Both the position numbers and the translations under genes were made by a program. Shown in pieces: positions 1-64,000 of a stretch of 64,000 bases of DNA. How positions within the stretch are numbered: position 1 is the first letter of the stretch; each line of letters starts with the position of its first letter. Location: assembly GCF_000002985.6 (NCBI RefSeq), contig NC_003283.11:19345501-19409500 (forward strand), read 5' to 3'. The notes beneath the pieces were generated by a model, which did no database searches, was not told where the DNA came from, and saw only the letters and a program-made list of their open reading frames with translations. Origin of the DNA: Caenorhabditis elegans. Lineage: Eukaryota > Nematoda > Chromadorea > Rhabditida > Rhabditidae.

Positions 1-13
1 AAAATCAACTCAC

Positions 14-3000
14 CTCACACATCTGACCCTCACGAAAAGTTCGAACGACAAAATCGCCTCGCTCGTCGTGAAAACATTGGCGTCCGAGTGCAGTGTCATG
101 CTCCGAGTCTTGGTTTGTCCGTGGAAATAGACACTCTGCTTGGTTTCTAGCTCAACCCATGTGCTGCTCCAAATCGAGTCCTTTTCCACTGTAGCTGTGC
201 CACCAACTTTGATTTTCAAGTTTTTCGCCGAAAATTGGGCCAAATCTTCGCAGTTTCGATGTATTTTGGCCTAAAATTAGAAAATTCGAATTTTCGAGGT
301 TGCGAGGAAAAGTTTGACCCCCATATTGGTATGATTCCGATGTGTTTGAAATTTTGGGTGAAACCGCGACGCGACCGCGACGCGCCCCAATTTTCGAAAA
401 CCTTCAAAACAAGTCAATATAGCTGCTAAATGAAAGCTGTTGATCTCGTTAAGCAACAATTGTTCATTTCAAGCTTTCTAATGGCTTACAAGTTAGTTGT
501 CGAGTTACGCAAAAATGAACCGCGACGCGACCGCAACGCAGCCAAAATACCAAATTTGCTAAACCTAGTCAGTACTCAAATAGGAGTTTTTAACTTTACT
601 TAACAAAATTAGAAAAAAATGTTTAAAAATTGTCAAGCTTACCGTATATTCTCTATTAGTAAGGCGCCTCTATTAGTTTTGCACCTCTATTAGTTTTGCA
701 TCTAAAATCACTAATCGAAAATTAGTTTTGCACTCTCTATTAGTTTTGCACCTCTAATAGTTTTGCACCCTTCATTTGTTCCCTATTTTTAGGAATTCAA
801 AATTTGTATTATAAAATCGTTCTAAAAATTAGGAAAACTCTTACAGACTTGGTATAACAAGTCAAAATAAGCAAAATATGAGTACAATTCGGACAGTTTT
901 TGCGTATCAGGTTTAAAATTCGTCCATTTTGGTTCATAAGGTGTTACTGAAATTGATGATATTTGACATAACTTAATGGGAAACATGAGAAAAAACCTGT
1001 TTGAAAATTAGTTTTGCACCCTCTATTAGTTTTGCACTCTCTATTAGTTTTGCATCAAATTAGGTGTCCGAAAATTAGTTTTGCACGCCTTACTAATAGA
1101 GGATATACGGTAATTAAAATTGCAAACTGCAACACCGCGCTGCGACCGCGACGCGACCGCAACGCGCCCCAAATTTCAAACCGCATCGAACCTAGTCAGT
1201 ATGGGGCTCAAACGAAAACTAATAATTTAGGCAACTCTAATTCGTTATTATCTAAGCGTCTACTAGCCTCGTTTTCAAATTGTAAAAGTGGAGCCGCGAC
1301 GCGACCGCAACGCGCCTCAAATTTCAAACTGCTTCAAACCTAGCCAATATGGGGCTTAAATGAAATCTCTCAATCTCAGAAATTCATAAATTAATATTTT
1401 AAACCACGTACCTTGATAGAATTCGCCTGAACACTGCCTCTCCTCCACTCGTGAGCCACAAAAAGAGCATTAATCAGTGTAATCCGTTCACGAACTGAAT
1501 TCATTTTTGACTTTTCCCTAGCTTCTTTGTACTCAGCCACTGCAGACTGTTTCAGAGTCAATTTTTTCGATTTCTGTGACCGAAAAGTGTCATTCAAGTC
1601 GATTCCTTTCTCGATCATATTCGCTACAACTGAAGCATTTTGAGATTGAATTGCACTGTGCATTGTGCTTGATGATGGGCTTGAAATGCTATTTTCAGCG
1701 ACTTTTCTGAGCTTTTTCAGAGCATTATAGCCCCTTCCAGCACTGTCCAGAGACCCATCGGACAGCGACATTTGGGAGCCAAAAATTTCGAGAAAAATCT
1801 GATCCTTGGCGGCGATTCTTCCATAATTCGCGAGATCTCCTGCTATCGATAAGTGAAGATTTTGAGCAATGACACCTTTAAATGCTCCAATTGCTCCGTC
1901 AACTCCAATGTGCACCAGGTTACAGGAGAGATCGACTTTCATGGATTGGGTAGCTGGAAATTTGTTTTTCAACTCTAACTTTGCTAGAAGTGCTCAAAAC
2001 TGAAAATTAACAACATTTTCGAATTCCCCATGAAATTCTGAACTGATTTGACTCCCATATTACAAAATTTCGAAAATTAGTGTTCTGGTGGCTCAACTGG
2101 GTAGACAGATGACTGACGAGAAATAGGTCAGGGGTTCGAGCCCCCGCTAGGGTCAATAGTTTTTGTTTGCTTAGTTAAAATTTATTTCTCGTTTTGGAGT
2201 GATTGAAAATAGGTGTTTTCCAGAAAATCTTTGAAAAAAATCGAAAATTGATGCGAAATTTCAATTTATGAGCCGTATATTGGTTCAAAGTGATCCAAAT
2301 TAAAAAATAATTGATTTTTCAGAATTTTTACAAAATTTTACTCTGTCTAGACCTCCATATGGAAAAATTCAAAAAATAGTGTTTTCATGGCTCAACTGGG
2401 TAAGCAGATGACTGACGAGAAGTAGGTCAGGGGTTCGAGCCCCCGACAGAGTCAATAATTTTTGTTATTTTAGCCAAATCATATTTAATGTTTTAAAACT
2501 ATTGGAAACCAGCTTTTCTTGAAAATTTTTCAAATTTTTCGAAAAGGTGTGAAATTTCAGTTTTTGAGCCGTAACTTGGTTCAAAATGCTTCAAGCTAAA
2601 AATTAACTAGTTTTTCAGATTTTCCACAAAATTCTGAACTAATTTGACCCCCATTTTGAAAAAAACTCAAAAAAAATGTTTTCATGGCTCAACTGGGTAA
2701 GCAGATGACTTACGAGAAATAGGTCAGGGGTTCGAGCCCCCGCTAGGGTCAATAGTTTTTGTTTGCTTAGTTAAAACTTATTCAATGTTTTAGAACTATT
2801 GGAAACCAGCTTTTCTTGAAAATTTTTCAAATTTTTCGAAAATTGGTGTGAAATTTCAGTTTTTGAGCCGTAACTTGGCTCAAAGTGCTCCAAATAAAAA
2901 ACGAACCGGTTTTTCAGAATTTCCTCAAAATTCTAAACTGCCTAGACCCTCATATTGTGAAATTCAAAAAATAGTGTTTTCATGGCTCAACTGGGTAAGC

Positions 3001-3987
3001 AGATGGTTGACAGTTAACTGGTCAGGGGTTCGAGTCACGCCAGGGTCAAAAATTTTTTTCTTGATTAATTTTATGAAAAATTACCTTCAGGAGTCTCCCT
3101 TCTCAGATTTTTCGCCGTTTCCGCATCTTCCCTTGGGAAAATTCTTCCATCATTTTGCAATTTCCGACATATCGACTTAAAATCATCAGTCGACAATAAA
3201 GCTTCCGTAGAAATCACAATATTCTGAGAATGCACACTCAGTGAGCCGGAGCACGTGATTTTTGCGTAAACGTGCATAGTACCTACAGTACTCTCTAGGG
3301 TCAAATTATGGGCTTTTAGGATTCCCGTGACTTCCAGATTTGTTCCGGCAATTGTCAACTAAAAATTAAGGCGATTTTTAATATTTTTGGCCTAAAATTT
3401 TTACATCTGGAATTTTGGTGTTGATCTCCTTCACAGTTGTCTTGATTTCCTTCTCGTGGCCCAGGCCGGACGCGAAAATCACAAATTCTGGTTTTCGCTC
3501 GTGCTGAAATAGTTAAATATTGAAATTTTAATTTGAAAAGTTTAGAAAACCAGCTCTAAAAATTTTTGAAAAATTTCAAAAATTCTAAAAAAAAAATTTT
3601 TTTTTCAATAACTATTTTTTGTTAATTTTTAATTTTTTACTCATTTTCAAACAAATTACACCATTTTTTTGTTAAAAAACTCCCCGTAAACCTACACTAT
3701 GCTGCATTGTGATTTTAAACTGCTGCTGCATCCTCTGAAGCTTCACCGCATACCCATTACCAACATTTTGGGTTATCGGCTGATAGTTTACAGATATATC
3801 AAGTGGGACGTGAATCTGGAAATTTTAGAAAATTATAGGGAAAACATTTGAAAAAAAAATTTTTGAAATTTTTTTCCAGAAAAATTTTCAAAAAACTTAC
3901 CTGTACTGAAAACGTAGCTGGATTGAATGTGACAGACGGGCGTTGTCCTCTGTCTATTCGTATTGTCAGTCGTTCATTTGTCGACAT
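14..3987 (-). CDS. Partial gene, repetitive beta-rich protein of unknown function (5' six exons)
   Basis: Exons in order are 3901-3987, 3696-3815, 3405-3503, 3085-3358, 1412-1953 and 14-270; the last ends on a GTGAGT donor at 8-13, so the gene continues beyond the window. The six exons give 459 complete codons in one frame. The start (MSTNERL) is chosen because an ATTTTCAG acceptor lies 6 nt upstream, fitting spliced-leader trans-splicing. There is no signal peptide or membrane segment. From about residue 100 the protein alternates short hydrophobic strands with polar turns (for example LTIAGTNLEVTGIL, NLHLSIAGDLANYGRIAA, QIFLEIFGSQ), which recalls a beta-helix or haemagglutinin-like repeat; a Ser-rich linker and a charged helical stretch (EYKEAREKSK) lie between. 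I do not recognise the family. Introns carry tRNA-like elements and a MITE. Exon structure is well supported; function is not. Confidence 0.75.
362..1325 (+). repeat. Interspersed CGCGACGCGACCGC repeat in intron 5
   Basis: A GC-rich block resembling CCGCGACGCGACCGCAACGCG recurs at about 362-387, 522-545, 1132-1165 and 1293-1318, each followed by AAATTTCAAA and a phrase like CTAGTCAGTATGGGG. It is far more GC-rich than its surroundings. It lies inside the intron between the exons 14-270 and 1412-1953. No function is visible. Confidence 0.7.
640..1112. mobile_element. MITE with TA target duplication and CTATTAGTTTTGCA repeats
   Basis: The ends are inverted repeats of about 25 bp: 642-667 begins CCGTATATTCTCTATTAG and 1087-1110 is its reverse complement with one mismatch. 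TA flanks both sides, as for Tc1/mariner-type insertions. Inside, CTATTAGTTTTGCA recurs at least six times near both ends. No transposase is encoded, so this is a non-autonomous element. A relative with the same CTATTAGT/TTGCA phrases is at 60932-61540. Confidence 0.85.
2082..3047 (+). repeat. Four tRNA-like elements in ~298-bp tandem units
   Basis: Copies span about 2082-2155, 2381-2454, 2678-2751 and 2976-3047. Their A-box starts (TGGCTCAACTGG) are spaced 299, 297 and 298 bp, so flanks and element were duplicated together. Each has an A box, a B box (GGTTCGAGCCC, degenerate in the last copy) and a T-run within about 15 nt downstream, the layout of a type-2 RNA polymerase III unit. The acceptor and anticodon stems pair poorly, so these are tRNA-derived repeats rather than tRNA genes. 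They sit in the sense intron 1954-3084 in reverse orientation to the host gene. Confidence 0.8.
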
Positions 3988-4139
3988 TTTTATCTGAAAA
4001 TATTGAAAATTTGAATTTTACAAAATTTTAGAAAAAAATAATTTCCAAAAAAAATTTTTTTTTCAACTTTTTTTAAAAATCTAAATTATGGTACCAGATT
4101 AAAGAATTAGAAAAATTTTTGCAGTTACTACTACAAATT

Positions 4140-4300
4140 AAAGAAAAATTAACGAGGCCATAAAAATGTGTGAAAACTGGCAGGGAATCGGAACACATGT
4201 GAGTTCTTTTATGTTGCCGACTGGCGGCAAGTGATAAAAAGATAAGGAAATAAGTAGAAAACTGGAAGAAAATGGGTTAATTGTTTGGTTTTTAGTGTTA
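4140..4300. promoter_or_regulatory. Non-repetitive island upstream of the 3987 gene, with GATA motifs
   Basis: This block stands out from the surrounding A/T homopolymer sequence. It contains TGATAA at 4232-4237, GATAAG at 4241-4246 and an interrupted palindrome TTGCCGACTGGCGGCAA at about 4214-4230. It lies 150-300 bp upstream of the trans-splice site of the left-hand gene, where a nematode promoter would be expected. Promoter function is inference. Confidence 0.4.
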
Positions 4301-4467
4301 GTGGAAGAGTTATGTTCGGTTTGGAAACAATTTTTTTTTTGGAAATTTCAAAAATTTTTGAACAAACTCTGAGAATTTCAGATCCAAAAGTGAGATTTTT
4401 TGAAAAAAAACTTTAAAGCAGAAATCAAACATATCTTTAAGATATGAAAATGAGCAAACAAAAATAT

Positions 4468-5483
4468 TTGACCCCAGCTGGGGTTCGAACCCTTGACCTT
4501 CTGACTGGAGTTTTCGGAAAATCCCACTGCGCCACTTGGCCCAAACATGCTAAATTTCAGATTTTCGAGTTTTCGATCATAATTTTGTGAGCTAACAGGA
4601 GAACAAAAATGTTTTACCCTAGCTGGGGTTCGAACCCGTGGCCTTCTGAGTGGAGTTCACGGGAAATCCCACTGCGCCATTCGGACATTTTCTTGAAAAA
4701 TGGTTGGATTTTGAGTTTTTGAGTTAATTTTTAGAATATGAAAGAATGTTAGAGGGAATATTAAACTTTGAAATCTAGAATTCGGAAAATATTTTCTAAA
4801 AACCTCGAAAAAAAACTAGAAAATCCCAAACTTTTTGTAAATAAATATTGCGAAATTCCCGATTTACCCGAAAAACCCTATGAATAAATGTTCCAACTTC
4901 TATATATTTCTTTCAAATTCGATATCGGAAAGATAACGATCTAGCAGGTGTGTGTAGAAGTGTCTCTGATGAGAATTACGCTAATTTTTTGCGGAAAGAA
5001 ACTTGGCCTTCAGCGGGAATTAAAAGCGGTAGGGAAATGACGATAATTTTATGTGAATAGAATACAAAAAAATTTAAAAAATCGGGAAAAAGATCAATTT
5101 CAAACGAAAAATAACAGATAGAAATTAAAAATAAAGAAATTTTGGGAAAAAACAGTTATTATAAAAATGAGATTTTCCCAAAAATTACATAATTTTTCCT
5201 ACACAACAATAGCTAATAAATGCAAAAAACAGTAAACAAAAAATTTTGACCCAAGTGGGGGTCGAACCCGTGACCTTCTGCTCAGAGTTCATGGAAAATT
5301 CCACTGCGCCATTTGTGCAAATTTTAAAATTTGGGGGAATTATAGATTTTTGAGGTTACTATTGAGTTTTAACTACAATTTCCTGGTAAAACATAGAAAA
5401 CAAAAAAATTTAGCCACGGCGGGGATCGAACCCGTTGTCTTCTGCGTGGAGTTTATGGAAAATCCCACTGCGCCATTCGGGCA
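4468..5483 (-). repeat. Four tRNA-like elements, minus orientation
   Basis: Copies are at about 4468-4543, 4614-4687, 5247-5319 and 5411-5483. Read on the minus strand each has the A box TGGCGCAGTGG (weaker in some), the phrase GGGATTTTC, a B box of the GGTTCGAACCC type and a T-run beyond its 3' end. They belong to the same family as those at 7.0-7.7, 13-14.6 and 24.2-24.7 kb. Stem pairing is too poor for functional tRNAs. Confidence 0.75.
4860..5060. other. Unique island
   Basis: Mixed-composition sequence with no tandem repeat, including a CAGGTG E-box near 4945 and GATAAC near 4932. No reading frame is convincing. It may be regulatory or relic coding DNA. Confidence 0.25.
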
Positions 5484-5734
5484 ATTTTTTCAAAAGTTTG
5501 GAAAAATTGATTTTTTCAGGAAAATAATGGGGTTCAAGGTAATTTTTTAAAACTATTTTTATAATAATAACGTTTTTTTTTCAATTTCAAAAAAATGCAA
5601 AAAAAATTTTTTTAATAATTTTCCGAATTTTTCCAATTTTTTTTAAATTTTCACTAACTAAAAGTAAGCTACCATAATTTTTTCCCACTTTTCACCTAAA
5701 AATAGACAAAAACACACATAATTTCTGACTTCTT

Positions 5735-5885
5735 ACCGCCCTAACAGCCGTTATAAGTACAACAAGCAGTACGGGGGAGGCCTCTGCTGGCGTTCGATTT
5801 GTTTGCACCCGCTCAGTGGTTTTGTTTGAGCGGGATTAAGTGGACTTAAGCATTGACGGCTAACATAAATGTAGTTGTTTCCTTT
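5735..5885. other. GC-richer unique island with small hairpin
   Basis: A 150-bp non-repetitive block in very A/T-rich surroundings. It contains an inverted repeat, CCCGCTCA and TGAGCGGG, around 5809-5834, with a loop of about 10 nt. It may be an upstream regulatory block of the 3987 gene or a small RNA; nothing in it decides. Confidence 0.3.
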
Positions 5886-6589
5886 TTTGTAACTATTTTA
5901 CCCAAAAAAAAATTTTGAAAAAAAAAATTTTCCAAAAAAAAATTTCCAAAAAAATTTATTTTTTCGAAAAATCGTTTCTTTTCAATTTTGAGTTTACATA
6001 TAAAAAACCGCGAAAATTTCAAGATTCAAATCTCAAAAGAACCCCCGCCAAGATGGTTTATCTACCTCCTCTGACAGGGGAACCTGTCACAACACCTGGG
6101 CCACAAATTTTTGAGAAATGGATTAGTTTTCTTTTAGTTTACAAGACGAGAAACGACCTCGAGATTGAAAAATGTGGGAAAATTAGGAAAATTTGAAAAA
6201 AAATAGGTTTTACGAAAAAAGAAAAATTTTGAAATTTTTTTTTTGAAAATTCGAAAATTTTCCTCTTTTTTGAGCTTGATAATACATTTTTAAAAATTAT
6301 TTTGTTAGAATATAATTATTAGTTCAAAAATTAACACTAATAAAAGTTTGAAAGTTTGTGAAAAATTACGAAAAAAATTTTTTTGGAAAAATTGCAAAAA
6401 AAATTTTTTTTGAAAAATTCCAAAAAAAAAATTTTTTTTCAAAAAATTCAAAATTTGCATTGAATTTAAAAATTGTGAATATTCCCTTATAAACTGGTTA
6501 CACCGTCCAAAAAAACCTTAAAAATAGCCTAAAAACCGCCCAAATCGGCCCAAAAAAAGCTCCCCCGCCCTCCCCGTTTCAAATTTCCC

Positions 6590-6870
6590 GCCAAAAAATC
6601 TCAAACTTAGCAGCCAGGTGCCACTGCAGCGGCTAGGTGAGGGTGGAATGAGTAACAGAACACATTAGTGAACCGAAAAAAAACGGATAGAGGGATAGAA
6701 ACAGGGAGAAAATGTCAAGTAGTAGAATTTAGTGGGGAAAGAGGAAGGGAGATGGATTGTGTGTGTGATGAAATTTGAGAGACAATAGTGTGATGGTCAC
6801 TCTGTGTGTGCTGCACTGACTCACAGTACCCCTTACTATGTCCCACATTTTATTACATGTGGCAATGGCA
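6590..6870. other. Unique island, possible distal regulatory DNA
   Basis: Non-repetitive, purine-rich stretch with CAGGTG (about 6616) and GTGTGTG tracts. No open frame of useful length with coding character. The sequence from 6870 to 7010 and from 7740 to 7930 shows nothing recognisable. Confidence 0.25.
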
Positions 6871-7010
6871 CACTTTTTACTATTAAAAACGCCGATATTG
6901 TGGTGGAAATTGGCAAAACAACTCTAATTTAGACACCTAAATAACAGTTATTACCTTAAAAACAAGTTTATAATCATCGTTTTAGTGTTTTTCAGCATTT
7001 TCAAAAAATT

Positions 7011-7730
7011 GGCCAAGTGGCGCAGTGGGATTTTCGCCGTATCGGCCTGCGCCCAGAAGACCGGGGTTCGAGTCCGCACTGTGGCATAATTTTTTGTTAG
7101 GCAATTTTGGGGTAAATGAGACACCCTGAATCTGAATTTTCAAGTTTTAAAACATGGAATTTGTCAGAAAACTGTAAAAAATCAATTTTCATTTGCTCAG
7201 TACTTTGAAACCAGAACCTCTGGCGAAAACTCGGGTTTTTTAGACGAAATAAAGTTATAACAGAAAAAAAGGTTTCAGAAAGAAATGTAAAACCTTCATT
7301 TTGGTGTTTGTTAGGGTTTTCAAAAATAGAGTCTAAGTGGCGCAGTGGGATTTTCGCTAAACCACCCTTCCAGTCAGAAGACCGGGGTTCGAGTCCGCAG
7401 TGTGGCATAGTTTTTTGTTAGGCGGTTTTGGGGTGAATTAGACATTCTGAATCAAAAATTTGAAGTTTTAAAGCTGGGAATATGACAGAAAACCGTGAAA
7501 ATTCAATTTTCGTTTGCAAAGTACTTTGAAACCAAAACCGGTGGCGAAAACTCGGTTTTTTTGAGACGAAATGAAGTTATAACAGAAAAAAAAGGTTTCA
7601 GGAACAAGTATAAAACCTTTACTTTAGTGTTTGCCAGGGTTTTCGAAAAAAGTGCCCAAGTGGCGCAGTGGGATTTTCGCTAAACCACCCTTCCAATCAG
7701 AAGACCGGGGTTCGAGTCCGCACTGTGGCA
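7011..7730 (+). repeat. Three tRNA-like elements in ~320-bp tandem units
   Basis: Copies are at about 7011-7086, 7331-7407 and 7653-7730. Each has the A box AGTGGCGCAGTGGGA, the B box GGGGTTCGAGTCCGC, the ending CTGTGGCA and a run of five or more T within 15 nt. The flanks (for example GAAACCAGAACC and AAGTTATAACAG) are duplicated too, so the unit is about 320 bp. GCC at the 5' end can pair with GGC at the 3' end, but the rest of the acceptor stem cannot. Confidence 0.8.
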
Positions 7731-7943
7731 TAACTTTTTTATTTATTTTTTTCCAATTTTAAAACACTTTTAGAGTAATTTCACCGTCCTGATCACGAAT
7801 TTCTATACTTCAAAACCACAAAAAATGGAGGAAAATCATGATTTGTCAGTAAAAAGTGCTCAAATTAGCTGCCAGACAAACTAATAGCTATCAAGTGAGG
7901 GTGTTGAGGTGCGATTGGAAGAAAAAAGAAAAATGAGCGAAAA

Positions 7944-7966
7944 GATATATATATATATATATATTT
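7944..7966. repeat. (TA)n microsatellite
   Basis: A run of about eleven TA dinucleotides, interrupted only at its ends by GA and TT. Confidence 0.9.
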
Positions 7967-7979
7967 TTGAACAAATCAT

Positions 7980-8290
7980 GTCATCTCCACTGATTACGAG
8001 TGTAATGATTGCGAAAAAAGATTGACAAGTGGTGTTGGGAGCCGGTGGCGGGGGGTTTTGTGGGTGATATTATGAGGAGACTGGACCACATTTTATTATA
8101 CAATGATACGAAAAATTATTGCTGCTCAAGTGAGCTTGAGCTTATGATTGATGAGCATGTGCTCAATGAGCCCGGGGGATGGTTTTTAGGATTGTCCGGG
8201 AAGCTTTGTTTTGTGGTGTTTTTTGGGTCCCACCACGAAAAAGTTTCAGGGTACTGTAAATGGGGTACAAGTACGGTATACTTTAATTTT
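7980..8290. other. Unique island ending in a dispersed GGGTCCCACCACGAAAA repeat
   Basis: Mixed-composition sequence. A 101-codon frame crosses it on the plus strand but has no splice, family or codon support. At 8225-8241 it contains GGGTCCCACCACGAAAA followed by GGGTACTGTA, the repeat found in tandem at 46.2-47.0 kb. From 8300 to 9000 there is only A/T homopolymer-rich sequence. Confidence 0.35.
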
Positions 8291-9037
8291 TCAAAAAAAA
8301 AAATGAACCGTTAGTTTTTCTCAGTTTTCATTTAAAAAAAAACTGCAGAATTTCACTGAAAAAACGTTTTTTTCACATTTTGGGTTTGTAAACCGCACTT
8401 GAAATTTTTTTTAATTCAAAATTTGATAAATGCATATTTGAGAAGTTTCTAGAAACATTTTTTTAATTATTAAAAAAAATTTTCAAACATTTTTTAATCC
8501 GAAAAAAATTCCAAAAAACCGCCCAAATTGCTTGAAACATTATCAAAATTGGCTTTTAGCTTTGCCCATTATTAAAATTATTTTAAAATCCTGAAAAAAC
8601 TGAGAAATTCCAAAAAAAAAATTGAGAAAAATTTTAGAAAAAAATTTCAAAAATTTTTTTTTTTTCAACTTTTTTTTCTTTTCAGAATTTTTTTTTGCAA
8701 ACTCAATGAATTTTTATAACTATGTCACTTACTCAAAATAGTAAAAAAAAATGCTAAAAAATTTATGGAAATCTCAGAAAAATTATTTTTTTCTGAATTG
8801 AATTTCAATACGAAATCTTAAAATCTCAGGAAAAACCAAAATATCTCAAAATCTAGAAAATAAAAAAAATCGAAACTTTACCAAAATTAACTTTGAATAT
8901 TTTTATTTAATATTTTAACCTAAAAAATTTAAAATAAAACGGTTTCAATAACCCCCTAAACCTTGAAAATCCCTACTATTTTATACTCAAAATAGCCACC
9001 GGAGATGATTAGGTGTCAATGACAAAAGTGTAGAGTG

Positions 9038-9077
9038 TGATAAATGATAAGTGATAACCTTATCGAAAAAAAGATAA
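9038..9077. promoter_or_regulatory. Cluster of five GATA motifs
   Basis: TGATAA occurs at 9038-9043, 9045-9050 and 9052-9057, CTTATC at 9059-9064 and AGATAA at 9072-9077. Homotypic clusters like this are typical of intestinal ELT-2/ELT-7 enhancers in nematodes. The nearest gene start is 5 kb away at 3987, so the target is uncertain. Confidence 0.5.
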
Positions 9078-9449
9078 AAAGTTATTCTAAGATGTGATTT
9101 GGTTCAAAACATTTTGCAAAATAAAAAAAAACAAAAAGTGGAGAGATATAGAGAAAGATGCCCCCGAACCAATTAATTATAGTAATTGAATTGAAGAAAA
9201 TGATGAATATGGGGTCAGACGGAAATGTGACCATATGGGGCGGAAATTGAGGAGTTTGCGGGAAAAAAAAATAGAAAAGAACGATAACATTAGTAAATTT
9301 TAATGCTAAAAATTTTTTTGAAAAAAAAAACAAAATTTCGAGCCAAATTTAATAAATATGGAAATTTTTTTCACTTACAACATTATTGAAAAATGAAACA
9401 AAACCTTTAAATTTGAACTTGGTGAAGTTCTCAGACAACCCGTTTGGGG

Positions 9450-9730
9450 ATCTAATTAGAAAAAATAGGTGATCTAACGTGTCCCAATTAGAAATGCTTT
9501 TTTCAAATTAGATTACCTTTTTTTCTAATTAGACTACCTTTTTTTCTAATTAGATCACCATTTTTTCTAATTAGATCACCTTTTTTTCTAATTAGATCAC
9601 CTTTTTTTCTAATTAGATCACCTTTTTTTCTAATTAGATCACCTTTTTTTCTAATTAGATCACCTTTTTTTCTAATTAGATCACCTTTTTTTCTAATTAG
9701 ATCACCTTTTTTTCTAATTAGATCACCTTC
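9450..9730 (-). repeat. 21-bp minisatellite (TTCTAATTAGATCACC)
   Basis: About eleven near-identical units of 21 bp, each containing CTAATTAGATCACC plus a T-run. Because 21 is divisible by 3 it yields a repetitive open frame on the minus strand, which is an artefact of the repeat. Confidence 0.95.
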
Positions 9731-10340
9731 TCTCAAATTTTTTTTTGTATTTTCGTTAAATCCTGAAAAAGAGAAGGCCTCACTTTTCCCTCATCTGGCT
9801 CTTTACTGGCTCTTTACGCCTCACATTCGACAGGTACCCTGTTGAATCTTGATAAGACACCCTAACCCGACCCAAGACCCTGAAGGGTTTTTCTGCTGCC
9901 ACCCGGAATCGAACCATCGACCTGTTTATTCGAGATCCGAAAGCTTACCGGTTGACCATGCTCGCGCGTGCGAACATTAGTAGCCACGCGACTTAAATAG
10001 TTATCTCGCGCATCTAACCATCGTTGCATGAGCACTTTTGATGCAAAAATCGACAAAACTTAAATTTTTTCGATAACTTTTCGAATCTTAACACAGACTG
10101 AAACTCCTATTTTACTGAAACTACCAGTTTTCAGTGAACCTTACTGTCAAATGTGTTTATTTCAGAAAATCCAGATTTATCTATATATTATAAAGCATAC
10201 AGTACAGTCCAAATTGTTACCGTTAAAGTAGGAATGTGATGAGAGACGTCCCCTTTATAAAAAAAACTATAGTCCCCCTGGACTGACTAGGGAACCGTCA
10301 GAAGGTGCCCATCGGAGTTGCATATGAGACCTATGCCATT

Positions 10341-10941
10341 CGATAGCCCATGTCTTAAAAAGGTTACTCGTGAATTTTTAGCTGCGAATCTCCAGAACCA
10401 AGCTCACGGCGAGCTCTCAAAGATCCTGAAAATAGCACTGTAACGAAGAATTGAAGGGTCAATTTTCCAAATTCACTTTGGTAGCTCATATCTCCGCGGA
10501 TAAATTTTTTACAGAAAAGTCATCAACTAGTAAGTTGTTGAACTTTTTGTAAAGAACAAGTTTGTAATTGAAAGTTTTTATCAAAAAATTGTTGTTTCAG
10601 ATAAAAGCGCGTGAAGTGCGGCAACTGTTGTTTACTATTTTAAGGCTGCTATTGCTATTCTAATGCTTTTATCTGAAACAGAAAATTTTTGGTGAAAACT
10701 TTCAACTACAAACTTGTTCTTTACAAAAATTTCAACAACTTATCAGTTGATGACTTTTCTGTAAAAAATTTATCCACGGAGATATGAGCTACCAAAGTGA
10801 ATTAGGAAAATTGCTTCTTTTGATCGTTACAGTGGTTCGTTACAGTGCTATTGTAGGATCTTTGAGAGCCCGCCTTGAGCTTGGTTCTGGAGATTCGCAG
10901 CTAAAAATTCACGAGTAACCTTTTTAAGACATGGGCTATCG
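10341..10941. repeat. Large palindrome (foldback) inside the composite element
   Basis: Left arm 10341 to about 10607 and right arm about 10663-10941 are reverse complements over roughly 265 bp, with scattered mismatches and small indels. Examples are GATAGCCCATGTC at 10342 against GACATGGGCTATC at 10928, and GTAAAGAACAAG against CTTGTTCTTTAC. The loop is about 55 bp. A transcript through it would form a long hairpin. Confidence 0.9.
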
Positions 10942-11282
10942 TGACCCGTTTCACCCGCTCATCCGTTTTTTTTTAATTTTACGGGTGAAATTCATCCTTG
11001 GTCGGGACACGTAAACATAGAAATACGAATACACATACAAATGAAGTGAAATTGAGAAAATAGAAACATCATTCGTGATGAATCTTCTCGAGAACGCTCC
11101 CAATTGTTGGTTTTTCGAATCATTAATTTTTTAGCAATGAGGCGACACCAGGATTCTACTGTAACTCAATTTTCCTGATACAACGTGATATGATCGAAAA
11201 GTTTGTTTAGTTTCAAGAAAGTGATGTTGTCGATGATTTCAATTTAAAAGTTCAATTTTGTAAAAAGTCGCAAATTAGAAAT

Positions 11283-11577
11283 TATTCTTTCTAATTAGAT
11301 CACGCTCCTTTCTAATTAGATGCGCATTCCTTCTAATTAGATCACCCTCTTTTCTAATTAGATATGATTTTGCGTTTCTAATTAGACGCGCCTTCTTTCT
11401 AATTAGATCACGCTCCTTTCTAATTAGATTAGCATTCCTTCTAATTAGATCACCATCTTTTCTAATTAGACATGGTTTTGTGTTTCTAATTAGACGCGCC
11501 TCTTTTCTAATTAGAAATGCCTATTTTCTAATTAGAAATGCCCTTTTCTAATTAGAAGTGCTTCTTTTCTAATTAGA
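11283..11577. repeat. Degenerate TCTAATTAGA minisatellite with a five-unit higher-order repeat
   Basis: Units of about 21 bp built on TCTAATTAGA. Five successive variants (followed by TCACG, TGCGCATT, TCACC, TATGATTTTG and CGCGCC) are repeated as a block of about 107 bp. It matches the array at the other end of the element but has diverged more. Confidence 0.9.
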
Positions 11578-11694
11578 CCCCCAACGAGGTTGTCTGAGTT
11601 TCTAGTCTAGTTTTTGAAAAAAATTTAAAATTTAATTTTTCACCGAGATTTCAGAATTTTATACTGGAATTCACTTTTTCAGGCATTTTCCAAT

Positions 11695-12370
11695 GTTCGA
11701 AAAAAAATCAAATTTTCAGTCAATTTTTGGCAGGAAATTCAAAATTTCAGTCAGTTTTTTGCGGGAAATTCAAATTTTCTGTCAATTTTTAGTAGGAAAT
11801 TAAACATAAAAAAAGGTTTTTGTTTCAACATATTATATAGCTTGAAATTTTAGGCTAAAAATTACCACATTCAGAAATTAAAAAAATTAAGCTAGGACTT
11901 TAATTGTCTAATACTTTGACTAAAAATTCAAGTTTTCAACTTTCCAACCTACTCAGAACTGTTTGAATTTTAGAACTTTGCGCCAAAAGTTGACTGAAAA
12001 GTTTAATTTCCCGCCAAAAATTGACTGAAAATTTGAATTTGCCGTTAAAAATTAACTGAAAAATTGAATTTCCCGCCTAAAATTGACTGAAAATTCAAAT
12101 TTGCCGTTAAAAATTAACTGAAAAATTGAATTTGCCGCAAAAAATGGCCATAAAATTTGAATTTCCCGCCAAAATTTAACGGAAAATTTGGATTTCCCGC
12201 CTAAAAATTGTCTGAAAATTTGAATTTCCTGCTTCAAAATTGACTGAAAATTTTGAAAATCCCGCCAAAAAATCGACTGAAAAATTGAATTTCCCGCCAA
12301 AAATTGTCATAAAATTTTAATTTCTTGCTAAAATGGCCTGAAAATTTGAATTTCCCGCCAAAAAGTGAAA
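11695..12370. repeat. 30-bp TTCCCGCC array, in both orientations
   Basis: From 11985 to 12370 units of about 30 bp contain TTCCCGCC and GACTGAAAATTTGAA. At 11695-11795 three to four units run in the opposite orientation (GGCGGGAAATTC). The same family is at 25222-25520 and 31105-31425 and a derived form fills 18.7-23.9 kb. Sequence from 12370 to 12590 is A/T-rich with nothing recognisable. Confidence 0.85.
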
Positions 12371-12589
12371 TTTTTCCAAAATTTTCCAATTTTCCTCGTT
12401 TTGGCGCCAAATTTTGAAAATTTTAAAATTTTTCCTGATTTTCACAAACCTTCAGGCAAAATTAAAAAATTTCCAATTTTTTTTTGCGCCAAATTCTAAT
12501 TTTTCAAATTGGCGCCAAAACCAAAAAATTCAAAATTTTCATCAAAATTTCGCACTGGTCAACAGGACAAATGTTGTGTACTAAAAAAA

Positions 12590-12860
12590 AGAAACCAAAA
12601 AGATTTTGTGCCGGAATGTGAAAAAGAAACAAGGAAATCGAATGGGGGCTCCGGAGCGGCCGGGGGCTCAGAGTTTCTTGTTGGCAGAGGAGAAGATGAG
12701 AGAGGAGGACATCTGGCTAATCGAATTGAGATACACACGACGATACGGGCGGTGCGGGGTAGGCCCATCATTTGAAATATGAGGTGCTGAGTGACCATAT
12801 GCCCTTTGTTTTGAGAACGGAATGTTACAAATAGGCCGGGAGGCCGGAGATGCAAGTTTT
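12590..12860. other. GC-rich unique island
   Basis: About 270 bp of mixed-composition DNA. Open frames exist on both strands (88 and 98 codons) but overlap each other, lack splice or start context and resemble nothing I know. It could be an enhancer or a decayed exon. Confidence 0.3.
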
Positions 12861-12983
12861 ATGGCGGAAAAATGGATATTTTCTTATTAAAAACCTACTT
12901 GAAAATTTTTTATTTTACAACTAAAAAACTATTAAATGTGCGGAAAATTGTGAAAATTCTGTTTTTCAAAATTTTTCAAAAAT

Positions 12984-14595
12984 TGCCCGAGTGGCGCAGT
13001 GGGATTTTCGCCGAACACCCTTCCAGTCAGACGACCGGGGTTCGAGTCCGCGGGGAGGCAAAAGTTTTTTTATTTTTTTTCTGAACAGTTTTTGGGTAAA
13101 CTAAACCCTCTGAATTTGAATTTCCTAGTTTTGAAATCTGGAAAAAATTTGAAAATTTGTTTTCAAAGCTTTTCAAGAAGAAAATAGTCGAAATTTTTGT
13201 TTTTTTTGTTAGAATTAATTAAAGGCAAAAATAAAAAAATTTTGATTTTCAGTGTTTTTGAAAAAATTGCCCAAGTGGCGCAGTGGGATTTTCGCCGATC
13301 CCCCTTCCAGTCAAACGACCGGGGTTCGACTCCGCATTGTGGCGTAAATTTTTTCTTTGAGTTTTACAACAGTTTCACAGTGAAAATAACAATATTATAA
13401 AAATTTTTTATCACAATATGCTCTAAACATTTCTAGAAAAACTGAAAATTTTGCTAATTTAGCGAAAACTTGAGTTTTAGCATGTTTTTAGGCATTTTCA
13501 ACTTCAAAACACTTATAAATACGGTATTAATCAGAAATTTTATATATTCCTCTTTTTTTTTGCGTTTTCAAAAAAGTTGTCCAAATGGCGCAGTGGGATT
13601 TTCGCCGGACCACCTTCCAGTCAAACGACCAGGGTTCGAGTCCGCACTGGTGTTAAATTTTTTTTCAATGTTTTTTATGGTGATTAACAATTTGTAATTT
13701 CAAATTTCTAAATATTAAAACAGGAAAGTTAAAGAAAATTTTAGAAAATTGAGATTCAAATTGATTTATCCTAAAAAAATCACGCATTTTTGACCGTTTT
13801 CCTTAAATTTAGATTAAAAACACTCCAAAATCTTGAGAAAATTTTTTATGTTTCTCTGTTTTCCAGCATTTTCAAAAAAGTTGTCAAAATGGGATTTTCG
13901 CCGAACCACACTTCCAGTCAAAAGACCGGGGGTCGAGTCCGCACTGTGGCAAAATATTTTTTGCTAATTTTTTCAAAATCAAAAATTGATTGTAGAGTAA
14001 TAAAAAACTTCTGGATTCAAATTTTCATGTGTTCAAACAAAAAAATCAGTGGAAAATTTAAAAAATTCACTTTCTAGAAAACTATGACATCATATATATT
14101 TCTGAAAGGTGTGATAGGCCTAAATCCGAACGAATACGGAAAAAAGAGAGACAGGGTGATTTGAAACGGTTGGGAAGAGATGGGAACCGTTGGTGGGATT
14201 GGAGAAAAGGGAAAGAGGAGTCACTTCTTATGCAAATTCCCCCCGTTGCTTTCTCTCTCACGCGCGCGCACTCCTCTCACCCGTCATATTGTTTTGTCAC
14301 GGTATACGACGGAAAGAATGGGGGAATGATCTATGGCTCATGGCGTTCAGGTTGCAGGAATTTGGAATTGATCAAGACACACACTAAGTGACAGGGGTGT
14401 CCAAAAAGCCCGTTTTACACCGAAAATGTGAGGAAAATACAATTTTTGGAACTTAGAAATACCTAAAATTTGTTAAACCCTACTAGTTTAGTGCTTTTCG
14501 GCATTTTTGGAAATTTGTCCGAGTGGTGCAGTGGGATTTTCGCCAAACACCCCTTCCAATCAAAAGACCGGGGGTTCGAGTCCGCACTGTGGCAA
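12984..14595 (+). repeat. Five tRNA-like elements
   Basis: Copies are at about 12984-13060, 13269-13343, 13579-13653, 13881-13950 and 14517-14595. Four keep the A box (TGGCGCAGTGG or a one-base variant) and all keep B-box-like GGTTCGAGTCC or GGTCGAGTCC. Each is followed within about 12 nt by six or more T. The copy at 13881 has lost the GGCGCAG part of the A box. The first four are spaced roughly 285-310 bp. Confidence 0.8.
14100..14400. promoter_or_regulatory. Unique island with POU octamer ATGCAAAT
   Basis: Non-repetitive block between two tRNA-like copies. The octamer ATGCAAAT, the classical POU-domain site (UNC-86 or CEH-6/18 in nematodes), is at 14230-14237, next to a pyrimidine-rich tract and CGCGCGCG. 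No gene start is near, so any enhancer role is speculative. Confidence 0.3.
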
Positions 14596-14934
14596 ATTTT
14601 TTTGTTTTCTGTTTTACGGTTAAAAAACACCGTAGAGTTCAAATTTCCTAGTCTTGAAACTCTAAAAATTGTAGAAAACACCAGAAAAACTGCCGAGAAA
14701 TGAGGAATTCTGCAGTTTCAATCGAAAACTGGCAAGTATGTACTACATAAACAAAAGATTCAAATCAGCGTTCCAAATGGAACTGGTTTGCTTAAAAAGT
14801 GGGATGAACTTTAGAAAAAAAGTGTAATTTGAGTGACTATTAGGTAGTAGTGGAAAAATGGGGAACAAAGATGGAAAATGAAAAATTAAGCCGGGCCTGG
14901 TCAAACTGAAAAGGCTAAAATTACGGGTTATAGG

Positions 14935-16340
14935 TGGTACTGTGGGAATTGTAGGGGTACTGTAGGGGTACTGTAGGGGTACTGTAGGGGTACTGTAGGG
15001 GTACTGTAGGGGGTACTGTAGGGTACTGTAGGGGTACTGTAGGGGTATTGTGGGGGCACTGTAGGAGTACTTTATAAGTAATTTAGGGATACTGTAGGAG
15101 TACTGTAGTGGTGAAGTAGCGCCACTGTACGGGTACTGTAGGGGTACTGTAGGGGGTACTGTAGGGTACTGTAGGGGTACTGTAGGAGTATTGTGGGGGC
15201 ACTGTAGGAGTACTTTATAAGTAATTTAGGGATACTGTAGGAGTACTGTAGTGGTGAAGTAGCGCCACTGTACGGGTACTGTAGGGGTACTGTAGGGGTA
15301 CTGTAAGGGTACTGTAGGGGTACTGTAGGGGGTACTGTAGGGTACTGTAGGGGTACTGTAGGGGTATTGTGGGGGCACTGTAGGAGTACTTTATAAGTAA
15401 TTTAGGGATACTGTAGGAGTACTGTAGTGGTGAAGTAGCGCCACTGTACGGGTACTGTAGGGGTACTGTAGGGGTACTGTAAGGGTACTGTAGCGGTACT
15501 GGTGGGGAGGGTATTGTAGGGGTACTGTAGGGGTATTGCAGTGGTGAAGAAACGATATTACGGGAACAATATACTACGCGCGATATCTCTTAGCGAAAAC
15601 TACAGTAAGAGCTTAAATCTCTATTGTTATTTGAGTTCTTACTGTAGTTTTCGCTAAGAGATATCGCGCGTCAAATAAAATGCACCAAGTACGCATTCTC
15701 ATGATTTATTGTTCCCGTAATACCGTAGTAGGGGTGTAGGGGGCTAAAGTGATACTGTAGGGGTACTGTAGGAGTACTGTAGGACAACTTTATATTTTAA
15801 GTATTGTAGTGGCACTGTATGGGTACTGAAGAGGTACTGTAGAAATCCTGTAGGAATACTGTAGGGGTACTGTGGGTGGGGTATTATAGGGGTACTGTGA
15901 GGTTACTGTAGGTACACAGTATGAGTACTGAAGAGGTACTGTAGGAGTACTGTGGGGGTACTGTAGGGGCACAGTAGTATTAACGTTGGGGTACTGCATC
16001 ACCACTGTGAGGGTACTGTAGAGGTGCTGTATGAGTACCCCTAGAGGTACGATATAAATGTACTGTAGGATAGGAGTAAGGTGAGGGTACTGTAGGGGTC
16101 TTGCAAAAACATTTTAGGAAAACAGTAGGGGTACTGTAGGGATACTATAGGGGTACGGTGAGATTACTGTAAGATCCCAGTAGTGGTACAAATGCTCCAT
16201 TGCAAGGGTACTGTAGTGATACTGTGAAAGTTCTGTAAGCGTAATCTAGGGGTAATGAAGGGGTACTGTAGAGTACTGTAGCGTTACTGTGAGAGTACTG
16301 TAAGGGTATTACTGTAGGGCTACTGCAGGGGTACTGTATC
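14935..16340. repeat. GGGGTACTGTA minisatellite with higher-order structure
   Basis: Units of about 11 bp (GGGGTACTGTA) fill this interval, diverging towards the right. A variant block containing GGGGGCACTGTAGGAG, CTTTATAAGTAATTTAGGG and GAAGTAGCGCCACTGTACGG occurs three times, with GGGGGCACT at 15052, 15195 and 15371. The spacings of 143 and 176 bp differ by 33 bp, exactly three monomers. Scattered units continue at 16630-16815 (second block). Long frames in it are repeat artefacts. Confidence 0.95.
15556..15722. mobile_element. Palindromic MITE nested in the minisatellite
   Basis: Perfect 15-bp terminal inverted repeats (TATTACGGGAACAAT and its complement) bound 167 bp. Inside, CGCGCGATATCTCTTAGCG and its reverse complement form a second inverted pair, with arms of about 35 bp including CTACAGTAAGA. 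TA flanks are part of the repeat ends. It interrupts the GGGGTACTGTA array, so it inserted later. Confidence 0.85.
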
Positions 16341-16630
16341 AACAAGATAAAACACAGATTAATATCAAAAGACAGAACATCATGCAAAGAAAACGTGAAT
16401 GACGGCGATTACATAATGAAACGAAATGGTTTTTCCCCCCTCCCCAAACCAACGACGGTTATCCGCTTGAATTGCTTCCAATTCATTCGAATAAGCATAT
16501 AGCAATGCCCGTCACACACTATAATCAAATAATACAATATGACTTTATGAAAAGAAGCTGCTTGACAATTACCGTATTAGTTTACGGATTATATGTATCT
16601 AGGTTTTCTTGGAACTTTTTGAAAAGCGTG
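16340..16630. other. Unique island between two minisatellite blocks
   Basis: Mixed-composition, non-repetitive DNA of about 290 bp splitting the GGGGTACTGTA array. No reading frame, RNA gene or known motif was recognised. Confidence 0.3.
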
Positions 16631-16815
16631 GGAGTACTGTAGGGGTACTGTCATGTTACTGTAGAGGTACAATTTTAGTAACGTAGGGTACTGTAGGGAT
16701 ACGGTAGATCAACTGGGAAGGTACTGGGGCTATTTTAGGGATATTGTAGGAGTACTGCAGGGGTACTGTAGGGGTACTGTAGGGGTACTGTAGGGGTACT
16801 GTAGAGGTACTGTTT
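16630..16815. repeat. GGGGTACTGTA minisatellite, second block
   Basis: About twelve degenerate 11-bp units; the last five (from 16750) are almost perfect. Confidence 0.9.
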
Positions 16816-16839
16816 CAACATTTTGATTGAAAAATACAA

Positions 16840-17600
16840 TTGCCTCAGATAAGCGCCTTTAAAATTGAGGCTATCTTTTTTTGTCGATGCACCATGTGCA
16901 AAACTCGGTACACATAATTTGGCAGGGAATAGCTAAGTTTAAGATTGTAGTTTTTATTTAAAATTAATAATTGCACATTTTTTGAGCCATTAACAATTTC
17001 AAAATGTTGAAAATTGGCAGAGTTATAGGATTTTGAATTTTTCGATTTTTTGAAAAATTCAAAACTTTAAAAAAAAAATTTTATAAAACAAAAAATACCG
17101 TAATCTCGCAAATCGGGAACAAATGTGACGTGTTTAGTGATAATGTAGACATTTTGCGTTCGCTTTGATCTGGAAAGTGCAATATTTGAAGAAAAGTGTG
17201 TTCTTGGGCTCGGCGAGCCGCCCTGAGCAAGTAAATCTCGAGTGGGTAGACATGTAATGGTTTTTATTGGGAAATAATGAAATTTGTGGCTTTTGGCTTT
17301 AAGATCGGGATATTCAGGGAATTTTGACGTTCTGAGAAATAATTTTAAAAGTTGAAATTTTTGAAATAAGAAAAACTCCAATTTGTCACAGTAAAAATCA
17401 TAAATTTCCAGAAATTTGGTCAAGAAAAAGCTTGAATTTTTCTAGTAAAGAAGAAAAATGTTCTGAAAAGGAAAAAGGTGACTAGTATAGTCAAAAATAG
17501 CAAACGAGGTGGACAAAAGCATGCGGAAGAAGAAAAATGAGAAATTTGGACAAGAAGATTGAGAGAGAATTTGCAGAAAAATTGCAGAAAATTTAAAAAT
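16840..17600. other. Gene-free stretch with a duplicated 100-bp segment
   Basis: The only notable content is at 17499-17590, a purine-rich segment (AGCAAACGAGGTGGACAAAA...) repeated with few changes at 22149-22250. Both copies immediately precede an array of the same ~30-bp family, so array and flank were duplicated together. A 118-codon minus frame at 17067-17423 has no supporting evidence. Confidence 0.55.
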
Positions 17601-17639
17601 TGATTTTAAAAAATTAATTTAAAAAGGAAAATTTGAATT

Positions 17640-18240
17640 TGAAAAACTATTTTTTATGTGAGAAATTTGAATTTTTTAATGGATTTTTAGGCGGGATTTT
17701 TTAATTTTTAATTGAATTTTTAGACAGAAAGTTTGAATTTTTAAAAAAATTTTTAGGCGGGAAATTTGAATTTTTCATATATTTTTTGCGGGAATTTGAA
17801 TTTTGATATAATTTTTTGTGGAAAATTCGAATTTTTCATACATTTTTTTGCGGGAATTTTGAATTTTTCAAATATTTTCTAGCAGGAAATTTCAATTTTT
17901 ATATAATTTTTAGGCCGGAAATTTGAATTTTTCATGTAACTTTTTGCGGGAATTTCGAATTTTTTTTATATATTTTTTAGCGGTTTTGAATTTTAATACA
18001 ATTTTTATTCGGAAATTTTAACTTTTTAGGGTGGAAATTTCAAATTTTAAATAACTTCCAGGCCGGAAATTTGATATTTTTAAGATGAATTTGCAGAAAA
18101 AACTTCAATTAAAAAATTGTTTTCCAAATATTTCACAATGAGAATTTCGAAATTTTGAGCCAAAAAAAATTGTGCAAAAAAATTTAAAATTTGAGAACTT
18201 TTTAGGCGGGAAATTTGACATTTTCAGGCATTGGAAGAAA
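17640..18240 (-). repeat. Degenerate GGCGGGAAATTTGAATTTTT array
   Basis: About twenty diverged units of roughly 30 bp on the same plan as the 22.3-23.9 kb array (GCGGGAA, TTTGAATTTTTCATAT). Divergence is much higher than in the neighbouring arrays. 18300-18670 follows without recognisable features. Confidence 0.8.
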
Positions 18241-18676
18241 ATAAATTTCATTTTAAGATCTAAAAAATGTAATTTTTTTAAAATAACCATTTAAATTTTG
18301 ATAATCAAAATTATCAAAATTTTCAGAAAAATTTTCCTGAATTTTTTTTCTAATTTTTAAATTTTTTTTCCCAAATAAAATCCAAAAAAAAAACAACTAA
18401 CACCAGCTGACAAAACTGAAAGTAATGACAAAATTTGGTGAGCCAACTTGAAATAACAGGAGCACAAAAAAGTTGGTATCAGCAGGGCGGAGAAAGTTGG
18501 AAATTTATGAGAGAGACGCCGAGAAAAGTAGGAAAATAGAAGAAAAATGTGTTTTTGTCAGTGGTCGGGATACTTCAAAAAGGGCGAACAGATGGGAAAA
18601 AAGTGAAAACGAACGGATTAATACACATTTCTTTTTGGTGGAAAACTGCTGAGAAACTTGTGAATATTATTTTTAA

Positions 18677-21600
18677 ACTTCCGCTGAAAAATAGATTGAA
18701 AATTCAAGTTTCCCGCTAAAAATACATAAAAAATTTAAATTTCCGGCTAAAAAATATATGAAAAATTCTAAATTTCCCGCCCGCTCAAAAGTATATGAAA
18801 CATTCAAATTTCCCGCTAAAAATATACGAAAAATTCAAATTTCCCGCTCAAAAATATATGAAAAATTCAAACTTCCCGCTAAAAAACATATGAAAAATTC
18901 AATTTTCTAGCTTCAAAAATATATGAAAAATTCCAAATTCCGGCAAAAAAATATACAAAAAATTCAAATTTCCCACTAAAAAAATACAAAAAATTCAAAT
19001 TTCCCGCTCAAAAGAATATGAAAAATTCAAATTTCCAACGTAAAAATATAGGAAAAATTCAAATTTCCCGCTAACAAAATACAAAAAATTCAAATTTCCC
19101 GCTAAAAAACATATGAAAAATTCAATTTTCTAGCTTCAAAAATATAGGAAAAATTCAAATTTCCCGCTAAAAATATACGAAAAATTCAAATTTCCCGCTC
19201 AAAAATATATGAAAAATTCCAAATTTCCAACGTAAAAATATACGAAAAATTCAAATTTCCCGCTCAAAAATATATGAAAAATTCAAACTTCCCGCTAAAA
19301 AACATATGAAAAATTCAATTTTCTAGCTTCAAAAATATATGAAAAATTCCAAATTCCGGCTAAAAAATATACAAAAAATTCAAATTTCCCGCTCAAAAAT
19401 ATATGAAAAATTCAAACTTCCCGCTAAAAAACATATGAAAAATTCAATTTTCTAGCTTCAAAAATATATGAAAAATTCCAAATTCCGGCTAAAAAATATA
19501 CAAAAAATTCAAATTTCCCGCTCAAAAATATATGAAAAATTCAAACTTCCCGCTAAAAAACATATGAAAAATTCAATTTTCTAGCTTCAAAAATATAGGA
19601 AAAATTCAAATTTCCCGCTAACAAAATACAAAAAATTCAAATTTCCCGCTAAAAAACATATGAAAAATTCAATTTTCTAGCTTCAAAAATATAGGAAAAA
19701 TTCAAATTTCCCGCTAACAAAATACAAAAAATTCAAATTTCCCGCTAAAAACATGAAAAATTCAATTTTCTAGCTTCAAAAATATAGGAAAAATTCAAAT
19801 TTCCCGCTAAAAAACATATGAAAAATTCAAATTTCCCGCTAACAAAATACAAAAAATTCAAATTTCCCGCTAAAAAACATATGAAAAATTCAATTTTCTA
19901 GCTTCAAAAATATAGGAAAAATTCAAATTTCCCGCTAAAAATATACGAAAAATTCAAATTTCCCGCTCAAAAATATATGAAAAATTCCAAATTTCCAACG
20001 TAAAAATATACGAAAAATTCAAATTTCCCGCTCAAAAATATATGAAAAATTCAAACTTCCCGCTAAAAAACATATGAAAAATTCAATTTTCTAGCTTCAA
20101 AAATATATGAAAAATTCCAAATTCCGGCTAAAAAATATACAAAAAATTCAAATTTCCCGCTCAAAAATATATGAAAAATTCAAACTTCCCGCTAAAAAAC
20201 ATATGAAAAATTCAATTTTCTAGCTTCAAAAATATAGGAAAAATTCAAATTTCCCGCTAAAAAACATATGAAAAATTCAATTTTCTAGCTTCAAAAATAT
20301 AGGAAAAATTCAAATTTCCCGCTAACAAAATACAAAAAATTCAAATTTCCCGCTAAAAACATGAAAAATTCAATTTTCTAGCTTCAAAAATATTGGAAAA
20401 ATTCAAATTTCCCGCTAACAAAATACAAAAAATTCATATTTCCCGCTAAAAAACATGAAAAATTCAATTTTCTAGCTTCAAAAATATTGGAAAAATTCAA
20501 ATTTCCCGCTAACAAAATACAAAAAATTCAAATTTCCCGCTAAAAAACATGAAAAATTCAATTTTCTAGCTTCAAAAATATTGGAAAAATTCAAATTTCC
20601 CGCTAACAAAATACAAAAAATTCAAATTTCCCGCTAAAAAACATATGAAAAATTCAATTTTCTAGCTTCAAAAATATAGGAAAAATTCAAATTTCCAGCT
20701 AACAAAATACACAAAATTCAAATTTCCCGCTAAAAAACATATGAAAAATTCAATTTTCTAGCTTCAAAAATATAGGAAAAATTCAAATTTCCCGCTAAAA
20801 ATATACGAAAAATTCAAATTTCCCGCTCAAAAATATATGAAAAATTCCAAATTTCCAACGTAAAAATATAGGAAAAATTCAAATTTCCCGCTAAAAAAAT
20901 ACAAAAAATTCAAATTTCCCGCTAAAAAACATATGAAAAATTCAATTTTCTAGCTTCAAAAATATATGAAAAATTCCAAATTCCGGCTAAAAAATATACA
21001 AAAAATTCAAATTTCCCGCTAAAAAAATACAAAAAATTCAAATTTCCCGTTAAAAAATATACGAAAAATTCTAAATTTCCAACGTAAAAATATAGGAAAA
21101 ATTCAAATTTCCCGCTAAAAAACATATGAAAAATTCGATTTTCTAGCTGTAAAAATATAGGAAAAATTCAAATTTCCCGCTAAAAAAATACAAAAAATTC
21201 AAATTTCCCGCTAAAAAACATATGAAAAATTCAATTTGCTAGCTTTAAAAATATAGGAAAAATTCCAAATTCTGGCTAAAAAATATACAAAAAATTCAAA
21301 TTTCCCACTAAAAAAATACAAAAAATTCAAATTTCCCGCTCAAAAGTATATGAAAAATTCAAATTTCCAACGTAAAAATATAGGAAAAATTCAAATTTCC
21401 CGCTAAAAAACATATGAAAAATTCAATTTTCTAGCTGTAAAAATATAGGAAAAATTCAAATTTCCCGCTAACAAAATACAAAAAATTCAAATTTCCCGCT
21501 AAAAAACATATGAAAAATTCAATTTGCTAGCTTTAAAAATATAGGAAAAATTCAAATTTCCCGCTAAAAAACATATGAAAAAATCAATTTTCTAGCTTTA

Positions 21601-21728
21601 AAAATATAGGAAAAATTCAAATTTCCCGCTAAAAAAATACAAAAAATTCAAATTTTCCGCTAAAAAACATATGAAAAATTCAATTTTCTAGCTTTAAAAA
21701 TAAAGGAAAAATTCAAATTTCCCGCTGA
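18677..21728 (+). repeat. 3.05-kb tandem array, ~30-bp units (forward arm)
   Basis: Roughly 100 units built on TTCCCGCTAAAAA, CATATGAAAAATTCAA. Variants (CTAGCTTCAAAAATATA, AACAAAATACAAAAAATTC, CCGGCTAAAAAATATAC) are arranged in higher-order blocks of about 93 and 122 bp. Adjacent blocks are nearly identical, which shows recent expansion. The array is the reverse complement of the one at 22300-23870. Confidence 0.95.
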
Positions 21729-21729
21729 A

Positions 21730-22300
21730 AAACTGTGATAACAATTGAAAAAAATTCAGTTTCAAAAAAAAAAAATTTTTTTAACACTTACCGTTAAAAA
21801 TCAGGAAAACAGGTGAGAAATCGAAGAAAAAATTCCAAGAAAAATGGATGATAACAAATCAAATCAAATCAGCAGCAGCAGCCGGCAAATGGAACTGTCA
21901 ATTTTTGCAAAGTGTTTGTGTTATCAATCACACCCACCATTTGATAGTTCTGACGCGGAAGTTTCATAACACAAAACTTACTGGAATTTTTTAATAGTAC
22001 TAATTTTGAAAATATTGAAAAAACAATTGTGTAGTTTTTTGAAAACTTAATTTCTAAAATTAATTTTTGTTATTTTCAAAATTAAAATTTGACAAATTTT
22101 CCAATGATTTTCAAAACTGGAATATAAAAATTTTCGAATATATTTTTAGCAAACGAGATGGACAAAAGCATGCGGAAGAAGAAAAATGAGAAATTTGGCA
22201 AAGAAGATTGAGAGAAAATTGAAGAAAAATTGCAGAAAAATTGGTGGGAAACTACAGAAAATTGATTTTTAAAATTAATTTAAAAAGAAAAATTTGAATT
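21730..22300. other. Spacer between the two inverted arrays
   Basis: About 570 bp with a (CAG)n-like run CAGCAGCAGCAGCC near 21870 and the duplicated purine-rich segment at 22149-22250. No gene was recognised. Confidence 0.4.
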
Positions 22301-23870
22301 TTTAATAAATTTTTTCAGCGGGAAATTTGAATATTTTTCAATTACTTTTGGCGGGAAATTTTCGAGTTTTTAAATAATTTTTAAGCTAGAAATTTGAATT
22401 TTTCATATATTTTTTTAGCAGGAATTTTGAACTTTTCATATATTTTTCGGCGGGAAATTCAAATTTTTCATATATTTTCACGCGGGAATTTCTAATTTTT
22501 CAATAATTTTTGGCTGGAAATTTGAATTTTTCATATATTTTTTAAGCTAGAAATTTGAATTTTTCATATATTTTTTAGCGGGAATTTTGAATTTTTTGTA
22601 TTTTGTTAGCGGGAAACTTGAATTTTTCCTATATTTTTGAAGCTAGAAAATTGAATTTTTCATATGTTTTTTAGCGGGAAATTTGAATTTTTTGTATTTT
22701 TTTAGCGGGAAATTTGAATTTTTCCTATATTTTTACGTTGGAAATTTGGAATTTTTCATATATTTTTGAGCGGGAAATTTGAATTTTTCGTATATTTTTA
22801 GCGGGAAATTTGAATTTTTCGTATATTTTTAGGGGGAAATTTGAATTTTTCCTATATTTTTAAGCTAGAAATTTGAATTTTTCATATGTTTTTTAGCAGG
22901 AATTTTGAATTTTTCATATATTTTTCGGCGGGAAATTCAAATTTTTCATATATTTTCACGCGGGAATTTCTAATTTTTCAATAATTTTTGGCTGGAAATT
23001 TGAATTTTTCATATATTTTTTAAGCTAGAAATTTGAATTTTTCATATATTTTTTAGCGGGAATTTTGAATTTTTTGTATTTTGTTAGCGGGAAACTTGAA
23101 TTTTTCCTATATTTTTGAAGCTAGAAAATTGAATTTTTCATATGTTTTTTAGCGGGAAATTTGAATTTTTTGTATTTTTTTAGCGGGAAATTTGAATTTT
23201 TCCTATATTTTTACGTTGGAAATTTGGAATTTTTCATATATTTTTGAGCGGGAAATTTGAATTTTTCGTATATTTTTAGCGGGAAATTTGAATTTTTCGT
23301 ATATTTTTAGGGGGAAATTTGAATTTTTCCTATATTTTTAAGCTAGAAATTTGAATTTTTCATATGTTTTTTAGCAGGAATTTTGAATTTTTCATATATT
23401 TTTCGGCGGGAAATTCAAATTTTTCATATATTTTCACGCGGGAATTTCTAATTTTTCAATAATTTTTGGCTGGAAATTTGAATTTTTCATATATTTTTTA
23501 AGCTAGAAATTTGAATTTTTCATATATTTTTTAGCGGGAATTTTGAATTTTTCATATGTTTTTTAGTGGGAATTTTTTAATTTTTCATATATTTTTTAGT
23601 GGGAATTTTTTAATTTTTCATATATTTCTTAACGGGAAATTTGAATTTTTCATATATTTTCAGGCGGAAAATTATAATTTTTCATTGAATTTTTAGACGG
23701 TAAATTTGAATATTTCATATATTTTTTAGCGGGAATTTTGAACTTTTAAATATATTTTTAGCGGAAAATTTATATTTTAAATTTTTCATATATTTTTTTA
23801 TCGGGAAATCTGATTTTTCAATTTTTCAAAAAAAATTTTGCGGGAAATTTGAATTTTCATATATTAAAAC
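22300..23870 (-). repeat. 1.6-kb tandem array (inverted arm)
   Basis: Units of the same family in opposite orientation (AGCGGGAAATTTGAATTTTT, CATATATTTTT). A block of 478 bp is repeated: CGGCGGGAAATTC occurs at 22448, 22926 and 23404. Together with the forward arm this is a 5-kb imperfect foldback. Confidence 0.95.
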
Positions 23871-23879
23871 ATTTCCAAT

Positions 23880-24190
23880 AGAAATAGTTTTAAAATAATA
23901 TCCCTAAAAAACCAGGAACCAGCGATAAAAAAAACAAGGCAAGTAGCTGAACAGTGTAGTATGACGAAACCACGCTGAGGAAAGTGATACCCCCTATCAC
24001 CAAATCACTGACCAAAAAAACCGGTTTCTGTGTAGTTTCCGAACATGGTGGCAGTGTTCTTCAGCGAAAAAAAAACAGAAAAGAATGTTAAAGGGCAGAA
24101 ATTTGAAATTTTTTTAGAAAAAACGCCAATTTTCTATGTATTTTCACAGAAGTCTAAATAAAAAAATCAAAAAAAAAAACGAAAAAAATG
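23880..24190. other. Unique stretch, no gene seen
   Basis: Mixed sequence with GTGATACCCCCTATCACC, a short hairpin near 23980. No coding or RNA feature was recognised. Confidence 0.3.
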
Positions 24191-24194
24191 TTCC

Positions 24195-24730
24195 TACCAC
24201 AGCACGGACTCGAACCCCGGCCTTTTGGCTGGAAGGGGGTTCGGCGAAAATCCCACTGCGCCACTTGGACACCTTTTTTGAAAATCACAAAAAAATGGGA
24301 AAACATGTAAATTTTCTGATTTTTATCAGGTTTTCGAGTTTTTAAACCTAAATTTTAGAAAAAAGTCCAAAAATCACATTTTTAAGGAAAATTTTCACGA
24401 ATTTTCTAGTTTTATAAAACCAGAAACTTGAAATTGAAAATCATTAATTACCATTTAAAAAAACATATAAAAAATTTACACACTAATGCGGACTCGAACC
24501 CCGGTCTTTTGACTGGAAGGGTTGTTCGGCGAAAATCCCACTGCGCCACTTGGACGCACTTTTTCAAAAACGGAAAAAAAAAAAAAAATTGCTAATTTTT
24601 GCCAGTTTTTTCGATTATCCCTTTTTGATTATCCAAAAAAAAACCAACAAAAAATTTTCGCCCCCATGCGGACTCGAACCCCGGCCTTCTGATTGCTAAC
24701 CGGCGAAAATCCCACTGCGCCATTCGGACA
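24195..24730 (-). repeat. Three tRNA-like elements, minus orientation
   Basis: Copies at about 24195-24273, 24484-24557 and 24662-24730. On the minus strand each has the A box TGGCGCAGTGG (or CGCAGTGG), GGGATTTTCGCC, the B box GGGGTTCGAGTCCGC and a terminal T-run. They have the same family and polarity as the 13-kb cluster read from the other strand. Confidence 0.8.
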
Positions 24731-25098
24731 ATTTTTTCAAAAAATCTTGAAAAAGTGCAAAATCCGCAGGAAACCGGTGATTTTCATTTAAAAACTTAGA
24801 ATACCACAGAACAATTACCCTTTTTCCCTGGAATTTCAGATTTTCGGCCTACGAACTTTGTGTTTTTCCACCAAATTCCCTAGCCAGCTTTCTTTGTTTT
24901 TTCGTCTATTTTTCCCCAAGTATCCAATGGCACAAGTCAACCGATGCTTGATTCATCAACCAAATTGTCCCCCCTTTCAGTGTCCCATTGTGTCGTACGC
25001 CTCCAAATTGGAGGCTCCGTCCAGTTTCTCAAAAGGGTCCCAGCATTCTGCCTATTCACTGACGTATTCTTTTTTGTGTGAGCTTGCCAAAATCGGAA

Positions 25099-25831
25099 AT
25101 GATGAAAATTGCCGTTTTCCTGGTGGTTTTTGCACTTTTTATTGGCGTTTTTGTGCAAGGACAACGAGTTTTTGATATGATGGATGAGAAGTGGGTTTGA
25201 ACTAGAATTAATGTTTAAAATAGGCCGAAAATTTAAATTTTCCGCTGAAAATTGATTGAAATATTAAATTTCCCGCCGAAAATTGACTGAAAATTTGAAT
25301 TTCCCGCTGAAAATTGACTGGAAATTTGAATTTCCCTCCAAAAATTGACTGAAAATTTGAATTTTTGAATTTCCCGCCTAAAATTGACTGAAAATTTGAA
25401 TTTCCCGCTGAAAATTATCTGAAAATTTGAATTTCCCGCCAAAAATTGACTGAAAATTTGAGTTTCCCGGCTAGAATTGACAGAAAATTCAAATTTCCCA
25501 TCAAAAATTGACTGAAAATTTGAATTTCCTTCCCCTTCAGAAGTAGATCAAAAACACAGCTTTCCCACCAAAAATAGATCAAAAACACAACTTTCCCGCC
25601 AAAAATAGATCAAAATTCTAAATTTCCCGCCAAAACAATTTCCAGTCTAAAAATAGTGTTTTCGGCCTAATTTTAACCGGGAAATTCAAATTTTCGGCTC
25701 AAATTTCTCAAAAACTTCTCAATTTTTTCAGAGCTTCCAACCCAGGCGGTCGTTCGGCGATCTACCAGCGAAAATCGTATCTCCAACCATTCTACAATGC
25801 TCCAACTCAACTTTTCTGGCGGAGATATTAA
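25099..25831 (+). CDS. Small secreted peptide, 63 residues, two exons
   Basis: Exon 1 is 25099-25190 and exon 2 is 25732-25831. The donor is GTGGGT and the acceptor TTTTTTCAG, joining in phase 2, and the frame closes exactly on TAA (192 nt). The protein starts MMKIAVFLVVFALFIGVFVQ, a clear signal peptide, followed by GQRVFDMMDEK and a C-terminal region rich in Tyr, Gln and Arg that ends LFWRRY. There is no cysteine. Single dibasic sites (RK, RR) are present, so processing as a neuropeptide-like or secreted cuticle or immune peptide is possible but not shown. An AATAAA signal lies at 25866-25871, 35 nt after the stop. The intron is filled with the 30-bp TTCCCGCC array. I do not recognise the family. 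The start could also be the next Met at 25102. Confidence 0.75.
25222..25640 (+). repeat. 30-bp TTCCCGCC array in the intron of the small peptide gene
   Basis: About ten units with TTCCCGCC (or GCT) and GACTGAAAATTTGAA, then three to four units of a shorter variant (AAAAATAGATCAAAA). Same family as 11695-12370. Confidence 0.85.
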
Positions 25832-26160
25832 TTTTCCACGTTTTTTTTTCAAAAAATTTGAGAAAAATAAATAATTTTGTTGTTTTCCATTTATTTATTT
25901 TTTTTCCACGTAAAAAATTTTGAAAAAAAAATCAAATTTTTAAAAAATTTTCAAATAAATTTGAAATTTCCGTGACCGCAACCTTTCAATTTGTCCACGA
26001 CCTTTTGCCACGTTGCAAAAAATCCAACTTCCACAAAAAATCAATCAATCAATCGATATTTCGAATTATTACCAAATTCGACTCCTCTCGATTTCCGGAA
26101 TCGATTTCGAAAATTCGACGAATTTTGTGCCAAAGTCACAGCGCTCTGACGGATCACACA

Positions 26161-29100
26161 ATGAAGAAATCAGTGGTAAGTGCACGAGAAATGCGCCAAG
26201 GCACTGGAATTGCGCCAAGGTATTAGTTTTGCGCCAAGGCTCTGGAATTGCGCCAGGGCACTGGAAATGCGCCAGGGCGCTGGAATTGCTTGGGCCAAGG
26301 CACAAGAATTGCGCCAAGGTACTGGAATTGCGCCAAGGCACTAGAATTGCGCCAAGGCACTAGATTTGCGCCAAGACACTGTAATTGCGCCAGGGCACTA
26401 GAATCGCGCCAAGGCACTAGAAACGCGTCAAAGCACAAAAATTGCGTTGAGAAACGAGAATTGCGCCAAGCACTAAAATTGCGTCAAGGCACTAGAAATG
26501 CGTCAAGGCACTGGAATTGCGCCAGGGCACTGGAAATGCGCAAATGCACTGGAATTGCGCCAAGGCACTAGAATTGCGCCAATGTACAGTATATCCGCCA
26601 AGGCACTAGAATTGCGCCAAGGCACTAAAATCGCGCAAAGCCACTAGAATTGCGCCAGGGCACTGGATTTGCTTGCGCCAAGGCACAAGAATTGCGTCAA
26701 GGCACTAGAAATGCGCCAAGGCACTAGAAATGCGCAAAGGCACTGGAATTGCGCCAAGGCACTGGAAATCTGTCAAGGCACTTTTCTCATTCCTTGGCAC
26801 ATTTCCCGATCCATTGCGCTTCTCTCGATCCTTGGCGCTTTTCGCGATCCTTAGCGCTTTTCTCGATTATTGGCGCTTTTCTCGATCCATTGTGCTTCTC
26901 TCGATCCTTGGCACATTTCCCGATCCATTGCGCTTTTCTCGATCCTTAGCGCTTTTTTTGATCCTTGGCGCCTTTTTTGATCCTTGGCGCTTTTCTCGAT
27001 CCTTGGCGCTTTTCTCGATCCTTGGCGCTTTTCTCGATCCTTGGCGCTTTTCTCGATCCTTGGCGCTTTTCTCGATCCTTGGCGCTTTTCTCGATCCTTG
27101 GCGCCTTGTGAAGCATATTCAACCAAATTTTCAGATTCTTCTGCTCCTCGCCTTCTCAACATGGTGCTCAGCTGAAAATACTACGGACACACCATCAACT
27201 GCCGACCCGACTGCCGGCAGTACCGACACCTCAGCGACTCCCATGCCGACTGATGCGCCAACTGCCGCTCCAGCTAACCCGCCACCGCCACCGGCAGCCC
27301 AGCAAAAAAAATTAAAGCAGTACGACTTTTCGGGTCCACTGACCGAGTTGCAAGGATCCTACTTGCTAAAGTCCAGAGATCAGTGAGGCGGCAAATTTGA
27401 ATTTTTTGAAATTTTCCCAAAAAAAATTTCAGGTCTCAAGCTCGTCCATCGTGGGCTTCCGTTTGGTCCGTTACAGAAACCGAAAGAAATTTTGGAATCT
27501 ACTTTTGGCCGCCGAATTATTGTCACGCGTTAGTTTCGGGAAAATTATCAAAAAAAAACAACTTTTTTGTTTTCAGAGTCTACCTTTGCCTTGTTCCTGC
27601 GAAGCTGTACGACGGAGAAAATCAGCACTTTGACAGTTTCGACTGTGACACCAACTACATCAAGTATTATCCACACATCTCGAAGCTTCTCTACAGTAAG
27701 TTGTGCACTAGAATTGCGCCAAGACACTCGAATTGCGTCAAGACACTAAAATTGCGCCAAGGCACTGAAGTTGCGCCAAGGCACTAGAAATGCGCCAAGG
27801 CACTAGAAATGCGCTAAGGCACTAAAACGGCGGCAATGCACTAGAATTGCGTCAAGGCACTGGAATTGCGTCAAGGCACGAGAATTGCGCCAAGGCACTA
27901 GAATTGCGCCAAGACACAATAATTGCGCCAAGGCGCTGGAATTGTGTCAAGGCACTAGAATTGCGCCAAAGAACGAGAATTGCGCAAAGGCACGAGTAGT
28001 GCGCCAAGAGAATCTTTGGCGCATTTCTGGTGTTTTGGCGGAATTTGAGTTCTGTGACGCTGTTCTTGTGCGTTGACGCATTTTTCGTGCCTTGGTGCAT
28101 TTCTGGTGCCTTGACGCATTCCTGGTGCCTTGACGCATATCAGATTGCTTGACGTAATTCCAGTTTATTGACGCGTTTCTTGTGCAATGACGTATTTTTG
28201 GATCCTTTGCGCAATCCCCGATCCTTGGCGCATTTCTCGATCCTTGGCGCATTTCTCGATCCTTTGCGCAATCCCCGATCGTTGGCGCATTTCTCGATCC
28301 TTGGCGCATTTTTTCCCACAACCTATATAATTTTCCAGAACCCAAAGACGGTGCCGAAGAATCCTATTTCTACGTGAAAAGCTCACTCCAATTCCAGAAA
28401 TCAGACGATAAACACGTTCTGAACGTGCTTGAAGCTTTGCCAGTTGGACATTATGAGTGGAAACAGAAGAAGGAAGAGGATTTCAAAAAGTTGGAGATTG
28501 ATTTCGAAGGAAAGGACTTGCTCATTTTGACCAACAGGTAGGATTTTTGAAAGTTTTACACCAAATTTAAAATTTCCAGCCGAATGTGTGAGGTGAACAA
28601 GCCGGGCTCCAGGTTCCATCCGATTTTCGATTTTGAAACTTACGATAAGAATGGAACAATCAAGGATTCCTGGCCAAATTGGTTGTTCAAAAATACTCAG
28701 ACTATTCCGACAGATTCACTTCCAGCTCTTGGGGGACGCGAAAAGAGTATTGATTTGCTCGAGGTAAGTGCACTAGAACTGCGCCAAGGCACTGTAATTG
28801 CGCCAAGTCACTAGAACTGCGTCAAGGCACTAGAAATGCGCCAAGGCATTAGAATTTCGCCAAGGCACTGGTATTGCGCCAAGTCACTGAAAATGCGTCA
28901 ATGCACAATTATTGCGCCAAGTCACTAGAACTGCGTCAAGGCACTAGAATTGCGCCAAGGCACTAGAATTGCGCCAAGGCACTGGAATTGCGCCAAGTAA
29001 CTGAAAATGCGTCAATGCACAATTATTGCGCCAAGGCACTGGAATTGAGTCATGATACTAGAATTGCGCCAAGACACTAGAAAAGCGCCAAGGCACAAAA

Positions 29101-30692
29101 ATTGCGCCAAGTCACTAGAACTGCGTCAAGGCACTATAATTGCGCCAACGTATAATTTTAAATGTTGCAATCTCGATGCTTGACGCTTTTCTCGATCCTT
29201 GGCACTTTTCTCCATACTTGGCGCATTTCCCGATCTCTGGCACAATTCTGGATCCTTGGCGCATTTCTCGATCCATGCCGCATTTCTCTAACCTTGGCGC
29301 AATTCTCGATCCTTGGCGCAATTCTCGATATCTGGCGCTTTTCTCTATCTTTGGCGCATCTCTCGATCCTTGACGCATTTCTCGATCCTTGGCGCTTTTC
29401 TCGTGCAGCTTCCCAATCCTCTATTTTTTCCAGTTCCTGAAAAAGAGCACAGTGGCTGGAAACAAACTTGGAAACATCGTCCAAAAATGTGCCATGTACG
29501 ACAAAATCGGAATCACAAAACTGAGAAAACCGGCGTTCGAACGTGCTGTATCGATTTCCGCTCTGAGTTATGAGATTTTTGAGGCGAATACACAGGCCAA
29601 TGAGACGACAAGAGAGTACGAGTTTACGGTGTCAAATTGTGAATGGTGAGTGGGAAGAACAATTTTTTTTCTGAAATTTATTGATTTTTTTTTAGGATCC
29701 GCATCTGGGCCTCCGACAAAACCATGAAAGAGTACGCAACTGCTATGAAAGTCGACGAGACCCTTGACGTTTTCCTTTCTGCGGGATACTACGTTCCACC
29801 GGATTCGGATCAAGCTTTGCCACTTCCAGACTATCATTTGATTGATAAGCTCAAGTTGACAGTGATGAAAGATCCTGCTGTTGCGGGAGACAATCATGAG
29901 CTGGTGAGAGTGTTGGGTCCCGCCACGAAACCTTTTTTTTTTAATTTTTTCACATAAAGTTTGGTGCCTAATGCTCATTTTAGAGCTAGAAATTTTAAAA
30001 ACTATGAAAAATACTCATTTTTTTACAGATTTTTTTTTGTCACAAAAAAAATTTTTTTTTTAATTTTTTGAAAAAATTTCAAATTTCGAAATTTTTCGAA
30101 AATCCATAACTTTTCCAGTTTTTTACACTTTTAGCCAAATTTTTCTTCTAACGATAGATGGAGTATTGATTATTTATTGAAAAATGCTAAGACATTACCG
30201 CCGGTCACAATTACAGTAACCCAGTAGTTTTCGTGGCGGGACCCAAATTTTTCTCAAATTTTCGAAACCTAGTCATGATTATACTTATTTTGAAGCTCTC
30301 AGCTTGCTGATTTCGAATTTTATAATTTTATACTTTCGAAAATCATACACAACTCTTAAGCTCATTTTAGCCAAAAAATTTTCAGATCGAATTCGCATTT
30401 GGCAGTGTCAACAACGCCTACCTGTTCCGCCGTCATTTCAAGTCGAAAGCTTTTGGAGTCAAAAATCTCAACATCCACGTCATTAGGTCAGAAAAATGTG
30501 AAGCTAACATTGCAGTGGTGAGTTTCTAACAAAATTTGGGAAAAAATGGAAAAAAAAATTTTTTTGAAAATTTTTTTTCACTGAAAAAAATTTCAGAAGC
30601 CCTCCTTCTATGCTGGATATTCAAATGAGCCGTACAACTACAAACAAGTCAGATCTTGCGAGTTCAACTACATCACGGAGCCGTCTTCTTGA
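26161..30692 (+). CDS. Secreted protein of unknown family, 502 residues, ten exons
   Basis: Exons: 26161-26175, 27135-27382, 27433-27528, 27577-27695, 28339-28537, 28580-28763, 29434-29645, 29696-29903, 30386-30517, 30597-30692. All junctions have GT-AG borders and the sum, 1509 nt, closes in frame. Exon 1 codes only MKKSV; exon 2 completes the signal peptide (ILLLLAFSTWCSA). A Thr/Pro/Ala-rich segment of about 50 residues follows, probably O-glycosylated, and then a globular region of about 430 residues with scattered cysteines and aromatic motifs such as FGIYFWPPNYCHA. There is no membrane anchor. A poly(A) signal AATAAA is at 30730-30735. Introns 1, 4 and 6 hold head-to-head arrays and intron 8 a MITE. 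I do not recognise the fold; a nematode extracellular protein is all that can be said. Confidence 0.85.
26190..27115. repeat. Head-to-head GCGCCAAGGCACTAGAATT arrays in intron 1
   Basis: From 26190 to about 26780 some thirty units of 19-20 bp (GCGCCAAGGCACTAGAATT) run forward. From 26785 to 27110 about eighteen units run as TCGATCCTTGGCGCTTTTC. CCTTGGCGC is the reverse complement of GCGCCAAGG, so the intron is a long imperfect foldback. Long frames here (up to 218 codons) are repeat artefacts. Confidence 0.9.
27700..28320. repeat. Head-to-head arrays in intron 4
   Basis: Forward GCGCCAAGGCACTAGAATT units at about 27705-28010, then reverse units (CCTTGGCGCATTTCTCGAT and GCCTTGACGCATT) at 28015-28315. 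Same design as intron 1. Confidence 0.9.
28770..29405. repeat. Head-to-head arrays in intron 6
   Basis: Forward units (AACTGCGCCAAGGCACT and variants) at 28770-29150, reverse units (TCGATCCTTGGCGCATT) at 29165-29405. The real exon follows a TTTTTTCCAG acceptor at 29433. Confidence 0.9.
29914..30245. mobile_element. MITE with perfect 17-bp TIRs in intron 8
   Basis: TGGGTCCCGCCACGAAA at 29914-29930 is mirrored exactly by its reverse complement at 30229-30245. The body is A/T-rich without coding. It starts only 10 nt after the 5' splice site. The end sequence is the GGGTCCCACCACGAAA repeat seen at 8225, 30889, 40655, 41520 and 46.2-47.0 kb, here with a compensating A-to-G change in both ends. 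Confidence 0.8.
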
Positions 30693-30884
30693 ACTGCGAA
30701 TTGCGTAGTTTTGCTTGTGACTTTTTTTGAATAAAAAATTTTGTATTTTTTTCAGAAATTCTGCAATATTATTGCTAATTTTGAAGTAGGAGAATTGAAA
30801 ATGCAAAATTCGAATTTAGCGCAATTTCAGCTTTCAAACAAATATAATCTTGCCTAGGTTTTGAAAAAAAGTTTTTCTCTTCGA

Positions 30885-31435
30885 GATTTGGGCCCCACCA
30901 CGAAATCTGCTGGGATTACTGTAGTTATATCATATTTCACTGAAATTTTATTTTTTTTTTTGTAATTTAGAGTATTTTCCTAATTTTTATATGCAAAAAC
31001 AAAGAAAAATCTTGAAAAATGGGTGAGATATCGATTTTCGAAAAATTTCGAAAATCAAAAAAATTCTGAAAATTGAAAAAAAAACGAAAATTCGAAAAAA
31101 AACAATTTCACCGGGAAATTCAAATTTTCAGTTAATTTTTGTCGGGAAATTTGAATTTTCAGTCAATTTTTGGTGGGAAATTCAAATTTCCAATCAATTT
31201 TTGGCGGGAAATTTGAATTTTCGAATAATTTTTGGCGGGAATTTCAAATTTTCAGTTAATTTTAGGCGGGAAATTCAAATTTTTAATTAATTTTTGACGG
31301 GAAATTCAAAATTTCAGTCAATTTTAGGCGGGAAATTCAAATTTTTAGTTAATTTTTGACGGGAAATTCGAATTTTCAGTCGACTTTCGGCGGGAAATTC
31401 AAATTTTCAGTCAATTTTTTTTTTAATTCAGGTGT
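30885..31435 (-). repeat. GGGCCCCACCACGAAA unit, then 30-bp GGCGGGAAATTC array
   Basis: A single diverged GGGTCCCACCACGAAA unit with GGGATTACTGTAG is at about 30889-30920. From 31105 to 31425 about ten units of the 30-bp family run in minus orientation (GGCGGGAAATTC, AAATTTTCAGTCAATTTT). 31440-31940 contains nothing recognisable except the pyrimidine-rich 3' splice region of the next gene. Confidence 0.8.
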
Positions 31436-31949
31436 GAAATTTTTTTAATTTTGTATCTTCTGTAGTGATAAATCAGAATTTTTGTTATTTTTCTCTACAC
31501 CAAATATAGAAAAAAAAACACAAAAACCAGTTATCACGGGCAAATTGATAAGGTTTTTGATAATAAAAATTGGTTGGGGCAAAGTTTTTCTTTTCAATTT
31601 TTTTTTTCGAAAAAATTTTTCTCTTAAATTTTCATAATCTTGATGAAACTTTGATCAATATTTACATATTTTCACAATATTTCAAAATTAATCAACAATT
31701 TTATCAGTTTTCTTCCTGTTATCAGTGTTTATAGCGTACACGCTCACGTGTATTCTAGTCTAAATTCTTCCATTTTTGATCAGTGATTTATTTATTATGT
31801 TCAGTTTCAGATTTGTTATGTATTATTTATTATTTGAAATTTTGAAATTTCAAAAAAAAGCAAAAAAAATTCCAAAAAAAAAAATTTTTTTTCGAAATTT
31901 TTTTTTTCAAAAATTTAAAAATTTTCATTTCTATTTTCAATTCAGCGCC

Positions 31950-34900
31950 ATGACACAACCATTATCCAAATTTGGTTCTATCACGTTTGCCACAATTCTC
32001 CTGGCCTTCTCCATACTTCTAGTGCTCCATAAGCCACTTCCGCCTGGGCTCTGTGAGAAATCAACAGTCGATCGAGTGGTTATTCATCTTTTTGAGCCCA
32101 TACTTCGTGCATTTTATTATTATCCGGTGAGTTTGCAGGAAATTGAGCAAGAAATTTGAATTCTACTTGAAAAATCCGAAATTTTGACACCCATATTGGC
32201 CAGGTTTGGGCTTTGGCCCAAATTGGCCTGAAAATGGCCTGAAAGTGGCCTAATAAAGAATTTTCGTACAAATTTTTAGAATTCTGTGTTCAATTTAAGT
32301 TTCGTTTCGAAATTTTTGATAAAAATCGATATTTAGTGCGAAACAGTCTAAAACGGCTTAAAACGGCCTACGGTGGCCTGAATTCGGCCTGAAACTGCTC
32401 ATACAGTGAACTTTTATAGTCATACTTGAAATGCAATTTTTAGACAAAAATCTTTAGGAAAGTCACTGAAATCGCTAGTTTTGTATTTAAGCTGAAGTGG
32501 GGGGGGCCTGAAACTTGGCCTGAAAACGGACTGAAACCGGCTTGAAAATCAATTTTTCATGAAACTAGACAAAACTCGGTGATAACTTCAAATTTTGTCT
32601 AGAAACTGTAACTATTATCCTTATTACTTGAAATGTTCAGTTTCGGCCTAAACCGGCCTGAAACCGGCCTAAAACCGGCCTGAAGCCTAATTTATTTGGA
32701 TATAGGTCGATATGGGTGTCCGGAATTTTATGTAGAGTTTAAATTTTCTATTAAAAATTATGCCAGAACTCCAGAAAAACTAAAATTTCACAAAAACTTT
32801 TTGAAAAATTCAGGCCAACTACATTTTCACGACTCCAGCTAACCAAATCTGGTGGACCCGTTACTCTTTAGGCCTTCTGGCCAAGACTATGGGCCCAGTA
32901 ACCCTATTTGAACGGCACCTGGTACGTGTGACGGATGCCACGTGGAATGGGGTCCACGTGAGGACTTATGAGCCACGGCTCGTGGAGAACTCGACGGATG
33001 GAGCCGTGATCTTTATTCATGGCGGGGGATTTGCGATTGGAAGTGTTGCCATGTATGATAGCTTGACAAGGAGAATGGCAAAATCGCAAGTTCAGACATT
33101 TGTTGAAAATTTTGCAAAAAAATTTTTTTTGAATTTTTTTCCAAAATTTTAACTTTTCTAATTTCCTAACATCTGGCAAATTTTTTACAGTAAAAATTGA
33201 AATCCTTGCAAAATTTGAAAAATTTTGAGACCCATATCGACCTACTTTGAACAACATTGAGTTAGGCTCGTTTCAGGCCGTTTTAGGCCGCTTTGGGCTA
33301 GTTTGCATTGCTTATAGTTTTTCAACACGAAAATCTAAATTAGCATTGGACTTGCAAAATGTTCACGTTCTCTGTATGGCTTATTTTTGATATTGTCATT
33401 TTCAGGCCAATTTCAGGCCAATTCAGGCCAAGTTAAAATTTCTAAGCTTTTTTAATAACTTATGTTAGTTTAACATCAAATTTTTAATAACCTGACACTG
33501 GTGTACACTTTATTTTTCAGAAAATAAAGTTCCAGGCCAATTCAGGCCGTTCCAGGCCGGTTTCAGGCCGATTTGGGCCAAACGTAAAACATAGTCAATA
33601 TGGGTGTCAAAATTTCGGATTTTTTACGAACAAATTCAATTCTAAAATTTAAAAACACACGAATAGTTAGAATTTCCAGTTTTTGAAAAAATTTCAGAAA
33701 AAATTTTTTTTCGAAAATTTTTTTTTTTCAGAAATGTTCAAAATTCCATTTTTTTTTTCAATTTTCTGAAGGTTTTCAGCATGAACACATTTGTAGTATC
33801 TATTGACTACCGATTGTCCCCGGAAACTGTGTTTCCTGAGAATCTACTGGACTGCGAAAAAGCCATCGACTATTTCCTCGAAAACTCCCTCGAAAAGTTC
33901 AAAATCGATCCGAAAAAGGTGATACTTGTCGGAGATTCTGCTGGCGGAAATTTGGCAACTGCAATTGCTCAGCGAAGAGCTGAAAAAGGGGCGGAGCCAA
34001 AGCTTTTGGCTCAGGTGCTGCTGTACCCCCTGTTGCAGCTGGTAGATTTGCAAATGACGTCATACCGGTATTTTCATAAAAGGCTGACTGGAATTGCGTT
34101 TGTAGGTGAGATTTTAATACATATATAAAATTTGGACAATTTTTGAAATTTTCGGAAAAAATTTTTTTTTTGGAATTTTTTCGAAAATTTTTCAGAAATT
34201 TTTTTTTCAAAAAAATATTCTTCCATAAAATTTCAAAATTTTCAGACCCCGCCTCAGTTGCATTTTACTACATGCTGTATGCTGGTATTCCCCTGGAAAA
34301 AGCTAAGGAACTAGTGCCTATAGTGCTGACAAATGGGCATGTGAAGCCGGATTACAGAGAGAAAATCGATAAGGTTGGTGATTTTTTGCACGAGAATTGC
34401 GCCAAGGCACGAGAATTGCGCCAAGGCACGAGAATTGCGTCAAGGCACGAAAAGTGCGTCAAGGCACAAGAAATACGTCAAGACACTAGAATTGCGCCAG
34501 GACACTAGAATTGCGTCAAGGCACCAATTTTGCGTTAATGCACTAGAATTGCGCCAAGCATCAAAAAGCAAGAACCTGGCGCACGTCTAGTGCCTTGACG
34601 CAATTCTAGTGCCTTGACGCAATTCTAGCGCCTTGACGCAATTCTAGTGCCTTGACGCAATTCTAGTGCCTTGACGCAATTCTACCGCCTTGACGCAATT
34701 CTAGTGCCTTGGCACAATTCTAGTGCATTAACGAAATTCTCGTGCCTTGGCGCCTTTCTCGTTCTCTGACGTATTTCTAGAGCCTTGACGCAATTCTAGT
34801 GACTTAGCGTAATTCTCGTTCCTTGACACAATTCTCGTGCCTTGGCGCTTTTCTCGTGCTCTGACGTATTTCTAGAGCCTTGGCGCATTTCCTATTCCTT

Positions 34901-35480
34901 GGCGCAACTCTAGTGCCTTGACGCAATTCTAGTGCCTTGACGCAATTTTAATGCCTTGACGCAATGCTAGTGCCTTGACGCAGTTCTAGTGCCTTGACGC
35001 AACTCTAGTGCCTTGACGCAATTCTCGTGCCTTGACGCATGTCTTGATCTCCAAATTTTCAGCTTCTCACCTACCGTACCACCATCGAATCCACCCACAC
35101 CTACAACACAACGAAAATCCCAAAAAGATGGGAAATCGTAGAAAACTCGGAAGCCCAAAATTTGCTAGAAAAAGTTATTTTCGACCCGAATTTCTCGCCG
35201 ATAATGCGGGAAAATCTAGAAAATTTGCCGAAAAGTTTGATTGTCACCTGTGAATACGATGTGCTCAGGGACGAGGGCTTGATCTACTCCGAGAGGCTTA
35301 TGGTACAGTTTTTCAGATTTTATTGCTAAATTTTTATGAAATTTCCAGGCTTCTGGAGTGCCTACAAAGCTTATAAACTACAAAAATGGGTACCATGCAA
35401 TGCTCAATATGCACAATGAGATTACCGAGGCTTCCACGTGTCTCGATGACGTCATGCACTGGATTTTGGAGCAATTTTAA
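31950..35480 (+). CDS. Arylacetamide deacetylase-like alpha/beta hydrolase, 424 residues
   Basis: Exons: 31950-32126, 32814-33085, 33780-34105, 34246-34373, 35063-35302, 35349-35480; 1275 nt in frame. A TTCAG acceptor 4 nt before the ATG suggests trans-splicing. An N-terminal hydrophobic segment (FATILLAFSILLVL) would anchor it in the ER membrane with a luminal catalytic domain, as in AADAC. Catalytic features of the hormone-sensitive-lipase-like esterases are all present: oxyanion motif HGGGF (about residue 119), nucleophile GDSAGGN (about 198), acid in CEYDVLRDEG (about 369) and histidine in NGYHAML (about 395). Expected role is hydrolysis of lipid esters, drugs or acetylated small molecules. 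Intron 2 uses a GC donor (33086-33087, AAATC/GCAAGT). Poly(A) signal AATAAA is at 35512-35517. Family assignment is firm; substrate unknown. Confidence 0.92.
32195..33600. repeat. GGCCTGAAA repeats flanking exon 2 of the hydrolase gene, opposite orientations
   Basis: Intron 1 (about 32195-32700) carries many GGCCTGAAAC/GGCCTAAAA units in forward orientation. Intron 2 (about 33265-33600) carries them as TTTCAGGCC, the reverse complement. Exon 2 (32814-33085) lies between. Both blocks contain the phrase ATATGGGTGTC or its complement. Confidence 0.85.
34385..35050. repeat. Head-to-head GCGCCAAGGCAC arrays in hydrolase intron 4
   Basis: About nine forward units (GAATTGCGCCAAGGCACGA) at 34385-34570 and about 24 reverse units (GTGCCTTGACGCAATTCTA) at 34580-35045, so the intron is again a foldback. 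The family is the one in the upstream gene's introns 1, 4 and 6. Confidence 0.9.
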
Positions 35481-35767
35481 AGAAAAGAGCTCAATTTTGT
35501 GTGTTGTACATAATAAAATATTTGATTTTTCTCAGAATTTTGAAAAAAATTTTTTTTTTTTTAAATCCCTCCTTTTTATTTTTTCTGCAAAAGCAACTTT
35601 TTTCAACGTCAAAAGGTGTTTGGTGTCACTTTTGGCACCCAAATTTAATATACTTTACTCTCTAAAAGTAATTGGTTCTTGGAGACAATTGCATCAAATT
35701 TTGTAGCCTTATAGCCTACTTTTTGGTGTTTTTCTTGTTTTTAAAGGTATTAAAAATAGCAAAAAAC

Positions 35768-38700
35768 ATGAACTTGGAAGAATATTTTATAGAAGTTAAG
35801 CCTCAAGAATTTCAGCAATTTTTAAGAAATTTGCTTCAAAATTCTCAAAACTGGGCGGTTTTTTGCTCAAATTTGCAGATTTTTATGAGTTTTTTCGGCG
35901 TTTTTTTCAACATTTTGCATATTTTCATACTTTTGAACAAATCTATGAGACGTCAGGCAACTAATGTATTGATTATTGGAATTGCTATCAGTGATATTTT
36001 TTATTTATTTTATTATGTCGAAGGAGGGACCAGAGAATTTTTGGAGAATGGAATTCCGGGAAAATGGTTAGTTTTTTGGTGTATTTTTGGAAGAAAGTTT
36101 GTAAAAAAATATAAAAAACCTGTAAGTTGTTTTTAAAAAATATTGGAAATTTGTTTTCCAACTTAAAAAATTTCAAAATGTTTTTTTTCAAAAATTGTTT
36201 TTTTCCAAATTTTTTTTACTCTAGAATTTTTAAAACTAGGAATTTACAGTTTATAATGCAAAAATCTGAACCTACGCCCCAAATTTCATAGTTTTGACAC
36301 CCATAATGACATGTTTTGGAAAGGTTGTCAGTAAGCTCGAAATTGGCCTAAATCGGCCCGAAACTGACCTGGATCCAGAAACATTTGGGCATAGACGATT
36401 TTAATGTTAAAAAAATTTGATTAGGTTTTCAACTACCACATTAGCTAGTTTTGGACAAAAATTAAAAAATTTGGGCCTGAAAACGGCCTAAATCGGCCTG
36501 AAACTGGCCTGACAAATAGAAATCCGAGAAAATGCAATAAAAATGTTTTAATGTTTTAATTTTTATAAAATTCATTTGAAATCCATCGTTCCATGAAATT
36601 TTACACATCAAAATTTAACATAAAAATTATTAAGCCTGGAAATGGCCTAAATCGGCCCGAAACTTGCCTGGCACATAGATTTTTGTGAAAAATGCAATAA
36701 AAATGTTGGCAGCTTCAAATTTGAACACAATTCAGTAATGTTGCCCTATATTGGAAATCAAAAGAAGTTTTGGGCCTGAAAACGGCCTAAATCGGCCCGA
36801 AACCGGCCTGGAACTAAAACTTTTAGAATAGGCAATATTGGTGTAAAAAAATTTGAATTAGTTATGCGTTTAAAAAAAACTCGACACCGATTTCGCCATA
36901 TTTTCGGACAAGTTTCCGTTTTAGGCCTGATCTGGGCCTAAATGAGTCCACAATGCGATTTTTTCTAATATAGGCAATATGGGGGTCAAAACTGCGAAAT
37001 TTGATATGAGGATTTCAAGTTTTCAACTTACAACGCTTAAATTCTGCAACCAACAAAAAAAATTATTTTCAGCCGGCCCAAAAAGACAGAATTTCTGGCC
37101 TATTACATCTGGATTGTAACAATTTTCAAGGACGTTTTTCGTCGAGTTTCCGCATTTTCAGGCGTTTCACTGGCTCTAATTCGGTACCTGGTAATGAAAT
37201 ACGGGGCCCGTACCAACATCCGGGTCTATGTAACTACTTCAACCAGCTGGGCACTATTTTTCAGTACAATTTTGTTCAGTTTAGTGATATCATCGATAAA
37301 TCATGTGAGGTATATTGTGATGAGATATCCAGACTGGGTGCCGCCTGAGAGGTTTGTTGGACTATTTTTCAGGCCGATATAGGCCACGTTTGGGCCTGAA
37401 ATAAAATTCTCCAAAAGTTAGCCGATTTGGGAATACGGTGCCCGTGTTATGATTTAACGTTTATGCAAAGTATGTCTCTAATTGAAAAATTCCAATTTCA
37501 GGCCTGTTTCAGGCCGATCTAGGCCATTTTCGGGCTAGAAAACAAATTATCCAAAAATGAGCAAAAATTTAGGTCAAAGTTACATTTTGTCTAAAATGTA
37601 ATTTTTCTAGGCTTATTTCAAGCCGATTTAGACAAATTTTGGACCCATAGCCGACTTTTCAAAAAATGAGCCAAAATAAGAGTTAAATTTGAATTTTTGC
37701 CTAAGGTTTGTCTAAATTTGTACAATTTAAATTCTAGGCCAGTTTCAGGTCGATATGAGCTTTATCAGGCCGACATAGGCCTATCTCCGGCCTATTCAGG
37801 TCTATTTCAAGCCAAAATAGAAATATTTTTGGGCCACTGTAGGCCAATTTCAAACCAACATAGGTCTGAATCAAGCTGATTTAGGCCCATTTTAGACTTT
37901 TCAAGGAGAATTTCAAGCCGAAATAAGCCTGATTCAGGCCAATCTAGGCCTATTTCAAGCCCATTTTCCAATTTTCCAATAAAATCCCAAATTTTCAGCT
38001 GCAAAATGTACCCTCCAAACACCACACTTCCCTGGTTTGAGCAAGTTCAAAACCCGGATCTCGGCGATTTTCAACGACAAATTTCCACTAAATTTCTGTA
38101 CATTGACGGAGTTTTTAAGATAATTCCCCCGATTTTATACCCATTTCTAGCTTTTGGGCTTCTTTGGGAGCTGAAAAAAGCTCGGGACAGCCGGAAAATT
38201 TTGATGAGAAAGGGGGAAGAGCACGAGATGGTACACGTGACAAAATTGGTGATTTTTATGACAATTGGCTATTTTTTGGCTGAAACTCCCGTTGGTATTT
38301 CATATTTTTATTTGGCATACAATATGGGAGAAGATTTTGGGATTATGTGAGTTTTTCATAGTTTTTCATGTAAATTGTTTTGAAAATTTGATTGTCACTG
38401 ATTCCGGACCAAAACAGGCCCGACACAAGGTTAGAAACAAATTTTCCTTGTTTGGCCCAAACTTGCCTGAACTCGGCCTGAAAGCGGCCTAAAACCGGCC
38501 TAAACCCGGCTTAAAACGGCCCAAAAAACAAAAATTTTGCTGAATTTGTTAGAAATTGATTAGAAACTTAATTCTTGTACTGGTAAATTTTTATGCTTTC
38601 ACATTAACTCTATTGGCCAAAATGGGCCTACAACGGCTTAAAACTGGCCTGAAACGGTCTGAAACGGCTTGAATTTGATGAATATGCCTCGAATTGCTCG

Positions 38701-39260
38701 AGTTAAGTTCAAAATACCAGTGTCTTAAAAAAAACTATAACATTTGCTATAGATTTTGACTAGGTCTCATTCTAAGCCTATACTGGCCTAAACTCGGCTT
38801 AAAACGGCCTGAGATAGGTTTGAAACAAACCGGCCCGAATCAGGCCTGAAAACTAAGAAAAAGTAAGCCCATTTTGATTTGCTGAATTTTTCAAAGGAGT
38901 TAAATTAAAATTCAATCATCAAACTTTGAAAGGCCGGCCTAGAACGGCCCGAAAACGGCCTAAATTTTAATTTTTAGAAAACATATCAATATGGGTGTCA
39001 AATTTAACCAAATTTTGTGACGATTTCATATTTTCAATCGAAACTGACCAGAAATGCGCAAAAATTCATTTTTCAGATTTCTGGCCAACAACATTACGGT
39101 CATTTTTGTGACATTTTTAATTATAAACTCATCAATTCACTGCTTCTTTTGCTTTTTCTTGTCTTCACAATATCGATTGGCTTTTTGGAGCATTTTTGGT
39201 TGTAAATGTGCAAGTTCTGGGAGTAGTGTGTCAAATTCGCGGAATATGAGCTCCATGTGA
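35768..39260 (+). CDS. srw-type serpentine receptor (chemosensory GPCR), 369 residues
   Basis: Exons: 35768-36066, 37073-37351, 37999-38346, 39077-39260; 1110 nt in frame with all junctions in phase 2. Seven hydrophobic segments are visible: TM1 near residue 34 (IFMSFFGVFFNILHIFILL), TM2 (NVLIIGIAISDIFYLFYY), TM3 (FLAYYIWIVTIFK...), the DRY-like end of TM3 as ALIRYLVMKYG, TM4 (WALFFSTILFSLVISS), TM5 (KIIPPILYPFLAFGLL), TM6 (VIFMTIGYFLAETPVGISY) and TM7 ending in NSSIHCFFCFFLSSQYR. That TM7 signature and the cysteine pair are typical of the nematode srw class, related to peptide receptors. Expected to act in ciliated neurons; ligand unknown. The gene converges on the transporter at 39552 with a 291-bp gap. 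A decayed paralogue is at 51698-53482. Confidence 0.88.
36290..38990. repeat. GGCCTGAAA repeats in all three introns of the srw gene, alternating orientation
   Basis: Intron 1 (about 36290-36960) and intron 3 (about 38395-38970) hold forward units (GGCCTGAAACGGCCTAAA); intron 2 (about 37365-37965) holds reverse units (TTTCAGGCCGATTTAGGCC). The change of orientation from one intron to the next places inverted repeats on both sides of exons 2 and 3. Confidence 0.85.
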
Positions 39261-39551
39261 TTTTTTTTTGGGTTGGAAAATTTCTTTTTTAATTTAAAAA
39301 AAAATTTTTTTTTTTGAATAAGTTTTTATCTCTTTTTTTCACTTTTTTTTCTTTTTTCCCGCTTAAAATTAACTGAAAATTTTGGATTTCCTGCGGAAAA
39401 AAATCAATAAATTATTATTTAAAAATATAAAATTAAAATAAAAATAGCAAGAAAAGGGAGACCGGAAAAATACAAATATCAACAGACGTAGGGATGGGGA
39501 AATTTTGAAATATGCATTAAATTTTTGATTTTTTTTTTTCGTGGAATTTTA

Positions 39552-42500
39552 TCACGCTGAGGTGCTATCCGTAAGTGTGTCCGTTTCAGTGGGAATGTGA
39601 TGTAAAACCGGCAGAGCTTCTGGGTCATGAACATTGACATTTTCTGATATGTCATCCGATTTTTTGATGGAAGTTGTGAGATCTTCTGGATTGAGTTCGG
39701 GCGCCTCCAGGTAGCGCATGTTGAGGCTGCAAAATTGGATTTTTGAAATTTTTGAAACTTTCTAAAATTTTTATTTTACTTTTTTACACTTTTAAAGTGT
39801 AAAATTTGAAATTAGCAACCTCAATTCACTCGAAAAATTACCCCAGGTCGGCTACTCAGGTAAAACAATCTTTAGGTTCAAAACCAGGCCCGAAACAAGG
39901 CAAATCGGCCTGAACAATAATTTATCCAAGATTAGCAAATATGGATGTCAAACTTTATTTTTACCTAAGAAAATATGATCAGTATTTTGTGTTTTTGAAA
40001 ATTTTTCAATTCAGGCCGGCTTCAGGCCATTTCAGGCCGTTATAGGCCGCTTCCGGCCACATGTGAAACCTAGGCAATATGGGATTCAAATTTTAGCAAA
40101 TTTCACGGAGATTCCGAATTTTCCTATTTTAACAGTGAAAAATTGGCCCAAGCCCCCAAATGTTTGCTGGAAAGCCCGAAACTGGGCCCCATTCGGCCTA
40201 AAAAGTAATTTCTCCAAACCTAGTCAATATGGGTGTCAAATTTTCGGAAATTTTACGGAGATTCCGAATTTCTCACTCTCCACCCCCGAAACTCATGTCC
40301 CAATGTCCCCACAGTGTCCCCCCGGCAAACTCACATCATTAAAGTAATAGCTGGGAGAATGATAATAGGCATGATAACAAATGATAATTGAGGGAAGACA
40401 TTGAGAGACAATGGCCATGCCAAATGGAATACCCATGATGACGTCAGATTGCACAGGGCTTCGATGACGGCGACCAGGGAGAACGCGAGGCCTGAAAATT
40501 TTTTTTTTTTTTAATTTCGAAAATTTTCGAAAACCTGTAACTGTGTCAGTTTTTGAGATTTTTTTCTAATTTTTTGCATAGCGTGTAGCTGAAGAGTTCA
40601 AATTTGAAATAAAAATTATTTGGTTTCACGAATCGCCAAAACTACAGTACCCCAGGAGTTTTCGTGGTGGGACCCAACTTGGTCAATTTTCAAGCAACAA
40701 AGCCCGTTTTCTCCCAAAATTTTGGCTCACCTCTCTCATGCTCCCCAACATTAGTTGCAATTGAGCTTCTCATTGCCGTCGCCGGGAATTTTGAGAACAT
40801 TTCGAAAAAAACCACAATGAAAACTGTCCATCCCTCCCAGGCCACGGCGTACCAGGCTCGGCCAATGCTCCGTGTAAGAAGCCCAAAAATTGCAAGCCGA
40901 ATGTCAGTGATTCCCAGATTTTTGAGAAATGGGTACAGTGCTAGTGACATGATTGTAGTCATTCCTGGAAAAAACATTTAATTTTGAGTTTTCAGAACAT
41001 TTTTCAGAAAAAATTCAAAAAAAAAACGCCACCTGTATTCATAGCCTTCAAATACCCAAATTCCTCGGCACCCCAGAAAAATCGATGTTTTAAATAAAAA
41101 AATAAAATTCTCGTAGAGCCAATAAATGCGAAATATGAGCATGCGAAGGAAAAGTACAGGATTTTCAGATTGGTGCTCGTCGGCGGCTTCTTGTCCTTGA
41201 GCAGGTCGGTTCCGTGCTAAAATTTGGCAGTATAGAAGGTTTTTAATATTTTTCTGAGTAATTCAAATAATTCTTCACATTTCACAAAAAAAAATTGTAA
41301 AAAAATCTTAAAATTTGGCGGAGTTATGGATTTTCGAAAATTTTCGAAAAACATTTTTTTTTCAATTTTTTTTTGAAATCTGAAACTGAGCAGTAACTTT
41401 TCGACTTTCGCGCTGAGACCCATTTTTCAATAAAAATCAAAATCAGCTGCCCAAGAGCTTTTATTTAAGTATAATCATGACTAGGTTCTAAAACTATTTC
41501 AAAAAATCTTCGAATTTTGGGTCTCACCACGAAAACTCTTGGGGGACTGTAGCTTTGATTGTCAGCACTTATTATGTATTTTTACCAAAAATTTCAAAAT
41601 TTTGAGCACATTTGACAATTTATATTAGTTAAAAATCTCCAAAATTGAGAAAGTTACCGATTTTCGAAAATGTTCGAAAAAACATTTTTTTTTTCAAATT
41701 ATGAAATTTGGCACTAACTTCAATATTTTCGTGTCAAGACCCATTTTTTGGAGTAAATCAAGTTAAACTACTCAAGAGCTTTCATTTAAGTATAATCTTG
41801 ACTAGGTTCTAAAAATTCAAAAATTCGGGCCAGGCCTAAATTGGACTGAACTTCCAGGCCCAAATTTTCAAATTTCAAGGCGTTCATCAACTTGGGGGTC
41901 TTTTTATATCAAAATTTTACGTAGATTTCAAAAATTGCAAGCAAAACATCCTGCCATGACTAGTTTGTTTGGGACATTTTTTGAAATATTGATTTTTTTG
42001 TTTTTTGTCAGATTTTTTAGTTGAAGTTAGAAAAAATTGAGAGACAAAAAAAAGTGCTTTAATTGTATTTTAATATTGAAGAAAATTATCTGTATTTTTT
42101 TTTGAAAAAAAATTTCGAAAATTCCAAAAAAAATTTTTCTCAAATTTTCAATTTTTTCAAATATCTGAAAACCTCAAAAACTTACACAAAATGGCTTCCG
42201 CTTCACACATTTTTCCTGCAAATCAGGTTTTTCCGGGTCTCTCATGAAAACTGCCGACATGAAGGCGATGAAATGAGCCACCAGGAAGAAGCTCGCGGCT
42301 CCGAGGTACCCGAAGTTTTTGAGCTGGGAGCTTATCAGGAAGCCCACAGTAGCTGTAAAATTTAAGTAATTAGGTTAAAATTGAAATTTGAAAATTTGTA
42401 GAAAATTTGAGAAAAAAAATTTCGGAAAAAAAATTTCAAAAAAAAAACCTATTTTTTCCTTCAAAACCCTCTAGCTTTCTTCATTTTCAACGTTTTTCTT

Positions 42501-44620
42501 TCATTTTTTCACTAAAAAACCTGTGAAATTTTGAATTTTGCAACTTACACCCCAACGAAATAGTTCCTTCCAGCCGAGCAATTCCCTTGGCTCTTTCTCT
42601 CTGGTCACTGTGCATAGTGCTAACAATCGAAAATGCTCCAGACGTTATAGACATATAACCTCCGAAAAATCCATAAATCACCTCAGAAACAATGAAATAG
42701 TACGGGGAAAGCTGAAAAAATCAATATGAAGGTTTGGGGGAATTTTTGAAAAAAAAATTTATTTTTTGGAGCTAAAAAAATTTTGGAGCAAAAAAAATTT
42801 TTTCCAAAAATTTCCAAATTTTTAGAAATCTATTTATTTTAGTAATTTAAGCTAAATTTCTGAGTTCTACTCAGAAAAAAGATTAATTTAAACACCCATA
42901 TCGTCCATATTCCAAGACATCCAGGATTAGGTATAAGACGGCCTACAGCGGCCTGAATCGGCCTGCAAGCGAAAAAAACTCACTCTTGGATACAGAACTT
43001 GAATCAAAATAGTAAAATCTGATATGAAAAGCCCGATAAATGGAATCAAAAACGCCAATTTCCTGGATTTGACGTCACTCAGATGGCCAACCCATCGACT
43101 TGTGAAGAATGCGGAGACGCAGAGACCCGTACTTCTGAAAATTTGAAATTTTTTTTTGCATGGTTTTCAGTAAAAAATTCAAATTCTACACAAAATTTGC
43201 AAAGTTTTGACACCCATATTGACTATAATCGGAATACTTTAAGTTTCAGGCTGATTCAGGCCGAATTCAGGCCGTTCAGGCTTTGGAAAGCCCAATATCA
43301 TTTGTCTTTTTTTTATTGGGCTAATGTAAGTCTTGTAATAAATTTTTATCACTTTTTAAACCAATTTCACAATTTTAAAAATTTCAGGCCGTTTTAGGCT
43401 CGATTCAGGCCTAAATAAGAAAGACTTAGGCCTGAGTAAGCCTTCTTTTTAAAATTAGTGTGTTCATTATCAAGTATGAAACAAAATTGCTCCAGAAGGT
43501 AAATATTTTTGGAACAGTTCACCTTAGGCTGGAAAACGGCCTAAATCGGCCTGAAATTGGCCTGAAATCGGCCTGAAATTGAAAAAATTTGAAGATAGGC
43601 AACATGAGTGTAAAAATCTTGAAAATTTTGAATTTTGCATAAAATTTTCAAAATTATCGTCATATTGCTCAAAAATACAAGACTAGAAGCCCGAAACGGC
43701 CTGAATCGGCCTGAAATTCGCCTAAACTATTTTTTTTGTAATTAGTTTAATCTAAGAAGATAATCAATGAAAGAAACTTTCAAATTAATACGATGTTTGG
43801 AAAAAATTAATCCAAGCCAATTTCATGCCGTTTCAGGCCGTTTCAGGCCGTTCTAGGCCGTTTTAGTCCATTTTCACGCCCAAAATTGAATTATCCTTGC
43901 TGAACTGTAAAGTTTTCAGAATTTGACATTCATCTCAAATATAATCTGTGAGCATCTGGTTTCAGGCCAATTTCAGGCCGGGTCAGGCCGTTTTCGGGCC
44001 GATGTGGGTTTCAAAATTTTGCAAATTTTACGTAGAATTTTATGTTTTAAACGTAGAATTTTATGTTTTAAACCTTTTGTGATAAAATTGACTCTCAGAT
44101 TATTGGTTGAAAATAATATTTTTTAAGAAATTTCCCTTTCAATTTCAAACTTTTTTCTAAATTTCCATTTCTCCTAAATTTCCACCTGAATAACAAAAAG
44201 TTGTTTACCACAAGTTTCTTATAACATTTCAGGTGTAAACCCCCAGATTATTTTTAACATTTGCTCAGCGAGCCGGCTCACGGAGCCCGCCAAAACCATA
44301 GTAACGGGGCAACTTACGAAGCCATTAAGATAACACTAGACATGGAATGTACTGAATTGTCACGGGCATAAGTTTCTTTTGATTTACATGCAATTTCGGG
44401 CTCCGTAGAATTGGATAATGTGATGCAGGCCTGGAAAAAAAATTTGAAATTTTTTTTTTTTTTCAATTTTGAAAAACAATTTTTTTGAACTTTTTCCAAT
44501 AAATCTTTTTGATAACAAAATATATTTCACACTTACCTTATAAAATATCAGCGACTGAAATACCGGAAAAAAGACGGAACTCGTTAGGGCGTAGAGAAAG
44601 ATGGTCGTGTAGACGCCCAT
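39552..44620 (-). CDS. SLC46-type major facilitator transporter, 475 residues, nine exons
   Basis: Exons in order: 44537-44620, 44318-44430, 42984-43134, 42549-42711, 42186-42352, 41033-41216, 40731-40964, 40335-40491, 39552-39726; 1428 nt in frame. A TTTCAG acceptor 4 nt before the ATG fits trans-splicing. TM1 is at the N terminus (VYTTIFLYALTSSVFFPVFQ). The first extracellular loop carries an N-glycosylation site (NSTE) and cysteines. The loop 2-3 MFS signature reads SRWVGHLSDVKSRK, close to the GxLSDrxGRK form. YGFFGGYMSITSGAFS (TM4) and the later hydrophobic pairs fit twelve TMs. The family transports folates, haem-type or other organic anions by proton coupling; the substrate here cannot be read. 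The C-terminal tail is acidic and Thr/Ser-rich. It converges on the srw gene. Confidence 0.88.
39890..41560. repeat. Dispersed GGCC and GGGTCCCACCACGAAA repeats in transporter introns
   Basis: GGCC-family units occupy about 39890-40075 (intron 8). Single GGGTCCCACCACGAAA-type units occur at about 40650-40677 (minus orientation, intron 7) and 41518-41535 (plus orientation, intron 5), each next to ACTGTAG. A second related stretch without the core is at 41590-41820. Confidence 0.75.
42920..43995. repeat. GGCCTGAAA repeats in transporter intron 2, mixed orientation
   Basis: Forward units at about 42935-42970, 43525-43590 and 43690-43725; reverse units (TTCAGGCCG) at 43245-43290, 43385-43410, 43800-43860 and 43960-43995. 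The mixture allows pairing inside the intron (43135-44317). The block AACGTAGAATTTTATGTTTTA is directly duplicated at 44030-44070. Confidence 0.8.
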
Positions 44621-44744
44621 CTTTCTGAAAAATTTATAAAAATTAGAGGTAAAGCTGAAGTTTTCAATGAAAATAAATGAGAAATTTGAATTCAGCACAA
44701 AAAATCAGACGGAATTGACACCCATATTGGCTAGTTTTGGGGAA

Positions 44745-45260
44745 AATTAAATTTAGGGCCAAAATGGCCTAATTCGGCTTGAAATTGGCCTAAAATAGAA
44801 GATTTTTAAATATGGGTAGGTATATTTGGAGTATAGCATTTTAGCACAATAAATGAAAATACTTCGGCACCTAAATTGGTTTATTTTGAAAAATTTTAAT
44901 TTTCGGCCCAAACACGGCTTAAATCGGCTTGAAATTGGCCTGACATCAGAAAAACAGAATGTCACGTTCTTGTAAAATTAAAGTTTTTTACAAAATTCCA
45001 AAGAAGATACCCAATTTCACTGATTTCAAATAAATTTCCTTTTCGGCCCGAAAACGGCTTAAAATTGGCCTAAACTCGGCCTAAAAATTGAAATTTTGAT
45101 AAAAATTGCAATACAAAAAATTGATTTTGGATAAATATCAGATCAATATAGAAAATGATGAAGTATGACATCCAAAATATTTTAAAGCCCGAAAATAGCC
45201 CAAAACGGCCCAAACCGGCCTGATTTTTCAAATTCCCAGAATATAGGCAATATGGGTGTC
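44745..45260 (+). repeat. GGCCTGAAA repeats upstream of the transporter
   Basis: Forward GGCCTAAAT/GGCTTGAAATTGGCCTGA units in four clusters. They lie immediately upstream of the transporter's trans-splice site and may be part of its outron. 45260-45860 has no recognised feature. Confidence 0.75.
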
Positions 45261-45859
45261 AAAACTTAGGAAATTTTTTGGAGATTAACATTTTTTGCAT
45301 AAAAATCTCTCACAGAGCACCTACTTCTTGGAAAATGTCACAAGTTCCTATAAAAAGCACGCAAATTTAAGGAAAACCTAGATTTTTATACAATATTTTA
45401 GGAATCCAGGAACTTAAAATTTGAAACAAGGAAGTTGTGCAAAATGTCTATTCTTCTAGGAAATTTTCGAAAAAAAAGTGCAAAAAATGTGTGTATTGTT
45501 TCTCTGTGAAATTTTTTCAATTAAAAATTATTTGAAAAAAAAGTGAGGGAAAACTGCAATTTTGAACACAGAAAAACACCGACAAACGACAAGGAAGCTG
45601 GGAAAAAAAATAGAGAATCAGAAATCGAAAAGTTGGTCTTGAAAAAAATTTTTAAAAAAATCCCAAATTTTTGCACAAAGAGCACAAAAAAATACTGATA
45701 AAAATGTAGGCCTAACCCTATAAAATAAGACGCTACTAGCCTAAATCTAAACATTTAAACAAAAAAATTAAAGAAAACCCCTTTTTTTAGGCCAAAAACC
45801 ATCAAATTTTCGCTCCAAAATTCAAAAAACTCAAAAAAAAATTTCGAAAAGCAACTCCA

Positions 45860-46065
45860 TGCATTTCTCACTATAGAGGTGAGACGGTGGAGAAGCAGAC
45901 GGAATACGCAAAGGACTGGGACCTCAATAGAGAAATAGTGTAGAAAATGTGGAGGGTTGAGGTAGAGAAGCAGAGTAATACGGAGGGAATAAGAGGAGAT
46001 GCATGTGAAACACTACTACCAAGGCGACAGCTGAAAGTGCAAGCCCCACGTGGATTTTGGGAAAA
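45860..46065. promoter_or_regulatory. Unique purine-rich island upstream of the transporter
   Basis: About 200 bp of non-repetitive DNA with two GAGGT/GGAGAAGCAGA phrases, ATGCATGTG and CCACGTGG at about 46050, a CACGTG E-box. It is the only unique block between the transporter start and the 46-kb repeats, so it is the best promoter candidate on that side. Confidence 0.35.
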
Positions 46066-46174
46066 GGGCTTGAAAATTTAGATTTTTAAACATTTTTTTA
46101 TTTTCATAAAGTAACATGAAAAATTTGATGAAAATCTAGAAAAACCGGTAAAAATGACTTAAAATTTGAAAATT

Positions 46175-47095
46175 TTGGGTCCCACCACGAAAACTTCTGT
46201 GGTACTGTAGTTTTGACTATTTTTGCGATAAAACCATTTATTTATAAAAACTAAATATTTTTCACAGTTTTCTATAAAAAATTAGCAAAAAACCTTTAAA
46301 ACAGAGAAAGTTATGAGATTTTGAAAATTGTTTGAAATTGAAAAAAAAATTTTTTTTGGGAATGGTGTGTCCCACCACGAAAACCTTTCGGGTACTGTAG
46401 TTTTGATTATTTTTGCGTTTAAACACTATTTTTCTAAAAATTGAATATTTTTCACAGGTTTTCTATAAAAAATTAGCAAAAAACCGTTGAAACAGAGAGA
46501 GTTATGAGATTTTGAAAATTGTTTGAAATTGAAAAAAAATTTTTTTTGGGAATGGTGGGTCCCACCACGAAAACCCTTGGGGTACTGTAGTTTTAATTCC
46601 TTTTGCGTTAAAACCACTTATTTCTAAAAACTGAATATTTTTCACAATATAGGCATAAAAAATTAACCAAAAACCTCTTAAACTGAAAAAGTAAGGAGAT
46701 TTTGAAAATTGTTTAAAATTGAAAAAAATAAGTGTTTTTTGGAAATGATGGGTCCTAGCACGAAAACTTTCGGGGTACTGTAGTTTTCTATGAATTTGTA
46801 AATCAAAAAACTAATTTTTTGAGGAATTTTCCAGTTTTTATATTAAAAAATCGCCCAAAAACATTAAAAATTGGCAAAGTTATGAGGTTTTGAAAAATGT
46901 CAAAAATTGAAAAAAAAATTTTTTGAAAATATTAGAATTTTTCAGGAAAAAGCCTGGAATACTGTAGTTTTAGATTTTTTTTGGGGTTTTACAAAATTTA
47001 TTCTAAAAAATATGAATTTTCACAATTTTGGCATAAAAAAATAACCAAAAATCTCTAAAACTGACAAAGTTACATGGTTTTGAAAATTTAAAATT
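46175..47095 (+). repeat. ~190-bp tandem repeat (CCCACCACGAAAAC...GGTACTGTAG)
   Basis: CCCACCACGA (or its variant) occurs at 46181, 46371, 46561 and 46754, giving a period of 190-193 bp. A fifth, decayed unit starts near 46945. Each unit has GGTACTGTAGTTTT, AAAAATTAGC/AAC and an A/T tail. These are tandem copies of a unit that is scattered singly elsewhere in the window. Confidence 0.9.
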
Positions 47096-47389
47096 TCTCG
47101 AAAAAAAAAATTTTCAAAAAAAATTTTTTTTTGAGTTTTTTTTCACATCTCTAAAATGAACCTGAACCTCAATTAATTCCACAAAATTGAAATTGAGCAA
47201 CTTACATGAAAATTGGGAAAAAAGTTGAAAAAAATTCCAACAAAATTTTGAAATTTTTGAAAAACAAAAATTGTCAACAAAACGTTGAAAATATCGTGGA
47301 AAACGTGACTTTTTATTTATTTTGAAATTATTTTCAATCTGCACATCAAAAATAGTTTCGATTTCTAAACTTTGCACAATTATTTGCTG

Positions 47390-47830
47390 ATCCCGTCTGA
47401 CCTATGACGTACCAATCTGCTGAGATCTGGGTGACTACAAACTACACAGTTTTCGGCTGTTTAAGTGAAATTTTTTATGAAAGTTGGTAAGAAAAACTCC
47501 AAATAAAAAAATAATAAGTAGGTTCAAAATTTATTTTGAAAAAAAAAATTTTGAAAAAATTTGAAAAAAAATTTCCCAAATTTTTCATAAATTTTTTTAT
47601 TTAAAATTTTCAAAAAGATCGCACTTCTTATCAACCGAACTATAAACCAGTCCAGTCGGATTAAAAAGTTACCTTATCAGTTATCAAAATCAAAACCACT
47701 ACGACTAAGGTGTGAATTATACCCCCGAAATAACCGCAAAACGTGCCCCGAATTTGGACTTTAGACGGCATTCCAGAGAGTAATGAGATTGAGGTGTTAC
47801 GTCAATCACATTTTGTGTGCAGAAAATTGG
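47390..47830. promoter_or_regulatory. Unique island with GATA sites
   Basis: Two non-repetitive blocks (47390-47470 and 47615-47820). CTTATC occurs at 47627-47632 and 47673-47678 and TTATCA at 47681-47686. Also TGACGTAC and TTACGTCA, CRE-like half sites, near 47406 and 47796. No coding frame with support. Could serve either neighbour. Confidence 0.35.
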
Positions 47831-48019
47831 CAACAAAGATTGAAAATTTTAAGAATTTGGAATTTCCTTTTTGCTGGGGAATTAGAGATGTTTAAACTAG
47901 AAATACAGAAAAAATCGGGTTCAGATTGAAATTTTAAACTAATTTGCTTTTCAAACGGGTGACAAAAGTTGAAAAATTGAAAAAAAAAATTCAAAAATTT
48001 CAAAAATTTCAAAAAAGGT

Positions 48020-48600
48020 GCACCTGTGGCTCAGTCGGGTAGAGGAATGTCTATGGCTCCGGAGGTCAGGGGTTCGAACCCCAACCGTGGCCAATAATTT
48101 TTGTTCCATATGAAAACCAATAATAATATGAATTAATTTTATCAGCACAAATAAACCAAAAAAAATTAGGACATTTTCAGTTATTTTATTTAAAAAAAAA
48201 CTCCAAATAAAATTAAACATAAATATTCCGTTTTAGAGTAAAATTCTGAACCGATTTGACCCCTTTGACACCCAAACAGCGAAATTTTAGAAAATTACAA
48301 AAAAAGTGCACCGGTGGCTCAGTTGGGTAGAGGGATGACTATGGCTCCGGAGGTCAGGGGTTCAAATCGCAGTGTTTTCCAGTCAAAAAGTGGTTAAGGC
48401 TGCATAACTTTTCAGAACGAAGTCAAAATAAAAATTAACAAAATTTTTCGTATTCAGGTTCAAATTCTAAACCGATTGGACCCCTCATAATGATAAATTG
48501 AAAAAATTTCAGAAAAATTGAAGAAAAAGTGAAGTGGCTCAGTTGGGTAGAGGAATGGCTATGGCTCTGAAGGTCACAGGTTCGATCCCCCGCTATGGCA
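48020..48600 (+). repeat. Three tRNA-like elements, second sequence type
   Basis: Copies at about 48020-48092, 48308-48380 and 48527-48600. The A box is GTGGCTCAGTYGGGTAGAG, then GGCTCCGGAGGTCA, then the B box GGTTCGAACCCC (GGTTCAAATCGC and GGTTCGATCCC in the other two). T-runs follow copies one and three. GC at the start pairs with GC near the end in copy one but the full acceptor stem does not form. Confidence 0.8.
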
Positions 48601-48719
48601 GATATTTTTTATTCCTTGGTACAGACTTATGTACATAAGACAATAGAAATGTATAAAGCTTCAATTTAAACTATTTTTTATTGCAAAAAAATAGAGAAAA
48701 AAATGAATTATTAAAAATA

Positions 48720-49100
48720 AATCCCAAAATAGTTCAAGTCCATTTCAAATCTGAGCTCACGTGATTTGTAGTTCCGTAGTGACCCTGATCTATTTATTTA
48801 CTCAATAGGAAAGATCGAACACTCAAAAATTGAACAACAAAATCATCTTTTTTCTAATTTTCCGACATTTTTAAACAATTTTCAAAGTGCACATATTGCT
48901 CAAAATTATTTTTTAAAAAGTACTACCAAAACTTTTTGCACCAAACTTCACCTACGTGTTCATTTGAACTTGTTGACCCTTATCAAAAAGTTATTGTAAA
49001 CAATCAAAGACGAAAAGTGTCAAAAAGGTCGCCGCCCGGGGAGGTTATAATGGGGGGCGGCGTGGGCGGCGCGAGAGATCAGTGTACAATACAAAAGGTA
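48720..49100. other. Intergenic stretch with CACGTG and a GC-rich block
   Basis: GCTCACGTGATTTG at about 48754 includes an E-box. 49026-49080 is unusually GC-rich for the window (CGCCGCCCGGGG, GGGGGGCGGCG). No gene was recognised. Confidence 0.3.
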
Positions 49101-49282
49101 CAAAGAATCGTGTGAACTGTTCTGTAATGAGGGGATCATCTGGTTTTTGGTCTGGTGAACAGTTATAGGTTAGCGGTCTGATTTTCAAAAAAAAATTTTT
49201 GGAATTTTTTTTCGAATTATTTTTCAATTTTTCAACCGAAAATGTAACGAACAAGTAAATTTGAAACGAATTAAAAAAAGTA

Positions 49283-49400
49283 TCACGCCGGGGCTCGAAC
49301 CCTTGACCTCCAGAGTCATAGCCAAGCCTCTACCCAACTGAGCTACTGGCCCCACTGTGGCTCTGAAGGTCACAGGTTCGAACCACAAGTGTGGTCGATA
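49283..49400 (-). repeat. tRNA-like element abutting an inverted half copy
   Basis: A complete minus-strand copy at 49283-49353 (B box GGGCTCGAACCC on the plus strand, A box complement CAACTGAGCTA) is followed directly at 49353-49400 by the 3' half of a copy in plus orientation (GGCTCTGAAGGTCACAGG, TTCGAACCAC). The two share their junction, so this is a head-to-head partial duplication. Confidence 0.7.
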
Positions 49401-49508
49401 ATTTTTGTTCGATGTGGAAACCAATAACATTATCACTGATTACTTGTTGTCAAATGCAAATGCAAATCACTTCGTGGCTGCATAATGAATATTCATCAGT
49501 AGTTTCTC

Positions 49509-49516
49509 ATATAAAC
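49509..49516 (+). promoter_or_regulatory. TATA-like box
   Basis: ATATAAAC lies 40-46 nt before the ATG of the 49555 gene, with no splice acceptor between, so this gene probably uses its own TATA-driven start rather than trans-splicing. Confidence 0.4.
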
Positions 49517-49554
49517 CGACAAGTCAGCCACCATTTCTGAACTTTTCATCACAA

Positions 49555-50978
49555 ATGGCCTGTCGCAAAGGCCAAATGAAAGTATTTTTGTTCATCCTTC
49601 ATTTTCTTTTTTTGCAAGAAGTTACTGGCTGCAGTGTGATTCGCAAAAATCCCGACCTAGGAAACTGTAATTGCAATTCAAACATCAAACTATTCACCCA
49701 AGAAGACATCCGTAACAATGCTGGAGGAAAGTATTTGGGTGATCATCGAGCCTGGAGCCCGATAGTTGAAGCTCAGGATGATTGCTCAGTGACGGTTACG
49801 TGCAAGCCAGTACCTGGAGTCAGCTCATTCTTTACTGTGCTCTTCAGAGGTTATGGACCTCCGATTTACGTGGGTTTTAGATTCTTGAAGAAAATTAGGC
49901 CGGGTTAGCCTGAATGTAAGCCTATGCTTAAGCCTAAGCCTAAGCCAAGGCCTAAGCCGAGAAAACTGTGCACAGATCTTTAATTGTACGTTCAGATTAA
50001 TCGAGTCGTGGCTAACGAAACCACGTTTGTCGAGCGACCTCAACCCAGATCGATAAATACGTTTGAGTGCAAATGGTACAGTGGAGCATATGAATGGTTC
50101 TATTTTGACGAGCATGTTCGACATGCTGCATTTGCCTGTGTCGCTGATTCGAACAGCTGTGCTTGCCCGCAAATCGCATACAAAGCATTAGATGTGCTCA
50201 TCGAGAACCTAATACCATCGGCCAGTGACCAGTGTGGTTTTCTGAGAGCATCATGCCCGAACAAAGATGAAGTTCCATATTTGCGCAGTCCTCACACACT
50301 TCCAATACAAAGTGGAAACGGCAGACATGTGTGGGTATCAGATTGGCGTCGTTTCGAAGATCTACTATGCGTGAAGAATGGCACAACTTTTGACTGGTAT
50401 TTCGGGAATTTGAAGCTGGAAGGGCAGATAACGGTGGAGTGTGATTCTAATAGAGCAATTTTCCAAGCTGATGCAGCCGCGCCATGTGGAGTCTTCAAAG
50501 ATATTGAACACATAGACGACTTGTACCAAAATAAAATAGGATATTTTGCCGACGCGGAATTCGGTATAAATTATTGGATACCGAGCGATGAATTTGAAAT
50601 GAAATGTGACGATGGGTATCGCCCAGTTGTGTTCAGTCCGAACAATGATCCTATTGAGGTATTTCCGATAAAATATTGAATTACCAAAAAATTTTCACAG
50701 AAATTATTAATTTTGTGCGAAAGCTTCATTTCCGAAAATTTGAATTTCGCGCCAAAATATTCTGTCATAAATCCGAATTTCGCCTAAATTGTTCTCAGAA
50801 AATTTTAATTTTCCACCTAAAAGGTTTTCTCAGGAAACTTTAATTCCGCCAAAAAATTTTCGGAACATTTAAATTTCACGATAAAAATTTTTGCAAAAAT
50901 TTGAATTTCCCGCCAAAGTTGCAAATTATAAACTTTTTTTTTCCCTTACAGTCTCCATCGCTTATTAGGTGTGCTTAA
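49555..50978 (+). CDS. Secreted cysteine-rich protein, 334 residues, three exons
   Basis: Exons: 49555-49869, 49996-50658, 50952-50978; 1005 nt in frame. The third exon adds only SPSLIRCA before TAA; without it the frame would end at 50679 with an unspliced tail. The N terminus has a signal peptide (VFLFILHFLFLQEVTGC) after a short basic start; the second Met is equally possible. The first half has the spacing CNCN...(about 40 residues)...DDCSVTVTC, which recalls the nematode DUF281-type Cys domain; the second half is another Cys-rich module ending in MKCDDGYRPVVFSPN and IRC, a pattern repeated in many nematode secreted proteins. No membrane anchor. Intron 1 contains a short interstitial telomere-type repeat. 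Poly(A) signal AATAAA is at 51089-51094. Role unknown, possibly extracellular defence or matrix. Confidence 0.75.
49912..49963 (-). repeat. Degenerate telomere-type repeat GCCTAA in intron 1
   Basis: GCCTATGCTTAAGCCTAAGC and related units, the complement of the nematode telomere repeat TTAGGC, about eight degenerate units. Confidence 0.7.
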
Positions 50979-51192
50979 AACCATCTGAATTACTACTCAT
51001 CAAGCTGGATAGTGAACGGAATCAGAATTATTAATCCATCAGGAGCATGCATGAAACATCCTATGTGGGGATAATAACCAATTTTCATAATAAAGTTGTT
51101 AGTTTTGTGTAAACACTTGGAAAATTTCAGACTCAGCTGATGAGCACTTTCAGACCAAAAAAATTATTGGTTTTCACATTGAAAAAAAATTA

Positions 51193-51562
51193 TTGGCCAC
51201 GCTTGGGGTTCGAACCCCAGACCTACTGAGCCATAGCCGCCCCTCTACCCAGCTGAACCACCAGCGCATTTTTTTATGTTGCGGTTTAGCAATATGGGGG
51301 TCAAATCGGAACAGAATTTTTTGCTGAATCCAAAAATTCATGTCAAATTGTACGGGTAGTAACGCTATTGTGTATAGACTAATTTTCAATTGATAATGAC
51401 TGAAAAATTATGAAACCTGTCAGGGCTCAGCTGTTTTAATTTGTTAATTCAATGTTTTTCGGCTCACTGACATTCAATAAAAATTATTAGCCACAGCAGG
51501 GAGTCGAACCCCTGACCTCCTGAGCCATAGCCGTCCCTCTACCCAGCTGAGCCACCGGTGCA
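51193..51562 (-). repeat. Two tRNA-like elements, minus orientation
   Basis: Copies at about 51193-51268 and 51489-51562, 296 bp apart, each followed (on the plus strand) by GTTTAGCAATATGGGGGTCAAATC, so the flank is duplicated. On the minus strand they read GTGGCTCAGCTGGGTAGAG ... GGTTCGAACCCC (first) or GGTTCGACTCCC (second). Same type as 48-kb copies. Confidence 0.8.
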
Positions 51563-51954
51563 TTTTTTTTTTCAAAATTTTCGGTTTAGCAATATGGGGG
51601 TCAAATCTGTTCAGAATTTTACGCTGATTTCAAATATTTTATTAGTTTCAGACAAAATTTATTCCGAAAACAGAAATTCGAAATTAAAAAAATTCTATCA
51701 CGAGGGGCTCAAAATTCTCAACGTGTGAACATTAATCTCAATACTCCTTTTCTTACACCGAATAATTCTCCAAAAAACCAGTCGATACTCCGACGACAAG
51801 AAAAAACAGAATATACAGTGAATTGACGAGTTTAAAATCAAAAATGTGAAGGTTATTATGGCAGTGTAGTCGATGAGCAGCCTGAAAAACACATTTTTAG
51901 CTGCAAAATCAAATTCTACATAAAATTCCCGAAGTTTTGACACCCATATTGCCA

Positions 51955-52170
51955 GGGTTCTGAAAAATTATTTTCAGGCCAAAGTTTAGGCCGATTCAGG
52001 CCGATTCGGGCTTTTAACCATCCTATCATTTTAAAATCATAATTATGCAATTTACACAAAACTGTAGGCAACTTTATAAGAAATGTTATTTTCAGGCCGT
52101 TTTCAGGCCGAAGTGGGCTATTGGTTCTGGGTGGGCCTGATTTTTTTGGAAAGTAGGCCGTGTGGGTACT
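51955..52170 (-). repeat. GGCC-family repeat in the srw pseudogene
   Basis: TTTCAGGCC/AGGCCGATTCAGGCCG units between exons 3 and 4 of the pseudogene, the same family found in the introns of the intact paralogue. Confidence 0.8.
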
Positions 52171-52479
52171 TTTTAACGTGAAACTTGACTCTGGGAAGCC
52201 GAATTTTGTACTTTTAAATGTTCAAAAACGCAAATAAAAATTTTGAATTTTGAGAAAAAAAATTTGAAAAAAAAATCTTTCTCACCCATAATTATCATAA
52301 TCACTAATTCCAAATAACTGTAAAAACTTAACAATAGCCCATGGAGTTTCTGCCAAAAAATAGGTTATTGTCATTAAAATAAATGTAGGAAATCGGAGGT
52401 AAAAGCTTGTAGAAGTCAGTTTGAATAGTTCCATAACCGGGAAAAGTTGAATTGGCGGGGTACATGGTGCAGCTGAAAA

Positions 52480-52670
52480 TAGGCTTAGATTTAGGCCTAG
52501 ACCTAGGCTTAAGCTCAGGTTCAGGCTTAGGAGTAGGTTTAGGCTTAGGCTTAGACATAGGCTTAGGCGTAGGCTTAGGCGTAGGCGTAGGCTTGGGCAC
52601 AGGCTTAGGCTTGAGCTGAGGCCAGGGCTGTGCGGCTGCCGGCTGTCGGCGCTTAGGCTTAGGTTTTTTT
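52480..52670 (+). repeat. Interstitial degenerate telomere repeat (TTAGGC)n
   Basis: About 25 units of TTAGGC or one-base variants (GTAGGC, TTAGGT, ACAGGC) over 190 bp, broken by a GC-rich patch near 52620-52655. It sits in the intron between exons 2 and 3 of the srw pseudogene. A shorter array in opposite orientation is at 49912-49963. Confidence 0.9.
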
Positions 52671-53084
52671 TAATTTCAAGCTCACCTGCTCGGCGGCCGC
52701 CATTTTGTGCTGGGCACAATTGATAATTTTAAATTTAAAAAGCAAGTAATCAGGGAGCTAATCAATATTAGCAAAACAAATAATTTCCAACAATCTATTA
52801 GGCTTAGAAATGTCTTCCTAATGGTACCGTACTTCATCACCAGATACCGTAAGAGGGCAAGAAACATCCCAAGATATGCTGAAACTCTCTGGAAAATGTC
52901 TCTGAAGGCTTGAAGGATTTGAGTCCAGTAGACTAGAAGTAGTGATTTTGGTGGGCGGCTGAAAAAATTTTTGGAGTTTTTTTTTCTCAAGAAACAGTTT
53001 TTTTTCTTTTTTTTAGATTCTAGGGAAAATTCTGAATTGATTTGACCCCCGTATCGCAAAATTCCGAAAACTTCAATTGAAAAG

Positions 53085-53158
53085 CGAGCCAGTGGCTCAG
53101 TCGGGTAGGGCTTTGGCTATGGCTCTGAGGGTCAGGAGTTCGAGTCCCCGTTGTGGCA
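53085..53158 (+). repeat. tRNA-like element in the srw pseudogene intron
   Basis: AGTGGCTCAGTCGGGTAGGG, GGCTCTGAGGGTCAGG and the B-box-like GTTCGAGTCCC, followed by ATTATTTTTT. It lies in the intron between exons 1 and 2 in reverse orientation to the pseudogene. Confidence 0.75.
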
Positions 53159-54494
53159 TATTATTTTTTCTTGTTGTAACATCATTGTTAAACTTATTTC
53201 TGTGTGAAAATGTTCACTGACTCACCACTCATAAGGCACCCCGGCTTGTAAAAAGTCCCGTGTACCCCCATCAAAATAGAAAATTAGGAACAAAAAATCA
53301 CTAATAGCAATTCCAATCAACAGTACATTTACAGATTGATATCTCAGTTTCTTATTGCATAATATGATAAAATGTAAAATATTTAGAAAAACTCCGAAAT
53401 AACTTATGAAAATCTGCAATTTTGCTGCGAAAATTGCACAAACTTCCGCTGTTTTAATGATATTTTTAGAGAAATTCGACATATGCAACAAAAATTTGAA
53501 AAAAAAACTGAGATATGAGTAAAAACCTAAAAAAAATTAATAGCCACCTTCCAAAAATATATTGAAGAAATTTGCGAAGTAGGGTGCAAATCAGTGATGC
53601 GTGGCATTTTCCCAGAAAATTAGTGGTTTTAGTTTTTAAACTTATTTTTCTAAATTGCAGACGCTTGACAATTGAAATTTCATTGGAATTTGTAAAAAAA
53701 TTGAGGAAAATAAATTGAAACTCTTTAACTGGTTAGCATTTTCGTAGACTAAAAGCTTGAACTTTCGCTCAAAAACAGTATAAAATTTTTGCACACGATC
53801 CCCCATTTTCTCAATTATTTACTTGATTGCTATATGAAGCGTTGCTTAATGTACATAGGTTGATTATGAAATTATGATTTGAGAGAATTGATTGAGTTTT
53901 TCCAACTGCCCAACATAGGTGTTGAATTCCTTCGCACATTTTTAATGGGTAATAAAATGCAATCGCATGGCACACATAGAAAACATTGCCTATCGAAATG
54001 ACATCAACGGAGGAAGTGTGTAAAAAATGAGGAAATGATAACCGTCGGAATTTTCGAAATGTTGCGCAACAGTCGAGAAAACAAAGTTGAACCGTTTGTC
54101 GTAACACTCGGACCAGTGGCTGACCCCACCTTTTTACTTGAGCTAAATTTATAAAGAACCACTTCGGGGCAAAAGTCGCACAAAATCCTCACACATGGTC
54201 CCCCATTTTTTTGGTGTAAGATACCTGTCCAAACTGTCACATGACGCATACTTAAATTAGAACTAAAAATTGTGAGAAATTCCTGCACACGAGCACCCAT
54301 CTTTCATAATGTTTTAGTCCTTTACCAATTGTCACATAACACATTGGTAAATTTGAATAATTTCGGTTTTTGAAATTACTACTTCAAAAAGTATGAATGG
54401 ATTTTTAATGACCACACACCACAATGAACTTGGAAATGTTTCTTGCTCGCAAAGTTTAATCTGAAAAAAAAGAGAAAGTGTCCATAAAAATCAA

Positions 54495-54620
54495 TAATGC
54501 AAGCGGGGGCGCCCCACTGCAAACGCGAGATTCTCTAAAATTTGCTCCTCGCAATTTTTTTTTGGAAATAATACATTTATCATATATTGCCTAAACAATT
54601 ATTTATTGAATAGAATTGTT
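54495..54620 (-). pseudogene. Decayed 3' half of a coiled-coil family gene (unit A)
   Basis: Matches the exon 1 end, intron and short exon 2 of the intact copies (GCTCCTCGCAATTTTTTTTT against GTTCTTCGCAGATTTTTTTG), but the donor region reads TGATAAAT, so GT is gone. No full frame remains. Confidence 0.6.
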
Positions 54621-54741
54621 TATAAACATCAATTAGTCGCATCTTGTAAAAGACATGTCTGAAGGAAGAGAAAATAAAATAAAGAAGGTTATAAAATGTA
54701 AGTAACGGAAGTTATAGATTTCAAAGGGCTTTACGAAAAGA

Positions 54742-54780
54742 TATAGTTCAATAGTAAGACAACGTTACTATTGAACTATA
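54742..54780. repeat. Perfect 16-bp hairpin
   Basis: TATAGTTCAATAGTAA at 54742-54757 and its exact reverse complement at 54765-54780 are separated by 7 nt. It lies just downstream of the unit A gene and is absent from units B and C. Confidence 0.7.
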
Positions 54781-54878
54781 GTTAAACAACGTTGTAATAA
54801 TAGTTTACTACGAATTAAAAAAATTAAAGAGTTATAAAGGTTTTTGAGTTGTTAAGAGTACATTCGACGGCAGAATGT

Positions 54879-55212
54879 TCATGGAGAGGAAACGGTGGCC
54901 AATGCTGAAATTTGTTCTTCGCAGATTTTTTTGGTAATAATAAAACTTACTATCCTCAGCATTTTTCAAAAATATTTCAAACTCAGATTTTTTACGTTGA
55001 AGAGTCGCAAGGGTTGCCGCACTATAATTCACCACGGCTTTATTTTTAGCGCTTTCTTTCGGGGTAAGGGTCGGTCTGGAGCAATGTTCTTGCATACCCA
55101 TGATCAATGCAATTTCTTCTTCGAGCTTTTCGAGCCAATCTCTTGCTTCTCCCAAATCGGCGAAACGACTCTCTTTGTTGTTAAATTCGAATGTCAGCAT
55201 TGCAGATCTCAT
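54879..55212 (-). CDS. Small coiled-coil protein A, 95 residues
   Basis: Exon 1 is 54951-55212 and exon 2 is 54879-54904, separated by a 46-nt intron (GTAAGTTTTATTATTACC...AAATTTCAG) in phase 1; 288 nt close on TGA. A TTTTTTTAG acceptor just before the first ATG points to trans-splicing; a second in-frame Met lies four codons in. The protein looks like an alpha-helical hairpin: helix 1 EARDWLEKLEEEIALIMGMQ, a linker CSRPTLTPKESAKNK, helix 2 TLATLQRKKSEFEIFLKNAE, and a short tail TLATVSSP. Hydrophobic residues in heptad spacing suggest a coiled coil. No signal peptide or membrane segment. Tandem paralogues are at 57119-57449 and 59499-59811. I do not recognise the family. TATATATACATATAGTATA about 150 bp upstream may act as promoter. 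Confidence 0.72.
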
Positions 55213-55359
55213 TCTAAAAAAACCGAATTTTCTGCACAAATAATACAAATTTTGAAAAAGCCACCGCGAAACTAATGAAAATTAAAGAAACAAATGGAAA
55301 AAAAAGCAAAACGAAATGATATGTACATTGAATCTAACAAAATATTTCTTAAATTGTAT

Positions 55360-55510
55360 ATATACATATAGTATATTTGCCATGGTTAGCTCCGCCCCTC
55401 ACCGCACACCGTTATTTAGTATCAGTCTCTTCGATGCGTGCCCTACCGTAACTTGCCCGGTGCTGCGTGATTGTCCCGAGGGAGGCAGATGGCAGTTGGT
55501 TGGCTAGGTC
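55360..55510 (-). promoter_or_regulatory. Duplicated promoter-like block of unit A
   Basis: An alternating TATATA tract (55358-55377) followed by CCATGGTTAGCTCCGCCCC and a GC-richer 100 bp. A similar block lies upstream of gene B (57890-58030) and a truncated one upstream of gene C (59940-59985). Conservation next to each gene supports a regulatory role. Confidence 0.45.
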
Positions 55511-55639
55511 AAAGGTTTGCTTTCGGTTTATCTGAAACTTGCCTGAAAATATGCAGAAAATCTGAAAGTTGTCTGAAACCCCCAATTTTTCCCAAAATGA
55601 TGAATGTTTTAAGAGAATCTGCAAATTAATACTGTATTT

Positions 55640-55870
55640 ATCAGAAAGTAGGCGAACACCAATGGTTGATCATTTTACGTAAATTTTCAAAGCTTGTATC
55701 ACAAACATTTTCTGATAACCTTCTTTCCAGTTTTTCAAAATCCACCTTTGGAACAATAGCAAGTTAAAAAGGAGTTCATCAATCTCTGAGCCTCAAAAAT
55801 ATCCTTCTACTAGTACTGTACTCCATACCCGTAAATGTCTCTTAAAACTTGGAATTGTGTGGAAAAAATA
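55640..55870 (-). pseudogene. srw receptor fragment (unit B)
   Basis: Aligns with the clearer fragment at 58140-58390 over its whole length (TTGTATCACAAACATT, CATTGGAACAATAGCAA against CCTTTGGAACAATAGCAA). Reading frames are broken. It derives from the end of TM3 to TM4 of an srw receptor. Confidence 0.6.
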
Positions 55871-56574
55871 GTCTGAGAAAAAACAAATTCTGATCTATTT
55901 TTTTATTGTTTAAATTTCTCTTCTGCTGGTTGGCTTTTTTGTAGACAAAAAGCCTGAAGATATGCCAAAAAACAGTATAAAATCTTTGCACACGATCCTC
56001 CATTTCTTCATTTTCACTTATTTTCTACATGACGTATTGTTCTAGTGATTATGAAATTATTATTTGAGAGCATTTAATGAGTTTTTTATTGTCCAACAAA
56101 GGAAAAGTTGTTGATTTTCTTCGCACATGTTTTAATAGGTAATAAAATGTAATCGCATGGCACACATAGAAAACATTTCTTATTGAAATGAAATCAACTG
56201 AGAAAGTGTGTATGAAATGAGGAAATGATAACTATCGGAATTGTCGAAATGTTGCGCAACCGTCGAGAAAACAAAGTTGAACCGTTTGTCGTAACACTCG
56301 GACCAGTGACTGACCCCACCTTTTTATTTAAGCTAAATTTATAAAGAACCACTTCGGGGCAAAAGTCGCACAAAATCCTTTCACATGGTCCCACATTTTT
56401 TGATGTAAAAGACCATAACACATTGGTAAATTTAAAAAATTTCGGTTTGTGAAATTACTACTTCACAAAATATGAATGGATTTTTAACGACCACACACCA
56501 CAATGAACCCCAAAATGTTCTTGCTCACAAAGTTCAATCTGAAAAAAGAGAGAAAGTGTCCATAAAAATCAATA

Positions 56575-56700
56575 ATGCAAGCGGGGGCGCCCCACTGCAA
56601 ACGCGAGATTCTCGAGAATTTGTTTTTCGCAATTTTTTTGGTAATAACACAACTTATCATCTTCTGCTATTGCCAAAATCTTTAATAATCATTTATTGAA
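56575..56700 (-). pseudogene. Decayed 3' half of a coiled-coil family gene (unit B)
   Basis: Contains the exon 1 end (GGCAATAGCAGAAGATGA), the intron start as ATAAGTTGTGTTATTACC and the TTCTCGAGAATCTCG exon-2-side sequence. The donor G of GTAAG is mutated, so splicing as in the intact copies is not possible. Confidence 0.6.
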
Positions 56701-56744
56701 AAGGATTGTTTTTAAACATCAATTAGTCGCATTTCGCAAGAGTC

Positions 56745-57050
56745 AAAAATTAAAGAATTAGAAAACTTTGAGAATTAGAAAACTTTGAGAATTAGAAAAC
56801 TTTGAGAATTAGAAAACTTTGAGAATTAGAAAAACTTAAGAATTAAAAAAAAGTAAGAATTAGAAAAATTCTGGAATTAGAAAAATTGAAGAATTAGAAA
56901 AATCGAAGAATTAGAAAAATGAAAGAATTAAAACAATTTTGGAATTAGAAAAATTTTAGAATTAGAAACATTTCGGAATTAGAAAAATTAAGAATTAGAA
57001 ATATTCAAGAGTTATACAAGTTTAAGAATTTAAAAAATTTAGGAATCAGA
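56745..57050 (+). repeat. GAATTAGAAAACTTTGA tandem repeat
   Basis: About seventeen units of 17-18 bp (GAATTAGAAAACTTTGA), the first four perfect and the rest diverging. It lies downstream of gene B and is not present in units A or C except for one or two diverged units. Confidence 0.9.
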
Positions 57051-57118
57051 AAAGAATTATAAAATGATCTTCATAAGGTTTTTAAGTTGTTAAGAGTCAC
57101 GTTTTGACGGCAGGTTGT

Positions 57119-57449
57119 TCATGGAGAGCGAGCGGCGGCCAAATCTGGAATTAGTTATTCGCAGATTTATTTGGTAATAATAAAACTTACCATATTCTAC
57201 GAGTGCCACAATTCTTTCAAGTTTAGATTTTTCACGCTGAAGAGCCGCAGTACTTGACGCGTAACTGTTCACCGTAGCTTCATTAAAACTGCTTTCTGCC
57301 GTGGTACGGGCCGGTCTGGAGCAACTTGCTTGCGAAAGCATGCTGAAAGAAATTTCATCTTCAAGCTCTTCGATTCGCATCCTAATCCAATCTCTTGCTG
57401 CTTCCAAATTGGCAAAATTACGAACCATGCCGTCTGGTGTGAGTTTCAT
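57119..57449 (-). CDS. Small coiled-coil protein B, 94 residues
   Basis: Exon 1 is 57191-57449, exon 2 is 57119-57144, again with a 46-nt phase-1 intron; 285 nt close on TGA. The acceptor TTTTCAG lies 6 nt before the ATG. It keeps the hairpin plan: helix 1 LEAARDWIRMRIEELEDEIS, linker ASCSRPARTTAESSFNEATV, helix 2 STAALQREKSKLERIVALVE, tail DLAAARSP. It is the most diverged member, with two extra turns in helix 1, yet the CSRP motif, the intron position and the short last exon are conserved, which supports a maintained gene. Function unknown. Confidence 0.7.
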
Positions 57450-58139
57450 TATTTTCTGAAAAAAAAACCGAATTATCTGCACAAATGACAAAATTTTAAG
57501 AAAAGTCACGGTTAAGCTAATCACAATTGAAAAATTGGAAAAATGGTGATTGATGCAAGTTTTGGAAAAAACATTTAAATTTAATTTTGTTTATTTCTAT
57601 TTTAAATCAAAACTTCAACTTTTTAGGGGTTTCCGGAACTGATTGAACATGAAAATGGTGTCGGAATTTATGTATTTTCTTACAGCGAAAATTCAACTTC
57701 CCAGGCGTTTCTAGAACTGAGCTTACTTGGAAAAAAATAATTCTAAAGTTTCAAAGGCATTCAAAAAATAACAATGTCACCTCAGAAATAGAAAAGAAAA
57801 TAGGAATGTTGGGTAAAAAACGAAGAAATAAACAAAAAGATTAAATAAAAGTACCTTAAAGTGGTATACTGAATGTAATGAAATATATCTTGTATGCATG
57901 TATGTATATACAATGCTCCGCCCCCAACCGTTACTTGTTATCAGTCCCTTCAATGTATGCCGTAACTTACCCGCCCCGGCACGCCCGCTGCACTGTAAGT
58001 GTCAGGGAGGCAAGGTAGTTGGTCGGCAAGGTAAAAGGGTACCACCGCTTCCGGTTTGTCTGAAAATATGAAGAGATCGGAAAATTCACTGAAATTGCAC
58101 ATTTTTTCCCAATATGATAAAATTATTCAAAGAATATAA

Positions 58140-58395
58140 AAAGCAATACTGTATTCCTCTGAAAGTAGGCGGACACCAATGATTGCTGGTTCTACGTAAA
58201 TCTTCAAAACTTGTATCACAAACATTATGTGGTAAACTACTTTCCAACTTTCTAAAATCCAGCATTGGAACAATAGCAAATTATAAAAGAGTGAAGGAAT
58301 CAATTTAATAATCAAGTTCCAGCAACCTCTTGGACTCAGAAACGTTTTCCTACTGTTACTGTACTTCATAACCGTAAATATCGCTTCAAACTTAA
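58140..58395 (-). pseudogene. srw receptor fragment (unit C)
   Basis: The minus-strand frame VMKYSNSRKTFLSPRGCW aligns with LVMKYGTIRKTFLSLIDCW of the 51.7-kb pseudogene (end of TM3 and second intracellular loop) and continues into a hydrophobic TM4-like stretch. A stop follows SEEYSIAFYIL, which may echo the TM7 SSEYRLVFW motif after an internal deletion. Only a fragment is present. Confidence 0.65.
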
Positions 58396-59179
58396 GGAAA
58401 TTGAATTGAAAGAATAGGCTGAAAACATTCTGATCTACGTTTTCTTAGTTTAAATTTCTCTTCTGATAGTTAGCCTTTATGTAGACAAAAAACCTTACCA
58501 TATCAAAAAACTGTATTAAATCTTTGCACACGATCCTCCATTTTTTCATTTTTACTTATTTTCTACATGACGCGTTGCTTAATATACATAGGTTTATTAT
58601 GAAATTATTATTGGAGAGAGTTATAAGAGTTTCTTAAATTGACCAACGTAGTATTGTTGAATTCTTTCGCACATATTTTAATGGGTAATAAAATGCAATC
58701 GCATGGCACACATTGGAAACATTGCCTATTAGAATGACATCAACGGAGGAAGTGTGTAAAAAATGAGGAAATGATAACCGTCGGAATTTTCGAAAAGTTA
58801 AAGTTGTGCAACAGTCGAGAAAACAAAGTTGAACCGTTGGTCGTTACACTCGGACCAGCGACTGCTCACACCTTTTTACTTAAGTTAAATTTATAAAGAA
58901 CCACGTCGGGGGAAAAGTCGCACAAAATCCTTACACATGGTCCCACATTTTTATGGTGTAAAAGACCTGTTCGAACTGCAACATGACGCGTACTCAAATT
59001 AGAACCAAAAAAAATTACTGCAAACACATTGGTAAATTGAAATAATTTCGGTTTTTGAAATTACTACTTCAAAAAGTATGAATGGGTTTTGAACACACAC
59101 CATAATGAACCCTAAAATTTTCTTGCTCACAAAGTTCTGAAAAATCTGAAAAAAAAGAGAAAGTGTCCATAAAAATCAA

Positions 59180-59300
59180 TAATGCAAGCGGGGAACAAGA
59201 GATTCTTCAAAATTTGATCCTCGCAATTTTTTTTGGTTATAATAAAACTTATCATCCTCTGTTATTGCCAAAAATCCTTGAAAAACATTTATTGAATTGA
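59180..59300 (-). pseudogene. Decayed 3' half of a coiled-coil family gene (unit C)
   Basis: The frame FQGFLAITEDDKFYYNQKKL parallels the unspliced exon-intron border of the intact copies (FLKNAEDSKFYYYQKNL). The donor GT has become AT (GAGGATGATAAG), so the intron cannot be removed. A relic that shows each unit once held two gene copies. Confidence 0.65.
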
Positions 59301-59498
59301 CATCAATTAGGCGCATCCCGCAGGAGACTTGCCTAAAGGAAGAAAAGTAAATAAAATGAGAAAGGTTAAACGATGTAAGTACCGGATGATCTAGATTCCA
59401 AAAAGTCATTGCAACAAAAATTTAAAAGTAACATAAGTTGAGATATCAAGAGAAAAGTTTAAGAGTTGTTAAGAGTACACATTTCGACGGCAGATTGT

Positions 59499-59811
59499 TT
59501 ATGAAGAGAGAACGGTGGCCAAAGCTGAAATTTGTTCTTCGCAGATTTTTTCGGTAATAATAAAACTTACTTTCCTCTGCATTTTTCAAAAATGTTTCCA
59601 CCCTAGATTTTCTACGTTGAAGAGTCGCAAGGTTTGCCGCACAATAGTTCACCACGTCTTCATTTGCAGCGCGTTCTTCCGGGGTAAGGGTCGGTCTGGA
59701 GTAATGTTCTTGCATACCCATGATCAATGCAATTTCTTCTTCGAGCTTTTCGAGCAAACCTCTTGAAAAGGCAAAATCAAGATCTATGTCGTCAAAAATG
59801 AATGTCAGCAT
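59499..59811 (-). CDS. Small coiled-coil protein C, 88 residues
   Basis: Exon 1 is 59571-59811, exon 2 is 59499-59524, intron 46 nt, phase 1; 267 nt close on TAA. TTTTCAG lies 13 nt before the ATG. Helix 1 LLEKLEEEIALIMGMQEHYS and helix 2 LATLQRRKSRVETFLKNAEE are nearly the same as in A, and the tail is TLATVLSS. The N terminus is short and acidic (MLTFIFDDIDLDFAFSRG). Cys of the CSRP motif is Tyr here. Substitutions against A are spread through the frame without stops, which fits two maintained genes rather than decay. Confidence 0.7.
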
Positions 59812-60364
59812 TGCAGTTTTCTTTCTGAAAAGACGAATCATCTGCACAAATAATACAAATTTTTAAAAACGCCACCGGGAAACTAATGAAGGTTAAAGGA
59901 AAAAAAATGACACATTGAATCTAATAAAATATCTCTTAAATTATATATATAGTATACATATATACCATGGTTAGCTCCGCGAATTCCATCGAATTCCATT
60001 TTGAGTTACCGCCCAAAATGGTCAAGAATCCGATGGAGCGCGTTTGAGAAAATTATGCGATCGATCTTTCGATAATAACTGTTTCCTTTTTCGTTACTAC
60101 AAATTGTGGACATGTATCATTTCAAACAAATTTTGAGAGGAAAGAAGAAAGAATGAGTGAGAAATAGTGAAAGAGACACCCTCTAGTGCTGTAACGCTAA
60201 GTGCTGATAACGTGATTGAGAGACAAGTGTGTAACAACTATACAAAAACTATTCTGCAATTCTCGTCTCAATTCTGTATTTCTTACCAACGTCTGCAACG
60301 ATGATGTTGGGTGTTAGTTCCTCAACTTTTTTTCCGCAAATCATACACAATTCCATACTTTCAG

Positions 60365-60893
60365 CATGAGCATGAGCAGATCGTTTACGACTTTGATGTA
60401 CTCTTGACGAAAGCAAAAAAAATGTCGGAACAGGATCCTCCCGATATAGTGATTTTCTCCAACCTCATTTGGGGCGCAGCTGTTGTATGCTTGAGAAAGT
60501 TCTTTCTCGACAGATTAAAACTCGAGATTTCGGGCCAAAATGCACAAGAAATACTCATGGAAATTGTTGTCGACTCTTTTACAGACGACACTGGTGGACA
60601 TCTACACAGAGCCTGGACATTTGCAAATCAGTAAGACAAGATTTTTTTCCACATTATTCCTGTAATACTCAGAATTCAGTTGTCGTAAAAGTGCATATAC
60701 TCTGGGATATATAAATCAACTGCTAAGAAATGAAATTCTACAATCGGTGGCGAACATGGAGGCGTACATGAATGCAGCCGACAGTGAAAAAATTAAAGAG
60801 AAAATATCAACTTCTGGATTACAAATAACATATTCTAAAAATATTGTGAAAATTGGGAATTATCAATTTTCATTCAATAAAGTAGCGCATTGA
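60365..60893 (+). pseudogene. Inverted partial copy of the 62.2-64 kb gene (two C-terminal exons)
   Basis: Exon-like segments are 60365-60630 and 60680-60893, joined by a 49-nt intron using the AATTCAG acceptor, and they close on TGA. They match the last two exons of the minus-strand gene at 62239-62781. The preceding exons are not found upstream. An in-frame ATG at 60422 (MSEQDPPD) would give a 140-residue protein, so a short functional derivative is possible. The first exon is almost identical to its counterpart, the second is strongly diverged (CRKSAYTLGYINQLLRNEIL against CRKKAYAMSHSNLLLRNYIL). No recognised domain in this part. Called pseudogene because the N-terminal two thirds are absent. 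Confidence 0.6.
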
Positions 60894-60931
60894 CATTTGT
60901 TTTGTTTTTTTTTTGCTTGTTCAGAACTAAT

Positions 60932-61540
60932 TACCGTATTTCCTCTATTAGTCTTGCAGCCTCTATTAGTTTTGCATGCAAGACTAATAGGGTTATTCAA
61001 GTAGTGTGAAATTAAAAAGTGTATTTCAATACACATTTTGCCTTATTCAAGTAACTTCAAAAACATGTATTTCAATACAGTTTGTGACGTAATTTCGCGA
61101 CATTTCTCGACATTATGCGACAACCAGAAAGCGGACAATTGAATGAAAACCACAGAGAAAGGCTTTCCCGCAGGGTGAAAATCCACACAATTTTCCGTCG
61201 CAGGAGAATAATTCTGATAAAACCACTGTGGAAAAATGTCGAGAAATGTCGCGAAATTACGTCACAAACTGTATTGAAATACATGTTTTTGAAGTTACTT
61301 GAATAAGGGAAAAAGTGTATTGAAATACACTTTTTAATTTTACGACACTACTTGAATAACTCCATAATAGAGGGAATACGGTAATAGTCTTGCGCCCGTA
61401 TTCTTGCCAGACCAGCAGTATTTTGTGAAAACTTCAAATATTTTGTCATTTTTTAACTAAATTATATTGTAAAGTGTTCAAATAATTGATAAAACAATAG
61501 AAAAGTATTATTTTGCTCGATTTTTAGAGGAAATACGGTA
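60932..61540. mobile_element. MITE with TACCGTATTTCCTCTA TIRs, carrying a nested foldback
   Basis: TACCGTATTTCCTCTA at 60932-60947 has its exact reverse complement at 61525-61540. TA at both ends fits a TA target site. It contains CTATTAGTCTTGC phrases related to the element at 640-1112 and an internal copy of the end (AGAGGGAATACGGTA, to 61383). The nested foldback interrupts it at 60992-61360. Confidence 0.8.
60992..61360. mobile_element. Nested palindromic foldback element
   Basis: GTTATTCAAGTAGTGT and its complement form the ends; further inverted pairs (AAAAAGTGTATTTCAATACA, CATGTATTTCAATACAG, GTGACGTAATTTCGCGACAT) make arms of about 130 bp around an 80-bp centre. It disrupts the outer MITE, so it is younger. 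Short frames in it are symmetric artefacts. Confidence 0.85.
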
Positions 61541-62235
61541 ATTGCATTAGAATAGCAAAGACATTAACAAAATGCTCCAAATGGACTGGATTCCAACTGT
61601 AATGACTGATTAAAGGATGACCAAGGCTGAGCGACACGTGAAGAAAGTCGGCTCGGTGCGCGCCGAGAGCCGATTTCAATTTAATTTTCGGCTCTCAGCG
61701 TGTGATCCGCAGCATTTATTTTTGGGTATCGGTATTGGCAGAACCTTTCTGATGATGAAAGAAAAGTTTCAAATCCAATAATACTGCAGTATAAAAGTGA
61801 TGTACAACGATATCAAATGAGATAAACTACCAGATGCACAATAAAGGATGATAAAGCTGAAAAAGTCAACTTCCGACCGCTGCGACACGGAAGAGTGACC
61901 GAAATTCGAGGTTTCAGCTATAATCAGTGTACTTTTTTGAAAACTTTGAACCTGCGAAATTCGTTCATTTGAGCAACTTTCAAGTCTCTTCGTCGTAGAA
62001 TGAAATATTTGCGTTGAAGTTATTTCGCCAACGAGGTAGTAAAATGAATTATTTGTTCATTACAAGAAACCTGAAATGCAAATGCAATAATAATACAATC
62101 CTCAAGAATTCTTCATATCTTATTGATGGTATTATAATAGCTAGGAGGTCTAACAATACTTGTTTTGCCACTTGTTTTGAAAATGCTTATCAAATGCTCA
62201 AAAACTGTAACAATACAAGGAACATGAAACATTTA
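61540..62235. other. Gene-free spacer with a small hairpin
   Basis: GAGAGCCGA and TCGGCTCTC at about 61667-61700 form a hairpin, next to CTCGGTGCGCGCCGAG. A 95-codon plus frame at 62014 overlaps the 3' side of the minus gene and has no support. Nothing else recognised. Confidence 0.35.
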
Positions 62236-62238
62236 TTA

Positions 62239-64000
62239 TCAACACGTTACTTTGTTGTACAAAAATTTATCTTTCCCGATTGTCACAAAATAATTTTTTG
62301 ACAACTTCAATATTTGTAAATCAGAAGCTTCCAACTGTTTCCAAATTTTTTCGATGTCGGCTTTATTGATGCATTCTTCCATGCTCTTCACCGATTCTAG
62401 AATGTAATTTCTCAGCAGCAGGTTTGAATGGCTCATAGCGTATGCTTTCTTGCGACAACTGAATTTTTAGTGTATCAGGAATCATGGAAACAATAAATTG
62501 TCTTACAGTTTTGCAAATGTCCAGGCTCTGAGTAGACGTCCACCAGTGTCGTCTGTAAAAGAGTCGACAACAATTTCCATGAGTATTTCTTGTGCATTTT
62601 GGCCCGAAATCTCGAGTTTTAATCTGTCGAGAAAGAACTTTCTCAAGCATACAACAGCTGCGCCCCAAATGAGGTAGGAGAAAATCACTATATCGGGAGG
62701 ATCCTGTTCCGACATTTTTTTTGCTTTCGTCAAGAGTACATCAAAGTCGTAGATGATATACGAAGGTGTATACGTAGGTAGCTGAAAGTATGGTTTTTTT
62801 AATACTTTTTGAAGGCACTTGTTTATGCTGGAAATGTGTAACCATTAAAAATGAAGTGCACCCATGATAAAAAGTAATTGACGACTTTGGAAGTCGTCAA
62901 TTTATAGAAAAAAAGTCTTCCAGTCTTATGTTCTAATTATGTTTAAAACTATCAGCTACCACAGGATTGGTTTTCAATAATTTCCCCACAGACGGAACTA
63001 TTTTAAAATCAAGATTGAATCTAATTTTTGAGAAAAATTGGTGAACATTTTGTAAAAACAACTTGACAAGTATTTGAGATTACCAATTTTCTACATAACT
63101 ATGACCCAACTCACAGTAACTCACAATCAGACTCATTTTCACACTTACTTACCAAGTCCTGCAATAACTTCTTTTCGATAAGTACATTGCGAATTAAATC
63201 AATATGAGCATTCTCGGTCAAGTCAATCGATTTTTTCCACCTATCAACAATATCATCCATCTCATCTCGTGTGATGAAAAATGAATCGTGTTTACACGCA
63301 GTATGATTCCAGTTTACATCAACCCATAAACGAATTATCAAAGCGGCTGCTGATCCATCAAGACCAAGACACATCATCTCATACATTTCCTCTAAACTCT
63401 CATCTTCTTTGAGCCAAATTTCGAAATTTTTATAAAAGAACTCTTTGGTGTAACTGACAATTGATTCCCACATATCATTGGAAAATTGACAACAATCATT
63501 AGCTTTTGATGCTTTTATTGCACTAGTCATGAGGGTAAAATAATATTTTGCTGCAAACAGTTTTTTAATTTAAAAAAAATACTAGAGGAATTGATCTTCT
63601 GTTTATTTTTAAAAAAAGCTTACTAGTACTTAACAAGTGCAATTTTTGCTCAATGTTATTCACGACTACATCTTCTCCAATTTTGTCATTGTTCCCCTTC
63701 AAGAAATGAGCTGAGAAACGGTGTGTGTTTTCTTCAGTCAGACACCAACGGTGCATCACGGATAGTTGAAGAAGTTTTTGATAATGCTGGTTGCATTTTG
63801 CATTGGCAAGAGAAAATCCATAGAAAATAATTCGTTCCCATTGAATGTACTTTTTATAACTTTTTTCAAACCTGTCATAGGTAGTAATAACGACTACATG
63901 ACTATTATTTGACTTTTTGGTTTCATTTCCATAGTAGTTGATTGCAAGATAATCTTCTTTCAAAAGACTTTCAAGAAGTTCCTTCCAAGGTTTTATTACA
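62239..64000 (-). CDS. Degenerate SNF2-like protein, C-terminal 422 residues visible
   Basis: Exons, 5' to 3': from beyond 64000 to 63624, 63153-63550, 62507-62781, 62239-62458; all junctions are GT-AG and the frame holds to TGA. The first visible exon has the order of motifs of the SNF2/Rad5-HLTF ATPase lobe: KPWKELLESLL, INYYGN, VVVITTYDRF, WERIIFYGFSLANAK and HRWCLTEEN. In active members these would be a WxxE segment, YHG, VVxTTY, the Walker B DEGH and LTGTP; here DEGH reads YGFS and LTGTP reads LTEEN. ATP hydrolysis is therefore unlikely. The rest (133, 91 and 73 residues) is helical and charged, with no second helicase lobe or RING recognised. It may be a nuclear scaffold or an adapted pseudoenzyme; a decaying gene is the alternative. 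The family call rests on five short motifs. Confidence 0.65.

Follow-up and report, generated by a model that had tools for sequence, protein, structure and literature searches.

A locally duplicated family of short two-exon genes in Caenorhabditis elegans with amino-acid change in excess of synonymous change

Locus and gene anatomy

The window, by which we mean the whole 64,000-nucleotide stretch analyzed here (NC_003283.11, positions 19,345,501 to 19,409,500 of the forward strand), holds three short genes on the minus strand, A, B, and C. In all three the coding frame closes after excision of a 46-nt GT-AG intron in phase 1, giving predicted spliced products of 91 (A), 94 (B), and 88 (C) amino acids. 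The coordinates, the 46-nt phase-1 intron, the 26-nt final coding exon, and the in-frame closure given in a preliminary description of this DNA all check. Positions within the window are as follows:

54951-55200, minus strand: coding exon 1 of gene A, counted from the conserved ATG, open in frame and in phase 1 at the donor
54905-54950, minus strand: intron of gene A, 46 nt, GT...AG, less diverged than the exon
54879-54904, minus strand: coding part of exon 2 of gene A, ending in TGA
57191-57449, minus strand: coding exon 1 of gene B, with a 12-nt in-frame insertion relative to A, C, and D
57145-57190, minus strand: intron of gene B, 46 nt
57119-57144, minus strand: coding part of exon 2 of gene B, ending in TGA
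59571-59811, minus strand: coding exon 1 of gene C, with a 9-nt in-frame deletion
59525-59570, minus strand: intron of gene C, 46 nt
59499-59524, minus strand: coding part of exon 2 of gene C, ending in TAA
55232-55240, minus strand: proposed trans-splice acceptor TTTGTGCAG, shortly 5′ of gene A
57477-57485, minus strand: proposed trans-splice acceptor, the matching element 5′ of gene B in the alignment of A-D
59842-59850, minus strand: proposed trans-splice acceptor, the matching element 5′ of gene C in the same alignment
54602-54607, minus strand: proposed poly(A) signal AATAAA 3′ of gene A
56692-56697, minus strand: proposed poly(A) signal AATAAA 3′ of gene B
59288-59293, minus strand: proposed poly(A) signal AATAAA 3′ of gene C

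In gene A, an earlier in-frame ATG would extend exon 1 to 55212. Upstream, TTGTGCAG is conserved 5′ of A-D in the alignment of the four copies, and the element in A-C is presumably a trans-splice acceptor, as it fits the C. elegans acceptor consensus. Downstream, AATAAA lies about 270 (A), 420 (B), and 205 nt (C) past the stop, and is also present in the compared 3′ stretches of B, C, and D. Because this signal is farther 3′, the 26 nt earlier described as the whole final exon of A-C are its coding part only. A known non-coding RNA was considered and dropped, as nothing in the window matched Rfam at the gathering score. The window also has an esterase-like ORF that would fit Y43F8A.3; one paper locates Y43F8B.17 at V:19485465.

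Copies, duplication, and decayed fragments

A, B, and C are tandem duplicates in units of roughly 2.2-2.6 kb each, and their equal intron size and phase result from segmental duplication of whole units and are not independent observations. Outside the window, about 30 kb off, lies a full-length copy D with a 47-nt intron; copy E, also outside and about 30 kb off, has a 44-nt GT-AG intron at the aligned codon and in the same phase. The 46-nt intron proposed earlier as a family feature thus holds for A, B, and C but not for D or E. Copy E is probably a distant fifth member, as judged by its match to the A-D profile together with the shared codon position and phase of its intron. In a search of 304 kb around the locus with that profile, E ranked 5 of 7577 ORFs (E-value 0.0073), the matched part being the N-terminal 29 positions; since the ORF ranked next had an E-value of 0.054, the profile score of E is modest when taken alone. 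Protein searches of the whole genome with B and D as queries gave no firm match beyond A-D (B gave one more, E-value 0.63), and the same search with E returned only E itself.

Each unit also carries one decayed fragment, four in all, of up to ~75 nt and spanning the end of exon 1 and the intron. Those of units A-C are:

54541-54590, minus strand: decayed fragment of unit A, end of exon 1 plus intron, with AT for the donor GT; limits approximate
56615-56691, minus strand: decayed fragment of unit B
59210-59283, minus strand: decayed fragment of unit C

All four have AT at the position of the donor GT, which is most simply read as one inherited event. The preliminary description had spoken of decayed fourth to sixth copies without a donor; the donor loss is borne out, but the elements are short fragments. 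The contrast between intact and decayed copies, which it used as a sign of selection, says little, since one donor change is common to all the fragments.

Conservation of reading frame and splice sites

Over exon 1, the coding frame has no stop in any of the four copies A-D; in the two remaining frames of the minus strand, 2-9 stops occur. The two coding indels, of 12 nt (B) and 9 nt (C), are both multiples of three; pairwise indels upstream measure 1, 2, 4, 5, 8, 13, 15, 18, and 20 nt, and those directly 3′ of the stop 1 and 3 nt. GT-AG sites are retained in all four copies and in E, and E, though divergent, is also open in frame. These features run against the alternative that A-D are functionless duplicates (pseudogenes or drifting copies) that are open by chance, with an amino-acid excess made up of a chance shortage of synonymous changes and of multi-nucleotide mutation. 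We consider this neutral decay somewhat unlikely, and nevertheless a serious rival to diversifying selection. The decayed fragment beside each copy would be in keeping with it. In neutral simulation with substitutions alone, all four frames remained open in 1.6-6.4% of 5000 runs, a share that speaks for retained function but leaves some room for chance.

That the 46-nt stretch is coding sequence and not an intron is highly improbable. Without splicing, the frame of A, B, and C runs on for 33-41 residues, and the 46 nt have diverged less than the exon, both of which would suit a coding role. However, unspliced D meets a stop after 17 residues, and the spliced C-terminus of D aligns with the other copies despite an intron 1 nt longer, which argues for removal of that stretch; the 44-nt GT-AG stretch of E agrees with the others in codon position and phase; and donor and acceptor match the C. 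elegans consensus. A gene on the plus strand over the A-D stretch was rejected, as the in-register frame over exon 1 has a stop in three of the four copies; the dN/dS of 0.51 in this reverse frame reflects the shortage of third-position changes in the coding frame.

Rates of coding and non-coding change

Amino-acid change exceeds synonymous change in every pair of A-D, with counted dN/dS values of 1.52 (AB), 1.98 (AC), 1.83 (AD), 1.87 (BC), 1.79 (BD), and 7.39 (CD). A dN/dS well below 1 had been expected for this family, and purifying selection on the intact A-C is not supported. For four related sequences, and under models that assume no gene conversion, the one-ratio maximum-likelihood omega of A-D was 2.91 (LRT 14.4, p 1.5e-4), a value reached by none of 300 simulations under omega=1. 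Omega was 3.54 (p 0.0036) without B and 2.70 (p 0.0016) without the first 26 codon columns; by segment, neither helix 1 plus linker nor helix 2 was significant alone. Changes at codon positions 1:2:3 numbered 49:46:23 in A-D and 25:22:9 in A, C, and D. The third-position deficit persisted in phase shuffles that kept neighboring changes together (P <= 0.0001 for A-D, about 0.001 for A, C, and D), contrary to drift. By plain chi-square on codon positions, AB, AC, and BC were not significant (0.05-0.20). When only codons with a single difference were counted, a significant excess remained in BC, BD, and CD but none in the pairs with A (AB, AC, and AD), as neutral decay with multi-nucleotide mutation would allow. 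Overall, a dN/dS above 1 in all six pairs suggests diversifying selection, with an absence of constraint as the less likely alternative.

Comparison with neighboring non-coding DNA separates the pairs. In the three pairs with B, coding divergence was 0.34-0.42 vs. 0.17-0.19 in adjacent aligned non-coding DNA, about twofold. Among A, C, and D, whole coding sequence and wider aligned non-coding DNA diverged at similar rates (AC 0.162 vs. 0.148; AD 0.122 vs. 0.143; CD 0.158 vs. 0.133), with dN at 0.95-1.5 times the wider non-coding yardstick and dS well below it. Synonymous changes in AC, AD, and CD are few (5, 4, and 1.5), and the high dN/dS among these copies owes much to this low dS. Divergence of exon 1 exceeded that of the intron in four of the six pairs (p < 0.05), and did not do so significantly in AD and CD. 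A yardstick made of the intron and immediate flanks gives a sharper contrast, but these are the slowest non-coding part; out to about 190 nt, divergence in the 5′ flank is close to that of exon 1 and, in pairs with B, exceeds it (0.51-0.53). With the wider yardstick, which in A, C, and D changes at about the rate of the coding part, the case for adaptive change is weaker; this near-equality favors neutral decay, as does the fact that dN/dS falls below 1 in no pair.

Predicted fold and database comparisons

AlphaFold2 with the four copies A-D predicted a beta-hairpin followed by two helices, with a pLDDT of 94.5 for the best model and 80-82 for the remaining four. The helix-linker-helix, or coiled-coil hairpin, plan proposed earlier therefore had the two helices right and missed the N-terminal beta-hairpin. 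The linker motif is CSRP-type (YSRP in C) and is absent from E. Along helix 2, variability follows a 100-degree period (p 0.003); helix 1 has none (p 0.098). E, folded alone as a test of homology, yielded a poor prediction (pLDDT 47) in which the hairpin-helix pattern recurs over the first 24 residues only. Inspection by eye of the A-E products (83-94 residues) revealed neither a signal peptide nor a membrane segment.

The preliminary description knew of no family with these features, and database searches are largely in line with this. In Pfam-A, nothing exceeded the curated cut-off for A, B, and C (closest DUF2852, 17.5 bits vs. 22.5) or for D (closest HJURP_C, 14.2 vs. 22.7), and E had no match. 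A profile search of PDB chains with the A-D profile found nothing significant (best E-value 0.27), nor did Foldseek with the predicted fold; matches in NCBIfam and PHROGs were weak only. A viral or phage origin was set aside, as no significant fold or profile match was obtained. Literature searches, made without a gene name, found no paper directly on the A-E family.

Interpretation

The reading that we favor, at just short of an even chance, is an intact, locally duplicated two-exon protein-coding family (A-C, D, and probably E) whose amino acids were either free or driven to change; diversifying selection has probably acted on A-D, to judge from their sequences. Two kinds of duplication, one of the tandem units (roughly 2.2-2.6 kb) and the other of a larger block, would have produced the present copies, and the similarity of the paralogues suggests that the family is young. 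Each copy would be expressed as a soluble, 83-94-residue protein in which a predicted beta-hairpin packs on an antiparallel helix pair, with the CSRP-type linker between the helices. After duplication, change would have spared the reading frame, the splice sites, the linker, and one side of helix 2. As the likeliest mechanism, the scaffold would carry a variable surface for binding a fast-changing partner (a protein of a pathogen, a selfish element, or a competing paralogue, for example), and the copies would thereby diverge into different binders. In its fullest form, this proposal holds that an undescribed nematode family with a hairpin plus two-helix scaffold forms one side of an arms race, gene-wide diversifying selection tuning the copies to different targets (either a protein of an intracellular pathogen or a partner that is selfish or toxic) as a compact repertoire of small binders; we think this unlikely as a whole.

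In A-D, dN/dS is above 1 over a whole short protein in every pair, within a genetically tractable animal. If the change is adaptive, the driving partner is open to search by ordinary means, making an arms race directly testable. Otherwise, the locus clearly exemplifies short gene duplicates between function and decay.

Comparison with known systems

The nearest known comparison for the predicted helix pair is with generic antiparallel helical hairpins, such as those of Shrub/CHMP4B, Cep57, and the seryl-tRNA synthetase arm, at a similarity below significance in Foldseek. The toxin-antidote element sept-1/zina-1 is, like this locus, on the right arm of chromosome V; in the available part of its description, the antidote has zinc fingers and aligns to the N2 pseudogene B0250.4, and the toxin has a SEP domain (PMC13411925). 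In contrast, A-E have no zinc-finger or SEP match in Pfam.

Targets of the ERI-6/7-ERGO-1 siRNA pathway form groups of related, poorly conserved genes with few introns, a class that is defined by its siRNAs in the portion of the source available (PMC3213143). A-C are likewise homologous duplicates in tandem units, with one intron in the coding part; siRNA targeting and poor cross-species conservation are further features of the class, and the comparison of A-E with it covers gene anatomy. It is quite unlikely that A-E are real but weakly constrained genes under the ERGO-1/ERI-6/7 26G-siRNA pathway, with relaxed constraint rather than adaptation setting their rates. The homologous, few-intron grouping is that of the described class; dN is near the wider non-coding divergence in A, C, and D; and Y43F8B.9, from a clone series reaching near the locus, is listed as an rrf-3 siRNA target in the accessible text of PMC3592204, although not placed among A-E. 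Relaxation, however, predicts a dN/dS near 1, against about 2.9 here.

Caenorhabditis F-box genes share tandem duplication with the present family, which gave no F-box match in Pfam scans at E-values up to 10 (A-D) or up to 1 (E). They form clusters on chromosomes II, III, and V, with part of the protein changing faster (PMC8665587). As far as the consulted part of that study extends, whole-gene dN/dS was <1 in all but one of its pairs (95 in C. elegans and 37 in C. briggsae; PMC8665587), whereas the A-D genes have dN/dS >1 in six of six.

Gene anatomy and family members

In the window, which spans V:19345501-19409500, the three minus-strand, two-exon paralogues A, B and C (stops at 54879, 57119 and 59499) lie exactly where the preliminary description had placed them, each comprising exon 1, a 46-nt GT-AG phase-1 intron and 26 coding bases ending in the stop. 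The family is, however, larger than the three members then claimed. A genome DNA search with the A region as query returned one further full copy, D (V:19432737), and protein searches of the genome with B and D, in which match counts are lower bounds, recovered the same four loci plus one match for B with an E-value of 0.63. Another candidate, E, was found among the open frames around D, on the opposite strand and 1.3 kb upstream of the D start:

chrV 19434389-19434634 (4889-5131 of the local stretch L010), plus strand, open frame with profile match and intron position, probable distant fifth member E

With a profile built from A-D alone, E ranked 5 of 7577 frames in 304 kb (E-value 0.0073); the match spans the N-terminal 29 positions, and the next-ranked frame scores 0.054. 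The E intron lies at the aligned codon and in the same phase as in A-D, and E lacks the CSRP linker, the motif joining the two predicted helices. These search results, together with the intron position and phase, indicate four close members and, probably, one distant member. The 46-nt intron length claimed for the family holds in A, B and C but not beyond (47 nt in D, 44 nt in E).

Duplication and decayed copies

The genes lie in tandem repeat units of ~2.2-2.6 kb, and a partial copy of the array, flanks included, is present near D; the shared intron and exon lengths are therefore inherited. Decayed copies had been described as lacking the donor GT, and GT is indeed replaced by AT in all four; they are, however, fragments (exon-1 end plus intron) no longer than ~75 nt, each of the four units carrying one, and the change is most simply a single event. 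A 272-nt non-coding block (53940-54211 and 56130-56401; 93% identity between units A and B) is better kept than the coding exons and has no Rfam match, and the overlapping 53720-54158 shares 95% identity with the D locus. Downstream of the gene B stop, before the AATAAA of that gene, there is a 17-bp tandem repeat array (56711-57100).

Neighboring features

A local gene cluster adjoins the family (60042-60850, 62344-64000, the nearby stretch L008, and L010 7036-9715). Two L008 ORFs match a SNF2-related domain (Pfam), and a related ORF (L010 9266-9715) has at least eight genome matches including itself, all at 19.408-19.466 Mb. Segments 51176-51275 and 51470-51569 share 85% identity and one has a tRNA-like GGTTCGAACC core, with no tRNA detected in either by ARAGORN (bacterial code) or Rfam. 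Other features are:

60380-60648 and 62489-62757, arms of an inverted pair, 96%
61006-61343, inverted repeat resembling a small palindromic element, its 117-nt arms 104 nt apart and 95% complementary
35672-36136, Srw-type chemoreceptor exon (Pfam E-value 3.8e-17)

Coding potential and selection

The minus-strand coding frame is free of stops in all four copies (A-D), while the in-register plus-strand frame has stops in three. Both coding indels are multiples of three (12 and 9 nt), whereas upstream indels mostly are not (exceptions, 15 and 18 nt). In 5000 simulation runs with substitutions only, all four frames stayed free of stops in 1.6% when distances were larger and in 5.8-6.4% when they were smaller. 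Read without splicing, the frame continues through the intron in A, B and C but meets a stop in D, whose spliced end aligns with those of the other copies.

The expectation of dN/dS well below 1, as under purifying selection, was contradicted: dN exceeds dS in every pair (AB 1.52, AC 1.98, AD 1.83, BC 1.87, BD 1.79 and CD 7.39, the last based on 1.5 synonymous and 36.5 non-synonymous changes). Joint omega was 2.91 (p 1.5e-4; 2.68 under F1x4, 2.89 under equal frequencies), a value as extreme occurring in 0 of 300 neutral simulations, and 3.54 for A, C and D alone (p 0.0036); allowing a class above 1 improved the model fit (2dlnL 18.7). Changes by codon position were 49:46:23 (A-D) and 25:22:9 (A, C, D), and codon-position shuffles, which preserve clusters of neighboring changes, gave P <= 0.0001, about 0.001, and 0.0004-0.032 for single pairs. 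Exon 1 was more diverged than the intron (p < 0.05) in four of six pairs.

Against these results stands neutral decay or drift of the duplicates, a main rival explanation on which non-coding divergence bears. The slowest non-coding part, the intron with its immediate flanks (pooled divergence 0.045-0.234), diverges at between one third and one half of dN; relative to dS it is near in AC, BC and BD, below in AB and AD, and above in CD. Exon divergence exceeds this pool with p 0.014 (AD), 0.095 (AC) and 0.0009 (AB), the pairs tested, and divergence in the 5′ flank (to about 190 nt) is similar to that of exon 1. Over longer alignments, coding and other DNA are alike (AC 0.162/0.148, AD 0.122/0.143, CD 0.158/0.133), differing only in B pairs (0.342-0.415 vs 0.169-0.188), where the non-coding yardstick is 102-134 sites with ends chosen by the aligner. 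For A, C and D this puts the rate at amino-acid sites close to background, with silent sites changing more slowly; the counts involved are few. Among single-difference codons the excess remains only in BC (p 0.017), BD (0.038) and CD (0.002). By segment across all four copies, codon columns 1-26 (p 0.028) and exon-1 columns 27-87 (0.016) were significant; neither helix 1 with the linker (0.084) nor helix 2 (0.13) reached significance alone.

Weighing this rate evidence on both sides, purifying selection on the whole A-D protein is not seen and diversifying selection is the likelier reading, with neutral drift a serious alternative. The sequences directly show the anatomy of the genes, their duplication and the excess of dN over dS. 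The products, whose fold is predicted, would be small soluble binders in which the scaffold is kept while the surface changes. We infer that the genes may be expressed, and that an adaptive cause, a partner and an arms race may lie behind the changes; the case for A-E as a whole is read from DNA.

Comparison with known systems

The other main rival is that the duplicates are handled by siRNA. The anatomy of A-D fits the ERI-6/7 target class described in print (PMC3213143). For F-box paralogues, a published study of 95 pairs from C. elegans and 37 from C. briggsae gives whole-gene ratios below 1 in all but one (PMC8665587). Against that background, and bearing in mind that the six A-D pairs derive from four sequences and that methods may differ between the studies, ratios above 1 in six of six pairs are unusual.
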